Shown in pieces: positions 1 to 64,000 of a stretch of DNA of 64,000 bases; position 1 is the stretch's first letter; each line of letters opens with the position of its first letter. The DNA is from Larkinella rosea. GTDB lineage: Bacteria > Bacteroidota > Bacteroidia > Cytophagales > Spirosomataceae. Location: positions 373,941 to 437,940 of the forward strand of contig NZ_RQJO01000007.1 of the NCBI RefSeq assembly GCF_003858635.1, given 5' to 3'. A program made the translations under genes and the position numbers. The notes under the pieces are model-generated. The model did no database searches and was not told the origin of the DNA. It was given only the letters and a program-made list of their open reading frames with translations.

Positions 1-17
1 ACTGTTTTCAAAGAATT

Positions 18-695
18 ATGCCAACTGTACTTTTGATTGAGGATGAACTTTCGCTGGGGATGATTGTCCGGGACAGCCTGGAAGTGCGCGGATTTACGGT
101 CTGGTACGCGGCTGATGGCGAGGAGGGATTCGGGCAGTATGTGCAACACAGGCCCGACGTGGTGGTGGCTGACGTGATGATGCCTAAACTCGATGGTTTT
201 ACGCTGGCCGAACGCATTCGGCAGATCGACGCCGACGTGCCGATTATTTTCCTGACCGCCCGTTCGCAAACCGCCGATGTGGTGCGTGGTTTTGAGTTGG
301 GGGGGAATGACTACCTGAAAAAACCGTTCAGCATCGACGAGTTGATCGTTCGGATTCAGGCATTGCTCAACCGCAACCGATCGCTTCGACCACCGATGCC
401 GGACCGGTTGCGCATCGGCAGTTACCAGTTCGATTATCCCAAACAGAAATTGGCGTTCAACGGCGCCGAAACGGCCATGTCGCATCGCGAAGCCGAACTG
501 CTGAAACGACTTTACGAACAACGCAATCAGGTGTTGGAGCGTTCGGCCGTGCTGCTGGATCTGTGGGGGGACGACAGTTTTTTCAATGGACGAAGTCTGG
601 ATGTGTTCATTACCCGGTTGCGCCGGTATCTGAAAGACGATCCGCAGGTGCAGATTGTGAATGTGCGTGGAGTGGGGTATAAGTTGATTGTGTGA
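18..695 (+). CDS. OmpR/PhoB-family response regulator
   Basis: Two-domain transcriptional regulator of a two-component system, 225 residues, the usual length for the family. An N-terminal receiver domain (about residues 3-115) has the acidic pair E8-D9, the phospho-acceptor D52 in VVVADVMMP, T80 and the conserved lysine in DYLKKPF. The C-terminal part (about 130-225) is a winged-helix DNA-binding domain ending in RGVGYKLIV. The partner sensor kinase is expected just left of the window edge, which cannot be seen. The target genes cannot be told from the sequence. Confidence 0.93.
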   Translation: MPTVLLIEDELSLGMIVRDSLEVRGFTVWYAADGEEGFGQYVQHRPDVVVADVMMPKLDGFTLAERIRQIDADVPIIFLTARSQTADVVRGFELGGNDYLKKPFSIDELIVRIQALLNRNRSLRPPMPDRLRIGSYQFDYPKQKLAFNGAETAMSHREAELLKRLYEQRNQVLERSAVLLDLWGDDSFFNGRSLDVFITRLRRYLKDDPQVQIVNVRGVGYKLIV

Positions 696-705
696 GGAGA
701 AACAA

Positions 706-1025
706 TTAGAATAATTCAAGCAGACCGGTGTCTGGTGAATCGTATCCGTTTTTCAAGTCCTCATAATGTTTGATCAATGTGTCAGCCATTGCCTGAGTAG
801 ATTGATTGCCAATGCGTATAAGAACAACTTTGGGTGGAAAACCGTACAAATTTGCCAGATTGTAATAATCATCGTCGTTTGTGATGATCATTCGACCGTT
901 TGGTTGGCTATATCTTCAGCGGGAATGGGTAGACCTGAACGAGTTACATGTTGACAATCTGGATAAATCTCAGCTGGTTTTTTAACCAACCGGTATGACA
1001 AATTCGCATATAGAAGTAGTTTCAT
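706..1025 (-). pseudogene. Frameshifted DUF5615 (PIN-like toxin) gene
   Basis: Read by hand on the minus strand, the ATG at 1025 gives MKLLLYANLSYRLVKK and continues to AEDIA, where the frame breaks near 905-920. The adjacent frame then continues as NGRMIITNDDDYYNLANLYG and runs to the stop at 706. Both halves fit DUF5615, a PIN-like nuclease family usually encoded after a DUF433 antitoxin. The family's N-terminal DEN motif reads YAN, so a conserved Asp is also lost. The upstream DUF433 remnant ends in a TGATG overlap with this start. Family assignment is from recalled motif layout. Confidence 0.72.
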
Positions 1026-1259
1026 CAGGCAGCTAATAGGCGGGTACGACGTTCGCTATCGGCAGCAAATGCCAATGCGGTCCGAATCTGGTCCGTAGTC
1101 AATTCTGGGAAATCGTCCAGAATTTCTTCATTCCGGAAGCCAGCCTAAAATATCTTGAATGGCAATGCGTGTTCCTATGATGCACGGTTTTCCGAACCGA
1201 ATAGTGGGGTTGATTTGGATGTATTTTTGATACTGCTCTAGTATACTGTATACTGGCAA
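1025..1259 (-). pseudogene. Frameshifted DUF433 antitoxin-like gene
   Basis: Minus-strand translation gives QYQKYIQINPTIRFGKP, then CIIGTRIAIQDILGWL, the typical DUF433 N-terminal half. After a frame break near 1130-1142 it continues as NEEILDDFPELTTDQIRTAL and ends LLAA at 1025. DUF433 proteins are small, with a helix-turn-helix-like fold, and commonly pair with DUF5615 or PIN toxins. The stop overlaps the ATG of the DUF5615 remnant by one base, the arrangement of an intact operon. No ATG start is evident; a TTG at 1259 is the only candidate seen. Both genes are broken, so the module is dead. Confidence 0.7.
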
Positions 1260-1314
1260 GTTTTACTTTTAAATATAGCCGGTTTTTTCAGCACTCAGAT
1301 ACTATTATCAAAGC

Positions 1315-2091
1315 TCACTCCGCAGACGATGGCAATTGCTCCGGTTTTTCGCCCTGCTCGCTCAACCAGCGGCTGGCGTCGGCGTTTGGATTTTCGCGAA
1401 GATAGCGAGCCAAACGGTGGGCGGTTTCGAACGAAAACTGCGGCACCAGATCGACAATCGGATATTGATAAACCATACCGGGTTTATTCGTTTTGACCTT
1501 TTTGACCTTCAATAAAAACGGCAGATACTGCACACTGCCGAACAACTTCTTATACTCGTCGAATTTGTTGCGCAGATTAGGAATCGTGGTCTGAACAGCC
1601 CGGGTGCTGAACTGCCAGTAGCCCAGCAGCGGAATATCTCGAATTACGAACCGAAGTGTCAAAACCGGTAACCACCGAATCAGTTTGGCTTTACCGGGTG
1701 GGAGGTTCTTCTGTACGAACGCAACGGTTTCGTCCATGATCTGAGGACGTCGTTCGGTGGTTGTCACGGCGTACTTCTTCAGTTCGTCGTTCCAGATGTG
1801 AAATGTCTGGTTGTCGCCGTAACCAAAGAGCTTGCCGTCGGCCGTGCGGATTTCGAGCCGTTCGTTGCAGACCAGTTCTTCCTGATCGGAGTAGAACAGG
1901 ATGGGCAATTCGGTGATGGTTTCCCCGTAGATTTTATGGACGGTTTCGGCATGATCCCCGCGAATGCGAAAACTATCGATGCTGCTGGGAACCACCTGCC
2001 CCGATCGCTCCACTTTCTCACCCACGGCAATCCGTCCCAGTTCCGTCAGTGCCGATTGGGGTGGCTGCGGTTTGTCCGATTGAATTCGCAT
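1315..2091 (-). CDS. Putative recombination directionality factor (gp3)-like protein
   Basis: About 258 residues when started at the ATG at 2091 (MRIQSDK). An upstream in-frame ATG at 2163 would overlap the preceding gene and adds a non-conserved leader. The layout resembles the phage gp3-like recombination directionality factor family: LTELGRIAVGEKV near the N-terminus, then SIDSFRIRGDH, a KIYG segment, ELPILF, a central DIPLLGYWQFSTRA motif and a terminal strand region ending in YPIVDLVP. Such proteins switch serine integrases towards excision. No integrase or phage gene lies nearby, so the role here is unknown. This is family resemblance from memory, not a database match. Confidence 0.5.
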   Translation of the reverse strand: MRIQSDKPQPPQSALTELGRIAVGEKVERSGQVVPSSIDSFRIRGDHAETVHKIYGETITELPILFYSDQEELVCNERLEIRTADGKLFGYGDNQTFHIWNDELKKYAVTTTERRPQIMDETVAFVQKNLPPGKAKLIRWLPVLTLRFVIRDIPLLGYWQFSTRAVQTTIPNLRNKFDEYKKLFGSVQYLPFLLKVKKVKTNKPGMVYQYPIVDLVPQFSFETAHRLARYLRENPNADASRWLSEQGEKPEQLPSSAE

Positions 2092-2159
2092 GTTGTTGTT
2101 TACCTTCGATTCGATGGACAAATATAGGCAATCGGAAGGAACAGAACATCGGATTTGAA

Positions 2160-3839
2160 TCAATCCGTTTTCACCACCTTCACCGTTTGCTCCCGATCCC
2201 CAACCATTGCCCGCAGCAACAGCACCCCGGCGGGTTGGCGACTCACGTCAAAGGCCTGCCGTTCGGTCATATTGGGCTGCGCGATCTGACGGTTTTCGAT
2301 CAATTCGCCGTTACGGTTCATCAGGTGAAGGTGCAGCGGTTGGTTGGCGGCCCCGCGTATATCAACCGTAATCGTGTGTTGCACCGGATTGGGTAGAAGC
2401 GTCAATTGAAGAGAATGGGTGGGTTCATCCGACGAAGCCGCCAGCCGACTCATCGGGCAGACGTAGCATTGGGCGTATTTGTACAATTCCATGCCAGACG
2501 ATCCGTCGGTGGCCCAGAACAAAACCGTGGAGCTGTTCAACGCCAGAAAACCGGTGGAAGCTGAATTCCCGGTCGGGTGAATGTCGTCGAGCATGGCCGT
2601 TCCCGCCGTAGTTCCCGATGATTTCCAGGGTTCCAGGTAGTGAAAGAAGAGCCGGTTGTTCACCGAACTCATGCTGGAAAAAGTAGTCGAACCCGCCCCA
2701 AATACCAGATCAACCACCTGGACGGTGCCGCCCGCCGTACCGTCCGACTTCCAGAGTTCGGTGCCTTTCACGCCATCGGTGGCCGTAAAATACAGGGTGT
2801 TGTTGACAACTGTCAGGTACGAAGGAAAGGCGTTGCCCGTAGGGTTGATGTTTTTGACCAGAACCGTTCCCCCACTTGTTCCGTCCGATTGAAAAAGTTC
2901 GGTGTCACCTCCGACTGTCGCCCGGAAAAAAAGCGTCGAGTTGACCACTTTCAGGTCCTGCGGCTGGCCGCTGCTGCTTCCGGCGGCCAGATTTTTCACC
3001 ATAACGGTTCCCGCACTGGTTCCGTCGGATTTCCAGAGTTCAGTGCCGTTGGTACCGTCATTGGCAGACATGTACAGCTTGTCGTTCATCACCACCATTT
3101 CGAACAGATTGCTGGAACCGGCCGGATGAATATCTTTGACCAAAACCGTCCCCGCGTTGGTTCCATCCGACTTCCAGAGTTCTTCTCCATTAACGCCGTC
3201 GTCGGCCACAAAATAGGCCGTACTGCCTAAAATCGCCATTTTTCGCAGGTAATTCGGGACTGAATTGCCCGACGGATTGATGTCTTTCACTAAAACCGTG
3301 CCGCCCGCTGTTCCATCCGATTTCCAGAGTTCCTCGCCGGTTGTGGCGCCGGTTGCTACGAAAAAAAGCGTGCCGTTGACGTTGGTCAACCCCCGCGGAT
3401 TGGAGTCGCCACCCGGTCGGACATCCTTGACCAACACCGTTCCGCCCGCCGTTCCGTCTGATTTATACAACTCCCGGCCTGAACTGCCGGTGGCGACAAA
3501 ATACAACGTACCGTTGATCTCCGTCATCCAATCCGGGTTCGAAGATCCGGCTGGGTTAATATTTTTAAGTAAAACCGTACTGGCTTCGGTCCCGGCTGTT
3601 TTCCAGAGTTCGGTACCGTTAGCCGCCGTATTGGCTGCAAAATAAACCGCACCGTTTATGGCGACCGCCGTTGTTCCGTCACCCGACACGTACGAATTGG
3701 CGGCACCAGGATTGATGTCTTTCACCCGGCTTACATAATACGACGCGGGTAAGGTCGTAAACTGGGCGACGGCTGGTAATTGACTCAGGCTTAAGCATCC
3801 GGCCAGGATCCCGTTAAGAAGATTGTAGTGTGGTTTCAT
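2160..3839 (-). CDS. Secreted ELWxxDGT-repeat protein with T9SS sorting domain
   Basis: 559-residue exported protein. The N-terminus (MKPHYNLLNGILAGCLSL, cleavage near AVAQF) is a signal peptide. Residues from about 40 to 460 are roughly nine copies of a unit of about 45-50 residues with the core ELWKSDGTxAGTVLVKDI, the hyalin-like ELWxxDGT repeat. The last 85 residues (LLPNPVQHTITVDIRG to the end) match type IX secretion C-terminal sorting domains, so surface attachment or release through T9SS is expected. The repeats are usually reported as beta-propeller-like; the ligand is unknown. Stop and downstream gene lie within a few bases of each other. Confidence 0.85.
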   Translation of the reverse strand: MKPHYNLLNGILAGCLSLSQLPAVAQFTTLPASYYVSRVKDINPGAANSYVSGDGTTAVAINGAVYFAANTAANGTELWKTAGTEASTVLLKNINPAGSSNPDWMTEINGTLYFVATGSSGRELYKSDGTAGGTVLVKDVRPGGDSNPRGLTNVNGTLFFVATGATTGEELWKSDGTAGGTVLVKDINPSGNSVPNYLRKMAILGSTAYFVADDGVNGEELWKSDGTNAGTVLVKDIHPAGSSNLFEMVVMNDKLYMSANDGTNGTELWKSDGTSAGTVMVKNLAAGSSSGQPQDLKVVNSTLFFRATVGGDTELFQSDGTSGGTVLVKNINPTGNAFPSYLTVVNNTLYFTATDGVKGTELWKSDGTAGGTVQVVDLVFGAGSTTFSSMSSVNNRLFFHYLEPWKSSGTTAGTAMLDDIHPTGNSASTGFLALNSSTVLFWATDGSSGMELYKYAQCYVCPMSRLAASSDEPTHSLQLTLLPNPVQHTITVDIRGAANQPLHLHLMNRNGELIENRQIAQPNMTERQAFDVSRQPAGVLLLRAMVGDREQTVKVVKTD

Positions 3840-3995
3840 AGCGGTATTGATTACGCATTGATAAGGTAAACGTAGTGATTATCAGCGGTTTTTTAATGAA
3901 CTATTGAGCCTGTGGTCAGGCCGGTTGAACCAGATTCCAGCAGAGGTAGTTATCTGAAAAACTACCTGTCTGGCTAAAATCCAATCGGCTACATT

Positions 3996-4748
3996 ATGCC
4001 ACCAAAACGCATTATTTCCGTCGTCCCCTCCCAGACCGAACTCCTTTTTGATCTTGGACTGAACGGCGAAATTGTGGGCATCACGAAGTTCTGCATCCAT
4101 CCAACGGATTTGGTGAAGGAGAAAACCGTAGTCGGCGGAACGAAGACGCTAAACCTCGACCGGATTCACGACCTGAAACCGGATTTTATTCTTGCTAATA
4201 AGGAAGAAAATACCCGCGGGCAAATTGAAGAACTTCAACGTCATTATCCGGTTCACGTAACGGATGTCAACAATGTCGCTGAAGCGCTGGCGATGATTCG
4301 GGAAGTTGGAGATTGGGCGGGGCGAAAAGCAGAAGCGGAGCAACTGGCAACGCAGATTAATGATTCATTCCAAACGATAAAATCGCCGGGTCATTCGACC
4401 GGTTTGTCGGTCGCGTATTTCATCTGGCGAAAACCGTATCTGGTGGCGGCTGGTCAGACGTTCATTCATTCGATGCTGGAATGGGCCGGTTTTCGGAACG
4501 CGTTCGGGGATGCGTCACGTTATCCCGAAGTGACCGAAACGGACCTCAAAACCGCCCGGCCTGATTTGCTTTTTCTGTCCTCAGAACCGTTTCCTTTTTC
4601 TGAAAAACATGTAGCCGAATTGCAGGAAATTTGCCCGAATACGCAGATCGTGCTGGTCGATGGGGAGATTTTTAGCTGGTACGGAAGCCGGTTACTGAAA
4701 GCCGCGGACTATTTCCGGCAACTGCGGAATACCATTGGATTACTGTAA
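3996..4748 (+). CDS. BtuF-like helical-backbone metal receptor, no signal peptide
   Basis: 250-residue member of the periplasmic-binding-protein fold used for cobalamin, haem or siderophore capture. RIISVVPSQTELLFDLGL at the start, GITKFCIHP, GGTKTLNLDRIHDLKPDFIL and AAGQTFIHSMLEWAGFRNAF in the second lobe are characteristic. The start codon directly precedes the first beta strand, so there is no signal peptide or lipobox, and no permease or ATPase gene is adjacent. It may therefore act in the cytoplasm or in a non-transport role. Its last 9 bases overlap the end of the convergent regulator gene. Confidence 0.8.
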   Translation: MPPKRIISVVPSQTELLFDLGLNGEIVGITKFCIHPTDLVKEKTVVGGTKTLNLDRIHDLKPDFILANKEENTRGQIEELQRHYPVHVTDVNNVAEALAMIREVGDWAGRKAEAEQLATQINDSFQTIKSPGHSTGLSVAYFIWRKPYLVAAGQTFIHSMLEWAGFRNAFGDASRYPEVTETDLKTARPDLLFLSSEPFPFSEKHVAELQEICPNTQIVLVDGEIFSWYGSRLLKAADYFRQLRNTIGLL

Positions 4749-6014
4749 AACCGTCTGGTTTGGGCCGTTGTAAAACCGGGCGGATTTCACGACGCCGGGG
4801 CCCTGGAAATAATACCGAAGTCCGACAATTTTGCCCGCATCCTCCTGAAAATGGTCTTCGTAAGCCAGTTTGTTGTTGACGAACACCTTTACGTGTTTGT
4901 CCTTTACTTCGCAGCGAACGTTGACCCAATTGGAAAAATCGACGCCAAAACCGGACAGGTCACTGGTTTTTCCGGAAACCCCCTGACCGGCAAAAGAAAG
5001 GTTCAGTTCACTCACGCAGCCTTTTGCGGACAGTTGGATCAAATGCATGCCCCTGGAACACAGCAGCATAATTCCCGTTCGTTGACAAACGGCGTTGAAA
5101 CGATTGAACGGGCTTTTTAACTCGGTTTCAAATCCGAAATTAGTACTGGGTAATTCACCCAACGGCTGAACGTAGTGGAGGCTCGTTGACGGCACCTCTT
5201 TCTGAAAATCAACACCCTGCTCCGTTAAATCGGTTTCGGTGATCGCGATGGTTCCATTCCGGTGAAGGCGTTTGTCCGGGAAATAAACCGGAATCGAATC
5301 GCGGTTGATCGTGCCCAGCCAGCCGTCGGTGTTGATGTACAGATCGTGTTCCTTCACAATGGAATCGTTCAGAACGAGTTTGGCGCGGAAATAACCGGGA
5401 TAAAAATAAATCCCGGCGTATTGATGCTCGTCTTTATCAACCCGGTAACGGCGTCGCGGATCCCAGCTTTGCTGGATAAAAACGCTGTCGGCGTTGGAGT
5501 CGGTGGCGTCGTAATCGAACAGAACCGTGTTGGGTAATCCCTGCGTAACCGGACGGCTGGTAAAGGTCAAATCCCCGTATTGTAACGGATTGACCCGGTT
5601 TTGGAATGCCCAGATGCCAATTAAACCCAGCAATACCAGGGCGCCCATGATCCAGGGCCAGCGCAAGCCCATTGGATGGGAAACCAGGGTGGGGGCGGAC
5701 GGGACGGGAACGGGCTGAAGGGTTTCCTGGTAAACCAGATCCGGTTTTTTTCGAAACTCCCGCCAGTTTTCAAACCCCACAAACTGGGCGAGCGTATTGA
5801 GCGTGGTTGCGGTGGGAGCGCTGTCGTAGCGAACTTTCCCCCAGATGCGTTTGAGCGTGCTCACGCTCAGCGTAACGTTGGTTTCGGCAAAAATACGTTC
5901 GCTCAGCGTCTCAAAATCCTGATTTTGCCACTGGCTGCTGTCGCCCCAGTTCACTTTCTCCTCAATCAGCATCCGGCAATGCTGCAAGTTTTCGTCTTCC
6001 GTATGCATTGACAA
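4740..6014 (-). CDS. Membrane-tethered putative one-component regulator
   Basis: 424 residues in three parts. Residues about 5-90 are a helical domain with LSVSTLKRIWGKVRYDSA and NTLAQFVGFENWREF, resembling an HTH-type DNA-binding region widespread in Bacteroidota. Residues about 119-137 (RWPWIMGALVLLGLIGIWAF) form one transmembrane helix. The remaining 285 residues are beta-rich, and the end (NWVNVRCEVKDKHVKVFVNN) resembles a concanavalin-like fold. Topology would place the N-terminus in the cytoplasm and the beta domain in the periplasm, as in CadC or ToxR. DNA binding is inferred, not proven, and the ligand is unknown. Confidence 0.65.
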   Translation of the reverse strand: MSMHTEDENLQHCRMLIEEKVNWGDSSQWQNQDFETLSERIFAETNVTLSVSTLKRIWGKVRYDSAPTATTLNTLAQFVGFENWREFRKKPDLVYQETLQPVPVPSAPTLVSHPMGLRWPWIMGALVLLGLIGIWAFQNRVNPLQYGDLTFTSRPVTQGLPNTVLFDYDATDSNADSVFIQQSWDPRRRYRVDKDEHQYAGIYFYPGYFRAKLVLNDSIVKEHDLYINTDGWLGTINRDSIPVYFPDKRLHRNGTIAITETDLTEQGVDFQKEVPSTSLHYVQPLGELPSTNFGFETELKSPFNRFNAVCQRTGIMLLCSRGMHLIQLSAKGCVSELNLSFAGQGVSGKTSDLSGFGVDFSNWVNVRCEVKDKHVKVFVNNKLAYEDHFQEDAGKIVGLRYYFQGPGVVKSARFYNGPNQTVLQ

Positions 6015-6127
6015 TCAACGTGAATCAATTTGAACAGGCTTGAACAGGAGCAGGACTACCAACTTTCGTCAGATTTTCACACCTTTGTTTAGTCAATAAT
6101 CCTTCAACCAAAGTTACGTAAACCATT

Positions 6128-6643
6128 ATGAAAAAATTGCTCATTTTCACAACATTGCTTTTGATCGCTCAAATCACGTTCGCCCAGGAAGACAAGTCGA
6201 AACGACCCAGCCCTCCGGCGCAGGCCAAGCAAACCGTCGGCAGCAAAACCATCACGATTGACTACAGCCAGCCGTCGGTAAAAGGCCGCAGTGTTTGGGA
6301 TCCGGCGGGAAAAGTTGCTCCGATTGGCAAAGTCTGGCGGACGGGTGCCAACGAAACCACCACCATCGAATTCTCGGACGATGTGAAACTGGAAGGTAAA
6401 TCTGTACCGAAAGGAAAATACGCCCTGTTTACAATTCCGGGCGAAAAAGACTGGACGGTGATCATCAACAAAGGCATCAAGTGGGGCGCGTTTACCTACA
6501 AGGAAGACGAAGACGTGGTGCGGGTGACGGTTCCGTCGAAAAAAGCGAAAAGCTTTCAGGAAAAATTCAAGATCGACATTTCCAAGAAGGGTGAGGTGGC
6601 CATGGTTTGGGCGGATACCGAAGTTGATTTCAACGTAAAATGA
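6128..6643 (+). CDS. DUF2911 domain secreted protein
   Basis: 171 residues with a cleavable signal peptide (MKKLLIFTTLLLIAQITFAQ). The body carries the DUF2911 pattern: TIDYSQPSVKGRSVWDP, KVWRTGANETTTIEFSDDV, VPKGKYALFTIPG and WTVIINK. The function of DUF2911 is not established; it is common in Bacteroidota as an exported protein of about 170-280 residues. Its stop overlaps the start of the alpha/beta hydrolase by four bases (ATGA), so the two are probably co-translated. Confidence 0.88.
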   Translation: MKKLLIFTTLLLIAQITFAQEDKSKRPSPPAQAKQTVGSKTITIDYSQPSVKGRSVWDPAGKVAPIGKVWRTGANETTTIEFSDDVKLEGKSVPKGKYALFTIPGEKDWTVIINKGIKWGAFTYKEDEDVVRVTVPSKKAKSFQEKFKIDISKKGEVAMVWADTEVDFNVK

Positions 6644-7509
6644 TTCGCTATCTTGATCAGGATGACCTGATTAAAGCGATTCTGATTGCACTTTATGCGC
6701 TTTTCTCGCTGGTAGCAAAAAGCCAGTCGCCTGAAAAAATACCATATGGTTCCAACCCGAAAGCAGGGCGGTATTTGCAGGTAGACGACGCTAGAATCTA
6801 TTACGAGGTTTATGGACAGGGCAAACCGGTTGTGCTGCTGCACGGCGGTTTGCTCGGTTACATCGACGAATTCAGCGATCTGATTACGCGCTTAAGTAAA
6901 GAATATCAGGTGATTGCGGTAGCGACTCGCGGCCACGGCAAATCCGAAGTGGGTACCAAACCGTATACGTACCGGCTTTTTGCGGAAGATGCCCGCGCGG
7001 TGATCAAAGCCGTCGCAAAAGACAGTGTCATCCTGATTGGATTTAGCGACGGCGCGATTTCGTCCTATATTCTGGCGGTTGATCATCCGGAACTGGTTCG
7101 CAAAGAGGTTGCCATTGGTGGGGGCGTTCTGGGAATCGGGGATTATGACGAAAGTCAGAAGAATTTCTGGACGAAACTAACCGACGAATCGCTGGAGAAG
7201 GCCCTCCCCGGTTTTATCGCCGAACGGAAAAAACAGATGCCGCAACCGCAGCAATGGAGCCGGTTTCTGAGCGAATTGCAAAAGGCCTGGCTCGAGCCGG
7301 TTTACATTGACAAAGCGGCTTTGAAAAAAATCAAGTGCCCTACCTTGATTGTCGCCGGTGATCACGATGGTTCAACGGAACGGTTTGTATCCATTTATAA
7401 GACAATCCCCAATGCCCAACTGGCCATTATTCCGGGTTCTGGCCATGTGGTTTTGCTTCAGCAACCGAAGCTGACCTACGATGTGATTCATCCGTTTATA
7501 AGCCATTAA
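6640..7509 (+). CDS. Exported alpha/beta hydrolase
   Basis: 289 residues. A hydrophobic N-terminus (KAILIALYALFSLVAKSQ) suggests export. VVLLHGG gives the oxyanion-hole region, GFSDGA places the nucleophile at S136, and the later IVAGDHDGS and PGSGHVVLL supply the expected acid and His. The nucleophile elbow has Asp after Ser (GxSDG), a common variant. Substrate cannot be inferred. Translationally coupled to the DUF2911 gene through an ATGA overlap. Confidence 0.85.
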   Translation: MIRYLDQDDLIKAILIALYALFSLVAKSQSPEKIPYGSNPKAGRYLQVDDARIYYEVYGQGKPVVLLHGGLLGYIDEFSDLITRLSKEYQVIAVATRGHGKSEVGTKPYTYRLFAEDARAVIKAVAKDSVILIGFSDGAISSYILAVDHPELVRKEVAIGGGVLGIGDYDESQKNFWTKLTDESLEKALPGFIAERKKQMPQPQQWSRFLSELQKAWLEPVYIDKAALKKIKCPTLIVAGDHDGSTERFVSIYKTIPNAQLAIIPGSGHVVLLQQPKLTYDVIHPFISH

Positions 7510-7532
7510 CACGCATTTAAAGACAATTCCAG

Positions 7533-7552
7533 CCCACGGTTAAAACCGTGGG
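7533..7552. repeat. REP-like palindrome
   Basis: CCCACGGTT, two bases, then AACCGTGGG: a perfect 9-base-arm palindrome between the hydrolase stop and the next gene. A related CCCACGG word recurs in the larger inverted repeat at 40308-40380 and singly near 45812. Such elements are often dispersed REP-type palindromes; here it could also act as a weak terminator. Confidence 0.55.
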
Positions 7553-7635
7553 GTAAACTCATCGTGGGTAATTTTGAGAACCGTTTCCCCGGTTTGGAGC
7601 ACCGATACTTCCGTTACACCTCAAATTGTCAGGCA

Positions 7636-8316
7636 ATGAACAGCACTAACAACACGTACTACTTTCTTTTTCTGATCACCGGGTGGTTGATCAGCGTGAC
7701 GGCAAGCGGGCAGAAAACCGCCGGAGCTATCGATCTGGTCAGCGTGGCGAAGCAAAACGGGTTTACCACCTTCAATCGTTCCCTGACCGTGATTCAGGAG
7801 GGCAGTCGTCCGGGCGTTCGGCTGGAACAGAAAGAGGCCGATGCGGGTTTCGCCTGGTTGTCTGGTTCCTCGTTTAGCGAGGGAACCATTGAGTTTGATG
7901 CGCGCGGCAAAGACGAATTCCAGCGCAGTTTTCTGGGCATTGCGTTTCATGCGAAAGACGAAAAGCTGTACGATGCGGTTTATTTCCGCCCGTTTAATTT
8001 CCGCGCTGAAGATCCGGTTCGCCACCGACACGCCGTTCAATATATCTCCATTCCGGGTTTTGACTGGCCGACCTTGCGCAAAGATTTTCCGGATCAGTAC
8101 GAGCAGTTCATTGAGCCAGCCCCCGATCCGACCGGCTGGTTTCATGTCCGGCTGGTTGTGGAGAAAGAAACCATTCGTGTTTTTGTAAACGACCATTCAA
8201 CGCCGAGTCTGGCCGTCAAAAAGCTGAATGACCGGATCGACGGTAAAATCGGATTGTGGGTCGGGGCCGGGTCGGGTGGTGATTTTGCGAATCTGAAAAT
8301 TACGCCGGTGCGGTAG
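7636..8316 (+). CDS. Secreted DUF1080/concanavalin-like protein
   Basis: About 226 residues from the ATG at 7636, chosen because it gives a clean signal peptide (YFLFLITGWLISVTASGQ); a longer reading from a GTG at 7564 only adds a leader. The mature part is beta-rich: FAWLSGSSFSEGTIEFDARG, FLGIAFHAKDEKLYDAVYFRPF, WFHVRLVVEKETIRVFVND and KIGLWVGAGSGGDFANLKI, matching the layout of the DUF1080 or LamG-like glycan-binding and glycosidase fold. Enzymatic activity is not evident. It probably works on polysaccharide outside the cytoplasm. Confidence 0.7.
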   Translation: MNSTNNTYYFLFLITGWLISVTASGQKTAGAIDLVSVAKQNGFTTFNRSLTVIQEGSRPGVRLEQKEADAGFAWLSGSSFSEGTIEFDARGKDEFQRSFLGIAFHAKDEKLYDAVYFRPFNFRAEDPVRHRHAVQYISIPGFDWPTLRKDFPDQYEQFIEPAPDPTGWFHVRLVVEKETIRVFVNDHSTPSLAVKKLNDRIDGKIGLWVGAGSGGDFANLKITPVR

Positions 8317-8346
8317 GAATTTCGCCGGAGGTCGTATCTTCGGGTA

Positions 8347-9375
8347 ATGGGAACCACTGACGATACACTTTCTTCCGGCTCTTTTAATCTGATTCTGCAT
8401 GCCGCCCGGCAGCGTGGTGCAGATTCGCTGGTGCTTTGCAAAACCGTTGGGGTGGACCCGGCGGTTTTGCAAAATCCCGATGCGCGGGTTCCTATTCGGC
8501 TGGTTCAGGCGCTTTGGCACGAAGCCATTCGCGTGACGGGCGAGCCGGATCTGCCGCTGCAACTGGGCGAACTGATCAATCCGTTGTCGTTGGGTGTGCT
8601 GGCGTATGTCATGATGCACTGCCCAACGCTCGGTCAGGCCATTGAGAAACTCTGTCACTATCAGGATATTGCGTGCGAAGGGGTGCAAACGGTCGGCCAA
8701 CTCGCGGGTCAGCGGTTTTCTATTTTACTGAAACTGACCAGTAATGCCATCGTGTATCCCGAGTACACCTTGAGTTCCGAATTCTCGGTTTACCAATCGG
8801 CATTTCGGGCGTTGACGGGTCGCATGGTTGCTGCCGAAGAAATCCGGTTTGGTTTTCCTGAGCCCGAAAACCGGTCGGCTTATGAGCGGGTTTTTGGTCC
8901 CGCAAAACTGGTTTTCGGTGCTGATGAAACCAGGTTGATACTGGATGCTGTCTGGCTCGAAACTCCCATTCTGAACGCCAATCCCGGCCTGTTTCCACTT
9001 TTCGAACAACACGCCGAAGAACTTCTGCAGAAATTACGCCAGCCCGATTTGTCGTTTCGGGTGAAACAGGAAATTGTGGCGTTGATGAACGGGGAAGAAC
9101 CAACGCTGGGACTCGTGGCCGATCGGCTGGCGATGGGGGTCCGAACGCTCCAGCTTCATCTGAAAGAAACCGGCGTGACGTATCAGCAACTGCTGGATGA
9201 TGTCCGGCGAAATCTGGCGATCCAGCACCTGCGCGAGCCCAACTTCAGCACCACCGACATTGCCTACCTGCTTGGTTTTTCGGAACCCAGTGTTTTTTAC
9301 AGGACGTTTAAAAAATGGACAGGTTCGACTCCCGGCGCGTATCGCCAGCAGACGGTTTCGTCGCGGCTGGCTTAG
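8347..9375 (+). CDS. AraC-family regulator with arabinose-binding-like N domain
   Basis: 342 residues. The N-terminal two thirds match the Arabinose_bd type seen in OruR/ArgR-like AraC proteins (GADSLVLCKTVGVDPAVLQN, NPLSLGVLAYVMMHCPTLGQ). The C-terminal 95 residues carry two HTH motifs (LGLVADRLAMGVRTLQLHL and STTDIAYLLGFSEPSVFYRT) with the usual FKKWTGSTPGAYR end. It likely senses a small molecule and controls nearby or unlinked genes. Its last 68 bases run antisense to the end of the DUF4260 gene. Confidence 0.92.
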   Translation: MGTTDDTLSSGSFNLILHAARQRGADSLVLCKTVGVDPAVLQNPDARVPIRLVQALWHEAIRVTGEPDLPLQLGELINPLSLGVLAYVMMHCPTLGQAIEKLCHYQDIACEGVQTVGQLAGQRFSILLKLTSNAIVYPEYTLSSEFSVYQSAFRALTGRMVAAEEIRFGFPEPENRSAYERVFGPAKLVFGADETRLILDAVWLETPILNANPGLFPLFEQHAEELLQKLRQPDLSFRVKQEIVALMNGEEPTLGLVADRLAMGVRTLQLHLKETGVTYQQLLDDVRRNLAIQHLREPNFSTTDIAYLLGFSEPSVFYRTFKKWTGSTPGAYRQQTVSSRLA

Positions 9376-9727
9376 CCATTTTGCCGATCAGGCCGAGGCT
9401 GGTGTGGCTAAAGCTGTCTTCGTATTTCAGACCGTAGCCCATCATTCGGTCCATCGCCGAGTGCCCAAAAAGAATCACGCCAGTCAACAGTAAAACCGGA
9501 TTGGCCAGCAGAAAACCGGTTGCGGCCAGGGCAATAGCAACGGCCTTGTGATGCACCAGATTATACGCGTAAGCCCCCATTTTTGGATTGATCAGATAGC
9601 CCAGCATGCCCAGATCAGGAACGAGAATCAGGGCCGGAAACCACCACCAGGCAAACGGTAACTGGCTGAATACGACGATAGAAAGCAAAAATTGGGCGAC
9701 TTCTTCGAGTTTCAAAAGCGTTTTCAT
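9308..9727 (-). CDS. DUF4260 membrane protein
   Basis: 139 residues, very hydrophobic with about three to four membrane segments (FPALILVPDLGMLGYLI, AVAIALAATGFLLANPVLLL). FAWWWFPALILVPDLGMLGY, NLVHHK and GHSAMDRMMGYGLKY are the DUF4260 signature stretches. Function unknown. The last 22 residues lie beyond the conserved part and are encoded antisense to the AraC gene's 3' end. Confidence 0.85.
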   Translation of the reverse strand: MKTLLKLEEVAQFLLSIVVFSQLPFAWWWFPALILVPDLGMLGYLINPKMGAYAYNLVHHKAVAIALAATGFLLANPVLLLTGVILFGHSAMDRMMGYGLKYEDSFSHTSLGLIGKMAKPAATKPSAGDTRRESNLSIF

Positions 9728-9825
9728 GACGGTCTTTGTGTTTTTGTGTACGACAAAGGTCAGCCGAAAAAGCCGGGTTGGGGGTGACCAAAAATGAAAA
9801 TGGAATGACGGATTATGAAAATGAG

Positions 9826-10224
9826 TTAGGGAGTCAACGTCACATTCAATCCTTTCCGCAGCGTGTTGTGAATTTCGGCGATCTGGTCGGTGTGCCGGAT
9901 CAGTTCTTCGATCTCGGCGGCCGGTGCGTCGGAGGTGACGTGGGCCCTGTAGCTGAAGTTGGAACCCGGTTCGCCATCGGCCCCAAATTCGCTGAAAAAT
10001 TCGACCTCAACGCCCGAAACCGGGATGTTTCGTTTGGCCGCTTCCCGGTAGATATCGTTGCAGAAACAGGTCGCCAGCGCCAGCATCAGGAGTTCCCCGC
10101 CGTTGATCGACGATCCAAAACCGCTTGCTTTGGGCAGAATCTGCATTTCTTTGGCCGAATCATTGGTCGTTACAACGATTTCGTGATGATTAAAACTGCT
10201 CTTGAGATGGGCTGAAATTTTCAT
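9826..10224 (-). CDS. OsmC-family protein
   Basis: About 132 residues. The start at 10224 (MKISAHL) is preferred over the ATG five codons upstream because it makes a four-base ATGA overlap with the upstream nitrilase gene. The OsmC fold is shown by SSINGGELLMLALATCFCND, with the redox Cys in ATCFCND, and by VEVEFFSEFG. The N-terminal peroxidatic Cys typical of OsmC/Ohr proper is absent from the usual place, so hydroperoxide reductase activity is uncertain. It probably forms a bicistron with the carbon-nitrogen hydrolase. Confidence 0.85.
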   Translation of the reverse strand: MKISAHLKSSFNHHEIVVTTNDSAKEMQILPKASGFGSSINGGELLMLALATCFCNDIYREAAKRNIPVSGVEVEFFSEFGADGEPGSNFSYRAHVTSDAPAAEIEELIRHTDQIAEIHNTLRKGLNVTLTP

Positions 10225-10943
10225 AGGGTTTCCTGCCAAATTTCCTGGGTTTCGGTGTCGATCAATAGAATACCTTCGTCGTTGTCATTCATTTGTCCGA
10301 GTAGTTCCCCGCTGGTATTCCAAATCGCTGATTTGCCGCCCGATACAAAATTATCACTTGGGCCTACACTATTCGCCATCAAAACGGTCATGCCGTATTT
10401 CCGGGCAATATCCGACAAACTGATTGCTGCATTTGCCACACCAGATGCGGTTTTTGCCACACTGACCAGATAGATTTTAGCCCCGTGTTTAAAAGCGGTT
10501 TCGGAATGCGCCGGAATGGATAATTCGTAACAAATCGCCAGTGCCATATCGGTTCCGATCAAACCGTATGCCGCGTCTCCGCGGACAAAAAACGGTTCTT
10601 CGTCGGCGTGTAAATAGTGTTTCGAATAGGTTTGCCGGGCTTGATCGGGCTGAAAAATGATCAGCGTGATTAAATTCCCTGCCTCACTTTTGGTCGGCAT
10701 GCCAACGCCAATCGTCACCCGGTTCGCATCACTGATTTCCTGAAATACGGCAAACCGCTGATCATCCGGAGAAGTGGCAAGTTCGTTGGCGAGTTCCGGT
10801 TCGTAGCCTGTTAGCGAAAGTTCGGGGAAGATAACCGTGTCTGCGCCGTAAGAAACCGCCCGGTTTATCAGTCCGATGTGGTTTTCAATATTCCGTTGAA
10901 TAGCCCCTTTCACCGGCCGGCTCTGAGCGACACATAGTTTCAT
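10221..10943 (-). CDS. Carbon-nitrogen hydrolase (nitrilase superfamily)
   Basis: 240 residues with the Glu-Lys-Cys triad: E41 in FPELSLTGYE, K108 in YSKHYLH and C138 in LAICYELSIP. This superfamily hydrolyses nitriles, amides or carbamoyl compounds. The protein is slightly shorter than typical amidases (260-280 residues), and the substrate cannot be named. It is the first gene of an apparent two-gene unit with the OsmC-family protein. Confidence 0.88.
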   Translation of the reverse strand: MKLCVAQSRPVKGAIQRNIENHIGLINRAVSYGADTVIFPELSLTGYEPELANELATSPDDQRFAVFQEISDANRVTIGVGMPTKSEAGNLITLIIFQPDQARQTYSKHYLHADEEPFFVRGDAAYGLIGTDMALAICYELSIPAHSETAFKHGAKIYLVSVAKTASGVANAAISLSDIARKYGMTVLMANSVGPSDNFVSGGKSAIWNTSGELLGQMNDNDEGILLIDTETQEIWQETL

Positions 10944-11000
10944 TCTAGTTCACGGTTTTTCAATTGAAACAGGTATAAATTAACGAACCATAAGGCTATT

Positions 11001-11417
11001 TTAAGCCCTTTTGGAGCGCATGGCCTTCACCCGGTCCAAATTTTTATCCAGCGACAGGGATTTATATTCGTCGGAATCGACGGCGTAAACCGCAACCTTT
11101 CCTTCCGCATTGTTGTGTACGCCCCAGCCGTATCGTTTCGTCAATGGTGACGTTCGCAAACAGGGCTGACCTTTGGAGAAGAAGCGTTCGCGTTCGGCCT
11201 CCAGTTCACTGGATGCCAGGTCTTTTTTGGTGGCGTAACACTGGAACACCACGTCGTCGGAAGTGTATTGATACGGATGTTTTTTGATCATGTCGAACTG
11301 AATGTTCGCAACTGATCGGGCATCTCCTTTGGTCGGTGGCGTTTCGCCAAAACTGGCCGGTGAATCGTCCGCAACTTCGATGAACGTGTTGGTGTAGTTG
11401 GTGGTGTGGGTTTTCAT
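11001..11417 (-). CDS. DUF6157 family protein
   Basis: 138 residues, soluble, no signal peptide. The pattern TTNYTNTFIEVADDSPA, PPTKGDARSVANIQFDMI, HPYQYTSDDVVFQC, RFFSKGQPCLRTSPLTKRYG and a terminal VKAMRSKR is characteristic of DUF6157, which has no known function. It stands alone between two minus-strand genes. Confidence 0.82.
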   Translation of the reverse strand: MKTHTTNYTNTFIEVADDSPASFGETPPTKGDARSVANIQFDMIKKHPYQYTSDDVVFQCYATKKDLASSELEAERERFFSKGQPCLRTSPLTKRYGWGVHNNAEGKVAVYAVDSDEYKSLSLDKNLDRVKAMRSKRA

Positions 11418-11477
11418 GGTTTATTCCACGGTTTGTCAATTAGGTGAAGTTACTTCGTGTTATCGTCAAACAACCGG

Positions 11478-13082
11478 CTAGTGGCTGGCTCTGTCCATAT
11501 ACGGACTTTTTAATAAATCGGCGATCGACGTAAATGCCACCTCGTCCTTGCGGTAGCCGTAGGCATCAGCCAGCGTCTGAATCATGTTGTTGTCGCCCAT
11601 GGCCAGGTTGACATCTTTCATTGTAAACTGGCACGGATGTTCGTAACCCGACGCGTGGGAGATTTCCAGGATTTCTTTCGTTAGTGTTTTGATGTAATTG
11701 TAAAACCGTTCACTTTTCAGGGCTGGATCAATGCCGTTCTGCAACCACTTGCTTTGGGTGGCAACTCCGGACGGACAGCGGTTGGTGTGGCAGATCTGGG
11801 CCTGAATACAGCCGATGGAAAGCATGGCTTCCCGCCCCACATTGATGAGGTCGGCGCCCATTGCAAACGCCATCACCGCCGATTCGGGCAGACCGAGTTT
11901 GCCCGAAGCAATGAACGTAATGCGATGCACCAGACCTCGTTTCTGAAAAATCCGGTAAATTTTCGAAAAACCGTATACGAACGGCAGCGAAACGTGATCG
12001 GCAAAGGAGGGAGGGGCCGCGCCGGTGCCGCCTTCTCCGCCGTCGATCGTGATAAAATCGGGGCCTTTACCGGTTTCCAGCATGTAATCCGCCAACTCCT
12101 TCCAGAGTTCCAGTTTGCCGACCGCCGACTTAATGCCAACCGGAAGACCGGTTTTTTCGGCCATCGCTTCGATGAAATCCACCATCGTGGGAATGTCGGA
12201 AAAGGCCGAGTGCGAAGCCGGAGAAATGACGTCCCTGCCCATCGGAACGTGCCGGATTTCGGAGATTTCGGCGGTGATTTTAGCCGCCGGAAGTACTCCG
12301 CCTTTGCCCGGTTTGGCGCCCTGCGACAGCTTTAGCTCCAGCATCCGGACAAACGGATTGTCCTCGACGAGCTTCACCAGCTTTTCCATCAAAAAATTGC
12401 CCTCGTCGTCGCGAACCCCGAAATACGAGGTTCCGATATTGACCACGACATCCGCGCCGAATTTGTGATAAGATGACAAACCGCCTTCCCCGGTGTTGTG
12501 GTAACAGCCAAATTTCAATGCGCCTTTGTTCATCGACTCGATCGCTTTGGCCGACAACGATCCGAAGCTCATCCCGCTGATATTAACAATCGAGCGCGGG
12601 TGATAGGGCCGACGGCGTTTGTGAAAAACGCCGATGACTTTGGCCGCCGGAGCGGTGTAGGGATGACCATAATTCGGATTATCGGGTGCCAGTTTGAGCG
12701 GGAGTAGGGCGGGATTGATGAAGATATACCCGGCGCTCGTAATGTCCTGATCGGTGCCAAAACCCTGAAAATTGTTTTCCTGCTTCGACGACGAATAAAT
12801 CCAGGCCCGCTGCTGGCGATTGAATGGGAGTTCTTCCCGATTATTGGCGACAATGTACTGCCGCAGTTCGGGCCCGAAACTTTCCAGAAAATACCGAAGG
12901 TTACCGACAACGGGAAAGTTGTGTCGAATGGTGTGCTTTTTTTGGTTGATATCGTAAAGGGCAACCAGGGCCAGACCGATCAAAATCCACCCCCACCAGG
13001 GGATGTTACCAAGAGTTGTGAAGACAAGTTCCAAAATGCAGCAATGATTCAGTGAGTACCGTAAATGTAAGTAATGATGCAA
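11478..13082 (-). CDS. FMN-binding glutamate synthase-like protein
   Basis: 534 residues; a single membrane helix near the N-terminus (IPWWGWILIGLALVAL) precedes a glutamate-synthase central/FMN barrel domain. NISGMSFGSLSAKAIESMNKG, CYHNTGEGGLS, GAKPGKGG, DFITIDGGEGGTGAAP, and the FeS-cluster-like region IGCIQAQICHTNRCPSGVAT are family hallmarks. Similar stand-alone proteins are common, but their reaction is not established; they lack the glutaminase domain. The first 16 residues are not family-like, and a TTG at 13034 is an alternative start. The ATG at 13082 touches the T-run of the aroA terminator. Confidence 0.88.
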   Translation of the reverse strand: MHHYLHLRYSLNHCCILELVFTTLGNIPWWGWILIGLALVALYDINQKKHTIRHNFPVVGNLRYFLESFGPELRQYIVANNREELPFNRQQRAWIYSSSKQENNFQGFGTDQDITSAGYIFINPALLPLKLAPDNPNYGHPYTAPAAKVIGVFHKRRRPYHPRSIVNISGMSFGSLSAKAIESMNKGALKFGCYHNTGEGGLSSYHKFGADVVVNIGTSYFGVRDDEGNFLMEKLVKLVEDNPFVRMLELKLSQGAKPGKGGVLPAAKITAEISEIRHVPMGRDVISPASHSAFSDIPTMVDFIEAMAEKTGLPVGIKSAVGKLELWKELADYMLETGKGPDFITIDGGEGGTGAAPPSFADHVSLPFVYGFSKIYRIFQKRGLVHRITFIASGKLGLPESAVMAFAMGADLINVGREAMLSIGCIQAQICHTNRCPSGVATQSKWLQNGIDPALKSERFYNYIKTLTKEILEISHASGYEHPCQFTMKDVNLAMGDNNMIQTLADAYGYRKDEVAFTSIADLLKSPYMDRASH

Positions 13083-13120
13083 AAAAAACCGGTAGGTCCC
13101 GAAGGTCCCACCGGTTTAAA
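13081..13120 (-). terminator. Rho-independent terminator of aroA
   Basis: Read on the minus strand after the aroA stop: AAACCGGTGGGACC, short loop, then GGTCCC-type complement and ACCGGTTT, followed by a run of eight T. Confidence 0.75.
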
Positions 13121-13140
13121 TCGAATTTTAATTCGGTCGA

Positions 13141-14379
13141 TTAGGCTATAAAATGAACGTCGGCCACCCGCGCCACGTCGTCCCAGAACGACGGATAGGA
13201 TTTGGCCACCACGCCCGGCTCTTCAATAACCACTTCCTGACGCATGGCCACGGGAGCGAACGCCATCGCCATGCGGTGGTCGTCGTAGGTTTCAAACGTC
13301 GGTATTGCGTCAGAACCGCTGGTTTTCCGGACTTCGTACCGGGTGTTTTTTTCTACTTCGACTAGTTCGGCTCCTATTTTCCGAAGTTCGGTCTGGAGCG
13401 CAAAAATCCGGTCGGTTTCTTTGATTTTGAGGCTTTCCACGCCGGTCATGGTGAGCGGAATATCTTTCACGGCGCAGCAAACCGCCACGGTTTGGGCCAG
13501 ATCGGGGCAGTTGGTAAAATCCCAGGTCAGCGATGATTCTGCCTTCGTTTTCGTCAACAAAACGCCCTCATCCGTGAAATTGCTTTCGACGCCCAGCGGA
13601 CGCATGATGTCGACAATGGCACTATCGCCCTGCAGCGAATTTTCTTTTAACCCCAGCAATTCAATTTCCGCCGATTCATCTTCCGCCAGTGCCAGCATAC
13701 TGAACCAGTAACTGGCTCCCGACCAATCGGATTCGATGGCGTAATCAGCGGGCGTATACGGCGTGGGCGGAACGGTCAAGGTTTTGTTTTCCCAGTCGAC
13801 AACGGTTTGAACGCCAAAGTGTTCCATTTGACGGAGCGTCATTTCAATGTACGGTCGCGAACCCACGTCGCCGGTCAGTTCGAGCGTCAGGCCGTTGGGC
13901 AGGAGGGGAGCCACCATCAGCAATGCCGAAATGTATTGGCTGCTCACATCCCCGCGAATGGCCAGCCGGTTGGTTCCAAGGCTCGAAAAACCTTTGGTGG
14001 AAATGGGCGGGTAACCTTCGTTTTTCAGGTATTCAATATCGGCACCCAGCGCGCGCAGGGCATCGACCAGAATCCCAATCGGCCGTTCACACATCCGGGG
14101 TGTTCCGGTCATTGTTTTGTGCTGACCCGTTACCGCAAAATAGGCCGTCAAAAACCGCATGGTCGTTCCGGCATCCAAAACGTCGGCAATGGGATCTTCC
14201 GATTGCAGCAGCCGGATCATGGTTTGCGTATCACGAGCCGCCGAAACATTCTGTAAGGTACCGCGAAAACCGCTCAACGCGTTGATAATCAGGGCGCGAT
14301 TGCTCTCACTTTTTGAAGATGCCAGCGGGATGGTTGCCCGGACAGAACCGGCAGGTGGGGTCAGACGTACAGCGTTCAA
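13141..14379 (-). CDS. aroA: 3-phosphoshikimate 1-carboxyvinyltransferase
   Basis: 412-residue EPSP synthase of the shikimate pathway, transferring enolpyruvate from PEP to shikimate-3-phosphate. The substrate-binding SSKSESNRALIINAL (K23, R28), DAGTTMRFLTAYF, the RGDVSSQYISALLM region, ESDWSGASYWF and the C-terminal YDDHRMAMAFAP are all present. Length is somewhat shorter than E. coli AroA but normal for Bacteroidota. It is not clustered with other aro genes. An inverted repeat lies upstream and a terminator downstream. Confidence 0.96.
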   Translation of the reverse strand: MNAVRLTPPAGSVRATIPLASSKSESNRALIINALSGFRGTLQNVSAARDTQTMIRLLQSEDPIADVLDAGTTMRFLTAYFAVTGQHKTMTGTPRMCERPIGILVDALRALGADIEYLKNEGYPPISTKGFSSLGTNRLAIRGDVSSQYISALLMVAPLLPNGLTLELTGDVGSRPYIEMTLRQMEHFGVQTVVDWENKTLTVPPTPYTPADYAIESDWSGASYWFSMLALAEDESAEIELLGLKENSLQGDSAIVDIMRPLGVESNFTDEGVLLTKTKAESSLTWDFTNCPDLAQTVAVCCAVKDIPLTMTGVESLKIKETDRIFALQTELRKIGAELVEVEKNTRYEVRKTSGSDAIPTFETYDDHRMAMAFAPVAMRQEVVIEEPGVVAKSYPSFWDDVARVADVHFIA

Positions 14380-14434
14380 TTCAGAAAAGGATTGGTTAAT
14401 TTTTCTGCAAAACTACAGGAGAGATTTTATAATG

Positions 14435-14518
14435 AACAAGGAATAATGAATAATGAACAAGGAATATCGGGCATGACCTCATTCTTTCCGAAAAGAAATG
14501 TATTCATTATTCCTTGTT
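14435..14518. repeat. Word-type inverted repeat upstream of aroA
   Basis: AACAAGGAATAATGAAT (14435-14451) is perfectly complementary to ATTCATTATTCCTTGTT (14502-14518), 17 bases with a 50-base loop. The left side also contains the words AATGAACAAGGAATA and AATGAACAAGGAATAT as a direct repeat. There is no clear T-run. Confidence 0.6.
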
Positions 14519-14541
14519 TGTCATTCATTACTGATTGGAAA

Positions 14542-15135
14542 TCAGTACGTTTCCAGGACTTTCAGCCGGTGGTTTTTATTGATTTTGTAACGGGGGAAAC
14601 TCACTTTGTAGCAAATGGCACCTAGAGCAATCATAACGGCGGGCGCTTTCAGGGCGCGGGGATCGGCGGCTAATTGCTTCTCCTGCCGGGATACGTTGAC
14701 AACATCCGCAACGAAAAAAAGCATTCCGGCGATGGGAAAAAGATAGGAACCTTCGGTGATAAACGGAATGTGGCGGTTGACGTAGACTTTCTCAATCCGG
14801 TCGAGCCGGAAGTGGACGGTTTCGGGCAGGAATGTGTTCGGGTCTTCCAGAATCAGGATGAGTGTCGAATCGGTTACGCCATAAACCGGTTCCCGGTATT
14901 TTTTGCCTTTGTACCGAAATTTAATTTCTTCATTCGGGAAATACCGGTAGCGTCGAAAACCGCCCAGGCCGCCCATGATGTCCAGCGCAATGTACTTTTG
15001 CCCCGGCTTGATCATGCCGAGGTAGGGCGATTTCTGCCTGATCATCAGCGAGTCCACAGTAAGCGTATCGCTCTGTGCCTGAACAGAGTGGATGAAAAAG
15101 AAGAAAATGACCGTAGTAAGCAGACGCTGAATCAT
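14542..15135 (-). CDS. Hypothetical exported protein
   Basis: 197 residues with a signal peptide (MIQRLLTTVIFFFFIHSVQAQ). A soluble segment follows (MIKPGQKYIALDIMGGLGGF, VTDSTLILILED) and a hydrophobic stretch near 125-145 (YLFPIAGMLFFVADVVNV) that may be membrane-embedded. I do not recognise the family. It stands alone upstream of aroA on the same strand. Confidence 0.7.
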   Translation of the reverse strand: MIQRLLTTVIFFFFIHSVQAQSDTLTVDSLMIRQKSPYLGMIKPGQKYIALDIMGGLGGFRRYRYFPNEEIKFRYKGKKYREPVYGVTDSTLILILEDPNTFLPETVHFRLDRIEKVYVNRHIPFITEGSYLFPIAGMLFFVADVVNVSRQEKQLAADPRALKAPAVMIALGAICYKVSFPRYKINKNHRLKVLETY

Positions 15136-15324
15136 ACGCTATAAACAACAAAGCTGAAAAAATATACCCCGCGCGGGTTCTTATTTTTTTACAGTAAAAA
15201 CGGGCCAACTGGTTTTAAAGACCAAAATAGGAACGCTTCGTGGGGTAAATCCGTACTTTTTTGCCGGATATTGATTGCAAAATCAGTCAAATCTTTTGCT
15301 TTTCTACTATAGAAAAGGCTATTT

Positions 15325-15781
15325 ATGGGGGAAGTCGCTGGCCGTTTCACCGCTTCTCTTTCCCGCTTTTATAAGAACTACTGCTTGCTTTTTCTGTTAC
15401 TGGGCTGCTGCCAATCGCTGGTGCTGGCTCAACTGCCGATTTTGAGCTGGTCTCCCAATCGCTCCCTGCACTTTCTGGTCCGTAATGCTCCGACGGGGGA
15501 AGTCTCGTACGAAGTTCGGTATAAAAATAGACCGGTCATTAAGCCTTCCACGCTGGGGTTTGTGTTGAGCAAGCCCAGGGCATCGCGGACCCGGTTTCGC
15601 ATTATGGCAATTGACTCCGCCCGGAAAGAAGAGTCGTGGAAACCGATCTGCCGCTGAAGCCGATTGGCAGACCAATCCGGAAGCGTGCGTGATCGAAAAA
15701 ATGACGGTTACCTCCCGGTCAAAACTGGCGCTGCATCTGTCCAAAGGGGGCGGTTGTGCGATTCAGTTAATTCCAAAATAA
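15325..15781 (+). pseudogene. GH97 glycosidase gene with its core deleted
   Basis: The first 110 codons give a signal peptide (LLFLLLGCCQSLVLAQ) and a typical GH97 N-terminus (LSWSPNRSLHFLVRN, SYEVRYKNRPVIKPSTLGF, EESWKPI). A stop follows at 15657. In the next frame, from 15659, ADWQTNPEACVIEKMTV and LALHLSKGGGCAIQLIPK match the extreme GH97 C-terminus and stop at 15781. GH97 enzymes are about 650-700 residues, so roughly 500 residues holding the catalytic barrel are gone and the ends are joined out of frame. Non-functional. Family call rests on motif recall. Confidence 0.75.
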
Positions 15782-15795
15782 ATCAGGAAAAAGCG

Positions 15796-15832
15796 TGAAA
15801 CCGGCCTGGTTATCCAGGTTACACCGGTTTCC
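15796..15832. terminator. Hairpin between convergent genes
   Basis: GTGAAACCGG and CCTGG pair imperfectly with CCAGG and ACCGGTTTC around a TTAT loop. It sits between the GH97 remnant and the DUF4139 gene stop. Only a short T-rich tail is present. Confidence 0.45.
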
Positions 15833-15844
15833 GTAGTTCCGTTT

Positions 15845-17455
15845 TTATTCCGCATTGACGAGCTGTTTGCCTTTGGGGTATTTGATGGTGTACCTGAACA
15901 GCAAATCGCGGCTTTCGTTCGGTTTGAGCGACAAATTCCAGGTCAGGCGGCCGGTTTCGGAATTCTGCCCGGCTCCGGCGCTGTCGTTCAGTTCCACTTC
16001 AATCCGGTTGTCGGTTGAAACCGGAATCTGGTCGAAAACCGTCAGATTTACTGCTTCAGATTTGGTATTTCGAACGGTGATCTTGTAACTGTATGAATCC
16101 CGAACGGAGGAACTCAGTCCTTTGCGGCTGCTGAAATCCTGCGTTTTTTCCCGCTTCACGATAATTTTCCTGTCGCGACCTAAACCAATCGAAAGTGTAT
16201 CACCGGCCTGCTTCAAATCCACCTGCGATTCGCCGACGTACGTGCCTTCAAAATACGTGCGGGCGGTTCCATTCAACAGATTCAATTTTTCCCAGCCGGA
16301 TAATGTTGCGATCAGAAACGCATCCTGATCGACTTTGGGCGTGGCCGTGTAGCGATACGTAGCCGGTATTTCACCGGTTTGAATGTCGACCACCTGTGGT
16401 CGGTTGTTCGATAAAATGGTGTAGGGTGTTGAAATTTCAAAGTTGACACTGGTTGGCTGTTCCGTAACCTGGGTAAAATCGGCGGCCGTATTCAAATTCG
16501 GTGCCACTACTACCATTTCATTAAGTGTACCGGAGGCATCGGCAATCTGCATTTGAGCCTTGGCACGCGGGGCGCTGACAGGAACCGGGCGGGGTTCGTA
16601 AAAGGAAACAAACTGTGTTTCCAGCTGCGGTTGCGTACCGGGCAAAGCCGGGTTGGATGTCGACAAGGTCAACCGGACATTCTGCCAGTCAAAACCGGTA
16701 TTTTGGTATACATTGGCTTTGTAGGCGAGTGCCGCCGGACTTTTGGTGTCGCGAACCCGAATGTCGTAGAACGGCACCCAGCCGGCGTTATTCACTACAT
16801 AACTCAGTTCCAGATCAATAGCGGTTTTGGCTTTGGATGAGAGCGTCACCTCAATTTCGCCAACGGGCCGGTCACGTTTGGCATTCTGCTCCCGAACCTG
16901 ACCTTCGAGCCGATCCACTTTCAGTTTCTGTTCTTTCACCAGCTTTTCCAACGCCAGCAGTTTTTTGCCGACATCGGTCAGGCGGGTGCGAAAAAAGTCG
17001 GCCATGTCTTCCACATCCTCGACCACCGTTCCTTTTTCAGTCCCCACTTTCTGGTTGGCCAACACCATTTTTTTCTCGTTATCAAGCACTTCTTTCTGGA
17101 GATTCAGCACGTCGAACGTGTCGCGGGCAATCCGCAGTGAATCTTCCAGCCGCTGCAGGGAAGCCGGTTTGGTCACTTTCGTCAGAAAATTGGTGCGGAA
17201 CTGAACGCCCTGAATCACGGCGTCGCCCTTACCGCTGACCTGAATGCTCTGCGGATCGGTTTGGGCCGAGGCATTGTCGATGATCAGCCGCGTGACGCCC
17301 GGACTGATTGTGGCCTTCGCCTGAGCGTTGATCTGGGCACGATTCAGAAAAACCGTCACGTGCTGGATTTTTGAGGTGATTCGCTGTTCATCGTCCTGCG
17401 CCTGCGCGATCGATACAAACAGAAATGCGGCTATTAATAACGAGATCGTTTTCAT
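15845..17455 (-). CDS. DUF4139 (mucoidy inhibitor MuiA-like) protein
   Basis: About 536 residues from the ATG at 17455, which starts a signal peptide (MKTISLLIAAFLFVSIAQAQ); the open frame reaches to 17617 but that leader is not protein-like. An N-terminal beta domain (VTVFLNRAQINAQAKATI, GVTRLIIDNASAQTDPQSIQ) is followed by a coiled coil (about 110-190, LALEKLVKEQKLKVDRLEGQ) and the DUF4139 beta domain (DLELSYVVNNAGWVPFYDIR, AYKANVYQNTGFDWQNVRL). Cell-envelope location is likely. The function is unknown, despite the MuiA name. Confidence 0.88.
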   Translation of the reverse strand: MKTISLLIAAFLFVSIAQAQDDEQRITSKIQHVTVFLNRAQINAQAKATISPGVTRLIIDNASAQTDPQSIQVSGKGDAVIQGVQFRTNFLTKVTKPASLQRLEDSLRIARDTFDVLNLQKEVLDNEKKMVLANQKVGTEKGTVVEDVEDMADFFRTRLTDVGKKLLALEKLVKEQKLKVDRLEGQVREQNAKRDRPVGEIEVTLSSKAKTAIDLELSYVVNNAGWVPFYDIRVRDTKSPAALAYKANVYQNTGFDWQNVRLTLSTSNPALPGTQPQLETQFVSFYEPRPVPVSAPRAKAQMQIADASGTLNEMVVVAPNLNTAADFTQVTEQPTSVNFEISTPYTILSNNRPQVVDIQTGEIPATYRYTATPKVDQDAFLIATLSGWEKLNLLNGTARTYFEGTYVGESQVDLKQAGDTLSIGLGRDRKIIVKREKTQDFSSRKGLSSSVRDSYSYKITVRNTKSEAVNLTVFDQIPVSTDNRIEVELNDSAGAGQNSETGRLTWNLSLKPNESRDLLFRYTIKYPKGKQLVNAE

Positions 17456-17526
17456 GAATGAATGGAAAGAAAACCGGTTTCGAGAATATAGATACCGTTT
17501 GTGACGGTTTCGTTTAGTCTGTCGGC

Positions 17527-17534
17527 TATTTTTG
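17527..17534 (+). promoter_or_regulatory. -7 element TATTTTTG
   Basis: Matches the Bacteroidota -7 consensus TAnnTTTG, about 96 bases before the dehydrogenase start. A TTTG lies further upstream at 17498, at wider than usual spacing. Confidence 0.45.
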
Positions 17535-17630
17535 TGAAAAAAGCGTGCCACTATTCGACTTCGATTTAGTGAATTGTTCGTAAAAACCGTTCGGCCGGAG
17601 GCAAATTTCCGGTTCATTTTCCTTAAGCAA

Positions 17631-18707
17631 ATGATTCCAGTTCAGCAACTTAAAGCATTTACCAAACAGGTTTTTCTTAAAATCGGATTTTCCGACGCCG
17701 ACGCCGATCTGGCGACTACGGTTTTGGTTCAGGCCGACCTTCGGGGTGTTGATTCGCACGGCGTCGCGCGGCTGGCGGGTTACGTCCGGCTGTTCGACCA
17801 CGGTCGATTGAATCCGACGCCTACCATTCAGATTGTTCACGAAACGCCGTCCACGGCGGTGGTCGATGGCGACCGGGGTGTTGGCCTGGTGGTCGGCCCC
17901 AAAGCCATGCAGATTGCGATCGAAAAAGCGCGGATTGCCGGAACCGGCTGGGTGGCCGTGCGCAATTCCAATCACTTCGGGATTGCCGGATATCACGCCA
18001 TGCAGGCCCTCGAACACGATATGATTGGCCTGACGATGACCAACGCGGCTCCGCTCGTAGCACCCACATTTTCGCTCGATAAGTTGCTGGGAACCAATCC
18101 CATTGCTGTTGCCGTCCCGGCCCTGACCCAGCCGCCCTTCGTGGCCGATTTTGCATCGACGGCGGTTGCTTACGGCAAGATGGAAATTTTGCAGCGCAAG
18201 GGCCAGGAAGCCCCACTGGGCTGGGCGCAGGACGCTGCGGGCCAACCTTCGACGGATTCCAATCCGATTAAAAATGGGGGCGCTTTATTGCCGTTGGGTT
18301 CCGACCGCGAACACGGAAGTCACAAAGGCTATGGCTTGGGTGCGATCGTCGATATTTTCTCCGGCGTTTTGTCAGGAGCCAATTACGGGCCCTGGGTACC
18401 GCCTTTTGCCACGGCGGGTTTTATGGCCGCCAAAGAAGGCGTTGGGGCCGGAACCGGTCACTTTTTCGGAGCCATGCGCGTCGATGCATTCCGGCCCGCC
18501 GATGAGTTCAAGCAGCACATGGACAACTGGATTGGCGCGTTCCGCAACGCCCGGGCGGTGGAGGGCAAACAGGTTCTGATTCCCGGCGATCCGGAGCGTG
18601 AAATGGAAGCCGAGCGCGGTGAAAACGGATTACCCCTGATTGAACCGGTTCTGCAGAGTTTGCGGGATTTGGCGGAACGTTTTGGAATGGATAGGTTGAA
18701 CGATTAG
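17631..18707 (+). CDS. Malate/L-lactate dehydrogenase-family oxidoreductase (LDH2/YlbC type)
   Basis: 358 residues from the ATG at 17631; the frame extends upstream to 17574 but the family starts at this Met. NAD(P)-dependent 2-hydroxyacid dehydrogenase of the Ldh_2 family: ADLRGVDSHGVARLAGYV, VAVRNSNHFGIAGYHAM, TMTNAAPLVAPTF, LGTNPIAVAVPA, GSHKGYGLG and the LSGANYGPW region. Members act on malate, lactate, ureidoglycolate or sulfolactate; which one cannot be told. No pathway partners are adjacent. Confidence 0.9.
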   Translation: MIPVQQLKAFTKQVFLKIGFSDADADLATTVLVQADLRGVDSHGVARLAGYVRLFDHGRLNPTPTIQIVHETPSTAVVDGDRGVGLVVGPKAMQIAIEKARIAGTGWVAVRNSNHFGIAGYHAMQALEHDMIGLTMTNAAPLVAPTFSLDKLLGTNPIAVAVPALTQPPFVADFASTAVAYGKMEILQRKGQEAPLGWAQDAAGQPSTDSNPIKNGGALLPLGSDREHGSHKGYGLGAIVDIFSGVLSGANYGPWVPPFATAGFMAAKEGVGAGTGHFFGAMRVDAFRPADEFKQHMDNWIGAFRNARAVEGKQVLIPGDPEREMEAERGENGLPLIEPVLQSLRDLAERFGMDRLND

Positions 18708-18736
18708 TTTTACATACAAACTATTTGTTCGCTTGC

Positions 18737-20086
18737 ATGAAAACTATATCCCACCAACTGATTAAAAAAACAACATCATCGATATTAGTGCTTGTGGTTT
18801 TGACTCTCGCCGGATGTGGCATCGAGGAGAAAGTGATACCCGCTATTGCGGAGGAGCTACGTTTAGGCCCCAAAATACTGAGTGCATCGATCTCCGGAAT
18901 TCCAGATGAAAATATAGAAATCGACCATAAGAAAAATCAGATTATCATTACTGTTCCGGCCGGTTTAATCAATCTGACCAAAAAAATTGAAATCACAATC
19001 CAGGATAAAGCGGAATGGGCCAGCAGTCAGCCCGATGTGATTAACTTTTGCTCAGGCACACTTTCGCATAGCTGGGGAGGTGTTTCCACCACCGATCTGG
19101 AATATGATACCCATACCGCCGTTATCAGAAAAGGAAATATTGAAAGGGCTTATCGGGTCGTGATAAAGCAGAATGAGGATATGTATTTTGCAGTTACGGA
19201 TAAGGTAATCGAGATTGAGGCAGAGTTTGGCGACAGTTTCTTGAGCAATATTCCCATTTATAATTTTTCAGATGGCGATGACAGAACAGCTGATATTGTT
19301 TTTACCAATACACAATCGGGTAATCAATTTGTCGCAAGTGGCCCTAATTGCTGGTATAATTTTGCTACTGATGATTTGTGCAGAATTCCAGCAAATACGC
19401 CACCTGGTGAATATAGTGTTCAGCTACAAAAGAAAAACGGCCGGAAAACAACCAATCAACTTCGTGTGTTGCTGAAAGCTGGGGCACCCTATGTCGCATA
19501 TCTGAACGAAATCATCCTAACTCCCCGTCCGAAGGATATTAAATTAGTTGGCGCAAATTTATATTCTCAGGCAAAGATTGAGGTGGAAATTTGGCATCAT
19601 CGCACGCAAGAGCACTATCGGATCAAACCTATTTTGAATGATCCGAGCGGTCGGGAGGGGGTACTGCCCATGCCACTAAATTTTAAAGCCGGTCAATATT
19701 ACTACAAGATATATGCCAACGGGGAACTACAGGAGAACGAAAAGCGACTCATTGTGCGGCAAACAGAGAAACAACCCTTCCTTTTTTGGTCAAGTATTGG
19801 AGAGCCAATCGTTCTTCCGAAAAATGTGCCGGTGAATTACCTTTATTGCTACCAGGTTTTGCCAACTCGTTCACCAACAGCAAAATTAACATCGATAAAT
19901 GACGATAAAAAAACGTATTTATTTCCCATTCTTTCAAGAGATTCCATATACGAATTAGGGCCTAATTACTTTATTATTCCGAATAATGTACAACCCGGTC
20001 GTTATTTAATCACCATGCAGTACACCGATGTTGACGGAGTTTTGCAGGAAAGTGAACCGATGGAAACGGATGTCATTGTTAAATAA
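18737..20086 (+). CDS. Hypothetical lipoprotein, DUF5018-like N part
   Basis: About 449 residues from the ATG at 18737 (MKTISHQ). It has a lipoprotein signal with lipobox LTLAGC. Residues about 45-145 (KILSASISGIPDENIEI to RKGNIERAYRVVIKQ) resemble DUF5018-like exported beta domains, and later parts look like tandem Ig/IPT-like beta sandwiches (about 255-345, 350-449). The coding sequence is visibly more A/T-rich than its neighbours, so lateral acquisition is possible. Function unknown; outer-membrane or surface location is likely. Confidence 0.72.
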   Translation: MKTISHQLIKKTTSSILVLVVLTLAGCGIEEKVIPAIAEELRLGPKILSASISGIPDENIEIDHKKNQIIITVPAGLINLTKKIEITIQDKAEWASSQPDVINFCSGTLSHSWGGVSTTDLEYDTHTAVIRKGNIERAYRVVIKQNEDMYFAVTDKVIEIEAEFGDSFLSNIPIYNFSDGDDRTADIVFTNTQSGNQFVASGPNCWYNFATDDLCRIPANTPPGEYSVQLQKKNGRKTTNQLRVLLKAGAPYVAYLNEIILTPRPKDIKLVGANLYSQAKIEVEIWHHRTQEHYRIKPILNDPSGREGVLPMPLNFKAGQYYYKIYANGELQENEKRLIVRQTEKQPFLFWSSIGEPIVLPKNVPVNYLYCYQVLPTRSPTAKLTSINDDKKTYLFPILSRDSIYELGPNYFIIPNNVQPGRYLITMQYTDVDGVLQESEPMETDVIVK

Positions 20087-20224
20087 AATTGATTTTACAA
20101 CCAATTAAACGGATTTGAAACATCGCTGACTTTTAATTTTAAAGGAGTAATACTGATTTAAAGATTACGTTTGTTTCGGAACGGTTTGGCCTGAAATGGG
20201 ATTAAAGAAGGAAACAGCCGCTCT

Positions 20225-21166
20225 ATGACGCAACAACCGAAACCCGTACTGGTTCTGTTGGCATTTGCCGCCATTTATATCATTTGGGGATCGACGTACC
20301 TGGCCGCATTGTTCGGTTTGGCAACGATTCCGGTGTTTCTGATGTCGGGCATGCGGTTTTTTATTGCCGGAACGCTGTTGTTTGGCTGGAATCTGATGCA
20401 GGGAACGATCGACCTGACTCCGCAGGTGCTGGGCCGAAATGCGTTAAGCGGCATCCTGATGCTGTTTGGCGGAACGGTTTCGGTGATCTGGGCCGAGCAG
20501 TTCATTCCGTCGGGGCTGGCCGCCATTCTGGTGACGACGCTGCCATTCTGGTTTGTCCTACTGGATCGCCGACAATGGGCCACCTACTTTTCAAACTGGA
20601 TGATTCCCGTTGGTTTACTGATCGGTTTTGGCGGGGTGGTTTTACTCGTGATTCAGCCGGGACAAACCATGCAAGTATCGCAATCAACCGAAAAATTTTG
20701 GCTGAGCGTGTCAGTGTTGTTGGTTGGCGGCATTTTCTGGACCCTCGGATCGCTCTATGCGAAATACCGCCCGCCCTCGTCATCGACCCTGCTGAACGGC
20801 AGTCTGCAACTCATGTCGGCGGGATTGTTCAGTGGTTTCGTCAGTCTGCTTTCCGGCGAACTTAGTGATTTTCAGTGGGCTCAGGTTACCCTGAAATCCT
20901 GGCTGGGACTGGTTTACATGATCGTGATGGGGTCAATCATGGCCTATCTGGCGTATTTATGGTTGCTGAAAGTCCGGCCACCAGCGATTGTCAGTACGTA
21001 TGCCTACGTGAACCCGGTTATTGCGGTTTTGCTGGGCGGGCTGTTTGCCAATGAGTCCATTTCCGGGCGTCAGATCGTGGCACTGGGCGTTATTCTACTG
21101 GGCGTTTTGCTGGTCAATTTACCCAATTACAAAAACGCTCAAAAACCGGCCGGGCCAAAAGGCTGA
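20225..21166 (+). CDS. EamA-family (DMT superfamily) transporter
   Basis: 313 residues, about ten transmembrane helices in two EamA repeats. The start (AFAAIYIIWGSTYLAALFGL), SGLAAILVTTLPFWFVLLDR and the second repeat (GSIMAYLAYLWLLKVRPPAI, STYAYVNPVIAVLLGGLFAN) are typical of the drug/metabolite transporter family. Probably exports a small metabolite; substrate unknown. Stands alone, downstream of the lipoprotein gene by 138 bases. Confidence 0.92.
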   Translation: MTQQPKPVLVLLAFAAIYIIWGSTYLAALFGLATIPVFLMSGMRFFIAGTLLFGWNLMQGTIDLTPQVLGRNALSGILMLFGGTVSVIWAEQFIPSGLAAILVTTLPFWFVLLDRRQWATYFSNWMIPVGLLIGFGGVVLLVIQPGQTMQVSQSTEKFWLSVSVLLVGGIFWTLGSLYAKYRPPSSSTLLNGSLQLMSAGLFSGFVSLLSGELSDFQWAQVTLKSWLGLVYMIVMGSIMAYLAYLWLLKVRPPAIVSTYAYVNPVIAVLLGGLFANESISGRQIVALGVILLGVLLVNLPNYKNAQKPAGPKG

Positions 21167-21194
21167 TTTGTTAGTAGAGAATCGCCTTCCTTGC

Positions 21195-21202
21195 TACCTT
21201 TG
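21195..21202 (+). promoter_or_regulatory. -7 element TACCTTTG upstream of mltG
   Basis: Perfect TAnnTTTG followed by C, 58 bases before the mltG start, with TTTG at 21167-21170 upstream (spacing 24, a little long). The 5' leader then contains short direct repeats of the word GGTCAATGGTCAAT near 21216-21244. Confidence 0.5.
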
Positions 21203-21259
21203 CAGTCAAAAATTTATTGACCATCGTCAATGGTCAATGGTCAATCGTCCAACTCATTT

Positions 21260-22297
21260 ATGTCCCGCACAGTTGTCATAGCGATTCTGATTATCGTATC
21301 GGTTTTATTATCTACGCTTTCGTTTTATGCGTGGCAGATTTTCAAGACGCCCAATTTGCAAGTCGGCGAGAACGACAAAGATTTTGAGTTATTTATTCCG
21401 CGCGGAGCCACCTTCGAAACCGTCATGGATTCGCTCAATGCGCATCAGGTCGTCAATGACAAGATGTCGTTCCGGTTTCTGGCCCGTTTCATGAAATACA
21501 ATGAAAACGTCAAGAACGGGCGGTATATCATCAAAAAGAAAATGAGCAATCAGGAAGCGATCAGGAAGCTTCGCTCGGGTGCGCAGGACCCAATGAAGTT
21601 GACATTCAACAACATCCGACTGAAAGATGAACTGATTACCAAACTGGGTGCCAAATTTGAATTTGGACCAAACGCACTGGACAGTTTGTTGAAAGATCCC
21701 ACCGTTTGCGCGCACTACGGTTTTGATACCACCACCATTATGTGTATGTTTCTGCCCAACACCTACGAGTTTTTCTGGACCACCAGCGCCGACAATTTTC
21801 TGGACCGGATGGGCAAAGAATACAAGAAATTCTGGACGCCGGAGCGCCAGCAGAAAGCGAAGGCCATGGGATTGACGCAAACGCAGGTGCAGACGCTGGC
21901 TTCCATTGTGGAGTCGGAAAGCAAGGCAAACGACGAAAAACCGCGTGTGGCCGGGGTGTACTGGAACCGCCTGCAGAAAGGCATGCTGCTCGAAGCCGAT
22001 CCGACGCTGGTTTTTGCGCTTCGGGATTTTACCATCCGCCGGGTGCTGAACGTCCACAAACAGATTGACTCGCCCTACAATACGTACAAATACAAAGGCT
22101 TGCCCCCCGGCCCGATCAATCTGCCGACTTTAAGTTCGATCGATGCGGTTTTGAACCACGAAAATCACGACTACCTGTATTTTGTGGCGCGTCCCGATTT
22201 TTCCGGACACCATACCTTCGCTAAAACCTACGATGAGCACATGAACAACGCCCGGATGTATCACGCCGAGCTGAACAAGCGGGGGATTATGAAATAG
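21260..22297 (+). CDS. mltG: Endolytic murein transglycosylase MltG
   Basis: About 345 residues from the ATG at 21260 (MSRTVV). One N-terminal membrane anchor (VVIAILIIVSVLLSTLSF) is followed by a LysM-like region and the YceG catalytic domain. LPNTYEFFWTTSAD, LASIVESESK with the catalytic Glu at 218 (same number as in E. coli), GVYWNRLQKGMLLEADPTL, SPYNTYKYKGLPPGPI and a terminal HTFAKTYDEH are diagnostic. It cleaves nascent glycan strands in the periplasm. The next gene is on the same strand, beyond a strong hairpin. Confidence 0.95.
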   Translation: MSRTVVIAILIIVSVLLSTLSFYAWQIFKTPNLQVGENDKDFELFIPRGATFETVMDSLNAHQVVNDKMSFRFLARFMKYNENVKNGRYIIKKKMSNQEAIRKLRSGAQDPMKLTFNNIRLKDELITKLGAKFEFGPNALDSLLKDPTVCAHYGFDTTTIMCMFLPNTYEFFWTTSADNFLDRMGKEYKKFWTPERQQKAKAMGLTQTQVQTLASIVESESKANDEKPRVAGVYWNRLQKGMLLEADPTLVFALRDFTIRRVLNVHKQIDSPYNTYKYKGLPPGPINLPTLSSIDAVLNHENHDYLYFVARPDFSGHHTFAKTYDEHMNNARMYHAELNKRGIMK

Positions 22298-22307
22298 AGT
22301 AGAGTAA

Positions 22308-22378
22308 AGAGGTGAGACAAGAGAGTAAAGACTATTGAGTTACAGGTTTTCTTTTCTTTACTCTCTTGTCTCACCTCT
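22308..22378 (+). terminator. Perfect 23-base inverted repeat after mltG
   Basis: Arms 22308-22330 and 22356-22378 are perfectly complementary (AGAGGTGAGACAAGAGAG core), loop about 25 bases, followed by CTTGTCTTTT. It lies 11 bases after the mltG stop and ends 17 bases before the thioesterase start. It may terminate, or be a word-type repeat like those at 14435 and 37194. Confidence 0.6.
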
Positions 22379-22394
22379 CTTGTCTTTTAGAAAA

Positions 22395-22814
22395 ATGTTT
22401 AGCTACGAAGTTCCGCCCATCCGCGTTCGGTATGCCGACACTGATCAGATGGGGTATGTTTATTACGGAAATTACGCCCGGTATTACGAAATCGGGCGGG
22501 TGGAAGCCCTGCGGAGTCTGGGGTTTCATTACAAGAAGATGGAAGCGTCGGGGGTAATGATGCCCGTGTACGAAAACCGCTCGCGGTATTTGCGGCCAGC
22601 CCGTTACGACGACATGCTGACCATTCGGGTCACGATTCCCGAGCGGCCGGGTGTACGCATCGTTTTTCATTACGATATTTACAACCAGGATGGCGAGCAC
22701 CTGAACACCGGCGAAACCACCCTGGTTTTTATGCAGGCTGCCACGGGGCGACTCACCAAATCGCCCGCGGAACTCAACGAAAAACTAAAACCTTTTTTTG
22801 AAACGGCGGTTTAA
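22395..22814 (+). CDS. Acyl-CoA thioesterase, YbgC/FadM type
   Basis: 139 residues from the ATG at 22395; the open frame begins at 22335 inside the hairpin, so that start is unlikely. Hot-dog fold 4HBT protein: RVRYADTDQMGYVYYGNYARY carries the catalytic Asp (D17). ARYDDMLTIRVTI and GETTLVFM follow. Hydrolyses acyl-CoA (or acyl-ACP) thioesters in the cytoplasm; chain length unknown. Next to the BrkB gene, 27 bases apart. Confidence 0.92.
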   Translation: MFSYEVPPIRVRYADTDQMGYVYYGNYARYYEIGRVEALRSLGFHYKKMEASGVMMPVYENRSRYLRPARYDDMLTIRVTIPERPGVRIVFHYDIYNQDGEHLNTGETTLVFMQAATGRLTKSPAELNEKLKPFFETAV

Positions 22815-22841
22815 ATTTTCGTCCTGTAACGATTCGGTATC

Positions 22842-23792
22842 ATGTTGGAAAAATTGATGCGGTTCAATACCGTCCAGCGCGTAATAGTTTATCTGCAAAA
22901 GCACCAGGCACTGGATTCTTCGCAAAACTGGTTTGATTTTCTCCGGCATTTCATCCCGCGGGTAACCGACAACGATACCAGCGAACGGGCCGCTTCGGCA
23001 GCATACAGCCTCATTCTGGCGGTTTTTCCGTCGGTTATTTTTCTGTTCACGCTCATTCCACTGATTCCGATTCCGAACCTCGAGGATCAGGTCATGGAAT
23101 TTTTCTCCCAGGTACTGCCCGCGTCGACGTACGATACCGTTAAAACGACGATTTACGACATCATCAGCCGCCCCCGGGGCAATGTATTGTCGTTCGGTTT
23201 TATTTTGGCTTTGTATGCGGCAACAAACGGAATCCTTTCGTTGATGATGGCCTTCAACTCGTCGCACACCATTGGCCGGCGCGGTTTTTTCAAAACCCGT
23301 CTGATTGCCTTTGGGCTAACGATCATGCTGGCGATTGCCCTGTTTCTGGCCATTGCGGTGCTGGTGGTGGGGGGCGTTATCACTGATTATCTGCAACACA
23401 TCCGGATTCTGGATAATGTCGTCGTAACGACGATGCTGAACATGGGGCGTTACCTGGTGGTCTTTGCGGTTTTCGTGGCGGCCATTTCGGTCATTTACAA
23501 ATTTGGCCCCGATATCGACAAGCAGTGGAAGTTTTTCAATCCGGGGGGAATTCTGGCATCCGTGCTGATTGTGTTGACGACCTACGGTTTTTCGTTTTAT
23601 GTCTCCAATTTTGGTTCCTACAACAAGTTATATGGCTCCATCGGAACGCTCATCGTGCTGATGATCTGGATCAATCTGGTCTGCTTGTTACTGATTATCG
23701 GCTTCGATATGAACGTCGTGCTTTACAAAAGACGCGGAGATAAAACTTCCCTGACCGGCGATAAAACAATAAATGCTCCCCAAACCGCTTAG
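22842..23792 (+). CDS. YihY/BrkB-family membrane protein
   Basis: 316 residues with about six membrane helices. The family motifs ERAASAAYSLILAVFPSVIFL, LYAATNGILSLMMAFNSSH, IYKFGPDIDKQWKFFNPGGI, GSIGTLIVLMIWINLVCLLL and IGFDMN are present. Formerly called ribonuclease BN, which is wrong for the family; function is unknown, and a transport role is suspected. Probably co-transcribed with the thioesterase. Confidence 0.92.
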   Translation: MLEKLMRFNTVQRVIVYLQKHQALDSSQNWFDFLRHFIPRVTDNDTSERAASAAYSLILAVFPSVIFLFTLIPLIPIPNLEDQVMEFFSQVLPASTYDTVKTTIYDIISRPRGNVLSFGFILALYAATNGILSLMMAFNSSHTIGRRGFFKTRLIAFGLTIMLAIALFLAIAVLVVGGVITDYLQHIRILDNVVVTTMLNMGRYLVVFAVFVAAISVIYKFGPDIDKQWKFFNPGGILASVLIVLTTYGFSFYVSNFGSYNKLYGSIGTLIVLMIWINLVCLLLIIGFDMNVVLYKRRGDKTSLTGDKTINAPQTA

Positions 23793-23810
23793 AGAGCATT
23801 TACGATAACC

Positions 23811-24053
23811 CTAACCCAAAAAATCAGCGGCCAAGCTCTCGGCAAAAGCCCTGACTGTTTCTTGGTGATAATCAGCATAAAAACCGTGCCAGAACCGACT
23901 TTTTTTACTATTCGGTTTTCTTCGCAATACCGCTCCCGGTTTTAGAATGCGTCGCCGTTCAATAAAAAATGTATCATTTATCGTTCGAATAATCCATACT
24001 ATTGCCTGATGAAGAGAGCTGATTTCTTTGTCCGATAAATGCCAATCCTTCAT
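23811..24053 (-). CDS. Possible small ORF, doubtful
   Basis: An open frame of about 80 residues (MKDWHLSDKEISSLHQ start, RAFAESLAADFLG end) fills the 268-base gap between the BrkB and glycosyltransferase genes. Composition is protein-like and basic, with no recognised family. It would start only 7 bases from the divergent glycosyltransferase start, which leaves no room for promoters, so it may be chance or a relic. Confidence 0.25.
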   Translation of the reverse strand: MKDWHLSDKEISSLHQAIVWIIRTINDTFFIERRRILKPGAVLRRKPNSKKSRFWHGFYADYHQETVRAFAESLAADFLG

Positions 24054-24060
24054 CACCATC

Positions 24061-25107
24061 ATGACTGAAAATCCCGTCGGGGCAGCGCCCGGCTTGCTGG
24101 CTGATTATTTGTCGTCGATCCGACCGCTGGTAACCGTTATCTGCATCAGCTACAACCATGAGCGGTTCATTACCGCATCCATCCAGTCGGTCATGGATCA
24201 GACTTATTCCATGGTCGAACTGCTTGTGATTGACAACAACAGCAGCGATCAATCGGCCGCCCGGGCGGAAGAAATGCAGCAGAAATACCCCAACATTCAG
24301 GTAATTCGGAATGCGGAGAATGTGGGCAACTGCCGGGCGTTCAATCAGGGCCTGAAACGGGCCAAAGGACGCTACATTATTGATTTATCGGCCGACGATT
24401 TATTGCATCCCGATCGGATTGCCCGGCAGGTGACCGGTTTTGAACGACTGGCCGGCGATTATGCGGTTTTGTTCAGTAATGCGGCTTATATCGACGAAAA
24501 CGGACGGTTGATAGGCTATCATTATCCCATTGGTCAAACCGGTGAGGCCACCGTCCAGGTGCCGTCGGGCTGGGTTTTTAAGGAAATTCTGGCGACGTAT
24601 TTTGTTTCAACGCCCACCATGATGATGCGGAGGGATGTGCTCGAAAGCTTGGGCGGTTATGACGAGTCCCTGAGTTACGAAGATTTTGATTTTTGGGTTC
24701 GAACGGCGCGTAATTACCGGTACCATTATCAGGACGAAGTGTTGACGAGCAAGCGCATTGTCCGGCATTCGCTTTCCGGTCAATTCCGCGAACGGCACAG
24801 CACGCTGCTTGCGTCCACCCTGAAGGTCTGTTACAAAGCGTTCGATCAATGTCAGTCTCCCGAAGAATACCGGGCGTTGGCGGGCCGCATCCGCTGGTTT
24901 ATCCGGCAATGTTTTTATACCGAGCAATTCGATTTGGCATTCCGGTTCAGGGAATTGCTGGAGTATATGGAAAAACCGGATTTCCGGACTACGGTCATTT
25001 TGCAACTCTGCAAGTGGCAGGTGCCGGTGAATGGCCTATACCGGCATTATGCGCAATGGAAGCAAAACCGGCAAATGAGTCGGGGCGAGGTGCGGATGGT
25101 TGTCTGA
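24061..25107 (+). CDS. Glycosyltransferase family 2
   Basis: About 348 residues from the ATG at 24061. GT-A fold: VTVICISYNHERFITASIQS, VELLVIDNNSSDQSAARAEE, GNCRAFNQGLKRAKGRYI, the metal-binding LSADDLLHPDRI, and YEDFDFWVRTARNY near the acceptor site. No membrane segment. It transfers a sugar from a nucleotide sugar, probably to a surface glycan or lipid. There is no glycan gene cluster around it, so the product is unknown. Confidence 0.93.
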   Translation: MTENPVGAAPGLLADYLSSIRPLVTVICISYNHERFITASIQSVMDQTYSMVELLVIDNNSSDQSAARAEEMQQKYPNIQVIRNAENVGNCRAFNQGLKRAKGRYIIDLSADDLLHPDRIARQVTGFERLAGDYAVLFSNAAYIDENGRLIGYHYPIGQTGEATVQVPSGWVFKEILATYFVSTPTMMMRRDVLESLGGYDESLSYEDFDFWVRTARNYRYHYQDEVLTSKRIVRHSLSGQFRERHSTLLASTLKVCYKAFDQCQSPEEYRALAGRIRWFIRQCFYTEQFDLAFRFRELLEYMEKPDFRTTVILQLCKWQVPVNGLYRHYAQWKQNRQMSRGEVRMVV

Positions 25108-25220
25108 TAAATTTTCCGGACTGAATTCTTCGATCTTTCTTCTTTCAAGCGGACGGAAGAAAGCGGTAATTTGCAACCAAATTGCCGCTGCTTTGTTAAG
25201 CAGAAAACCAATCGAATTGT

Positions 25221-25844
25221 ATGTCAGCCGAGTTCTTACGGATTCACCCCGATACGCCCGAAGAGCGAAAAATCCGTCACGTTGTCGACGTCCTGCGCAA
25301 CGGGGGAGTCATCATCTATCCGACCGATACGATTTACGGACTGGGTTGCGACATTCACAATACCCGCGCCATCGAGCGCATTGCCCGGATCAAAGGCATC
25401 AAACCGCAAAAAAATGACTTTTCGTTCATCTGCCACGATCTAAGTCACATTGCCGATTATGCCCGCGTTGGCAATCAGGCGTTTAAATTAATGAAGCGTT
25501 TACTGCCGGGGCCCTATACCTTCATTCTGGATGTGAGTCACCGGGTTCCGAAAATTCTGCACACCAGCAAACGAACCGTCGGCATCCGGATTCCCGATCA
25601 CAACATTCCCCGCCAGATTGTGAACTTGTTGGGCAATCCCATCATCACCACCACGATCAAAGACATCGAGGATGACATCGTGCCGTATATAACTGATCCG
25701 GAAATCATTTTTGAACGGTTTCAACACCTGGTCGACATCGTCATTGACGGCGGTATGGGCGGAAATGTTCCCTCGACCATCATCGATGCAACGACGGATG
25801 ACTTCGATGTTGTCCGGCAGGGGTTGGGCCTGTTGGAAGATTAA
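25221..25844 (+). CDS. Sua5/YciO/YrdC-type threonylcarbamoyl-AMP synthase-like protein
   Basis: 207 residues. YrdC fold: RNGGVIIYPTDTIYGLGCDI, the KxR-like region near IARIKGIKPQKNDFSFIC, LLPGPYTFIL, TVGIRIPDHNIPRQI and STIIDAT. Family members make threonylcarbamoyl-AMP for tRNA t6A37. Short YciO-like proteins of this size may not all have that activity, so the specific role is probable rather than certain. Stands alone. Confidence 0.85.
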   Translation: MSAEFLRIHPDTPEERKIRHVVDVLRNGGVIIYPTDTIYGLGCDIHNTRAIERIARIKGIKPQKNDFSFICHDLSHIADYARVGNQAFKLMKRLLPGPYTFILDVSHRVPKILHTSKRTVGIRIPDHNIPRQIVNLLGNPIITTTIKDIEDDIVPYITDPEIIFERFQHLVDIVIDGGMGGNVPSTIIDATTDDFDVVRQGLGLLED

Positions 25845-26014
25845 GCGGTTTTTTCAGCGACTTCCAAAATTGCTTACTCATTTTTTCAAAATTCCTGTTT
25901 CGATTTACAGCAGAGTTTCTATTTTTGGGAAAACGTACCTACACCGCCCGGCGGTCCGCAGGTACTTCAAACTATTCACATTCTAATCAAAATACAGTGG
26001 TAAACGGAGGGGGT

Positions 26015-27067
26015 ATGTCATGCCGGACGGCATGGAAAATGGTTGCATTTACGTCTTTATTCATTCAATTTAACGCATTGTCCAGCTGCTCGTCCGGTAC
26101 AGGCAGCGGAGAACAAACCAAAACCGACAGTGTTGCCGCGGCTGCTCCGGCCAAAGATTCGGTTCAGAAAGAAACGCCGGTTCAAACCGCACCGGCCGAC
26201 ACCGTGGTCGAAACCGATCCGCTGAAAGCCGATACCCTCCAATTTGCGGGCACCCTGCCCGACACGCTGCTTCCCAAACACCGGATTCTGGCGTATTACG
26301 GCAATCCGCACTCCAAAAAAATGGGTGCGTTGGGCGAATACCCCCGGAAAGAGATGCTGCGTCGGCTGGATGCGGAAGCTGCGAAATGGCAGAAAGCCGA
26401 TCCCTCGAAGCCCATTCAGAAAGCACTTCATCTCGTAGCGATCTCGGCGCAGGGAACGCCCCAGAAAGACGGAAATTACCGGTTGCGGATGAGCGACAAA
26501 ACGATTCGCAAAGTGATGAGCTGGGGTGCCCAGCATGGTGCCATCGTTTTTCTGGATATCCAGGTGGGTCTGGCCGATCTGAAAGGGGAACTGGCTTATC
26601 TTGAAAAATACCTGAAACTGCCATACGTTCACCTCGGCATTGATCCGGAGTTTTCGATGAAAACCGGCGCTCGTCCGGGAACCAAAATCGGTACCTACGA
26701 TGCCGCCGATATCAATGACGCCGTGCAGTTTCTAAGCCGGATTGTCAAAGAAAACAATCTTCCACCGAAAGTGCTGGTGGTACACCGGTTTACGCAACGG
26801 ATGGTGACCAACTACAAAAATATTAAACTCGATCCACGGGTAGCGATCGTGATGGACATGGACGGCTGGGGCCCGCCTTCGCTGAAAATCGATTCGTATC
26901 GGGATTACATCGTGAAAGAACCGGTCCAGTACACGGGTTTTAAGTTGTTTTACTACAATGATTTAAAGAAAGTCGATCACCGCTCGAACCACAAAGTTCC
27001 GCACCTGATGGAACCGGCGGAAGTCCTGTCGCTGGAGCCCAAACCGCTGTATATTCAGTATCAATAA
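26015..27067 (+). CDS. Hypothetical lipoprotein
   Basis: About 350 residues from the ATG at 26015, preceded by GGAGGGGG; the frame extends upstream to 25925 without protein character. Lipobox-like LSSC follows a short hydrophobic segment, then a Ser/Ala/Thr-rich linker (about 25-75). The globular part begins at HRILAYYGNPHSKKMGALGE and contains FLDIQVGLADLKGELAYLEK, HLGIDPEFSMK, KVLVVHRFTQRM and DMDGWGP. It looks like an alpha/beta barrel, possibly glycoside-hydrolase-like, but no family is recognised. Confidence 0.75.
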   Translation: MSCRTAWKMVAFTSLFIQFNALSSCSSGTGSGEQTKTDSVAAAAPAKDSVQKETPVQTAPADTVVETDPLKADTLQFAGTLPDTLLPKHRILAYYGNPHSKKMGALGEYPRKEMLRRLDAEAAKWQKADPSKPIQKALHLVAISAQGTPQKDGNYRLRMSDKTIRKVMSWGAQHGAIVFLDIQVGLADLKGELAYLEKYLKLPYVHLGIDPEFSMKTGARPGTKIGTYDAADINDAVQFLSRIVKENNLPPKVLVVHRFTQRMVTNYKNIKLDPRVAIVMDMDGWGPPSLKIDSYRDYIVKEPVQYTGFKLFYYNDLKKVDHRSNHKVPHLMEPAEVLSLEPKPLYIQYQ

Positions 27068-27087
27068 GTAGTTAAAAGAAGGTTATT

Positions 27088-27140
27088 TCGCGGAGTTAAG
27101 CAGAGAAAATTACCGCTTCGCTTAACTCCGCGATTTTTTT
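27088..27140. terminator. Bidirectional terminator
   Basis: TCGCGGAGTTAAG (27088-27100) pairs perfectly with CTTAACTCCGCGA (27121-27133), followed by a T-run to 27140. It lies between the convergent lipoprotein and acyltransferase genes. Confidence 0.75.
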
Positions 27141-28015
27141 TAAAACTTCACCTGCGTCTTCACGTACTTGTCCCGCTTGTGCTTCCAGCGTTTGTGCGAC
27201 CAGAGCCAGTCGGAAGGGGCTTTTTCGATGGTTTTCTCGAGCAGGTCGCGGTAGCGATTCAGAATTTCGCCATCGGTCAGGTTGGCATAGGGCGGTTCGG
27301 CAATTGGGGAAAAGGTCAGAGAATAGTATCCCCGGCGCGTGCGCTTCATTTCGATGTAAAAAACCGGCAGATTAAAACTTCGGGCGAGTCGTTCCGTTCC
27401 CGGATAGAAAGGCGTTTCCTGATGCAGGAAGGTCGTCCAGTACCCGTATTCGGGCTGGTCGGGAATCTGGTCGGCGACGAGGGCAATCAGTCGGGGCTCT
27501 TTCCGGCGGGTGACCATCTCGCGCAGAAGCTGCTTCATTGGGACCGGTTTGGCCCCAAAGTTCGACCGGATGTAGTATACCAACTCCTCCGAAACTTCAT
27601 TCGTCAGTTTTTTGTAAACCGCATCGGCGGGCATGCCATTGACGACCGAAGCCGAGGGCGCCCATTCCCAGTTGCACTGGTGGGATGCCATGATCAAAAC
27701 CGCCTGTCCCTGCGCGAGTTTTTCCTGAACAAGTTCTTGGTTGGTAAAGGTTACCCGGTTTTTCAGCTCATCGGGTGACAATCCCGGTAACTTAAACGTC
27801 TCAATCAGTACATCGGCAAAATTCCGGTAAAATTTTTTGGCGATAAGTTGGCGCTCGGTATCCGATTTGTCGGGGAATGAGCGTTTTAAATTGGTATCAA
27901 TGACGTGTTTTCGATAGCGGATAAGGTAAGCTAACAAAAAGTACAAAACGTCAGAAAAGACGTACAGGACGGCAATTGGCAGTTTGGAAAGAAAGCGAAA
28001 AAAAGAGAGCGTCAT
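27140..28015 (-). CDS. Lysophospholipid/lipid A acyltransferase (LpxL/HtrB family)
   Basis: 291 residues. N-terminal membrane region (IAVLYVFSDVLYFLLAYLI), then the catalytic HxxxxE motif H112-E117 in MASHQCNWEW, followed by ADAVYKKLTN, RLIALVADQIPD, TTFLHQETPFYPGTERLAR and SHKRWKH near the end. These are typical of the late acyltransferases that add secondary acyl chains to lipid A, on the inner face of the inner membrane. In Bacteroidota the exact acceptor may differ. Divergent from the WbqC-family gene. Confidence 0.92.
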   Translation of the reverse strand: MTLSFFRFLSKLPIAVLYVFSDVLYFLLAYLIRYRKHVIDTNLKRSFPDKSDTERQLIAKKFYRNFADVLIETFKLPGLSPDELKNRVTFTNQELVQEKLAQGQAVLIMASHQCNWEWAPSASVVNGMPADAVYKKLTNEVSEELVYYIRSNFGAKPVPMKQLLREMVTRRKEPRLIALVADQIPDQPEYGYWTTFLHQETPFYPGTERLARSFNLPVFYIEMKRTRRGYYSLTFSPIAEPPYANLTDGEILNRYRDLLEKTIEKAPSDWLWSHKRWKHKRDKYVKTQVKF

Positions 28016-28130
28016 TGGAAATTTGGTAGTCCGAACCGCAAATCTATGCCGACAAATTAAAATTTTGCAAAACCGTTTGCTTGTTCAATGCGAAATTCAT
28101 TTATTTGGTACTAATAATGCGTCGCGTATA

Positions 28131-28784
28131 TTGGAAAAGTACCACGTTGATCAAGAAAGTCAGGGCATACGGATCGAGTTACATTATTTGCCCAGCCTGA
28201 CCTATTTCACCGCACTCTTACCCTTCGATACCGTTTGGCTGGAAGCAGCCGAGCATTATGGAAAGCAAAGTTACAGAAATCGGTGTTATGTCCTGACGGC
28301 AAACGGCATCGACCGGCTAACGGTTCCGGTACGCAACGGTACGCACAAGCAATCGATTCGTGAGGTACGGATTGATGACCGGCAGGCCTGGCCCGATCGT
28401 CACTGGCGATGTCTGGTGTCGGCCTACAGCAAAGCTCCTTTTTTCGAGTTTTATGCTGATGAACTGGAAGCGGTTTTTCGAAAGAAATGGAGCTACCTGT
28501 TTGACCTGAATCTCGAACTGCTGACATTATGTCTGAAATGGCTCGGTTGGAAAAAACAGCTTCTTTTGACCGAAGTCTTTGAGAAACAGCCGTCTGTAGG
28601 AATTCTGGATGCGCACACGCTTGTTGTCGAACGGGCAACTACACAAAATGGCAGGTTTTACCAACCCGTTTCGTATCAGCAGAACTTTGGCAATGTATTT
28701 GTGTCGGATTTAAGCATTCTGGATTTGATTTTCTGCCAGGGAACGCTTGCCCCCGACGTTTTAAAGCAGTCATTCAAGCAGTGA
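28131..28784 (+). CDS. WbqC-family protein
   Basis: About 217 residues from a TTG at 28131. The open frame reaches back to an ATG at 27984, but that would overlap the divergent acyltransferase start and adds non-conserved sequence. WbqC features: IRIELHYLPSLTYFTALLPF, EHYGKQSYRNRCYVLTANGI, LTVPVRNG, YSKAPFFEFYADELEAVF. WbqC proteins are found in O-antigen loci and are thought to modify sugars, but the reaction is not settled. The start is uncertain. Confidence 0.82.
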   Translation: MEKYHVDQESQGIRIELHYLPSLTYFTALLPFDTVWLEAAEHYGKQSYRNRCYVLTANGIDRLTVPVRNGTHKQSIREVRIDDRQAWPDRHWRCLVSAYSKAPFFEFYADELEAVFRKKWSYLFDLNLELLTLCLKWLGWKKQLLLTEVFEKQPSVGILDAHTLVVERATTQNGRFYQPVSYQQNFGNVFVSDLSILDLIFCQGTLAPDVLKQSFKQ

Positions 28785-28844
28785 ACAATACCGAAAATTT
28801 TTTCGTTAGTACGAGTAAGACGCAATTAATACAACCCTAAGCGA

Positions 28845-31373
28845 ATGGAAGCTAAATTTTCGAACCGAGTTAAAGAAGTTATCTCGCTCAGCAGAGAGGA
28901 AGCCCTGCGTCTGGGTCATGATTACATAGGTACAGAGCACCTGCTGCTGGGTATGATTCGGGAAGGCGAAGGGGTAGCCGTTGGGTTATTGAAAAAATTG
29001 GGCATTTCTCTGGACGAACTCCGCGTGACAATCGAGCAGGCGACCAAAGGAACCGCAACCAACAACGTCAAAAATCTGGCCAATATACCACTCACCCGCC
29101 AGTCTGAAAAAGTACTCAAAATTACGTACCTGGAGGCCAAGATTTTCAAGAGTCCGTTGATTGGAACGGAGCACCTGCTCCTGTCGATTCTGCGCGATGA
29201 AGACAATGTGGCAACCCAGATTCTGAACAAATTTAATGTCAACTACGAGGTGATAAAGGAAATGCTGGAATATCAATCCTCCGGTACACGTCCGCACATG
29301 GGCCCCGAAACGGACGACGACGACAACGACCGCGGCATGTTCGGTAGCAGCAGCTCCGGTTCGGGCAAAGATCCGAAAGGGTCCGAGAAGTCGAGAACGC
29401 CGGTTTTGGATAACTTCGGACGTGACCTAACCAAACTGGCTGAATTGGGCAAACTGGACCCAATCGTTGGCCGTGAAAAAGAAATCGAACGCGTTGCCCA
29501 GATCCTGAGCCGCCGGAAAAAGAACAATCCGATTCTGATTGGCGAACCGGGTGTCGGTAAAACCGCCATCGCGGAAGGGCTGGCGTTGCGCATCGTTCAG
29601 AAAAAAGTATCGCGGGTGCTGTTTGGCAAACGCGTGGTTACGCTGGACCTGGCTTCGTTAGTGGCCGGTACCAAATACCGCGGTCAGTTTGAAGAACGCA
29701 TGAAAGCCGTGATGAACGAGCTGGAAAAATCACCGGAAGTGATCCTGTTCATCGATGAGCTGCACACGATCGTTGGTGCCGGTGGCGCTTCGGGATCACT
29801 CGACGCTTCCAATATGTTCAAACCGGCATTGGCCCGGGGCGACATCCAATGTATTGGGGCTACGACACTGGACGAATACCGCCAGTATATCGAGAAAGAC
29901 GGCGCGTTAGCCCGCCGGTTCCAGGTCGTCATGGTCGATGCTACCTCGGTAGAAGAAACCATCGAAATCCTGAACAACATCAAAGATAAGTACGAAGATC
30001 ACCACCACGTCAACTACACGCAGGAAGCGGTTGAAGCGGCTGTCAAACTGTCGGAACGGTATATTTCCGACCGGTTTTTGCCCGACAAAGCCATCGACGT
30101 GCTCGACGAAGTAGGTGCCCGCGTACACATCTCCAACATCTCGGTTCCTGAAGATATTCTGCGGCTGGAAGACAGCATCGAGAACATCAAGAAGGAGAAA
30201 AACCAGGTGGTGAAAAGCCAGAAATACGAAGAAGCCGCCCAGCTGCGCGATAAGGAAAAACGCCTGATCGATCAACTGGACCGCGCTAAACTGGCCTGGG
30301 AAGAAGAAACCAAGAAAAAACGGTATACGGTTTCCGAAGAAAACGTGGCCGAAGTCGTCGCCATGATGACCGGTATTCCAACCAGCCGGGTAGCCACCAA
30401 CGAAGGCGCCAAACTGCTGAACATGTCCGAACAATTGACCGGTCGCGTGATTGGTCAGGATAAGGCGGTTCAAAAACTGGTGAAAGCCATTCAGCGGACG
30501 CGCGTCGGGTTGAAAGATCCGAAAAAACCGATCGGTTCGTTCATCTTCCTCGGGCCGACCGGGGTTGGTAAAACCGAGTTGGCGAAAGTGCTCGCTTCCT
30601 ACCTCTTCGACAAAGACGACGCCCTGGTGCGCATCGATATGTCGGAGTACATGGAGAAATTCAGCGTAAGCCGTCTGGTTGGAGCTCCTCCGGGTTATGT
30701 GGGTTACGAAGAAGGTGGTCAGTTGACGGAAAAAATTCGCCGGAAACCATATTCGGTCGTGCTGTTGGATGAAATCGAAAAAGCCCACCCGGATGTGTTC
30801 AACATTCTGTTGCAGGTGCTCGACGATGGTATTCTGACGGACGGTTTGGGCCGCCGGGTCGACTTCCGGAACACCATCATTATCATGACCTCCAACATCG
30901 GGGTTCGTGACCTGAAAGATTTCGGTTCGGGTATCGGTTTTGCCACGCGTGGCAAGTCGGAAAACCAGGATGAGATCATGAAGAGCACGATTCAGAATGC
31001 GCTGCGGAAAGCTTTCTCGCCGGAATTTCTGAACCGGTTGGACGATGTGATCGTGTTTAACTCGCTGCAACGTGAAGACATTCACAAGATCATCGACCTG
31101 ATGCTGGGCAAACTGTTGGGCCGCGTAACCAGTCTGGGTTACAAAGTTGAGCTGACCGATAAAGCCAAAGATTTCCTTTCCGATAAGGGATACGATCCCC
31201 AATATGGCGCTCGTCCGTTGAGTCGGGCCATTCAGAAATACCTGGAAGATCCCGTCGCGGAAGAAATTTTGAAGGGTGATCTGAAGGAAGGGGATGTGAT
31301 TCTGGCTGACTATGACGATAACGGCGAAAACCTGGTCATCACGGTTAAGAAGCAGGAACCGGTAACCGAATAA
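28845..31373 (+). CDS. clpC: ATP-dependent Clp protease ATP-binding subunit ClpC
   Basis: 842-residue Hsp100 unfoldase. Two N-terminal Clp repeats ([35 protein letters not shown]; second copy [15 protein letters not shown]), an acidic linker (about 152-185), first AAA+ module with Walker A GEPGVGKT from about 233 and [15 protein letters not shown], a UVR-like coiled-coil middle domain (about 430-490), second AAA+ with GPTGVGKT from about 570 and [12 protein letters not shown]. Full length for ClpC. It feeds substrates to ClpP, which is encoded elsewhere. Followed by a strong terminator. Confidence 0.97.
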
Positions 31374-31405
31374 GATTATTTTGATACATTAAGTTACGAT
31401 TTCGA

Positions 31406-31438
31406 ATAGGCTGGACGAAAGTTCAGCCTATTTTTTTT
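31406..31438 (+). terminator. Rho-independent terminator of clpC
   Basis: AATAGGCTGGAC, GAAA loop, GTTCAGCCTATT, then a run of eight T. Confidence 0.9.
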
Positions 31439-31524
31439 GAAGTTCGTGAGAAACGCAATTGATCGTCGTTGGAAAAGTGAACCGGTATTATTATTGCTAG
31501 TTTATTTTCATAACTCAACACGGT

Positions 31525-32670
31525 ATGAAAATAGCACCTTTCCTCTTCGGTTGCCTCGTCGCTCACCTCACGTTTGCCCAGACTGAGCCGGGTCGCGCTC
31601 TTTGGAGCGGAAATCTGCAACTTAACACCACACAATTGGCCGGCGAATACCCCAACGGTTACACCCGACGCAGCCCCCAACTTAATTTTTCGGTCAACCA
31701 CGGGGTTTTTATTCAGAACAACTGGTTTGTTGGATTAGCGGTTAATGGTTCGTATTACAAACAGGTGAACATGAGCACGATTCCGCTGAACCAGGAATAC
31801 AGGCGGGGTGGAGCGTCGGCTTTCATCCGGAAATACTGGGGTGCTAATAACTGGCGGATTTACGCGGGTGGAGGCATCGGAGGCAGTCTCGATCAATACA
31901 AACAGGAGGTCTTCGAGGCCAGTACGAGCATGAGGAGCGAAAACCGGACAAAAACCTACTCGGTTTCTCCCTTTACCCAAATCGGTGGTGTTTATTTTCT
32001 GGATGGGCGCTGGGGGATGGAAGTTTCGACCAACAGTACCATCTTTCCCTTTACCTTCAGCGGTTTAACCGCCGGGTTGATTTACATGACCGGCCGGACG
32101 CGCTCTGAACGGGAAATTCAGTCGTTTACCCCGCCGACCGTAGGTTCTCAGGCGCGGGCGGGGCGGTTTACGGTCGGCGCAAGTATTGTTTTCTCAGGGC
32201 GGACGGAAGAGGTGAACCACCGAAGTTTTGAAGCCCAAAGTTTAATTGCCGCACCGGCGGTTGGTTTTTTCGTCGCCAATAACTTCCTGGTCGGTATTTC
32301 AATACCCATTACCTGGAGTAAAAACATCGGCACGAATACCACGACAGAAACCAGTTTAGGCTTTGCACCCTATTTGCGGGCTTATCTATCGAACACGCGT
32401 CTGCGTCCCTACGTTGGGGCCACCTTTACCTACGCATCGAACTCGTTTAAACAAGATCCTTTTGAGCGGGAGAAGGTGAATCATACCGCCGGAGGTACAC
32501 TGAACGGCGGACTCGCTTATTTGTTGGGTAAAAATTTTATTGTCGAAGCTAATTTGCTTAACCTGAACGTCAGCAAGCAGACACAGAATAATCTATTGAA
32601 AAACGGCCTGCGGCTTCAAGGTTTGCAATTGACAACCTCGCCCGCTTTTACGCTTCAATACGTCTTTTGA
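31525..32670 (+). CDS. Outer-membrane beta-barrel protein, two tandem repeats
   Basis: 381 residues with a signal peptide (MKIAPFLFGCLVAHLTFAQ) and a C-terminal aromatic end (FTLQYVF). The mature part is two halves that align: about 20-195 with GVFIQNNWFVGLAVNGS, AFIRKYWGANNWRIYAGGGI and GMEVSTNSTIFPFTFSGLTA; about 200-381 with GFFVANNFLVGISIPITWS, PYLRAYLSNTRLRPYVGATF and GLAYLLGKNFIVEANLLNL. Each half has the size of an eight-strand barrel. It is paralogous to the protein at 33803. Function unknown. Confidence 0.82.
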   Translation: MKIAPFLFGCLVAHLTFAQTEPGRALWSGNLQLNTTQLAGEYPNGYTRRSPQLNFSVNHGVFIQNNWFVGLAVNGSYYKQVNMSTIPLNQEYRRGGASAFIRKYWGANNWRIYAGGGIGGSLDQYKQEVFEASTSMRSENRTKTYSVSPFTQIGGVYFLDGRWGMEVSTNSTIFPFTFSGLTAGLIYMTGRTRSEREIQSFTPPTVGSQARAGRFTVGASIVFSGRTEEVNHRSFEAQSLIAAPAVGFFVANNFLVGISIPITWSKNIGTNTTTETSLGFAPYLRAYLSNTRLRPYVGATFTYASNSFKQDPFEREKVNHTAGGTLNGGLAYLLGKNFIVEANLLNLNVSKQTQNNLLKNGLRLQGLQLTTSPAFTLQYVF

Positions 32671-32674
32671 CCGA

Positions 32675-33598
32675 TCAGTACGCGTAACACACGGATTTGT
32701 TGATCGTGTGCCAAACTAACTCCAGTGCTTCTTTGGACGTTTCAATCCCGTGGGAAGTATTGGGAAGAATCTGGCTGCCTTGTAACGTCAGAATGTGTTC
32801 TTCAGCCAGCCGAATGGTTTCATCGGGCGGAAAAAGCAGGTCTTTCTCCCCCAGAATCAGATAGATTTCGGTGGTCAGCCGGTGTAATTCCTCCTTTTCC
32901 AGCGGTGCCGGATAATCCCCCCGGAACTTGTGATTGAACAGCGCATACAGCAAATATTCACAGAGCAGATTCCGGTAAGGCGTCGGCACCGCGTGGTGAG
33001 GAGGACAAAGGATGGCTTTGTTGAGAAATTTATTCAGATTGCTCAAAGTCGGCCACACAATGGGCAGCAAATTATAATAGAGATTGGAAATCGAGGTTGA
33101 AAACGATTGAATACCCGCCGGGTTCAACAAAATGGCTTTTTTGACGCGCCGGGGAGATTCCAGACACAATTTCAAACAAATCAGACCACCAAGGGAAGCA
33201 CCCACAATGGTCGTCTTTTTCAAACCCAGGCCGTCCAGGAGTTCAGTTGCCCACACCCCGTAGTCGGAGGATTTCAGTCGGGGGCAGGTCCCGGCGCTCA
33301 GACCGGGCTGACCGTTTACATCCACAATGTAAAACCGGTGGTTCTCACGGAACGGTTTCAGAGCATTGTCCATGTCCCAGAACAAACCGCACGTCCGGGC
33401 ACCCGGAAAGAAGACGATGGTTTTGGCATCCGTCAGGTGGGTGTTGGCCGCCCAGATCCGGGTGTTGCCGAAGGACGTCGAAATGGTAAGCCGCTCGTAG
33501 GAAAAACCGTTCAGCGTTTCAATCTGCCGGTTCCATTCTTCCAGAAAATTCTCAGCTTCTGTCGGGTTCTTAAACGTTGAGATGCGGTGTGGTTTCAT
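32675..33598 (-). CDS. Alpha/beta hydrolase
   Basis: About 307 residues from the ATG at 33598 (MKPHRIS); ATGs at 33604 and 33625 are also in frame. TIVFFPGARTCGLFWD gives the oxyanion region, GASLGGLICLKL the nucleophile elbow, LILGEKDLLFPP the acid and NTSHGIET the His. No signal peptide, so cytoplasmic. Substrate unknown. It is inserted between two paralogous outer-membrane genes, on the opposite strand, and ends 4 bases after the first. Confidence 0.85.
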   Translation of the reverse strand: MKPHRISTFKNPTEAENFLEEWNRQIETLNGFSYERLTISTSFGNTRIWAANTHLTDAKTIVFFPGARTCGLFWDMDNALKPFRENHRFYIVDVNGQPGLSAGTCPRLKSSDYGVWATELLDGLGLKKTTIVGASLGGLICLKLCLESPRRVKKAILLNPAGIQSFSTSISNLYYNLLPIVWPTLSNLNKFLNKAILCPPHHAVPTPYRNLLCEYLLYALFNHKFRGDYPAPLEKEELHRLTTEIYLILGEKDLLFPPDETIRLAEEHILTLQGSQILPNTSHGIETSKEALELVWHTINKSVCYAY

Positions 33599-33802
33599 GG
33601 CCATGTGATTGTATGCGATGATCAAAAATAAGCGGGCGACCCAAGTGCGGAAATAATAAATTGATAACGTGTCGGTAAAAGGGAATAACAGGTAGGCCAG
33701 ATTGAATAAGTGGTTTTTCTCGATTAAATATTTTTAACCTTACTGCTTCTTACATATGTCGGTGATTTGGTTTATCTTTTCGCTTTCAACAATTCCAATA
33801 CC

Positions 33803-34945
33803 ATGAAAAAGCTTTTCCTTTTAGCAATACTCATTATACTACCCGCATTTGGCTACACACAAACGCAAAAAGGCCAGGGAATCTGGACGGGGGTTGCAAC
33901 GTTTAATTTTGTGTCCAATAAAACAGATCAGACTCAAATGACGACTTTGTATCGGGAGTCGCAAAGTGGGCTGACATTCAGCAGGGGTGTTTTCGTGAAA
34001 GACAATTGGTTGGTTGGCGCTGGACTGTATGTGGGGCAATCTATTACGTATAACGAATCCAAAACGACGAATCAATCCCAATACAATCGGTCTACGAATT
34101 ATCTTGGCAATCTGGACGGTTTCGTTCGGCGGTACTGGGGAAAAGACCGATGGCGTTTTTTTTTAAGTGGTGGATTGTCGTTGGGCTATGGATTAGCCAA
34201 TTATGATTACCAGGATGACAAAAACGATTCTAAACAAACTGACTTTTCAATTATTCCCACTTTTCAGGCTGGGGGCAATTATTATCTTACCCGGCGTATC
34301 GGTGTGGAAGCTGCTGTTTATTCGAATGCGGTACCTCTGTCTTTCAGTTCGTTTACTCTTGGATTAGTAATACTTACTGGCGAAAATTCAATTGGTTCTT
34401 CCGAATCATATGAAGCACCCCAAACGGCAAAGGGGAGCTGGGTCATAGGCGGTAGCTTTAGGTTCGGTACAATAGGTTTTCAAACAAACCGCCCTGGCGT
34501 GGATGACGAGCATACGAAATCATTTGCCATAAATCCCTCGGCGGGTTGGTTTATTAAAAAGAATCTATTATTAGGAATTTCTATACCCTTTCAATTTTCT
34601 TCAAATAACGCGTCTTCAAGCTTTGCGTACGGGATCAACCCGTATTTAAAAAAGTACATTTCGGGCAACCGACTTCGTCCATTCATTGCGGGTGACATCG
34701 ACTTCCTGACTGGTCAGAATAAGAACAAGGGGAACAATTCAAAAAACAACATTCAGAAAGCTACTTTGTCGGCCAGTACCGGTTTAGCTTACCTACTGGG
34801 TGAGGATTTTATTCTTGAGGCAACGTTAGGCAGCATTTACATTGGCCGAAACTTTTATCCCAAAGAGTCCAACGTGAATTCCTGGAATGGCGGAGTCACC
34901 GCAAGTTTACAGCCACGTTTTACAATTCAGTACGTGTTTAATTAG
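33803..34945 (+). CDS. Outer-membrane beta-barrel protein, two tandem repeats (paralogue)
   Basis: About 380 residues from the ATG at 33803 (signal peptide KLFLLAILIILPAFGYTQ). It repeats the architecture of the protein at 31525: GVFVKDNWLVGAGLYVGQ, GFVRRYWGKDRWRFFLSGGL in the first half and GWFIKKNLLLGISIPFQFSS, PYLKKYISGNRLRPFIAGDI, GLAYLLGEDFILEATLG in the second, ending FTIQYVFN. The coding sequence is more A/T-rich and more diverged than its paralogue. Probably an old tandem duplication of the same gene. Function unknown. Confidence 0.82.
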   Translation: MKKLFLLAILIILPAFGYTQTQKGQGIWTGVATFNFVSNKTDQTQMTTLYRESQSGLTFSRGVFVKDNWLVGAGLYVGQSITYNESKTTNQSQYNRSTNYLGNLDGFVRRYWGKDRWRFFLSGGLSLGYGLANYDYQDDKNDSKQTDFSIIPTFQAGGNYYLTRRIGVEAAVYSNAVPLSFSSFTLGLVILTGENSIGSSESYEAPQTAKGSWVIGGSFRFGTIGFQTNRPGVDDEHTKSFAINPSAGWFIKKNLLLGISIPFQFSSNNASSSFAYGINPYLKKYISGNRLRPFIAGDIDFLTGQNKNKGNNSKNNIQKATLSASTGLAYLLGEDFILEATLGSIYIGRNFYPKESNVNSWNGGVTASLQPRFTIQYVFN

Positions 34946-34954
34946 TTGCCCCTG

Positions 34955-35245
34955 TCACGCCTTGCTGTTAAATAAAGAAACCGTCCCCGAAAACCGGAGG
35001 GAGATCGTTTGGGTTAACTTGTTGGGTTTCGATTCGGTCGCCGTCTCCACCTGAAAGGTCTTAAAGTTGGGGTCGCCTAAACGGGTCGTCCAAACCTTGC
35101 AGGTTGTAATTTTAGATATTTTAAACGTTAAGTCGTTTCCAGCAATTTCATCCCAAAATCAGGGGCAGACGAGGGAATAAACTGACCGTTTTCAATTTTG
35201 TAGGCTCCGAAATCAACGTCCTCGCTGGTAGCTGGAACACCCTCT
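34955..35245 (-). pseudogene. Relic of an unrecognised exported-type gene
   Basis: Reading the minus strand from about 35245 gives VTIEGVPATSEDVDFGAYKI, then ENGQFIPSSAPDFGMKLLET and a stop. One frame over it goes on as NDLTFKISKITTCKVWTTRL, then GDPNFKTFQVETATESKPNK and LTQTISLRFSGTVSLFN, to a stop near 34960. Upstream is a stop with no start. This looks like the 3' end of a beta-rich protein with one frameshift. Family not recognised. Confidence 0.45.
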
Positions 35246-35299
35246 ATAGTCACGGTATGTACTGCCTAACGCGCCGGTTAAGTGCGTACAATAATAGGA

Positions 35300-35522
35300 T
35301 TTTAACACCTTGCCAAACGCGTGCGGAGTTGTTGGCACCGAATTGGGGCAGGAGCCAGTCGGTAGTCTGGGCCGACAGCGAAGAACTTAGAAAAGCAACT
35401 GAGGTCATTCCTCCGGTTAACCGGTGAATGAAATTGCTTCTTTCCCTGAGCTTGGGAATAAGAGGGTGGATAAGCGATTTACAAATCCTGGCGAAGAAGT
35501 CTACAAACGGGCGAAGGCCTGA
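35300..35522 (+). pseudogene. Relic of an unrecognised gene, 3' end
   Basis: Two plus-strand frames read as coding-like peptides: ELLAPNWGRSQSVVWADSEE continuing to TEVIPPVNR and a stop, then, one frame over, VNEIASFPELGNKRVDKRFT continuing NPGEEVYKRAKA to the stop at 35522. No start is present. Protein-like composition suggests a truncated, frameshifted gene. A haloperoxidase/PAP2-type origin was considered for LAPNWG but is only a guess. The longest competing ORF here (35250-35555, minus) is taken as its shadow. Confidence 0.35.
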
Positions 35523-35533
35523 TCCATGCGGTT

Positions 35534-36307
35534 TTATTTCAACGCTTTGGCGCATTCTTCCACCTTATCCGTGTTGATAAAATCAACGCCCGCTTTTGCC
35601 AGTTGCTTCCACGCATTAGGGTTGTCGGGAGCCGCCCAGAACCGGATCGGTTTATTGTCGTTATGCGCTCGTTTGATAAACCGCTTCAGGGTTTCCCGGT
35701 CTTTATCGGGCATTTCGCCTTCGCCGTTCCAGCGCGAATAGTTTTGAAACGAATCACTGATCAGGGCGACGTGTTTAATGGTTTCGTCGTCGTAGAGTTC
35801 GCTGGGACGACCGTCGAACTGAATATAGGTTGGATAATCAACCCAGTTGGGGACGGGCGGACGGTTTCCGCTGATCACCAGCTGAACGGCTGCCGGGTTC
35901 ATGGTGCGGTCGAAACAGGTGCGGTAGGGTGCAATTGCTTTTTCCAGTTCCCTGATTCCTTCCACGCCGTTGTCCTTCATGTCGATGATCAGCTGAAAGG
36001 AGTATTTCCGGTCTTTGCTAATGGTGCCACTGGTTGCCTGACGGTTTTTGTTCTGTCCAAAAAGCATCGCAATGGGTTTTAGATACAAAGAATCCAGCGT
36101 CCGACCGGGCTTTATTTGGGATTTATCGTGAGCAACCATTAACTTACCATCAACGAGGTAGACATCGGCTTCAATCGATCCAGCCTGGTTGCGAATGGCC
36201 GCTGTCAGCGGTTCCGGTTTTTCGTAGTCGTTGTGGGCGTGAATTTTCTGGGCGATACACTGCTGACTGAAACCGACAATCAAACAGATAAATGCAAATC
36301 TTGTCAT
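35534..36307 (-). CDS. PI-PLC/glycerophosphodiesterase-like secreted protein
   Basis: 257 residues with a signal peptide (FAFICLIVGFSQQCIAQ). KIHAHNDYEKPEPLTAAIRN at the N-terminus, SIEADVYLVDGKLMVAHDKS, FQLIIDMKD and GVDFINTDKVEE at the C-terminus fit the PLC-like phosphodiesterase barrel, with two catalytic His in HAHND and VAHD. Substrate is probably a phosphodiester, but is unknown. Short for GDPD. Stands between gene relics and the divergent fabG. Confidence 0.85.
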   Translation of the reverse strand: MTRFAFICLIVGFSQQCIAQKIHAHNDYEKPEPLTAAIRNQAGSIEADVYLVDGKLMVAHDKSQIKPGRTLDSLYLKPIAMLFGQNKNRQATSGTISKDRKYSFQLIIDMKDNGVEGIRELEKAIAPYRTCFDRTMNPAAVQLVISGNRPPVPNWVDYPTYIQFDGRPSELYDDETIKHVALISDSFQNYSRWNGEGEMPDKDRETLKRFIKRAHNDNKPIRFWAAPDNPNAWKQLAKAGVDFINTDKVEECAKALK

Positions 36308-36394
36308 GAGTGATCAAAGGTGGGTTCGGAAAAAAGTCAGACAACTCTTGCAACGTTTCGGGCAAAAGTAGTCGGATGATCGAATATATACTAC

Positions 36395-36402
36395 TATTTT
36401 TG
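36395..36402 (+). promoter_or_regulatory. -7 element TATTTTTG upstream of fabG
   Basis: TAnnTTTG match, 39 bases before the fabG start, in the gap shared with the divergent PLC-like gene. It argues for the fabG start at 36442 rather than at the upstream in-frame ATG at 36310, which would be 5' of the promoter. Confidence 0.5.
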
Positions 36403-36441
36403 CGGCCAATCTTTCAAACCCTCGTTACTCACATTTATTCC

Positions 36442-37188
36442 ATGAGTTTACTGCAAGGAAAAGTTGCATTGATTACCGGAGCATCCCGAGGCATCGGTCG
36501 GGCCATTGCCACCCGTTTTGCCCAGGAGGGTGCCAACATCGCTTTTACGTACCTGTCGAGCATCGAAAAAGGACAGGCCCTGGAATCCGAATTGTCGGCC
36601 TACGGTGTCAAAGTAAAAGGCTACCGGTCGGATGCTTCGGACTTTAAAGCCGCCGAAGAACTGGCCAACCAGATTGTGGCCGATTTTGGCACCATTGATG
36701 CGGTTGTCAACAATGCCGGCATTACCCGCGACGGTCTGCTGATGCGGATGAGCGAAGAACAATGGGATGTCGTTATCAACGTTAATCTAAAGTCGGTCTT
36801 TAACCTGACCAAAGCCGTGATCAAACCGATGATGAAAGCGAAAAAAGGCTCGATCATCAACCTGACCTCGGTCGTCGGTCTGCGCGGCAACGCGGGGCAG
36901 GCCAATTATGCCGCTTCCAAAGCGGGTATTATTGGCTTTACCAAATCGGTCGCGCTGGAACTGGGCTCACGTAACATTCGTTCAAATGCCATTGCCCCCG
37001 GTTTTATCGAAACCGAAATGACCGACGAAATCAACGAAAAAGCTCTGGAAGAATGGAAGCAGTCGATCCCGCTTAAACGCGGTGGTCAACCGGAAGAAGT
37101 TGCCGACTGCGCCCTGTTCCTGGCTTCCGATCTGTCCCGCTACATCACCGGTCAGGTGCTGCAGGTGGACGGAGGAATGCTAACCTAA
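36442..37188 (+). CDS. fabG: 3-oxoacyl-[acyl-carrier-protein] reductase
   Basis: 248 residues, the standard length. NADPH-dependent short-chain dehydrogenase that reduces 3-oxoacyl-ACP in fatty acid synthesis. TGASRGIGRAIA is the Rossmann glycine motif; NNAG is at about 90-93; the catalytic tetrad is N115, S143, Y156, K160 (ANYAASKAG); the end VLQVDGGMLT is typical. It is not beside other fab genes, so a FabG paralogue for another substrate is possible. Confidence 0.92.
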   Translation: MSLLQGKVALITGASRGIGRAIATRFAQEGANIAFTYLSSIEKGQALESELSAYGVKVKGYRSDASDFKAAEELANQIVADFGTIDAVVNNAGITRDGLLMRMSEEQWDVVINVNLKSVFNLTKAVIKPMMKAKKGSIINLTSVVGLRGNAGQANYAASKAGIIGFTKSVALELGSRNIRSNAIAPGFIETEMTDEINEKALEEWKQSIPLKRGGQPEEVADCALFLASDLSRYITGQVLQVDGGMLT

Positions 37189-37193
37189 ATTAT

Positions 37194-37278
37194 GAATGAT
37201 GAATTATGAATTGGTTGATTTTCCGGTTTCCCGGGAACGCGCTTTCATCCATAATCCATCGTTCATAATTCATCATTC
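37194..37278. repeat. Word-type inverted repeat between fabG and VWA gene
   Basis: GAATGATGAATTATGAA (37194-37210) is complementary to TTCATAATTCATCATTC (37262-37278), 17 bases, immediately after the fabG stop and just before the next start at 37287. The left side contains the repeated word ATTATGAAT. Confidence 0.6.
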
Positions 37279-37286
37279 AAAAAAAC

Positions 37287-39371
37287 ATGCGCTCCGAACT
37301 TTATTTTCAGTCGTCTCCCTGGTGGTTGCTGCTCTGTCTGGTCGTAGGAGCTGGTTATGCGTTTGCGTTGTACCAGCGAAATTCCGGGTGGAGCCAGCGG
37401 ATGAATCTCTCACTGGCTGCGTTCCGGTTTCTGGTGGTCAGTGTGGTGTGTTTTCTGTTACTTAATCCACTGATTCGCAGTACGCAAACCATAACGGAGA
37501 AGCCAAAAGTCGTTCTGGCAATTGATAATTCGGAGTCGATGACGGCGGGCGGACGGGCGCAGGTTGACCGGGCGCTGGAAGCCGCTGAAAAGCTTCGCGA
37601 ACGGCTGACGAGTGAAGAGGTCGAGGTGGCGGTGCAAACGCTGGGCGACAGTCTGATCACCGGTGATCTGAAAGCCATCCCGTTTAACCAGCGCACGACG
37701 GATTTGTCGAACATGCTGGGCGGCATTCGAAACGCCTACGAAGGCCGCAACCTGACTGATGTGGTGCTGATCTCGGATGGAATCGCTAATCAGGGGCTTT
37801 CGCCAACGTTTGGGCGCTATAATTTTGCGCTGAATACTGTGGGCCTGGGCGATACGATTCCGAAGCGGGACGTGCAGCTGAAAGATGCTGTAGCCAATAA
37901 AATTGCGTACCTCGGCAACCAGTTCCCGATTCAGGCCGACGTGGTTAGCTACGGTTTTCAGGGCAAAAATGGGACGGTGGTTTTGCGGCAGAATGGAAAA
38001 GAGCTGAGTCGGCAAACCGTCAATTTTAACCGGCCGGAAACGTTTCAGCAACTCACTTTTCAGACGTTTTCCAACCAAAAAGGCATGCAACACTACGTAA
38101 TCGAGGTGTTGCCCCAGAGCGGAGAATTTACGCCCCGCAACAACCGCCGGGATGTGTACATCGACATCATTGATGGAAAAGAAAAAATCCTGCTACTGGC
38201 ACTGACTCCGCACCCGGACATCAAGGCGTTGCGCAGTATCATCGAAAAAAATCAAAATTACGAGCTGGATATCCGGATTCTGAACGGAGGAACTGCCGAC
38301 ATTCCGGATAAAGTCTATGACCTGGTTATTCTGCATCAGTTGCCGGACAACATGAATGCCGGAGCTGCGGTGGTGCAAAAGGCCTTGCAGAAAAATACCC
38401 CGGTTCTCTTCATTCTGGGCAATCAGTCCGGTTTGCAATCGTTCAACGGGCTGAATCCAGTTCTGCAGATAACGGCCGGTGGCGGGCAAACCGATAAGGT
38501 GACGGGGCGGTTTAATCCCGATTTTCGTCAACTCAATCTGGATGCCCAAAAGCTGACGTTGCTGGATCGACTACCGCCGGTTTTGGTGCCGTTTGGCGAT
38601 TTCAAACTGTCGCCGGGCAGCGAAGTGGTGTTATGGCAGCAGGTGGGCAGCGTTCGGACGAGCAAACCGCTGCTGGCGATCAATATTTCGTCGCAGCGAA
38701 AAGCCGCCGTGCTGGCGGGTGAAGGCTTGTGGGAGTGGCGGTTGGAGGAATTCGCCATCACTGACAATCAGGCCGTTGTGGATGAACTGTTCCAGAAGGT
38801 AATGCAACTGGTTTCGATCAAGGAAGACCGTCGGAAACTGCGGGTGTATCCGGTCCGCAACGAATTTCTGGCGGGCGAAAAAGTGACGTTCGAGACCGAG
38901 ATGTACAATGATATTTACGAAAAACTGTTCGATCGGCCGATTCGGCTGGAAATTACCAATGAACGGGCCGTTCCGCGCAGTTTCAATTACACACCAACGT
39001 CCAGCAACTCCCGGTTTGAGGTGAGTAGCTTGCCGGACGGTGTTTACAAATTTCGGGCGACGGCTTCGCTCAATGGCCGAACCGAAACCGCTACGGGCGA
39101 ATTCATTGTACGGGAGCAGCAGTTTGAAGCCATCAATACCACTGCCGATCACCTGATGCTCCGGCAGTTGGCGCAACAAACCGGAGGGCGTTTCTATAAT
39201 TCCTCAACGCTGGCTTCGCTGGCTGATGATCTGGTTAAAAAGCGACCGCCGGGCCGTCTGAGCAGCAATGAAGAGTTGAATGAGTTGATTAATTTACGCT
39301 GGCTATTTTTCCTGATTGTGGTATTGATCAGTGTCGAGTGGGGATTGCGGAAGTATCATGGAGCCTATTAA
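37287..39371 (+). CDS. VWA-domain membrane protein
   Basis: 694 residues. Two N-terminal membrane helices (WWLLLCLVVGAGYAFAL and FRFLVVSVVCFLLLNPLI), then a VWA domain with the MIDAS DxSxS at D80, S82, S84 (LAIDNSESM) and TDVVLISDGIANQG, beta-rich periplasmic repeats, a glutamine-amidotransferase-like segment (about 290-420, LLLALTPHPDIKALRSI), and a C-terminal membrane helix (WLFFLIVVLISVEWGL). Resembles BatA-like or amidotransferase-containing VWA proteins of Bacteroidota. Role unknown. The next gene overlaps it by 14 bases. Confidence 0.85.
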   Translation: MRSELYFQSSPWWLLLCLVVGAGYAFALYQRNSGWSQRMNLSLAAFRFLVVSVVCFLLLNPLIRSTQTITEKPKVVLAIDNSESMTAGGRAQVDRALEAAEKLRERLTSEEVEVAVQTLGDSLITGDLKAIPFNQRTTDLSNMLGGIRNAYEGRNLTDVVLISDGIANQGLSPTFGRYNFALNTVGLGDTIPKRDVQLKDAVANKIAYLGNQFPIQADVVSYGFQGKNGTVVLRQNGKELSRQTVNFNRPETFQQLTFQTFSNQKGMQHYVIEVLPQSGEFTPRNNRRDVYIDIIDGKEKILLLALTPHPDIKALRSIIEKNQNYELDIRILNGGTADIPDKVYDLVILHQLPDNMNAGAAVVQKALQKNTPVLFILGNQSGLQSFNGLNPVLQITAGGGQTDKVTGRFNPDFRQLNLDAQKLTLLDRLPPVLVPFGDFKLSPGSEVVLWQQVGSVRTSKPLLAINISSQRKAAVLAGEGLWEWRLEEFAITDNQAVVDELFQKVMQLVSIKEDRRKLRVYPVRNEFLAGEKVTFETEMYNDIYEKLFDRPIRLEITNERAVPRSFNYTPTSSNSRFEVSSLPDGVYKFRATASLNGRTETATGEFIVREQQFEAINTTADHLMLRQLAQQTGGRFYNSSTLASLADDLVKKRPPGRLSSNEELNELINLRWLFFLIVVLISVEWGLRKYHGAY

Positions 39372-40302
39372 AGAGCGTAAAAAACGGGATCGGAACGGCA
39401 TAAAAAGGGGGGTATTAATCGGTTTTCTCGGTGTGTTCCTGTTAAATGCACTGACCGGTTTTACCCAGGATACTACCCGCCGGACCTCGGAACCGTGTTA
39501 CCGGTGTCGGCTTCGTGGGTTACTGATTGGTGAAACCGTGGTTTACAGCACCACCATTTACGGCCTGAGCAAAGCCTGGTACAACAACCCGCTGACCAAT
39601 TTTCATTTCTTTAACGACAACCACGAATGGCTGCAAATTGATAAGGTTGGTCACATGCTGACGGCTTATCAGATCGCCCGAATTTCGGCGCAGGCGTATC
39701 GCTGGACAGGTTTGTCGGATAAAAAAGCGGCCTTGTACGCCGGCCTTACGGGGCTGATTTTTCAGACGCCGATCGAGATTCTGGATGGGTTTTCACCGGA
39801 ATACGGTTTTTCGGTGGGCGATATGGCCGCCAACATCGCCGGTCCGGCCTTGTATACCAGCCAGTACCTGGCCTGGGGTGAATTGCGGATTCAGCCGAAG
39901 TTTTCGTTCCACAATACTCCGCTGTACAAGGTTCGGAAAGAATTGTTGGGAAGTACCTGGCATGACCGCTGGCTGAAAGATTACAACGGTCAGACGTACT
40001 GGCTTTCGGTGAATCCCTCCGCTTTTGGAAGTCGGGATTCGAAATTTCCGCGATGGCTGAATGTAGCAGCGGGCTACGGAATTCAGGACATGGTGGCGGC
40101 CGAAACGCCCAAAAGCATCGAGCGCGGTTACCGGCCTTACCGCCAGTACTACCTCTCGCTGGATATCGATTTCACCCGAATCAAAACCCGGCACAAAGCC
40201 CTGAAGACGGTTTTCTTTTTATTAAACACGCTGAAAATACCCGCACCGACGCTCGAATACAACGGTCGGAACGGTTTTCGTTTTCATGCGTTATACTTTT
40301 AA
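39358..40302 (+). CDS. DUF2279 (YfiM-like) protein
   Basis: About 314 residues from the ATG at 39358, inside the last codons of the VWA gene. A hydrophobic N-terminal segment (GVLIGFLGVFLLNALTGFTQ) is followed by the DUF2279 core: DKVGHMLTAYQIARISAQAY, AGLTGLIFQTPIEILDGF and SVGDMAANIAG. Membrane- or envelope-associated, function unknown. Translational coupling with the VWA gene is likely. Confidence 0.87.
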   Translation: MEPIKERKKRDRNGIKRGVLIGFLGVFLLNALTGFTQDTTRRTSEPCYRCRLRGLLIGETVVYSTTIYGLSKAWYNNPLTNFHFFNDNHEWLQIDKVGHMLTAYQIARISAQAYRWTGLSDKKAALYAGLTGLIFQTPIEILDGFSPEYGFSVGDMAANIAGPALYTSQYLAWGELRIQPKFSFHNTPLYKVRKELLGSTWHDRWLKDYNGQTYWLSVNPSAFGSRDSKFPRWLNVAAGYGIQDMVAAETPKSIERGYRPYRQYYLSLDIDFTRIKTRHKALKTVFFLLNTLKIPAPTLEYNGRNGFRFHALYF

Positions 40303-40307
40303 AAAAC

Positions 40308-40380
40308 GTACCCACGGACGTTGGGTCCGTGCCAGTAAAGTTAATTTTGATAAAACTCACGGACCAAAGTCCTTGGGTAC
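40308..40380. repeat. REP-like inverted repeat
   Basis: GTACCCACGGACGTTGGGTC with CGTG (40308-40331) pairs with the reverse of CACGGACCAAAGTCCTTGGG and TAC (40358-40380), with a few mismatches. It carries the same CCCACGG word as the palindrome at 7533. It lies 6 bases after the DUF2279 stop and ends 6 bases before the next start. Confidence 0.55.
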
Positions 40381-40385
40381 GCAGC

Positions 40386-41390
40386 ATGAACATTGGTGAT
40401 AAAGTAAGGATGGTAAGGGCGAAGGAGCAGGGTGTCGTGACGCGCTTCTTACCCGGTAATCAGGTAGAAATTGAAATCGAAGACGGTTTCCGGATTCCGG
40501 TTCTGCGGTCGGAGATTGTAGTGGTTTCGGCGATGGAAGCCAAGCGGTTTCAGGCCGAACCAACACTGGAAGCCCAGAAATCGACCAAACCCGAAATCAT
40601 TGCAAATGCCGGGATTTACCTGGCATTTGTTCCTCAAACGGAGCGGAATAACGCGAAAGACGCTGATCTCTATCTGGTTAATAATACAGATTGGGAATTG
40701 CCGTTTACCATCGGTGAAGAACGGGAAAACCGCTACATCGGGCTGCATTCGGACGTGTTGAAAGCGCGTTCGTTTCATAAACTCGTGCAGCAGTATTCCC
40801 TGGCGACCTTTGAAAACTGGCCGACGTTTCTGATTCAGGGGCTTTGGCACCGTCGGGGAGCGTCGACCTTGCGGGAACCGTTGATCAAGCGTCTCAAGTG
40901 TCGGGCGCAAACTTTTCAGAGCCATATTGGGTTGATTCCGGTTGTGAACCAGACCGGTCACGTTTTTCAACTCGACCTGGAAGAACCCGTTCAGCAGGAG
41001 ACGCCGAAACTGAAAAAAAACGTTGAAAAACCGGTCGATGCCGCAGCACTGCGCGATAGTTTGCTTGGACTGACTGATAAAAAAGAACCGGCGTCGCTGG
41101 AACGCCCGTCGTCCATCATCGATTTACACATCACCAAATTGCTGCCGACCGGTTTTGGCAGCCGTACGAATGCCGAGTTGCTGGAGGTGCAGTTGCAGGC
41201 GTTTGAGAAAAACCTGGAAAATGCGATTGCCAGCGGCATGGACGATATTACGTTCATTCACGGTGTTGGCAATGGGGTTCTGCGGAATGAATTACACCGG
41301 CGACTGGGCAAATATCCCGGTGTTGCCTATTTTGAAGACGCTCAAAAGGAAAAATTTGGCTATGGAGCCACGAAGGTTAAGATTAAATAA
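40386..41390 (+). CDS. DUF2027/Smr-domain protein
   Basis: 334 residues from the ATG at 40386 (MNIGDKVRMV), directly after the inverted repeat; the frame reaches back to 40053 but crosses the previous gene. N-terminal KOW-like beta region (GVVTRFLPGNQVEIEIEDGF), a DUF2027 beta sandwich (about 75-200), a Lys-rich linker, and a C-terminal Smr domain with IDLHITKLL and ITFIHGVGNGVLRNELHRRL. Smr domains are nucleases or RNA-binding modules; the complete role is unknown. Overlaps the next gene by 29 bases. Confidence 0.9.
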   Translation: MNIGDKVRMVRAKEQGVVTRFLPGNQVEIEIEDGFRIPVLRSEIVVVSAMEAKRFQAEPTLEAQKSTKPEIIANAGIYLAFVPQTERNNAKDADLYLVNNTDWELPFTIGEERENRYIGLHSDVLKARSFHKLVQQYSLATFENWPTFLIQGLWHRRGASTLREPLIKRLKCRAQTFQSHIGLIPVVNQTGHVFQLDLEEPVQQETPKLKKNVEKPVDAAALRDSLLGLTDKKEPASLERPSSIIDLHITKLLPTGFGSRTNAELLEVQLQAFEKNLENAIASGMDDITFIHGVGNGVLRNELHRRLGKYPGVAYFEDAQKEKFGYGATKVKIK

Positions 41391-42807
41391 AATTATTTTT
41401 ACTACATTGACCCGATTCCTGAGCATCCTGCTGATTTTTCTGGCAGTACAGGCTTGCAAACACACCGCGACGACAAATCCGAAGGCACCGAAAGCGGCCT
41501 ATTCGGTAACCAAAATGGAGGTACAGAACGACAAGTTTTTATCGACTGTAAACATTCCGGTATCCATTGCGCTGACGGACGTCGAGCGGCAGATCAATAG
41601 TCAGGTCAATGGCCTGATTTACGAAGACAACAGCCTGACCGACAACGACGACGATCAGTTTATGACCAAAGTCTGGAAGCGCGCGCCCATTCTGGTGTCG
41701 GCCCAGGATAGTCTCTTTCACTTCAAGGTTCCGCTAAAAATCTGGGCTAAAGCCGGGATGACCGTGCTGGGTTTTACAAAATACCAGGAAACGGAATTCG
41801 AACTGGACCTTAAATTTGCTACCCGGTTTTCCATCGATAAAAACTGGACCGCCAGCACCCAAACCACATCGGAAGGGTACGAATGGGTGAAGAAACCCGC
41901 CGTCCGGATCGCCGGTTTCGATGTTCCGGTGACGAGCATTGTGGGGCGGCTTATCGACAAAAATCTGGGAAAGATTACGAAAGCACTCGACGATCAGGTT
42001 CGGAAGGAAATTGACCTGCGAACACCGGTTCTGAATGCCTGGAATACCATTCGTCAACCGTATCTGGTTTCGGAGAAATATCGCACCTGGCTGCTGGTCG
42101 TTCCCAAACGAATTTTGATCACTCCGTTTCAGTTCGAGAAAGGGGCAATCCGGTCCACGATCGGGATCGAAGGCTATACGCTGACCCAAACCGGCGCCAA
42201 ACCCGACGTCAAACCTGCCGTTACTATTCCGGAATTAATCGTCTCAAAAGAAATACCCGACCAGTTTCGCATTGGTTTGCTGAGTGAAGCCAGTTACGCC
42301 GAAGCCACTAAAGTGGTTTCAAACGAGTTTGTGGGGCAATCCTATGAGTTTCGTGACGGTCGGTACAAGATAACCATTCGGGAGATTGATTTGTACGGGC
42401 AGAACAACAACCTGATCATCAAAGCAACCCTGGAAGGCAGTATCAACGGAGCGATTTATTTACGGGGGCAGCCCTTTTACGACGCCCAAGCCCGGACGAT
42501 TTCGCTGCGTGACCTGCATTATGATCTGGATACAAAAAATATTCTGTATAAAACCGCGAGTTGGTTATTACAGGGTAGCTTTGCACGAACATTGGAAAAA
42601 CAGCTGACGATTCCGGTGGGAAACCAGATCGACGAAGCCAGAAAGTCGCTTCAGGCCCGATTAACGAACAATCAAATAACCAAGGGAGTTATTATCAACG
42701 GGAAACTTGAACAAGTTTCGCCCGATCAGGTTTACTTGACACAGGAGTCACTGCTGGCGGTCGTATATGCGACCGGTAAAATCAATTTAAAGGTCGAAGG
42801 ATTATAG
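41362..42807 (+). CDS. DUF4403 lipoprotein
   Basis: About 481 residues from the ATG at 41362, inside the 3' end of the Smr gene. Lipobox in LLIFLAVQAC after a hydrophobic stretch. The rest is DUF4403-type beta sequence (FLSTVNIPVSIALTDVERQI, GFTKYQETEFELDLKFATRF, RTWLLVVPKRILITPFQF, TISLRDLHYDLDTKN). Function unknown; BPI/TULIP-like lipid-binding folds have been suggested for the family. Membrane-attached. Confidence 0.87.
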   Translation: MEPRRLRLNKIIFTTLTRFLSILLIFLAVQACKHTATTNPKAPKAAYSVTKMEVQNDKFLSTVNIPVSIALTDVERQINSQVNGLIYEDNSLTDNDDDQFMTKVWKRAPILVSAQDSLFHFKVPLKIWAKAGMTVLGFTKYQETEFELDLKFATRFSIDKNWTASTQTTSEGYEWVKKPAVRIAGFDVPVTSIVGRLIDKNLGKITKALDDQVRKEIDLRTPVLNAWNTIRQPYLVSEKYRTWLLVVPKRILITPFQFEKGAIRSTIGIEGYTLTQTGAKPDVKPAVTIPELIVSKEIPDQFRIGLLSEASYAEATKVVSNEFVGQSYEFRDGRYKITIREIDLYGQNNNLIIKATLEGSINGAIYLRGQPFYDAQARTISLRDLHYDLDTKNILYKTASWLLQGSFARTLEKQLTIPVGNQIDEARKSLQARLTNNQITKGVIINGKLEQVSPDQVYLTQESLLAVVYATGKINLKVEGL

Positions 42808-42897
42808 TTATGGCGGGTTTTGTGCCTTTTTTTTGGCAATAGGCTCGAAAAATTTGCAGTTTTTCGATACCAGGTTTTTAAAGAACCTAAGTATTTA

Positions 42898-42905
42898 TAG
42901 ATTTG
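42898..42905 (+). promoter_or_regulatory. -7 element TAGATTTG upstream of rnpB
   Basis: TAnnTTTG match, 25 bases before the first P1 base of RNase P RNA, a fitting distance for a short leader. Confidence 0.5.
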
Positions 42906-42929
42906 CGGTATTCACGGAATGGCAACCAA

Positions 42930-43385
42930 CGCGGAGTAAATTGGCTTATCGCTCCGGAACGGTTTAACGAACCGGGGAGGAAAGTCCGGACAGCATAGAG
43001 TACCATACTTCCTAACGGGAAGGCAGGTGATGGGCAACGCCCGGCGTTGCGGATCAGTTGACAGAAAGTGCCACAGAAAATATACCGCCGTAGCTGGGTT
43101 TTGATTCAAAATTCACTGCGGTAAGGGTGAAAAGGTGGGGTAAGAGCCTACCGCCCGGCTGGCGACAGACGGGGCACGGAAAACCTTATGGGCTGAAAGA
43201 TCAAATAAGCACCGGAATAGGGGCGACTCGTTCCTGTAATTTCGAAGCAATTCGGAATGATGCCGATGCGGGTAGATCGATAGAGTTCCGGAGTGATTCG
43301 GAATCGAGATAAATGATAAGAACCCGGAAAAGTTGTTTCGGCAATTTGACGGGAAACAGAATCCGGCTTATAGATTTACTTCGCG
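42930..43385 (+). ncRNA. rnpB: RNase P RNA (class A)
   Basis: The catalytic RNA of RNase P, which trims tRNA 5' leaders. The conserved core GAGGAAAGTCCGGACA is at about 42975. Later come a conserved GGTAAGAGCC-type region near 43138 and the usual closing ACAGAATCCGGCTTAT near 43356. The ends define helix P1: CGCGGAGTAAAT (42930-42941) pairs with ATTTACTTCGCG (43374-43385) with one G-U pair. Length of about 456 is larger than E. coli but usual with extra helices. Any ORF drawn on its opposite strand is spurious. Confidence 0.92.
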
Positions 43386-43493
43386 GAAAGTTGCTGATGT
43401 CGTAAAAAAAGTAGTTTTAAACGGTCCGCCGTAGCGCCGGTTTGCCGTGCGATTGTTCTACGTTAAAGGCTTATGAATTAAACCTGAGTTCTC

Positions 43494-45041
43494 ATGAAGA
43501 AAATTTCCATTTTCGCTTCTCTGACGCTTCTGTTACTAACGCAGGCTGTCGGGTATGCCCAAACTGACACCACCAACCGTTCCTCCACCGGAGGGTCCAC
43601 TCGTAGCCGTTCCTACGAGGGCGATTACAAAATGAATACCTGGTCAGTGACCGTCACACCCGCGATTACCCGTTTCTTTGGCGACCTGGATAATTACGGT
43701 TTTTACAAGGCATTTCCTGAAAAAGGCCCCAGCACCAAAATGACCGGGGCACTCGGAGTCTCGATCAACAAACAACTGAGCCACCTGTTCGGGGCGTCGG
43801 CCGATTTTCACGTTGGGTCATTGCGGGGCTCGAAACAGGCGCTCTATAACGCTTCGTTTCGGTCAAACTTCCTTCAGGGAACGTTGAATGCCAACGTAAA
43901 TATGAAGTCGTTGCTGTTCGGCACCAAAAAACTGAAACGGTGGAAGTGGGATATCCACGCCGGAGCAGGTTTGATGTGGTTCGATACCCGGGTGTATGAC
44001 CTGACGACCGGACAAATGATCCGGTACAGTAACGACCGTCGTGATTATAGTTCCGTTACGCAGGGAAAATGGGAGGGAGACGGCTCGGTCTACACCCGCG
44101 AATTCGTTTTCCCGATCGGATCGGCTCTGCATTATGAATTGACCTCCCGGCTCGACATTGGCCTCGATGCAACACTGTATATGGTCAATACCGAAAAACT
44201 GGATATGACAGTGGGTGGAGTTGACAACTCAAAAGCGGGGAATGTTTACGGGTGGAGACGCGGTGATTCCGGTCTGGACAAATGGGCTGGCCTGGGTTTA
44301 TCGTTGACCTACAAAATTGGTAAAGATGCGGTTCGCGTTGGTAAAGACGGCGTTTACGATCCTGCCAAAGGACGGTATCACCTGCGCTGGGCTGATCCGA
44401 AAAATCTGTTGAAGGAGCCGTACAACCCAACAATGAACGATGCGGATTCGATTGCCAAAGCGAATATGCCGAAACCGGTCGATCCCCGTTTGTACACGGA
44501 TACGGATAATGACGGCGTTGCCGATTTGTTTGACAAAGAACCCGCAACACCTGCCGGTAGCATTGTTTCAGGTGCTGGTGTAGCCATGAACCTCGATAGT
44601 ATCATCAGCTCGATTCTGCGCGGTAAATTTGCCCCGGAATGTGAAGCGTTATTCGGAAATATCGAATTTGATACGGATAAAGCCACAATTCGTCCGGCAT
44701 CGCAGGACATCATGAAGAAAGTGATCGAACTGCTGAATGTAAAGACCAATTGTGGTATCATCCTCGTTGGACACACCGATTACCGGGCTTCTTATGGTTA
44801 TAACGTTCAATTATCGAAACGCCGTGTTGATGCCGCCAAGCGGTTCCTGACCCGCGCTGGTCTGACCGATCCGAGTCGGGTCACGGTCGAGTACTACGGG
44901 GAATATCGACCCATTGCGCCGAACACTACCGGAGACAACCTCCAGCGAAACCGGCGCGTCGAAATCAAGATTGTTCCCATGAACATGCTCCGTTCCAACT
45001 ACCAATCGGGTCAGCGGTTTGATCCGAAAGAACCGAGGTAA
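43494..45041 (+). CDS. OmpA-family outer-membrane protein
   Basis: 515 residues. Signal peptide (ISIFASLTLLLLTQAVGYAQ), a large beta-barrel/outer-membrane region (about 40-290, SVTVTPAITRFFGDLDNYGF), a calcium-binding-type repeat TDTDNDGVADLFDKEP near 330, and a C-terminal OmpA/MotB peptidoglycan-binding domain (FGNIEFDTDKATIRPASQDI, LVGHTDYRASYGYNVQLSKR, NLQRNRRVEIKI). It links the outer membrane to murein. Followed by a long terminator. Confidence 0.93.
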   Translation: MKKISIFASLTLLLLTQAVGYAQTDTTNRSSTGGSTRSRSYEGDYKMNTWSVTVTPAITRFFGDLDNYGFYKAFPEKGPSTKMTGALGVSINKQLSHLFGASADFHVGSLRGSKQALYNASFRSNFLQGTLNANVNMKSLLFGTKKLKRWKWDIHAGAGLMWFDTRVYDLTTGQMIRYSNDRRDYSSVTQGKWEGDGSVYTREFVFPIGSALHYELTSRLDIGLDATLYMVNTEKLDMTVGGVDNSKAGNVYGWRRGDSGLDKWAGLGLSLTYKIGKDAVRVGKDGVYDPAKGRYHLRWADPKNLLKEPYNPTMNDADSIAKANMPKPVDPRLYTDTDNDGVADLFDKEPATPAGSIVSGAGVAMNLDSIISSILRGKFAPECEALFGNIEFDTDKATIRPASQDIMKKVIELLNVKTNCGIILVGHTDYRASYGYNVQLSKRRVDAAKRFLTRAGLTDPSRVTVEYYGEYRPIAPNTTGDNLQRNRRVEIKIVPMNMLRSNYQSGQRFDPKEPR

Positions 45042-45048
45042 TAACCCC

Positions 45049-45107
45049 TAAAGGCTAAAAAAGCAAAACCCCGACCTGAGCCGGGGTTTTGCTTTTTTAG
45101 CCTTTTA
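45049..45107 (+). terminator. Long hairpin terminator after the OmpA gene
   Basis: AAAGGCTAAAAAAGCAAAAC with CCCG (45050-45073) pairs with CGGGGTTTTGCTTTTTTAGC with CTTT (45082-45105), a stem of about 24 pairs with an 8-base loop. Confidence 0.85.
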
Positions 45108-45180
45108 GTTATGTTGGCAGTGGGCCATTTAGACAAAAACATTGTCAGGAAAAACCGGTACAATTGTCAACAAAAATACG

Positions 45181-45188
45181 TACCTTTG
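45181..45188 (+). promoter_or_regulatory. -7 element TACCTTTG upstream of rpsP
   Basis: Perfect TAnnTTTG followed by C, 75 bases before the rpsP start, after the upstream terminator. No clear -33 element at the normal distance. Confidence 0.55.
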
Positions 45189-45262
45189 CCCCCTAATTCT
45201 ACCGGAGGACGACCAACCGCAGCATTGTCAGGTGGTTTCTCCCAATCACAAAAACCAATAAA

Positions 45263-45805
45263 ATGGCAGTTAAAATCCGTTTATCGCGTCGGGGACGCAA
45301 AAAACTGGCTATTTACGACATCGTAATTGCCGATGCCAGAGCACCACGGGATGGTAGCTTTATTGAAAAAATCGGTTCGTATAACCCGAACACAGACCCA
45401 ACCACCGTTGTTTTGAAAAGCGACCGGGCGGTCGACTGGCTGTTAAAGGGAGCACAACCGACGGACACGGCTCGTTCGATTTTGTCGCACGAAGGTGTCA
45501 TGTTGAAAAAACACCTCCAGGTTGGGGTCATTAAAGGCGCCATCTCTCAGGAACAGGCGGATGCCAAGTTCGAAGACTGGAAGCAAGGAAAAGAGGATCG
45601 TAAGCAGGGCAGTGTCGACTCGAAAACGCAGGCAAAAGCCGATGCCAAACAGGCTCGTCTGGAAGCTGAGCGGAAAGTTAGCGAAACCCGTGCTGCGGCT
45701 ATTGCCAAGAAAAACGTGGTTGAAGAACCCGTTGCTGAGGCTCCGGCCGCCGAAGAACCCGCTGCTGAAGCGCCAGCCGCTGAAGAAGGCGAAGCTCAGG
45801 CTTAG
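45263..45805 (+). CDS. rpsP: 30S ribosomal protein S16 with C-terminal extension
   Basis: 180 residues. Residues 1-85 are S16 ([40 protein letters not shown]). S16 is usually 80-90 residues; here residues 95-180 are an added tail, first charged and helical ([20 protein letters not shown]), then Ala/Glu/Pro repeats ([17 protein letters not shown]). Such tails are known in Bacteroidota. Head of the translation unit with rimM and trmD, 210 bases before rimM. Confidence 0.96.
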
Positions 45806-46015
45806 TTTCGTACCCACGGACGGAATCGAAACGGCAACCGTCTTTCGAAAGTTCGTGTAAGATTTGAGTGCAGTACGGATGGAAGCCAGCAGGGCCCGGT
45901 CCGTTTGTACGTTTCCCGACAACTGATGGAAGTCTGTTTCTTGAAATAGGTTTCTGTCAGTTGTTGTTTTATACAGACCTCTTCTGATTTTTTCGGGGAT
46001 AAAATAGCATAAATC

Positions 46016-46606
46016 GTGACCAAGGACGATTGTTTTCAATTAGGGAAAATCACTAAAACGCATGGCGTACGGGGGGAGTTGGTATTTTTCCTGGATGTCG
46101 ATATGCCGGAAATTTACGCCGAAATGGATTCGGTACTGATCGAAATAAAGGGCGATCTGGTGCCGTATTTTATCGAATCGATTTCGGTTAACCGCAACCG
46201 GGGAATTGTCGCGCTGGAAGGCGTCGAAACGATTGAGGAAGCTCAGAAACTGGTCAATTGTGATTTGTTTCTACCGCTCGATAACCTCGATGAACTGGAA
46301 GATGGACAGTTTTATTTCCACGAAATTGTCGGTTATCGGGTTCGCGACGAAAAACTGGGCGATTTGGGAACGGTTCGTACGGTGTACAATGTGGCCCCCC
46401 AGAATCTGATTTCGATGGATTACCAGGGAAAGGAAGTGCTGATTCCGGTGAATGATGAACTGACGCCATCGGCAGATAAAGTCCAAAAAATTCTGCATGT
46501 CCGGCTGCCAGACGGCCTGGTCGATATTTATCTGGAAGAACCTTCGGCGAAAACCGGGAAGAAAACCGCCGAAGATGACGAAGAAGCGATGCTCGATGAG
46601 GATTGA
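46016..46606 (+). CDS. rimM: 16S rRNA maturation factor RimM
   Basis: 196 residues starting at GTG 46016. RimM helps 30S head assembly and binds S19. [20 protein letters not shown] at the N-terminus and the PRC-barrel part ([34 protein letters not shown]) are diagnostic. An acidic C-terminal tail extends past the family core. Overlaps trmD by 11 bases. Confidence 0.95.
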
Positions 46607-47270
46607 TATTTTAACCTGCCTGCCCCGATTACTGGATAGTTTCTTCGCCCATTCCATTTTGCAGCGGGCACAACAGGGCGGTTTTGTGGAGGTCGTTATT
46701 CACGACCTGCGCGATTTCACGCTCGACAAACACCGCCGGGTCGATGATTACGCTTTTGGTGGGGGAGCTGGGATGGTGATGTCTATCGAGCCGATCGCCC
46801 GCTGTATCCGGGCTTTACAGGCCGAACGCACCTATGATGAGGTCATCTACGTAACGCCCGACGGCGAGCGGTTTGACCAACGCACCGCTAACCGGTTGTC
46901 ATTAACCCAAAACCTGATCATTCTGTGTGGTCATTATAAGGGCGTCGATGAGCGGGTGCGGGAATTGTTTATTACGAAGGAAATCAGTGTGGGCGACTAC
47001 GTATTATCCGGGGGTGAACTCCCCGCTGCGGTCATTTCCGATGCCATCATCCGCCTGTTGCCCGGTGTGTTGAACGACGAAACCTCGGCGCTGACGGATT
47101 CCTTTCAGGACGATTTATTAGCTCCTCCGGTTTATACCCGCCCTGCCGAATTCGAAGGCCATGCCGTGCCAGAGGTGCTGTTGTCGGGCCACGAAGCCAA
47201 AATCAATGAGTGGCGGTTTGAAAAGGCCCTGGAACGGACAAAACAGCGTCGCCCGGACCTCTTACAATGA
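46596..47270 (+). CDS. trmD: tRNA (guanosine(37)-N1)-methyltransferase
   Basis: 224 residues from the ATG at 46596, inside the end of rimM; the frame extends upstream only through the rimM coding region. Makes m1G37 on tRNAs, preventing frameshifting. [63 protein letters not shown] and [20 protein letters not shown] show the knotted SPOUT fold with the SAM site. The usual rplS is not next to it here. Confidence 0.96.
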
Positions 47271-47369
47271 CTATGATTGCGGTGATTTTAAATGATGTAA
47301 TGATGATTGATCTGATCTCATAATCATTTCAATCACTGTAATCATAGTCCATCACCGTAATCATAGTCA
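47268..47369. repeat. Inverted repeat spanning both stop codons
   Basis: TGACTATGATTGCGGTGAT (47268-47286) pairs with ATCACCGTAATCATAGTCA (47351-47369), 18 of 19 positions. The left arm starts with the trmD stop, and the right arm contains the stop of the convergent GT51 gene. Extra copies of the word AATCATAGTC lie inside. Confidence 0.6.
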
Positions 47370-49556
47370 GTTCTCCTGTTTTTCCTGTTCCTCTTTTTCC
47401 CGGCGACGTTGTTCCCGACGTTCTTTACGGAGTTGCCGACGCGATTTGGGAACAGAATCCGTCGGTGCAACTTCTCCTTTTCCTTTGGCTGCTTCCTGTT
47501 CAGGATTCACCACCTCCGGTTCTTCGCGGTCACGGCCTAATACCCGCCGGAAAAAATCACCGACGCCATTGGCGCTTTCTTCCGTTTCTTCATCCGGCAT
47601 CATCAACGAGTCGATCTCGATGGAGTCGGCCGGTGCGATTTCCTGACGCAATCCTTCGCGCAAACGAACTCCGTAAAAACCGTATGCGGTTGTATCATAA
47701 GGTGTTAGCCCCCGGGAAGCCATGATTCGCCCAATCAATTTGAAATAACCCCGAAGATAGGTCTTGACCGAACCATCCGGATAAAACCGGCTCAGCGTAG
47801 CCTTCGGCGATGGCACGACGTACGACAATAGAATACTTTCGCCAATGTCAAGGTTGGAGGGACTTTTCGCGAAGTAATACCGGGATGCCTCGCCGATGCC
47901 GTAGATATTCCGACCCCACTCGATGAAGTTGAGGTAGATCTCATACATCCGTTCTTTGCTGATAATGTGCTGATTTTCAATTAACCAGACGATCAGAATC
48001 TCTTCAGCTTTGCGGGAAAGCGTTTTGTTGCGGTTCAGAAAAGCATTTTTGACAAACTGCATTGAGATGGTGCTTCCCCCGCGCTTGAATTTCTTCGTCT
48101 TGAAGTTGGTTGCCAGCGAAACCCGAAACGCTTTTTCGTTAAACCCGTTGTGGGTGAAGAAGTTGTAATCTTCGGCCGTCAGAATGGCGTTGCGGAGATT
48201 GGGTGAAATGGAATTCAGCGGGGTAAAATCCGGATTTTCGGGACCAACGATAAACTTGCGAACCAGCTTGTCTTTTTCGTATACCTCGTGTTCGAACGAT
48301 TTGTTTACCCGGCTGAAATCTTCTTTCCCAAATTGCAGAATCTTGAACTGATCCGGCGTCAGACCGGACGAGAACTGTACCGAATCGGGCAGCGAACTGT
48401 CCAGATGCAAAACCGCATCGTATTTGAGTTTCCCCGACACTTTCATGCCTTCCAGTGACTCAAAAAGGCCTTGTGGAAACGAATCAAATATATCCTGAGC
48501 TTCCTGTGAATCGGTATGAACCTGAACGTCGTATATCTTGACCGGCGAAACCGTGTATTTGATAAACGGTCGGGCTTTGGCTTTCCCCAAATAAATGGTC
48601 GATGAACTGTCGATACCGATATAATTCTCGCCGACAAACAAATTGGCATCCATGGCGGCATTCTCAACCAGCACATCACCCAGCGCAACGGCCGGGTGAT
48701 TAATCCGCAGATTGCGCACTGCTCCGGCTCCCTCAATCTTGAATTCTCCTCCTGAACTGGCCACATCGCGAAGCTCCGCCCGCAAGGTATCGGCCTGTAA
48801 TTTAAGCTTAAACCGATGTTCCAGATAAGGTAATTCGAGCGGTTTTCCATCGGCGTAGAGCGCCACGTTGGCTTCCTGATCCGAAGCGGCCACGGTTCCA
48901 ACCAGGTGCCAGACCGACTCCCCGTTGTTGACCCGAATGGTCGAGGTCAGTTCGTCATCGTCGATGGTGGCGGTTTGAGTCAGAAAGCTCAGTTGCCGTT
49001 CGTTGTCCGTAAACCGCAATTCCAGGTTGCGGACATCCATGTTGGCCGGAATTTTGGCCAGCAGGTTATCGACCAGATTTTCGGCCACAACCGACAGATC
49101 GACTTTCCGACTGTTGTCGGTGGTTTCCGTTGCCGCCGTCGAGTCTTTCTTGTGCGATTTTAGGAGAAAATCGATGTTGGTGGTACTATCCCGTTTAACA
49201 ACGTGGGCAAGACCATTTTGCAACGTTAGCGAGGCAACGGCAACTTTTCCGAAAATCAGAGGCCAGATGCTGACACCGACTTCTGTTTTTTCGACCCGCA
49301 ACAGACTGTCGCGTCCTTCCGGTACTACCGTGACGTTGGAAAAAGCCACCGTAGAAAAACCGGTAAATTGCGCCTTGCCAATGGTAACATTCAGATCATA
49401 GTCGCGTTTGGCTTTCCGAATGGCCCGGGAGAGCCCTTCTTTCAGCAGTGCTTCGCGTTTGTTGTAGGCAATACCGGCTCCAATAGCCCCCAGAATCAGA
49501 AATCCCAGCAGCACCCAGCCCGAGATGATCAGTATTCGTTTTTTGTTGAATTGCAT
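47367..49556 (-). CDS. AsmA-like/GT51 peptidoglycan transglycosylase
   Basis: About 729 residues from the ATG at 49556 (MQFNKKR); an upstream ATG at 49601 adds a leader. N-terminal membrane anchor (ILIISGWVLLGFLILGAIGA), an AsmA-like beta region to about 430 (FSNVTVVPEGRDSLLRVEKT), then a GT51 domain: LTAEDYNFFTHNGFNEKAF with the catalytic Glu, KRGGSTISMQFVKNAFLNRN, LSRKAEEILIVWLIE, YLNFIEWGRNIYGIG. No transpeptidase domain; the C-terminus is Lys/Arg/Glu-rich. It should polymerise lipid II in the periplasm. Confidence 0.88.
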   Translation of the reverse strand: MQFNKKRILIISGWVLLGFLILGAIGAGIAYNKREALLKEGLSRAIRKAKRDYDLNVTIGKAQFTGFSTVAFSNVTVVPEGRDSLLRVEKTEVGVSIWPLIFGKVAVASLTLQNGLAHVVKRDSTTNIDFLLKSHKKDSTAATETTDNSRKVDLSVVAENLVDNLLAKIPANMDVRNLELRFTDNERQLSFLTQTATIDDDELTSTIRVNNGESVWHLVGTVAASDQEANVALYADGKPLELPYLEHRFKLKLQADTLRAELRDVASSGGEFKIEGAGAVRNLRINHPAVALGDVLVENAAMDANLFVGENYIGIDSSSTIYLGKAKARPFIKYTVSPVKIYDVQVHTDSQEAQDIFDSFPQGLFESLEGMKVSGKLKYDAVLHLDSSLPDSVQFSSGLTPDQFKILQFGKEDFSRVNKSFEHEVYEKDKLVRKFIVGPENPDFTPLNSISPNLRNAILTAEDYNFFTHNGFNEKAFRVSLATNFKTKKFKRGGSTISMQFVKNAFLNRNKTLSRKAEEILIVWLIENQHIISKERMYEIYLNFIEWGRNIYGIGEASRYYFAKSPSNLDIGESILLSYVVPSPKATLSRFYPDGSVKTYLRGYFKLIGRIMASRGLTPYDTTAYGFYGVRLREGLRQEIAPADSIEIDSLMMPDEETEESANGVGDFFRRVLGRDREEPEVVNPEQEAAKGKGEVAPTDSVPKSRRQLRKERREQRRREKEEQEKQEN

Positions 49557-49621
49557 TGTAAACAAGTAAAGTGATCCGAAAAGGCATTCCGGCACTTTCA
49601 TGGTGTGGCGCGAAGTTACGG

Positions 49622-50071
49622 CTATTTATCAAAATCCAGATGGCAATTCCACCAGCCCGTGTCGAAGCGGGTATTAAACTGTTTGTAAAAGTGAATGGCC
49701 GGTTCGTTCCAGTCCAGTACCTGCCACATCATGCCGGTGCAATGGGTTTGGTGAGCCTCCTCGATGGTGGCATCAAACAGTGCTTTTCCCAACCCCTGCC
49801 CGCGAAAAGCTTCATTGACAATAATATCCTCCAGATACAGGCGTTTGCCTTTCCAGGTCGAATACCGGAAGTAATATAACGACATGGCCACAATCTTGTT
49901 TTCGATTTCGGCTACCAGCACCCCAAAAAGTGGGTTATCGCCAAAACCGTCTTTCAGCATTTGCTCCGGCGTGTTGGTGACTTCGTGTGGCGCCTTTTCA
50001 TACAGGGCCAGTTCCTGAACCAGTTCAAATAAGGACGGAACATCAGCGGGAGTTCCTTTGCGGATCGTCAT
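49622..50071 (-). CDS. GNAT-family N-acetyltransferase
   Basis: 149 residues. Acetyl-CoA site in LEDIIVNEAFRGQGLGKALF; MTIRKGTPADVPSLFELVQE at the start, PLFGVLVAEIENKIVAMSLY and HCTGMMWQVLDWNEPAIHFY complete the fold. Resembles diamine acetyltransferase-like SSAT members in size and layout, but the substrate is not known. Cytoplasmic. Confidence 0.9.
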   Translation of the reverse strand: MTIRKGTPADVPSLFELVQELALYEKAPHEVTNTPEQMLKDGFGDNPLFGVLVAEIENKIVAMSLYYFRYSTWKGKRLYLEDIIVNEAFRGQGLGKALFDATIEEAHQTHCTGMMWQVLDWNEPAIHFYKQFNTRFDTGWWNCHLDFDK

Positions 50072-50237
50072 TCGGAATCAGTTTTTTAAGTGTACGGTTT
50101 TCAGGTATTCGGTTTACGGCATTTGGTTTTTGGTTTGTAGGGGTATCCGGTTGAGCTATTACATCGGGTTTGTTGCGTTCTTCTTCAAGCTCAATCTGCG
50201 GAGAACTGAAAACCATAAACCGAATTCGGTAAACCGA

Positions 50238-51296
50238 TCACCGGTTTTCGAGGTAACTTTCCCATTTCGCCAAAACCGAGCTGAAATCGTCCGGCCATGC
50301 GGAGTCGAACTGGAGCCATTCATGCGTTCGGGGGTGTTCAAATCCCAGCGATTTGGCGTGCAAAGCCTGCCGGGGCATCAGTTCAAAACAATTCTGGACA
50401 AATGATTTATAGGAACCGTTGGCGTTGCCGCGCAGAATACGGTCACCGCCATACGTGGCATCGCTGAAAAGCGGATGACCAAGGTATTGCATGTGGACCC
50501 GAATCTGGTGGGTCCGACCGGTTTCCAGTTTGCATTCGATCAGCGACACGTAATGCAACGATTTCAATACTTTGTAATGCGTAACGGCGTGTTTTCCCTG
50601 GCTACCATCGGGAAAAACTGCCTGAACTTTCCGGTCGCGGAGGCTTCGTCCGATGTTCCCGGAAACCGTCCCCGCTTCGTCTTTCAATTCGCCCCAGGCA
50701 ATGGCGTTGTACGTTCGCTCGATGGTGTGTTCGAAAAACTGCCGGCCAAGGTGCGCCATCGCATATTCCGTTTTGGCAATAACCATCAAACCCGAAGTGT
50801 CCTTGTCGATGCGATGAACCAAGCCGGGGCGAATGCTGCCGTTGCGTGAAGTGGGCAGGTTTTGAAAATGGTAAACCAGGGCGTTGACCAGCGTGCCGGT
50901 CCAGTTGCTGTAGGCCGGATGAACCACCATGCCCGCCGGTTTATTCAACACGAGCACTTCGTCATCTTCATACACGATGTTCAGCGGAATATTTTCCGGT
51001 AAAATATCCGTGTCGCGGGGTGGATGGGGCAGCGAAACCGTAATGACATCCTGCGGTTTGATTTTGTAACTCGCCTTGATGCTTTTTCCGTTGACTTTCA
51101 CAGATTCCGTATCGATCGCATTCTGCACCTTCGTCCGGGTGGCATTGGGCAATCGTTCGGTCAAAAACCGGTCAATACGCATCAGGTTCTGGCCGGGGTC
51201 GACCACAACGCGGTAATGTTCGTAAAGCTCGTCCTCATCCGGATCAGCATAACCCGGTTCTACGTCCTGCTGAGCCTTCGTTTCAGGTGGTAACAT
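50238..51296 (-). CDS. rluD: RluA-family 23S rRNA pseudouridine synthase (RluD type)
   Basis: 352 residues. N-terminal S4 RNA-binding domain (MRIDRFLTERLPNATRTKVQ), then the pseudouridine synthase domain with the catalytic Asp in GLVHRIDKDTSGLMVIAKTE, ERTYNAIAWGELKDEAGT and GRTHQIRVHMQYLGHPLFSD. E. coli RluD makes pseudouridines in helix 69 of 23S rRNA; specificity here is inferred from domain order and length. Confidence 0.9.
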   Translation of the reverse strand: MLPPETKAQQDVEPGYADPDEDELYEHYRVVVDPGQNLMRIDRFLTERLPNATRTKVQNAIDTESVKVNGKSIKASYKIKPQDVITVSLPHPPRDTDILPENIPLNIVYEDDEVLVLNKPAGMVVHPAYSNWTGTLVNALVYHFQNLPTSRNGSIRPGLVHRIDKDTSGLMVIAKTEYAMAHLGRQFFEHTIERTYNAIAWGELKDEAGTVSGNIGRSLRDRKVQAVFPDGSQGKHAVTHYKVLKSLHYVSLIECKLETGRTHQIRVHMQYLGHPLFSDATYGGDRILRGNANGSYKSFVQNCFELMPRQALHAKSLGFEHPRTHEWLQFDSAWPDDFSSVLAKWESYLENR

Positions 51297-51344
51297 CTTA
51301 CAAAAATACCAAGAATCACACGTTTTAGCGAACGGTCACTGGTT

Positions 51345-51378
51345 TTTGTTAAAATATCATGTGACCTTATTACTTTTG
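51345..51378 (+). promoter_or_regulatory. Bacteroidota-type promoter
   Basis: TTTG at 51345-51348 and TACTTTTG at 51371-51378 (spacing 22), a near fit to the -33 TTTG / -7 TAnnTTTG pattern. It sits 42 bases before the lipoprotein start at 51420. Confidence 0.6.
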
Positions 51379-51419
51379 TGTAATCAAAATAGAATCAGTG
51401 TAGTACAACCTGACTTTAC

Positions 51420-51872
51420 ATGAAGAATTCTAATCCACACAAAATGGGGCCTTTCCGGGCTGCCTGTTTGAAAATTGCATTGTTTTTGCCGGCTGTTCTT
51501 TTCAGTCTGAGCAGTTGTAAAACGCCGGATCCGGTCGTAATGCCTGAAACCGTATTCGATGGCGTATTCACCGTCCAGGAAGCCAATCCGAAAGATAACT
51601 ACCTGCTGACGCTGCGTAAAAGCACCGAAAAACCCAATACTTTTCTGGTCGAAAATCTGGCGAATCTGGTCAAAACCCCAATTGAGGCCAAATCCTCAGG
51701 CGTAAATCTTCTCATTGAAGATCAGGCTTTTATCAATTACCTGGGCGATCAGTACACCATTTCGGGAGAAGGTGAACTGATTGACGAAACCCTGGTGCTT
51801 CGCTACACCATCAACGGGTACAACGGCTATGCAGGTTCGGTTTTTGCCAAAAAGCAGGCGGACGGAAAATAA
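51420..51872 (+). CDS. Small hypothetical lipoprotein
   Basis: 150 residues. Lipoprotein signal: ALFLPAVLFSLSSC. The mature part is predicted beta-rich (FDGVFTVQEANPKDNYLLTL, VNLLIEDQAFINYL). No family recognised. It is 6 bases from the following GTG-started gene, so the two are probably in one transcript from the promoter at 51345-51378. Confidence 0.75.
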   Translation: MKNSNPHKMGPFRAACLKIALFLPAVLFSLSSCKTPDPVVMPETVFDGVFTVQEANPKDNYLLTLRKSTEKPNTFLVENLANLVKTPIEAKSSGVNLLIEDQAFINYLGDQYTISGEGELIDETLVLRYTINGYNGYAGSVFAKKQADGK

Positions 51873-51878
51873 CGGATC

Positions 51879-52763
51879 GTGAAGGATTGGCCGGTGATTT
51901 CTGATTTTTCCCGGCTCCACTACTTGCCTGACCCGTTTCCGGAACCGGTTCCGCTTCAGCTCTATCTGAAGCGGGATGACGAACTGCATCCAACCATTTC
52001 GGGCAACAAGTGGCGTAAGCTCAAGTACAATCTCGCTGAAGCTCGGCGATTAGGCTACCAGACCCTGCTGACCTACGGCGGAGCCTACTCCAATCACATA
52101 TATGCCGTCGCGGCTGCCGGTTCCGAATACGGTTTTTCCACCATCGGGATTATTCGGGGAGAAGACCACCGGGAGCGCGATAATCCGACCCTGGCGTTCG
52201 CCCGGGCGCAGGGAATGCATCTCCATTTTGTGACGCGCCAGCAATTCAGAAACCGCTCAGATGCGGTTTTTCAGCAGGACATCCGGCAACGGTTTGGCAC
52301 GTTTTACGAACTTCCGGAAGGAGGAACGAACGAACTGGCCATTCGGGGGACTGCGGAGATAATTCCGGAAATTTTAACTCAGTTGGAAGGGGAAATACCA
52401 GACTTCGTTTGCTGCCCGGTCGGAACCGGAGGAACGTTGGCTGGCCTGGAAAAAACCGCCCCGCCCGGTGTAAAAATCCTGGGCTTTTCTTCACTAAAAG
52501 GCTACAATTCCGAACCCAATTCAAGGGCACAGGTACTGACGGAGTACCATTTTGGCGGATATGCCAAAACAACGCCCGCATTAATTGCCTTTATCCGTGA
52601 TTTTGAAAAAAAAAATCAGGTACGACTCGAACAGGTTTATACCGGCAAAATGCTGTTTGGGATCTTTGATTTGGCCAGAAAAGGCGTTTTTTTATCAGAC
52701 ACAAAGGTTGTTGCCATTCACACCGGGGGACTGCAGGGACGAAGTGAAAAATTAGATTGCTAA
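51879..52763 (+). CDS. PLP-dependent D-cysteine desulfhydrase/ACC deaminase-like enzyme
   Basis: 294 residues starting at GTG 51879. Fold type II PLP enzyme: LYLKRDDELHPTISGNKWRK includes the Schiff-base Lys (K44), TYGGAYSNHIYAVAAAG binds phosphate or carboxylate, and VCCPVGTGGTLAGL and AIHTGGLQG complete the site. Candidates are D-cysteine desulfhydrase and 1-aminocyclopropane-1-carboxylate deaminase; these cannot be separated here. Confidence 0.88.
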   Translation: MKDWPVISDFSRLHYLPDPFPEPVPLQLYLKRDDELHPTISGNKWRKLKYNLAEARRLGYQTLLTYGGAYSNHIYAVAAAGSEYGFSTIGIIRGEDHRERDNPTLAFARAQGMHLHFVTRQQFRNRSDAVFQQDIRQRFGTFYELPEGGTNELAIRGTAEIIPEILTQLEGEIPDFVCCPVGTGGTLAGLEKTAPPGVKILGFSSLKGYNSEPNSRAQVLTEYHFGGYAKTTPALIAFIRDFEKKNQVRLEQVYTGKMLFGIFDLARKGVFLSDTKVVAIHTGGLQGRSEKLDC

Positions 52764-52823
52764 AATTGTATAATGATTTGATTTTATTGTTAATATTGAA
52801 GACAATGAAATTCAAATCATCCT

Positions 52824-53588
52824 ATGAAGATAGTTTTAATTACGCAGGACGATCCCTTTTATTTAGCCCGAAATCTTGACTATCTTCTGAAAAAGTTACC
52901 GCCATTTGCCCAGGTGGTTGGAACGGTGGTGGCGGATGTATCCCCATTTGGCAAACGGGAAACGTTTACCCAAAAAGCCCGAAAAACGTACTCCATTTTT
53001 GGCGGCCCCTTTTTTCTGCGCTACGGCCTGAAGTTCATTCTCTCCAAACTACGTCGACAAAATAGCGTCAGGTACGTGCTGAAAAAACATGGCGTGCCGT
53101 TGATTCATCTGGAAGGAAACATCAACCGTCCGGAAAGTCTCCAGAAAATAGCCGCCTACCAGCCGGATTTGCTCATCTCCATCGCTGGAAATCAAATTTT
53201 TAAACGACCGCTCATCGATCTCGCACCGAAAGGCTGCCTGAACCTGCACACCGCCTTGCTGCCCAAATACCGGGGATTAATGCCCTCTTTCTGGGTAATG
53301 AAAAACGACGAAAAATACACCGGGGTTTCGGTTTTTTTCGTCGATGAAGGCATTGACAGCGGGCCAATTCTGGTGCAGAAAAAAGTAGAAATCGGCAACC
53401 GCTCGCAGGCCGGTCTGATCAAATATACCAAGCAATTGGGCATGGATGCGATTGTTGAAAGCGTGGAGAAAATTCATGCCGGAACGTACGAGCTGATTGA
53501 AAATGATGCATCTCAAATGACCTATTTCTCATTCCCGACGCGCGAGGATGTAAATGCATTTCTGGCCGCTGGCAAAACCTTTTACTGA
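52824..53588 (+). CDS. Formyltransferase-family enzyme
   Basis: 254 residues. Formyl_trans_N domain: CLNLHTALLPKYRGLMPSFW contains the conserved His and RG of the N10-formyl-THF site; VSVFFVDEGIDSGPILVQKK supplies the catalytic Asp region. It lacks the C-terminal domain of methionyl-tRNA formyltransferase, so a sugar-amine or other formyltransferase is more likely. It ends 3 bases before the deacetylase-family gene, suggesting sequential action on one substrate. Confidence 0.85.
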   Translation: MKIVLITQDDPFYLARNLDYLLKKLPPFAQVVGTVVADVSPFGKRETFTQKARKTYSIFGGPFFLRYGLKFILSKLRRQNSVRYVLKKHGVPLIHLEGNINRPESLQKIAAYQPDLLISIAGNQIFKRPLIDLAPKGCLNLHTALLPKYRGLMPSFWVMKNDEKYTGVSVFFVDEGIDSGPILVQKKVEIGNRSQAGLIKYTKQLGMDAIVESVEKIHAGTYELIENDASQMTYFSFPTREDVNAFLAAGKTFY

Positions 53589-53591
53589 GCG

Positions 53592-54452
53592 ATGAATATT
53601 TTAACTTTCGACATCGAGGAGTGGTTTCACTTGCTCGACAACCCCTCCACCAAGACCGAGCAGGACTGGTGTCAATATGAATGCCGGCTTCACCGCAATG
53701 TGGACCGGATTTTTCAGCTATTGGAAGAAACCAATTCGCGGGCTACTTTTTTTTGCCTCGGCTGGGTGGCTCGAAAATACCCCGACGTTATTCGCCGGAT
53801 CGATGCGGCCGGATATGAAGTGGCAACGCATTCGGACCTCCACCAGTTGGTTTACGAGCAATCTCCCCATGAATGCCGCACCGACCTGGACCGTTCGATC
53901 AAGTCGCTTCAGGATGTTACCGGTAAAAAAGTGAGTTACTACCGGGCACCCGGTTTTTCGGTCAAGGAGCAAAATCGCTGGATTTTTCCGTTGCTGATGG
54001 AGTTGGGAATCGAGATCGATTGTTCGATGTTCCCCGCGCGCCGGGCCCACGGTGGCGATTCGTCTTTCGGGATTGCAAAACCGTGTTACATCGACGTGGA
54101 CGGGGCGATGTTAAAAGAGTTTCCGATCAACACGGTCAATTTGCTGGGCCAGGACCTGATTTTTTCGGGGGGCGGTTATTTTCGGTTATTGCCGTATGCC
54201 GTCATCCAGAATTTTATGCGCCAATCGCCGTATGTCATGACGTATTTTCATCCCCGCGACTTCGATCCCCAACAGCCGATGGTGCCGGGCCTCAGCCGGT
54301 TGCGGCAATTTAAATCCTATTACGGCCTGAGTGGATGCTGGGAAAAACTGAGGCATTTGCTGACGGATTACCGCTTTGTGGACTTGCAGGAAGCCGATCG
54401 GCAGGTGAAATGGTCGGAAAGCCGGGTTCAGCGATTCCAAGTAAATTCATAA
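53592..54452 (+). CDS. Polysaccharide deacetylase-family (NodB fold) protein
   Basis: 286 residues, no signal peptide. NodB motifs: TFDIEEWFH with the catalytic Asp, ATHSDLHQLVYEQSP with metal-binding His, YYRAPGFSVKEQNRWIFPLL, then YFHPRDFDPQQP. The pattern with a C-terminal extension resembles the DUF3473-type deacetylases of exopolysaccharide loci. It is cytoplasmic or membrane-associated and may act on the same compound as the formyltransferase upstream. Confidence 0.88.
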   Translation: MNILTFDIEEWFHLLDNPSTKTEQDWCQYECRLHRNVDRIFQLLEETNSRATFFCLGWVARKYPDVIRRIDAAGYEVATHSDLHQLVYEQSPHECRTDLDRSIKSLQDVTGKKVSYYRAPGFSVKEQNRWIFPLLMELGIEIDCSMFPARRAHGGDSSFGIAKPCYIDVDGAMLKEFPINTVNLLGQDLIFSGGGYFRLLPYAVIQNFMRQSPYVMTYFHPRDFDPQQPMVPGLSRLRQFKSYYGLSGCWEKLRHLLTDYRFVDLQEADRQVKWSESRVQRFQVNS

Positions 54453-54506
54453 TCCGGACTGCTTTTAAGGTTAGGATGAACGAACTAACCTTACGGATTA
54501 AAACGA

Positions 54507-55499
54507 ATGGAATATCGGAAATTGGGTGAGTCGGACCTGACGGTTTCGGCAATTGCCTTCGGAGCCTGGGCCGTCGGTGGCTGGATGTGGGGTGGAACGG
54601 AGCGGAAAGACGCTGTTGAAGCCATCAAAGCGTCGTTTGACCTCGGCGTAACCACCATCGACACGGCACCGGTTTATGGCCAGGGGACCAGCGAAGAAAT
54701 CGTCGGCGAAGCCATCAGGGGCATTCCGCGCGACCAGGTTCAGATTCTGACCAAATACGGCATGCGCTGGAATCTGGCAAAAGGAACGCTGGCTTTTCAT
54801 ACCAGAGACAACCACGGAACGCCGATTGATGTCTATAAATTTGCGTCGAAAGAAAGTATCATTAAAGAATGCGAAGACAGCCTGGAACGGCTGGGAACGG
54901 ATTACATTGATCTGTATCAGATCCACTGGCCGGATGTTACCACCCCGATTTCGGAGACGATGGAAGCCGTGAGCCGATTGATTGAACAGGGAAAAGTTCG
55001 GGAAGCGGGCGTTTCCAACTACAATGTCGAGCAGATGAAAGAAGCGGAACGAACGTTGAAATTGGTCTCGAATCAGGTTTCCTACAGCATGGTTAAGCGG
55101 GATATTGAAGCCGAACTGGTGCCCTATTGCCTGGAAACAAACAAATCGATTGTGGCTTACAGCCCGTTGGAACGTGGTTTGCTCGCCGGGAAAATCAGGC
55201 CGGGGCATCAGTTTGCCGAAGGCGATCACCGGGTGAATTACAAAGCGTTTAAAGACGGAAATATTGACCGGGTTTGGCCCATGCTGGACCAGCTCAACGC
55301 CCTTGCCGATCAGAAACAGGTGACAATGAGTCAATTGGTTATCCGCTGGACCATCGATCGGCCCGCCATCACGGTGGCGCTGGTGGGCGCCCGAAATGCC
55401 GAACAGGCCGTTCAGAATGCCAAAGCCATGGATGTAACGCTTACCGCCGACGAAACCGCCTATATCAATCAGCTACTGGAAACAGTAACGCTGGTGTAA
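54507..55499 (+). CDS. Aldo/keto reductase
   Basis: 330 residues. NADP-dependent TIM-barrel oxidoreductase: KLGESDLTVSAIAFGAWAVG, TTIDTAPVYGQGTSEEIVGE (Asp, Tyr), LTKYGMRW (Lys), LYQIHWPDVTTP (His), AGVSNYNVEQMKE, YSPLERGLLAGKI and VALVGARNAEQ at the cofactor site. Substrate unknown. Converges on the cupin gene with a strong GC-rich hairpin between. Confidence 0.94.
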   Translation: MEYRKLGESDLTVSAIAFGAWAVGGWMWGGTERKDAVEAIKASFDLGVTTIDTAPVYGQGTSEEIVGEAIRGIPRDQVQILTKYGMRWNLAKGTLAFHTRDNHGTPIDVYKFASKESIIKECEDSLERLGTDYIDLYQIHWPDVTTPISETMEAVSRLIEQGKVREAGVSNYNVEQMKEAERTLKLVSNQVSYSMVKRDIEAELVPYCLETNKSIVAYSPLERGLLAGKIRPGHQFAEGDHRVNYKAFKDGNIDRVWPMLDQLNALADQKQVTMSQLVIRWTIDRPAITVALVGARNAEQAVQNAKAMDVTLTADETAYINQLLETVTLV

Positions 55500-55509
55500 T
55501 GGTAAGATC

Positions 55510-55555
55510 ACCCAGTCCGCGCCGGACCATCGATACGTTCCGGCGCGGACTGGGT
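55510..55555. terminator. GC-rich 17-base perfect hairpin
   Basis: ACCCAGTCCGCGCCGGA (55510-55526) pairs perfectly with TCCGGCGCGGACTGGGT (55539-55555). It lies between the stops of the convergent aldo/keto reductase and cupin genes and touches the latter's stop. No T-run on either side. Confidence 0.7.
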
Positions 55556-56106
55556 TAATCAATATACTTTTTATAATACGGCTTGTAACCGAGTAGCCAG
55601 GCAAGCGGAGTCAGCATTCCAAAAACCAGTTTCTGAACAACAAAGGGCGGTTTGGCAACCCGGAAAACGTGGTCATAATGATTCATCATCAGCGCCACCT
55701 GTAACAGATCCGGTATGCCTTCTGCATTGGTCTTGTCGTCATTGGCGAGACCGGTGTTCAGTTCCAGTAAATATTCCGTATCCATGGCCGGAACGGTTTT
55801 CCAGGAAACGACGGTTTTATCGTCACTGGCATTCCACATGGAATGGACACGATTTCGTTCAATATGGAGTTTATCCCCCGGTTGAAGGATTTTTAAACGG
55901 CCATTTAAGCGAATCGTTAATTCACCTTGTAAGACCTCAAAATATTCGTCCTGATTCGGATGATAATGCGGCACCGGCTCTTTGGAATGAGCTTCGTAGG
56001 TAGAAATTAATTCCAGGTACCGGCCGCGGGTATCGGCTTTGGTTTTTACAAACTGAATAACCTGCCCGGTTTTCGGATTGCGGATTTCTTTTCCTTTATG
56101 TGCCAT
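55555..56106 (-). CDS. Cupin-domain protein
   Basis: 183 residues. Cupin motif PVPHYHPNQDEYFEVLQGEL gives the metal-binding His/His/Glu, and LQPGDKLHIERNRVHSMWNA the second motif. An added C-terminal part (about 125-183, hydrophobic near KLVFGMLTPLAWLL) is not typical. Small-molecule binding or enzymatic role; substrate unknown. No signal peptide. Confidence 0.86.
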   Translation of the reverse strand: MAHKGKEIRNPKTGQVIQFVKTKADTRGRYLELISTYEAHSKEPVPHYHPNQDEYFEVLQGELTIRLNGRLKILQPGDKLHIERNRVHSMWNASDDKTVVSWKTVPAMDTEYLLELNTGLANDDKTNAEGIPDLLQVALMMNHYDHVFRVAKPPFVVQKLVFGMLTPLAWLLGYKPYYKKYID

Positions 56107-56188
56107 TAGCTAAGCTGTTGTCAGACGAATTTAACGAAGTCCACCCAATGGCACCACTACATTTTAGGAAACGGTTTTGTTTGGCGAG

Positions 56189-57016
56189 CTATTTTTTGCC
56201 ACTTCCCAGCCACAATAAAGCGTCAATGATGAGCCTGTTCTGCTCAGTACTACTAAACGAAGACGACAGTTCTTTGTTGGTTTTATTTTCGTAATCCATG
56301 TCATTATGACCCATGTTTAAATAGATCATCCGGTATTTTTTATGGGTCCAGACCACGGGATAATACCCACTGTGCCAGATTTCGTGCGGTTTGGGGCCCG
56401 TGCCCAACGGAAAGCTGGTCGAATCGATGGAAAGGAGAATTTTTATATCCGGATTGGCCGTTAAATCGTTGGTCCAGCGATACCATTCATTGGGTGCTGA
56501 CTTAAATGTTTGGGGCAATTTTTTAGTTGCCGGATGGTTGCGATCTTCCACCCGTAAAACCGCCGGGGTCGGTCGCCAGGTATTGCTTTTATACGAGCCC
56601 GCGCCGACGAATTCATTGTGGTACCAGTCCCAGTTCTGCGGATAGGCCGAGGGCGTGAGGGCAAAAGCCGCAAAATGAAATCCCATCCAGCCACCGCCAT
56701 TTTCCATGTATTTCTGAAAAGCCGCCCGTTGCTCCGGCGCTTCAGGCCGGGTGTCGAAAAAAATAACTACCTGATAATCAGAAAGAAATTTAGTGTTCAG
56801 GTTGTTCCAGTTTGAGGTAGAATCAAATTGGAAACGATACTTGGCGGCCATTTGAGGAAACCATTGGTTGGCTTCCCGCACAAAGCTAATGTGCGCTTTG
56901 TCATTCTTTGCGGTAAAGAAAGCAATCACCCTGAAGGCCGGTTTGCGGTTTTGTGCCTGAACTCCCGAGCTAAAACAAAGCAGCATCAAGGCAAGAGCTT
57001 TGATAAAATGAGGCAT
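56189..57016 (-). CDS. ThuA-domain secreted protein
   Basis: 275 residues with a signal peptide (ALALMLLCFSSGVQAQ). ThuA-like flavodoxin or amidotransferase-type fold: FRVIAFFTAKNDKAHISFVR, YQVVIFFDTRPEAPEQRAAF, GGGWMGFHFAAFALTPSAYP and KYRMIYLNMGHNDMDYENKT. The family is linked to trehalose or other sugar use, often in exported form in Bacteroidota. The substrate is not known. Divergent regions on both sides carry no clear sites. Confidence 0.87.
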   Translation of the reverse strand: MPHFIKALALMLLCFSSGVQAQNRKPAFRVIAFFTAKNDKAHISFVREANQWFPQMAAKYRFQFDSTSNWNNLNTKFLSDYQVVIFFDTRPEAPEQRAAFQKYMENGGGWMGFHFAAFALTPSAYPQNWDWYHNEFVGAGSYKSNTWRPTPAVLRVEDRNHPATKKLPQTFKSAPNEWYRWTNDLTANPDIKILLSIDSTSFPLGTGPKPHEIWHSGYYPVVWTHKKYRMIYLNMGHNDMDYENKTNKELSSSFSSTEQNRLIIDALLWLGSGKK

Positions 57017-57138
57017 AGGTTACGGATATTTTACGGTGGTCGGTAGTTGGTCTGCGGTTTCGGATCGTCGAATTCAGTGACACCTGAAGCATTTCGCCGT
57101 CATAATCACTCCGAAAACTGGATACCGAAAATCAAAGC

Positions 57139-59496
57139 TCACATGGGCAAATAAATAGTAAACGAAGCTCCTTTATCAGGTGTGCTTTCGGCAAAGATAT
57201 TTCCTTTATGGTTTTCGACAATCTTTTTACAAAGGGCCAGTCCAATTCCGGTTCCGGTATAAGATTTACGTCCGTTCAGACGGTGGAAAATGGTGAAGAT
57301 CTGCTCAGCATATTGCTGCTCAAAACCGATACCGTTGTCTTTAAAATTGAGTTTTAAATACGTTCGATCAGGTAAAAGATGAGGAATACTACGGGACGAT
57401 TCAATCGGCACCAGGGTTGCTGAAATATGAATTTCGGGCGTCTTTTCGGAAAACTTGAGCGAATTGCCGATCAGATTTGAAAACAATTGATTCAATTGCA
57501 GCGGAATGGCCGTGATGGTTGGTAATACATCGTGGGTAATGACCGCTCGTTTTTGCTCGATTAATAATTCAAAATCCGTTTTAACATTGGCCAAAATCAG
57601 GTTTAAATCAGTGGCCGTAAATTGATCATCGGTTTTGGGAAGGCGGGAATAATTCAGCACATCTTTGATTAGGGCCGACATGCGCTGCGCCGACGAACTG
57701 ATCTTCATCAACAGCGTCCGGGTAGATTCGGCATCATGACTTTGATCCTGGAGTAATTCAATAAATGTCTGAATTTTGCGCAATGGTTCCTGTAAATCGT
57801 GGCTGGCGATATACGCAAACTGCTCCAGTTCGTGATTGGTCCGTACCAGTTCATGGTTGGTATTCTGGAGCTGGATTGTGCGTTCCACCACTCGTTTTTC
57901 CAATTCCTCAGCTACTTCCTCCAGATTCTTCCGGGCTTCAACCTGTTGGGTAATATCGAGCGCCGTCCCCAGCAATCGCCGTTTTTTTTGATTTTGATCT
58001 CTGATTATTTTCCCCGCAAACCGAACCCACTGAATGACATTGTCGGGGCGGGCCAGCCGGGCTTCATAAAAAAGCCGGCCTGATTTAAGGGCTTCCTCAA
58101 ATGCTTTGGCCCGAATCGAAACAAAATCTGGATGAATGGCGCTGCTAAATTCTTTTTGTTCATGAAATCGATCCGTCGAAAATCCGAAAATGGTGGCCAG
58201 CCGTTCGGAATACTGGAATTCACCCGTCGTCATGTCCCAGTCGTAAGTCCCGATATCCGCAGCTTCGATGGCCAGACGCAACCGTTGCTCGGCTTCAAAA
58301 ATCGACAATCGTGCTTCTACTTTCTCTGTCACATCGTTGACTGTCACTATAATACCGGAAACGTTATTATTGGTGTCGAACAAAGGGGCGTATTCAAAGT
58401 CGAGATAATATTTGCCCATCCCTTCCGGCGAATTGACGTAAGCCAGCGCTTCTTTTTCGGTGTATGGAATACCGGTTTTGAGAACATTCGCCAGGAGCGC
58501 CGGAAACTGCTGGTTGTTCAGTTCAGGGAATAAATCCAATAACCGCTTTCCCTGAACTTCGGAAAGTGGCCGTTTCCACATCGTTTTCAGCAGAACATCA
58601 TTGGCAATTTCAATGATGTATTCCGGCCCCCGGAAAATTGTCATCGGAATAGGCGACTGGATGACCAGGTTTCGAAACTGGCGTTCACTTTCCTGAAGGG
58701 CGTGTTTGGACTTTACCAGATTTGTGACATCACTGGCGACCACCACGACGCCATTGATGACATTATTTTCTGCCTGCAGCGGCTGGTAAACGAAATTGAA
58801 ATAAACGGTTTCGTCCTTTCCGTGCCGGTGTAAAATTACCGGGTATTCGTTTCCGAAAAAGGGCTCACCGGTTTCAAAAACCCGGGTCAGTAATTCAAAA
58901 ATACGCTGGTTTTTTAACTCCGGTAAAGCCTCCAGAATGGGCTTGCCGATCACATCCCCATGGTTTTTGGCAATGAGACCGAGGTAGTTGACATTCGCTG
59001 TTTCAAATACAAACTGACGACCCATCAATACCGCGATGCCCACCGGAGCTTGATTGAGCACGTCGCGTACATGCGCTTCGGTTCGGCTGCGCGTTTGGGC
59101 AATGGCCAACTGAATCCGGATTCTGGTAATCAATTCCTGAGCCGGAAACGACCCAATCAGGTAATCGTCCGCAGCAGATTCGTCGTCATTCTGCGCCGGT
59201 TCTTCCCGGTCCGCTAACACGATTAACGGAATTCGGGCCGTAGCTACATCACTTTTCAGGAGTTTTATCAATGAAAATCCATTCAAAACCGGCAGACTGG
59301 TTGTGCTGATGATGAGATCAGGGCGGTTTTGACTGATTTGCCGCAGCGCAAGTGCCGCGTCCGAAGCCGTTTCGGTTAAATAAGTTTTTGTCAGTAGCCG
59401 TTGAAGCCGTGGATCGACGGGTGGGCCTATTAACAAGACCCGTTGTTTTGGGGAATTTTCGGAAGAATTCCGACCCTCTTTGCTCATAGGAACCAA
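57139..59496 (-). CDS. PAS-rich sensor histidine kinase with degenerate receiver
   Basis: 785 residues (a Met three codons downstream of the first could also start). Order: receiver-like domain (about 18-130), three PAS or PAS-like domains (about 140-265, 270-395, 405-525), coiled coil, HisKA (IASHDLQEPLRKIQTF, phospho-acceptor His), HATPase_c with N box (FSNLIGNSLKFSEK) and GTGIGLALCKKIVENH. The receiver lacks the phospho-acceptor Asp (position reads STTSLP) and the conserved Lys, so it probably cannot be phosphorylated. No membrane helix: a cytoplasmic sensor. Confidence 0.92.
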   Translation of the reverse strand: MVPMSKEGRNSSENSPKQRVLLIGPPVDPRLQRLLTKTYLTETASDAALALRQISQNRPDLIISTTSLPVLNGFSLIKLLKSDVATARIPLIVLADREEPAQNDDESAADDYLIGSFPAQELITRIRIQLAIAQTRSRTEAHVRDVLNQAPVGIAVLMGRQFVFETANVNYLGLIAKNHGDVIGKPILEALPELKNQRIFELLTRVFETGEPFFGNEYPVILHRHGKDETVYFNFVYQPLQAENNVINGVVVVASDVTNLVKSKHALQESERQFRNLVIQSPIPMTIFRGPEYIIEIANDVLLKTMWKRPLSEVQGKRLLDLFPELNNQQFPALLANVLKTGIPYTEKEALAYVNSPEGMGKYYLDFEYAPLFDTNNNVSGIIVTVNDVTEKVEARLSIFEAEQRLRLAIEAADIGTYDWDMTTGEFQYSERLATIFGFSTDRFHEQKEFSSAIHPDFVSIRAKAFEEALKSGRLFYEARLARPDNVIQWVRFAGKIIRDQNQKKRRLLGTALDITQQVEARKNLEEVAEELEKRVVERTIQLQNTNHELVRTNHELEQFAYIASHDLQEPLRKIQTFIELLQDQSHDAESTRTLLMKISSSAQRMSALIKDVLNYSRLPKTDDQFTATDLNLILANVKTDFELLIEQKRAVITHDVLPTITAIPLQLNQLFSNLIGNSLKFSEKTPEIHISATLVPIESSRSIPHLLPDRTYLKLNFKDNGIGFEQQYAEQIFTIFHRLNGRKSYTGTGIGLALCKKIVENHKGNIFAESTPDKGASFTIYLPM

Positions 59497-59564
59497 CGTG
59501 CTGGATGAATTGTCTGGAAATGGCTGGATTTAAATGATGGAAACCGGATGTTATACGAGATTGT

Positions 59565-61133
59565 TTATTTGTTTATTTCTTTAAAGTCCAGTTGCTGAAT
59601 CAGGGCCGGGTTTTCGGGTGTAAGCGTGAAAAATACCTCAATATTGGCCTTTTCGGCTTCGATCAAAAAGCGCCCCCGCAGTTGATTTTCCGCAATTAAT
59701 TCGCCGACCCGAACGGTTTTTCCGACTTTGGCGTACAAATCCTGAACCACTTTTCGTCGAATCGCCAGGGATTTATCCGGGAAGAAGTTCTCCGCAAAAA
59801 TTTTGCTCTCGGGGGCATTCATCCAGTCGGGGAGCAATTGAACAATCTCGGCTTTCCGCTGCGCCAGGATTTTAGAAACCGGCATCATCCTCGGTTTTAA
59901 TCCAGCCGTTGTGATCAGCGTGTCCAGAACCGCCCAGTTGACCGCGCCCATTCCGGCATACGTCAGGTTGCCGTTGGCCACAACGCCGATGCCGTATTCC
60001 GGCATAATCCACCACTGACTGCCAAAACCGGGCAAACCGCCCGTATGACCAACGTAGACGCGTCCTTCGCAATCGCGGCTCCAGCGCAACCCATATCCGT
60101 AGCTGCTTACCATCGGACACGCGCGACCGCTGGGATACCTGAAGGTACCGGCCAGGTTATTAAACGTCCACGGTTGCTGCATTTCCCGCACGGAACTTCG
60201 TTTGATAGGCCCGGTTTCGGCCCCACTTTGGGGTGGCCAGGCCAATTCGTGTAACGCCATATATTTACTGAAATCTTCGATGGAAGTAAGCAAACCACCC
60301 ATCGCACCGTAGGACCCGTCGTGCAGCAGGGGTTCTTCCAGCCAGTTATTTTCCTGCCAGCGGTAGCCGTGCGCCAGTTGGTTGGTAGGCACTTTGGTGT
60401 ATTCCCAAACCGTGTGAGTCATGCCCAGCGGTTTAAAAATCGCTTCATCGATGTACTGCTGATACGGTTTTCCTGAAATTTTACTGATAATGGCACCCAG
60501 CATCGCAAACGCCAGATTGCTGTATTCATACGTAACACCCGGTACGTTGGACAATGACAAACCACCCTCGATCAGCTTGATCAGGTCCGCCGGACTGTCG
60601 TCCAGTTGCCGGTCACCCCACGGGTTGTCCTCGGGAAAACCCGCCGAATGCGTCATCAGATGCCGGATGGTGATCAGGGGCGAATCGGAAGTAAGGTACG
60701 GCAGTTTTTTCAGCTCCGGGATGTAGAGATACGCCGGATCGTCGAGCCGGAGTTTGCCTTCATCGCGTAGTTTCAGAATGGCCATCGTGGTCACACTCTT
60801 GCTCATCGACGCAATTCGGAACAGCGATTGGGGCGTTGCGGCAGTTTTCTTGGCGACATCCGTAAAACCAAAACCACCCGCGTGCACCAGCTTGCCATCG
60901 ACCACAATGCCGAAGGCCAGGCCCGGGAAGTGGTTTTTCGCGGCATAATCACGAAAAAGATTGTCGATGGCTGGAAAGACCGCTTTGATTTTTTCGCTGC
61001 GTTGCGGATCACCAAAAACCGGAGGTTGATAGCTGGTCGAGTACGAGGCCGGGCTGCGATCACCCGCAGCGGGTTTAGGCTGGCCGTGCGCTGCTGAAGC
61101 AATCAACAAGGCAAATAGCAGATGTCTTTTCAT
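59565..61133 (-). CDS. Beta-lactamase-family serine hydrolase
   Basis: 522 residues with a signal peptide (LLFALLIASAAHGQ). Class C beta-lactamase/esterase fold: SMSK at S109-K112, YEYSNLAFAML (YxN), HTGGLPGFG in place of KTG. A C-terminal extension (about 420-522, FLIEAEKANIEVFFTL) is added. Such proteins are usually peptidases or esterases rather than antibiotic hydrolases. Exported. Confidence 0.9.
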   Translation of the reverse strand: MKRHLLFALLIASAAHGQPKPAAGDRSPASYSTSYQPPVFGDPQRSEKIKAVFPAIDNLFRDYAAKNHFPGLAFGIVVDGKLVHAGGFGFTDVAKKTAATPQSLFRIASMSKSVTTMAILKLRDEGKLRLDDPAYLYIPELKKLPYLTSDSPLITIRHLMTHSAGFPEDNPWGDRQLDDSPADLIKLIEGGLSLSNVPGVTYEYSNLAFAMLGAIISKISGKPYQQYIDEAIFKPLGMTHTVWEYTKVPTNQLAHGYRWQENNWLEEPLLHDGSYGAMGGLLTSIEDFSKYMALHELAWPPQSGAETGPIKRSSVREMQQPWTFNNLAGTFRYPSGRACPMVSSYGYGLRWSRDCEGRVYVGHTGGLPGFGSQWWIMPEYGIGVVANGNLTYAGMGAVNWAVLDTLITTAGLKPRMMPVSKILAQRKAEIVQLLPDWMNAPESKIFAENFFPDKSLAIRRKVVQDLYAKVGKTVRVGELIAENQLRGRFLIEAEKANIEVFFTLTPENPALIQQLDFKEINK

Positions 61134-61199
61134 GGAGGTATTCAGTTACGCTAAAATAGGACGCATTTCTTAAAAGAGCTATTTCTGGGGAACAAGAAC

Positions 61200-61207
61200 T
61201 ACCTTTG
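61200..61207 (+). promoter_or_regulatory. -7 element TACCTTTG upstream of the radical SAM gene
   Basis: Perfect TAnnTTTG. The in-frame TTG at 61205 lies inside it, so translation cannot start there if this promoter is used; the next TTG at 61232 is a better start. Confidence 0.5.
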
Positions 61208-61231
61208 TGGGGAACGAAGCGCCGTTACTCC

Positions 61232-63430
61232 TTGGAACCAAAAATCCTTTTTATTACACCACCTTTCACGCAGCTCAATACGCCGTACCCGGCGACGGCT
61301 TACCTGAAAGGGTTTCTGAATACGAAAGGCTTTCGTTCACACCAGGCTGATTTAGGCATTGAGGTGATTCTGAACCTGTTTTCGGCGAAGGGGCTGAAAA
61401 CGCTATTCGACGAACTGGAGGCTTCCGACGCGGAATTATCCGAAAACAGCTACCGGATTTTTTCGCTGAAGGATGACTACATCAGCACCATTGACCCGGT
61501 CATCCGGTTTTTGCAGAACAAAAATCCAACGCTGGCCCACAGCATTTGCGACCGGTCGTATTTGCCAGAAGCTTCCCGGTTTGCGCAACTTGATGAAATG
61601 GATTGGGCCTTTGGAACGATGGGGATTCACGACAAAGCCCGCCATCTGGCAACCTTATACCTCGAAGACCTGGCCGATCTGATTACCGAAGCGGTGGACC
61701 CGCACTTTGGTTTCAGCCGGTACGCCGAACGCCTGGGTCGCTCGGCAACGCATTTCGACGAAATCAACGCGGCACTGTTAGCGCCCGAAACCCTGATTTC
61801 GGCTACATTAACGAATCGGCTCGAAAAACGGATTCAGGAATGGAACCCCAGCGTAGTTTGCCTGACGGTTCCGTTTCCGGGAAATCTGTACGGCGCCTTA
61901 AAGTGCGGACAATACATTAAGAAAAACCATCCGCAGATTGCCGTCGTTATGGGCGGAGGGTACGCCAATACCGAACTTCGCTCGCTGAAGGAGCCCCGCG
62001 TGTTTGATTTCGTCGATTACATCTGCCTCGACGATGGCGAAGCTCCGCTGCTCTCTCTGCTGGATTACCTGGCGGGAAACCGCGAACGGGAGAGTTTGAA
62101 GCGGGTGTATTCGCGGGTGAACGGCGTCGTGACGTACCACAACCAGAACCGGGAGCGGGATATTCCGCAACGCGATACCGGAACGCCCGACTACCGTGAT
62201 TTACCGCTGAACGACTATTTATCAGTCATCGAAATCGTCAATCCGATGCACCGGCTCTGGAGCGACGGACGCTGGAACAAGCTGACGCTGGCGCACGGTT
62301 GCTACTGGGGGAAATGCTCTTTTTGCGACGTAACGCTCGACTACATCAAACGCTACGAACCGCTGACGGCGGCTTTGCTCTGCGACCGGATCGAAGAAAT
62401 GATCGAACAAACCGGCCAGAACGGTTTTCACTTTGTCGACGAAGCCGCTCCGCCCGCCTTGATGCGCGATCTGGCGCTGGAAATCATTCGCCGGAAGCTG
62501 ACCGTGGTCTGGTGGACGAACATCCGGTTCGAAAAAAACTTCACGCCCGATCTGTGTCGCTTGTTGAAAGCGTCGGGCTGCATTGCGGTTTCCGGGGGGC
62601 TGGAAGTGGCCTCGGACCGGCTACTCGAACGCATGAAAAAAGGCGTAACCGTGGCGCAGGTGGCCCGCGTAGCCGATGGATTCACCCAGGCGGGCATCAT
62701 GGTCCACGCCTATCTGATGTACGGTTTTCCGACGCAAACCGCCCAGGAAACGATCGATTCGCTGGAAATGGTCCGGCAATTGTTCGAAGCCGGGATTGTG
62801 CAATCGGGATTCTGGCACCGGTTTGCCATGACTGCCCACAGCCCGGTGGGTTTGCATCCGGCCGGGTTCGACGTGATGCGAATCGGCCCCGAAACCGGTT
62901 TATTTGCCGACAACGATCTGGATCATGACGACCCGCTCGGCTGCGACCACGGCCAGTTCTCGGAAGGCTTACGGAAGTCGCTGTTCAATTACATGCACGG
63001 CGTGTGTTTCGAGTTTCCGCTCAAAAGCTGGTTTGACTTTAAAACGCCAACGACTACCATTCCCCCGAACTATATTGCGAAGAGTATACGCCAGTTGTCA
63101 GACAATGATTTTCGGCCCAATGCGCTCGTGATCTGGCTGGGGAGTGTGCCGAATCTTTCGGTGCTGGAAGTCAAAAAGGGTAAAAAGGTAGTTGAACTGG
63201 CCGAACTGGTTTTTTATTCGAAGAAAAACGAATGGGCGCTGGAAACGAGCGTGCCGGTGGGTGAGTGGCTGGCGAAAATCATGCCCCAACTGGTTATTGC
63301 CAAGCACGAACCCTGGTCCCTCGACGGCTTAAAAGCGGACTTTGAAACCGCCGGGTTAGGGAGCTTTGGGGACTTCATGCAGTCGGAAACCGGTCGAAGT
63401 TTGCGGCAGAATGGCCTGTTAGTGGTGTAA
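61232..63430 (+). CDS. B12-binding-domain radical SAM protein
   Basis: About 732 residues from the TTG at 61232 (first residues EPKILFITPPFTQLNTPYP); a longer start at 61205 falls within a promoter element. N-terminal B12-binding-like Rossmann part (about 1-280, VVMGGGYANTEL), then the SAM domain with the FeS-binding CxxxxxCxxC in HGCYWGKCSFCDV (near residue 357), GFHFVDEAAPPALM and SGGLEVASDRLLERMKKGVT. It catalyses an unknown radical reaction. No partner enzyme is visible nearby. Confidence 0.9.
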   Translation: MEPKILFITPPFTQLNTPYPATAYLKGFLNTKGFRSHQADLGIEVILNLFSAKGLKTLFDELEASDAELSENSYRIFSLKDDYISTIDPVIRFLQNKNPTLAHSICDRSYLPEASRFAQLDEMDWAFGTMGIHDKARHLATLYLEDLADLITEAVDPHFGFSRYAERLGRSATHFDEINAALLAPETLISATLTNRLEKRIQEWNPSVVCLTVPFPGNLYGALKCGQYIKKNHPQIAVVMGGGYANTELRSLKEPRVFDFVDYICLDDGEAPLLSLLDYLAGNRERESLKRVYSRVNGVVTYHNQNRERDIPQRDTGTPDYRDLPLNDYLSVIEIVNPMHRLWSDGRWNKLTLAHGCYWGKCSFCDVTLDYIKRYEPLTAALLCDRIEEMIEQTGQNGFHFVDEAAPPALMRDLALEIIRRKLTVVWWTNIRFEKNFTPDLCRLLKASGCIAVSGGLEVASDRLLERMKKGVTVAQVARVADGFTQAGIMVHAYLMYGFPTQTAQETIDSLEMVRQLFEAGIVQSGFWHRFAMTAHSPVGLHPAGFDVMRIGPETGLFADNDLDHDDPLGCDHGQFSEGLRKSLFNYMHGVCFEFPLKSWFDFKTPTTTIPPNYIAKSIRQLSDNDFRPNALVIWLGSVPNLSVLEVKKGKKVVELAELVFYSKKNEWALETSVPVGEWLAKIMPQLVIAKHEPWSLDGLKADFETAGLGSFGDFMQSETGRSLRQNGLLVV

Positions 63431-63544
63431 TTAATAATCCTTTTTGCTGTCGCGCTTCGCCTGTTTGTCGGCACGTTTTTCCTTTAGTGTTTTCTCGGAC
63501 GGTTTTTTAGCGCTTCCTTTTGCGGGTGCTTTTTGCTGGGCCAT
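63431..63544 (-). CDS. 37-residue Lys-rich protein
   Basis: ATG at 63544 to TAA at 63431, 37 residues: MAQQKAPAKGSAKKPSEKTL, then KEKRADKQAKRDSKKDY. Very basic (about one third Lys or Arg), low complexity, predicted helical or disordered. The stop begins one base after the radical SAM stop on the other strand. Small basic proteins like this are seen in Cytophagales genomes, but I cannot name a family. Confidence 0.5.
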   Translation of the reverse strand: MAQQKAPAKGSAKKPSEKTLKEKRADKQAKRDSKKDY

Positions 63545-63730
63545 GATGCTTGAAATTTGAGTTTGGCAGGAATAGATGGAAGAAAGTAGGATAAACTATA
63601 AGTTACCAATCTCTTGTTTTCGGCTCTATTCGCTAATGTCGTATAAGGTAGCCTTAAAAACGGAATAAGTACGTCAATCGGGCATAAAAAAGAAGATTAC
63701 TTCAAAAAACGCCGGTTTCACATCTTGAGC

Positions 63731-63738
63731 TATCTTTG
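63731..63738 (+). promoter_or_regulatory. -7 element TATCTTTG
   Basis: TAnnTTTG followed by C, 25 bases before the VF530-type gene at 63764. Confidence 0.5.
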
Positions 63739-63763
63739 CGCCTGATTGTAACCATTTCCTGAG

Positions 63764-63985
63764 ATGACTCCTTCGCAGCCCAATAATCCGCTTCACGGCA
63801 AAACCCTCGAACTGATTCTAACGGAACTGGTCGATCATTTCGGCTGGGAGCGTTTGGGCCAGCGCATCCCCATACGGTGTTTTACCGACAATCCGAGCAT
63901 CAAATCCAGTCTGACTTTTTTGCGAAAAACGCCCTGGGCGCGCCAGAAGGTGGAGGAATTGTATCTGAGAATTAAAACCAAGTAA
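63764..63985 (+). CDS. VF530/DUF2132-family small protein
   Basis: 73 residues. [40 protein letters not shown] and [19 protein letters not shown] are the family signature. A VF530-family structure suggested a possible DNA-binding role, which is not proven. Soluble, alone, with its own promoter element. Confidence 0.9.
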
Positions 63986-64000
63986 CTCCAATTGAATTGA

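Follow-up and report, generated by a model that had tools for sequence, protein, structure and literature searches.

Among the described systems, ArnA and ArnD come close to the gene pair analysed here, a formyltransferase (FT) followed by a NodB-fold deacetylase (PDA): the formyltransferase domain of ArnA and ArnD belong to the same two enzyme superfamilies, and FT shares the fold and the active site of the ArnA domain. The FT–PDA pair differs in having no decarboxylase domain, few aminotransferases nearby, a PDA that carries DUF3473, and a place in Wzx/Wzy-type polysaccharide loci. In the XrtA/PEP-CTERM system (TIGR03006), a DUF3473-type deacetylase likewise adjoins an N-acyl transferase, in that case of the FemAB type. 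TIGR03006 is the nearest NCBIfam model to PDA; however, PDA remains below its cut-off (236.5 of 276.2 bits), has a formyltransferase as its partner and carries the motif HPRD instead of HPWE or HPWD. According to passages of two papers on the Caulobacter holdfast, the deacetylase HfsH and the GNAT enzyme HfsK also combine deacetylation and N-acylation on a polysaccharide precursor (PMC8449245, PMC5362036). In the same passages HfsH is proposed to expose amines for acylation by HfsK (PMC5362036), and hfsK is located outside the hfs locus (PMC8449245). Both the acyl group and the acylating enzyme family differ from those of FT–PDA. Finally, the 3- and 4-amino-sugar N-formyltransferases of the WlaRD, QdtF, WbkC, and VioF type are members of the PF00551 superfamily and share their fold with FT. 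An aminotransferase adjoins the formyltransferase in the control loci of this type (3/3, one of the control formyltransferases being under its family cut-off), whereas in FT–PDA loci a deacetylase is found there instead.

A literature search that covered few subscription journals returned nothing on DUF3473, on a conserved DUF3473–formyltransferase pair, on N-formylglucosamine in connection with polysaccharide, or on XrtA together with FemAB and a polysaccharide deacetylase. Each half of the pair is known, and the conserved pair, with its swap logic, is undescribed in the literature reached. We propose, at about even confidence, that FT and PDA constitute a cassette of two genes for an N-acyl swap on a surface polysaccharide; it would deacetylate a lipid-linked GlcNAc-type sugar and then formylate it.

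The Gene Pair in Larkinella rosea

The window is the whole stretch of 64,000 nucleotides of L. rosea DNA that was analysed, and the coordinates below refer to it. Its open reading frames, together with the Pfam matches, bear out the original prediction of a formyltransferase gene followed 3 bases later by a NodB-fold gene; both are on the same strand. The features of the locus are the following:

51879..52763, + strand, left flank, PLP enzyme of the D-cysteine desulfhydrase/ACC deaminase group (PF00291)
52824..53588, + strand, FT, formyltransferase of 254 aa (PF00551, E 3.3e-23)
52965..53063, + strand, FT residues 48-80, basic, aromatic-rich two-helix stretch (helices 48-59 and 61-76 in the AF2 model)
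53241..53249, + strand, FT N140-x-H142 of the Asn-His-Asp active site (invariant in 42/42 aligned sequences)
53355..53357, + strand, FT D178, third active-site residue (invariant in 42/42 aligned sequences)
53592..54452, + strand, PDA, NodB-fold deacetylase of 286 aa (PF01522 and PF11959, DUF3473)
53610..53618, + strand, PDA motif 1, D7 and E9 (FDIEEWFH; invariant in 40/40, canonical form Asp-Asp)
53829..53843, + strand, PDA motif 2, expected metal ligands H80 and H84 (invariant in 40/40)
54021..54392, + strand, DUF3473 part of PDA, residues 144-267 (PF11959; contains H220, motif 5)
54507..55499, + strand, right flank, aldo/keto reductase (PF00248)

The two flanking enzymes are not thought to be part of the FT–PDA module; the left-flank PLP gene is kept in 9/9 genomes of the genus, whether they bear the pair or not. 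No DegT/ArnB-type aminotransferase was seen by eye in the list of open reading frames of the window. With FT as the only query, the nearest named relative is Larkinella knui (FT 85%). Elsewhere in the window, positions 47367-49601 encode a 744-aa protein in which a GT51 transglycosylase domain is limited to residues 453-602 and the long N-terminal part matches no Pfam model, and positions 61205-63430 a radical SAM protein with a B12-binding match under the curated cut-off.

FT is a member of the PF00551 superfamily (82.8 bits, cut-off 26.1) with a single Pfam domain; the fused decarboxylase domain of ArnA is absent. It is under every equivalog cut-off among the NCBIfam models listed, such as those for ArnA (88 bits, cut-off 777), the methionyl-tRNA formyltransferase Fmt (92.3 of 201.5), and the VioF-type dTDP-4-amino-sugar formyltransferase (41.9 of 238). 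An identity as Fmt or another housekeeping formyltransferase was ruled out by the score and by the weaker Fmt-like matches found elsewhere in the genome. Residues N140, H142, and D178 make up the Asn-His-Asp active site of the family. The AF2 model (pLDDT 92.6) is structurally closest to Fmt (Z 23.0), followed by the formyltransferase domain of ArnA (Z 22.3). Residues 48-80 have a mean net charge of +5.6 over 42 sequences and, as they appear in the model, possibly form a membrane- or lipid-facing element. The hydrophobic moment of helix 61-76 is no higher than that of shuffled sequences (31% of shuffles as high); an amphipathic membrane helix was for this reason rejected as evidence for a lipid substrate and left as a hint.

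PDA matches PF01522 with an E value of 2.1e-18 and PF11959 with 1.3e-32. The five NodB/CE4 motifs are given, in a passage of PMC10967932, as a tandem Asp, two His, Arg/Pro, and His. Residues H80, H84, R118, P120, and H220 of PDA are invariant, and its motif 1 is D7-x-E9 and not the tandem Asp. The HPRD sequence (H220 P221 R222 D223) is also invariant, in 40/40 aligned sequences. As a mark of an FT partner HPRD was discarded: it tracks the PDA clade instead (77/81 FT-paired), and is also found with ATP-grasp and GNAT neighbours. The AF2 model of PDA (pLDDT 92.2) matches 3rxz (Z 25.3), 3qbu (Z 23.5), PuuE (Z 21.0), and ArnD (8t0j, Z 20.5, rmsd 2.5, 215 aligned); 3rxz, 3qbu, and others equal or exceed the ArnD score, and a deacetylase is not told apart from a deformylase by the modelled fold.

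Conservation, Gain, and Loss of the Pair

Across 121 family genomes, full-length FT (E < 1e-90) and full-length PDA (E < 1e-100) are found in the same 36 genomes, from 13 genera, and neither is found in any other; this FT count leaves out a contig-end fragment (G105:C305, E 8.6e-41) and 18 matches (E 4.5e-24 to 9e-21, residues ~78-242) that we infer to be Fmt-type. The PDA of one genome (G045) has one in-frame stop. The two genes are adjacent in 34/36 pair-bearing genomes. In G001, FT is inside an exopolysaccharide cluster and PDA lies elsewhere, beside a GT2 gene. In G093, FT and PDA are near two contig ends (L043, L044), each beside the same ISL3-type transposase, so that this pair was probably split by insertion.

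A collection of 80 named loci, found by FT alone, comprises Bacteroidota, Balneolota, Marinimicrobia, Gammaproteobacteria (Vibrio, Thalassotalea, and Kangiella), SAR116, a Spirochaetia record, and others; it overlaps the 121 family genomes, and the two samples are not independent. PDA is directly downstream on the same strand in 77 of the 80 (a script identified 74; L171, L173, and L177 were read from the list of open reading frames), the exceptions being L129 (on the G093 contig), L136, and L172. The gap is of 10 bases or fewer in 42 of the 74 scripted loci, and 23 of those 42 overlap by one base. Chance adjacency is rejected because the two genes co-occur in the same 36/121 genomes and are adjacent in 77/80 loci. 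The original prediction had named separation of the pair in relatives, with unrelated neighbours, as the result that would speak against it; the neighbourhood survey found the pair kept in 77/80. A second FT of G005 (L048:10034-10807) has no adjoining PDA and is situated in a polysaccharide cluster, behind a DUF1972-like glycosyltransferase.

FT and PDA are gained or lost as a unit, and siblings with empty sites exist. Within the genus of the window, the pair lies between the left- and right-flank genes in 4/9 genomes, and these flank genes are 102-140 bases apart in 4/5 pairless genomes; in G071, also pairless, no such aldo/keto reductase passes the cut-off. The pair of a second genus (g5) is located in a polysaccharide locus, and the pairless genome G106 has both flanking genes as neighbours, while G055 has one other open reading frame between them.

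Polysaccharide Loci around the Pair

The pair had originally been described as standing alone, which is true only locally: in relatives it is found within polysaccharide loci, next to glycosyltransferase genes. Of 76 named loci, 45 have a glycosyltransferase gene immediately upstream of the pair, and five kinds are represented (GT2 26, WecG type 7, DUF1972 type 7, WbuB type 3, and Alg13-like 2). The upstream gene encodes something else in 22/76, and there is no same-strand gene within 300 bases in 9/76; the count leaves out L171, L172, L173, and L177 of the 80 loci, for which the ORF caller gave no FT row. Enzymes of the WecG, WbuB, and DUF1972 types work on lipid-linked GlcNAc at an early step, and some of the glycosyltransferase kinds upstream of the pair use GlcNAc-PP-undecaprenol as acceptor. 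A WecA-like initiator is present in 33/83 loci, a sample that includes 7 loci partly repeating named ones, and in other phyla the pair is found within whole polysaccharide loci (annotated by eye).

The GT2 glycosyltransferase near the pair is core to the family (111/121 genomes); its presence was therefore dropped as evidence, and only its position is informative. It is near the pair in 31/36 pair-bearing genomes (coordinates, by eye), in G001 near PDA only, and it is not near the pair in the four pair-bearing genomes of the window's genus or on the short G105 contig. The GT2 gene of the window's genome lies unlinked to the pair in a polysaccharide locus (G000:C10, ~61-72 kb) with a WecA-like initiator, a hexapeptide transferase, further glycosyltransferases, and a polytopic Wzy-like protein, assigned from relatives' genes by Pfam, except the Wzy-like protein, assigned by eye and without a Pfam match. 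By analogy with these relatives, the pair of the window may serve this unlinked locus.

Exchange of Partners

An aminotransferase is near the pair in 3/76 named loci (within up to ~10 kb a side). Three genomes in which the FT search found no FT (G156, G241, and G340) have a PDA that falls within the FT-paired clade, as placed in a quick tree with several long branches unsure and with L167, cut by a contig end, left out. In G156 and G241 an ATP-grasp-like protein adjoins PDA; the label in G156, where the protein has no Pfam match of its own, is by similarity to the L222 protein (69%), which is only just above the Pfam cut-off, and to the L211 protein (E 5e-19). A PDA of Pseudosulfitobacter, 46% identical, has a GNAT gene two open reading frames on. 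FTs that are 61-70% identical pair with PDAs only 36-39% identical. At least two other PDA clades also have FT as a partner; in one of them the gene order is reversed and the genes overlap by 4 bases. On a Haloarcula plasmid a deacetylase without a DUF3473 match is followed by FT, with a 4-base overlap.

The neighbours of 37 DUF3473 genes in a phylum sample are FT in 10 cases, an ATP-grasp-like protein in 5, GNAT in 1, and others in 21; the immediate neighbour of these 21 is no obvious N-acylating enzyme, and 5 of them adjoin methyltransferases. A GNAT or FemAB gene is the next listed gene in 7 of 12 plasmid loci examined (of 19 matches), which hold XrtA-type and archaeal DUF3473-type PDAs; it is behind a small open reading frame in 1/12, and neither is there in 4/12. 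All these ATP-grasp and GNAT counts are raw, both gene types being common in polysaccharide loci generally.

ATP-grasp-like proteins adjoin DUF3473 deacetylases at L210:10865-12103, L211:8328-9497, L214:10478-11686, L222:10698-11900, and L220:8411-9601, and may act as ligases that add an acyl group to the amine once it is free. Those of L210 and L222 are 69% identical, and their deacetylases come from different clades. Class I methyltransferases directly adjoin the deacetylases of L180, L181, L197, L201, and L225; they might methylate the freed amine or a hydroxyl close to it.

Proposed Reaction and Alternatives

The evidence supports FT and PDA as a functional pair whose substrate is most likely an amino sugar. 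In the swap proposed here, PDA would act first and de-N-acetylate an acetamido sugar. This sugar would most likely be of the GlcNAc type and belong to a precursor that is linked to undecaprenyl and faces the cytoplasm; FT would then move a formyl group from N10-formyl-THF onto the freed amine. The product would be a polysaccharide with an N-formyl sugar, in the case of GlcNAc 2-formamido-2-deoxyglucose. Deacetylation before formylation is favoured because aminotransferases are near only 3/76 pairs compared with 3/3 controls, because some genomes without FT have a PDA of the FT-paired clade, because FT is also found beside PDAs of other clades, in one case with the gene order reversed, and because other DUF3473 genes adjoin N-acylating enzymes. 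Against the swap, the fold of the deformylase ArnD is also close to that of PDA, 21/37 DUF3473 genes of the phylum sample adjoin no obvious N-acylating enzyme, and in the window's genus the pair is outside any polysaccharide locus; an aminotransferase may also be encoded elsewhere in a pair-bearing genome.

The original prediction followed the logic of Arn, in which FT would formylate an amino sugar nucleotide, the sugar would pass to the lipid carrier, and PDA would deformylate it. Its functional pair and its amino sugar are supported, and the folds of FT and PDA resemble those of the ArnA domain and, among others, ArnD, while its order of reactions loses ground to the few aminotransferases and to the PDAs without FT; it is less likely than deacetylation followed by formylation and, taken by itself, unlikely. 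The structural matches of FT to the ArnA domain and of PDA to ArnD speak for this order, as does the position of FT before PDA in nearly all pairs, although the latter would fit either order; ArnD is not the nearest fold to PDA, however, and FT lacks the decarboxylase domain. Another improbable version, on which we would place no more weight than on the Arn order, has the acetyl-to-formyl exchange precede transfer, with UDP-GlcNAc or another nucleotide sugar as the substrate. Among the structural matches, the sugar N-formyltransferases of solved structure are described, by their titles, with nucleotide sugars, and the lipid-linked substrate of the pair is itself deduced indirectly. Nevertheless, the pair follows several kinds of glycosyltransferase, some acting on GlcNAc-PP-undecaprenol, and the basic stretch of FT hints at membranes, with an amphipathicity not above chance. 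That FT and PDA share the locus alone and decorate different residues of one polysaccharide seems very improbable: both come from general polysaccharide-tailoring families, but their genes come and go as a unit and their partners are replaced by other N-acylating enzymes or by other PDA clades.

The acetyl-to-formyl swap can be placed in a wider and more doubtful scheme, which we put forward tentatively. DUF3473 deacetylases would expose the amine of a lipid-linked GlcNAc-type sugar, and the neighbouring enzyme (FT, FemAB/GNAT, or ATP-grasp) would set the acyl group, the FT form giving a 2-N-formyl sugar without an aminotransferase. If true, such interchangeable N-acyl-swap modules would extend over bacterial and archaeal polysaccharide assembly, and many environmental bacteria would have an aminotransferase-free route to N-formyl sugars. 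DUF3473 would gain a testable role, there would be a reason why some of these deacetylases adjoin enzymes that add acyl groups, and the gene beside the deacetylase would tell annotators which N-acyl group to expect on a surface sugar.
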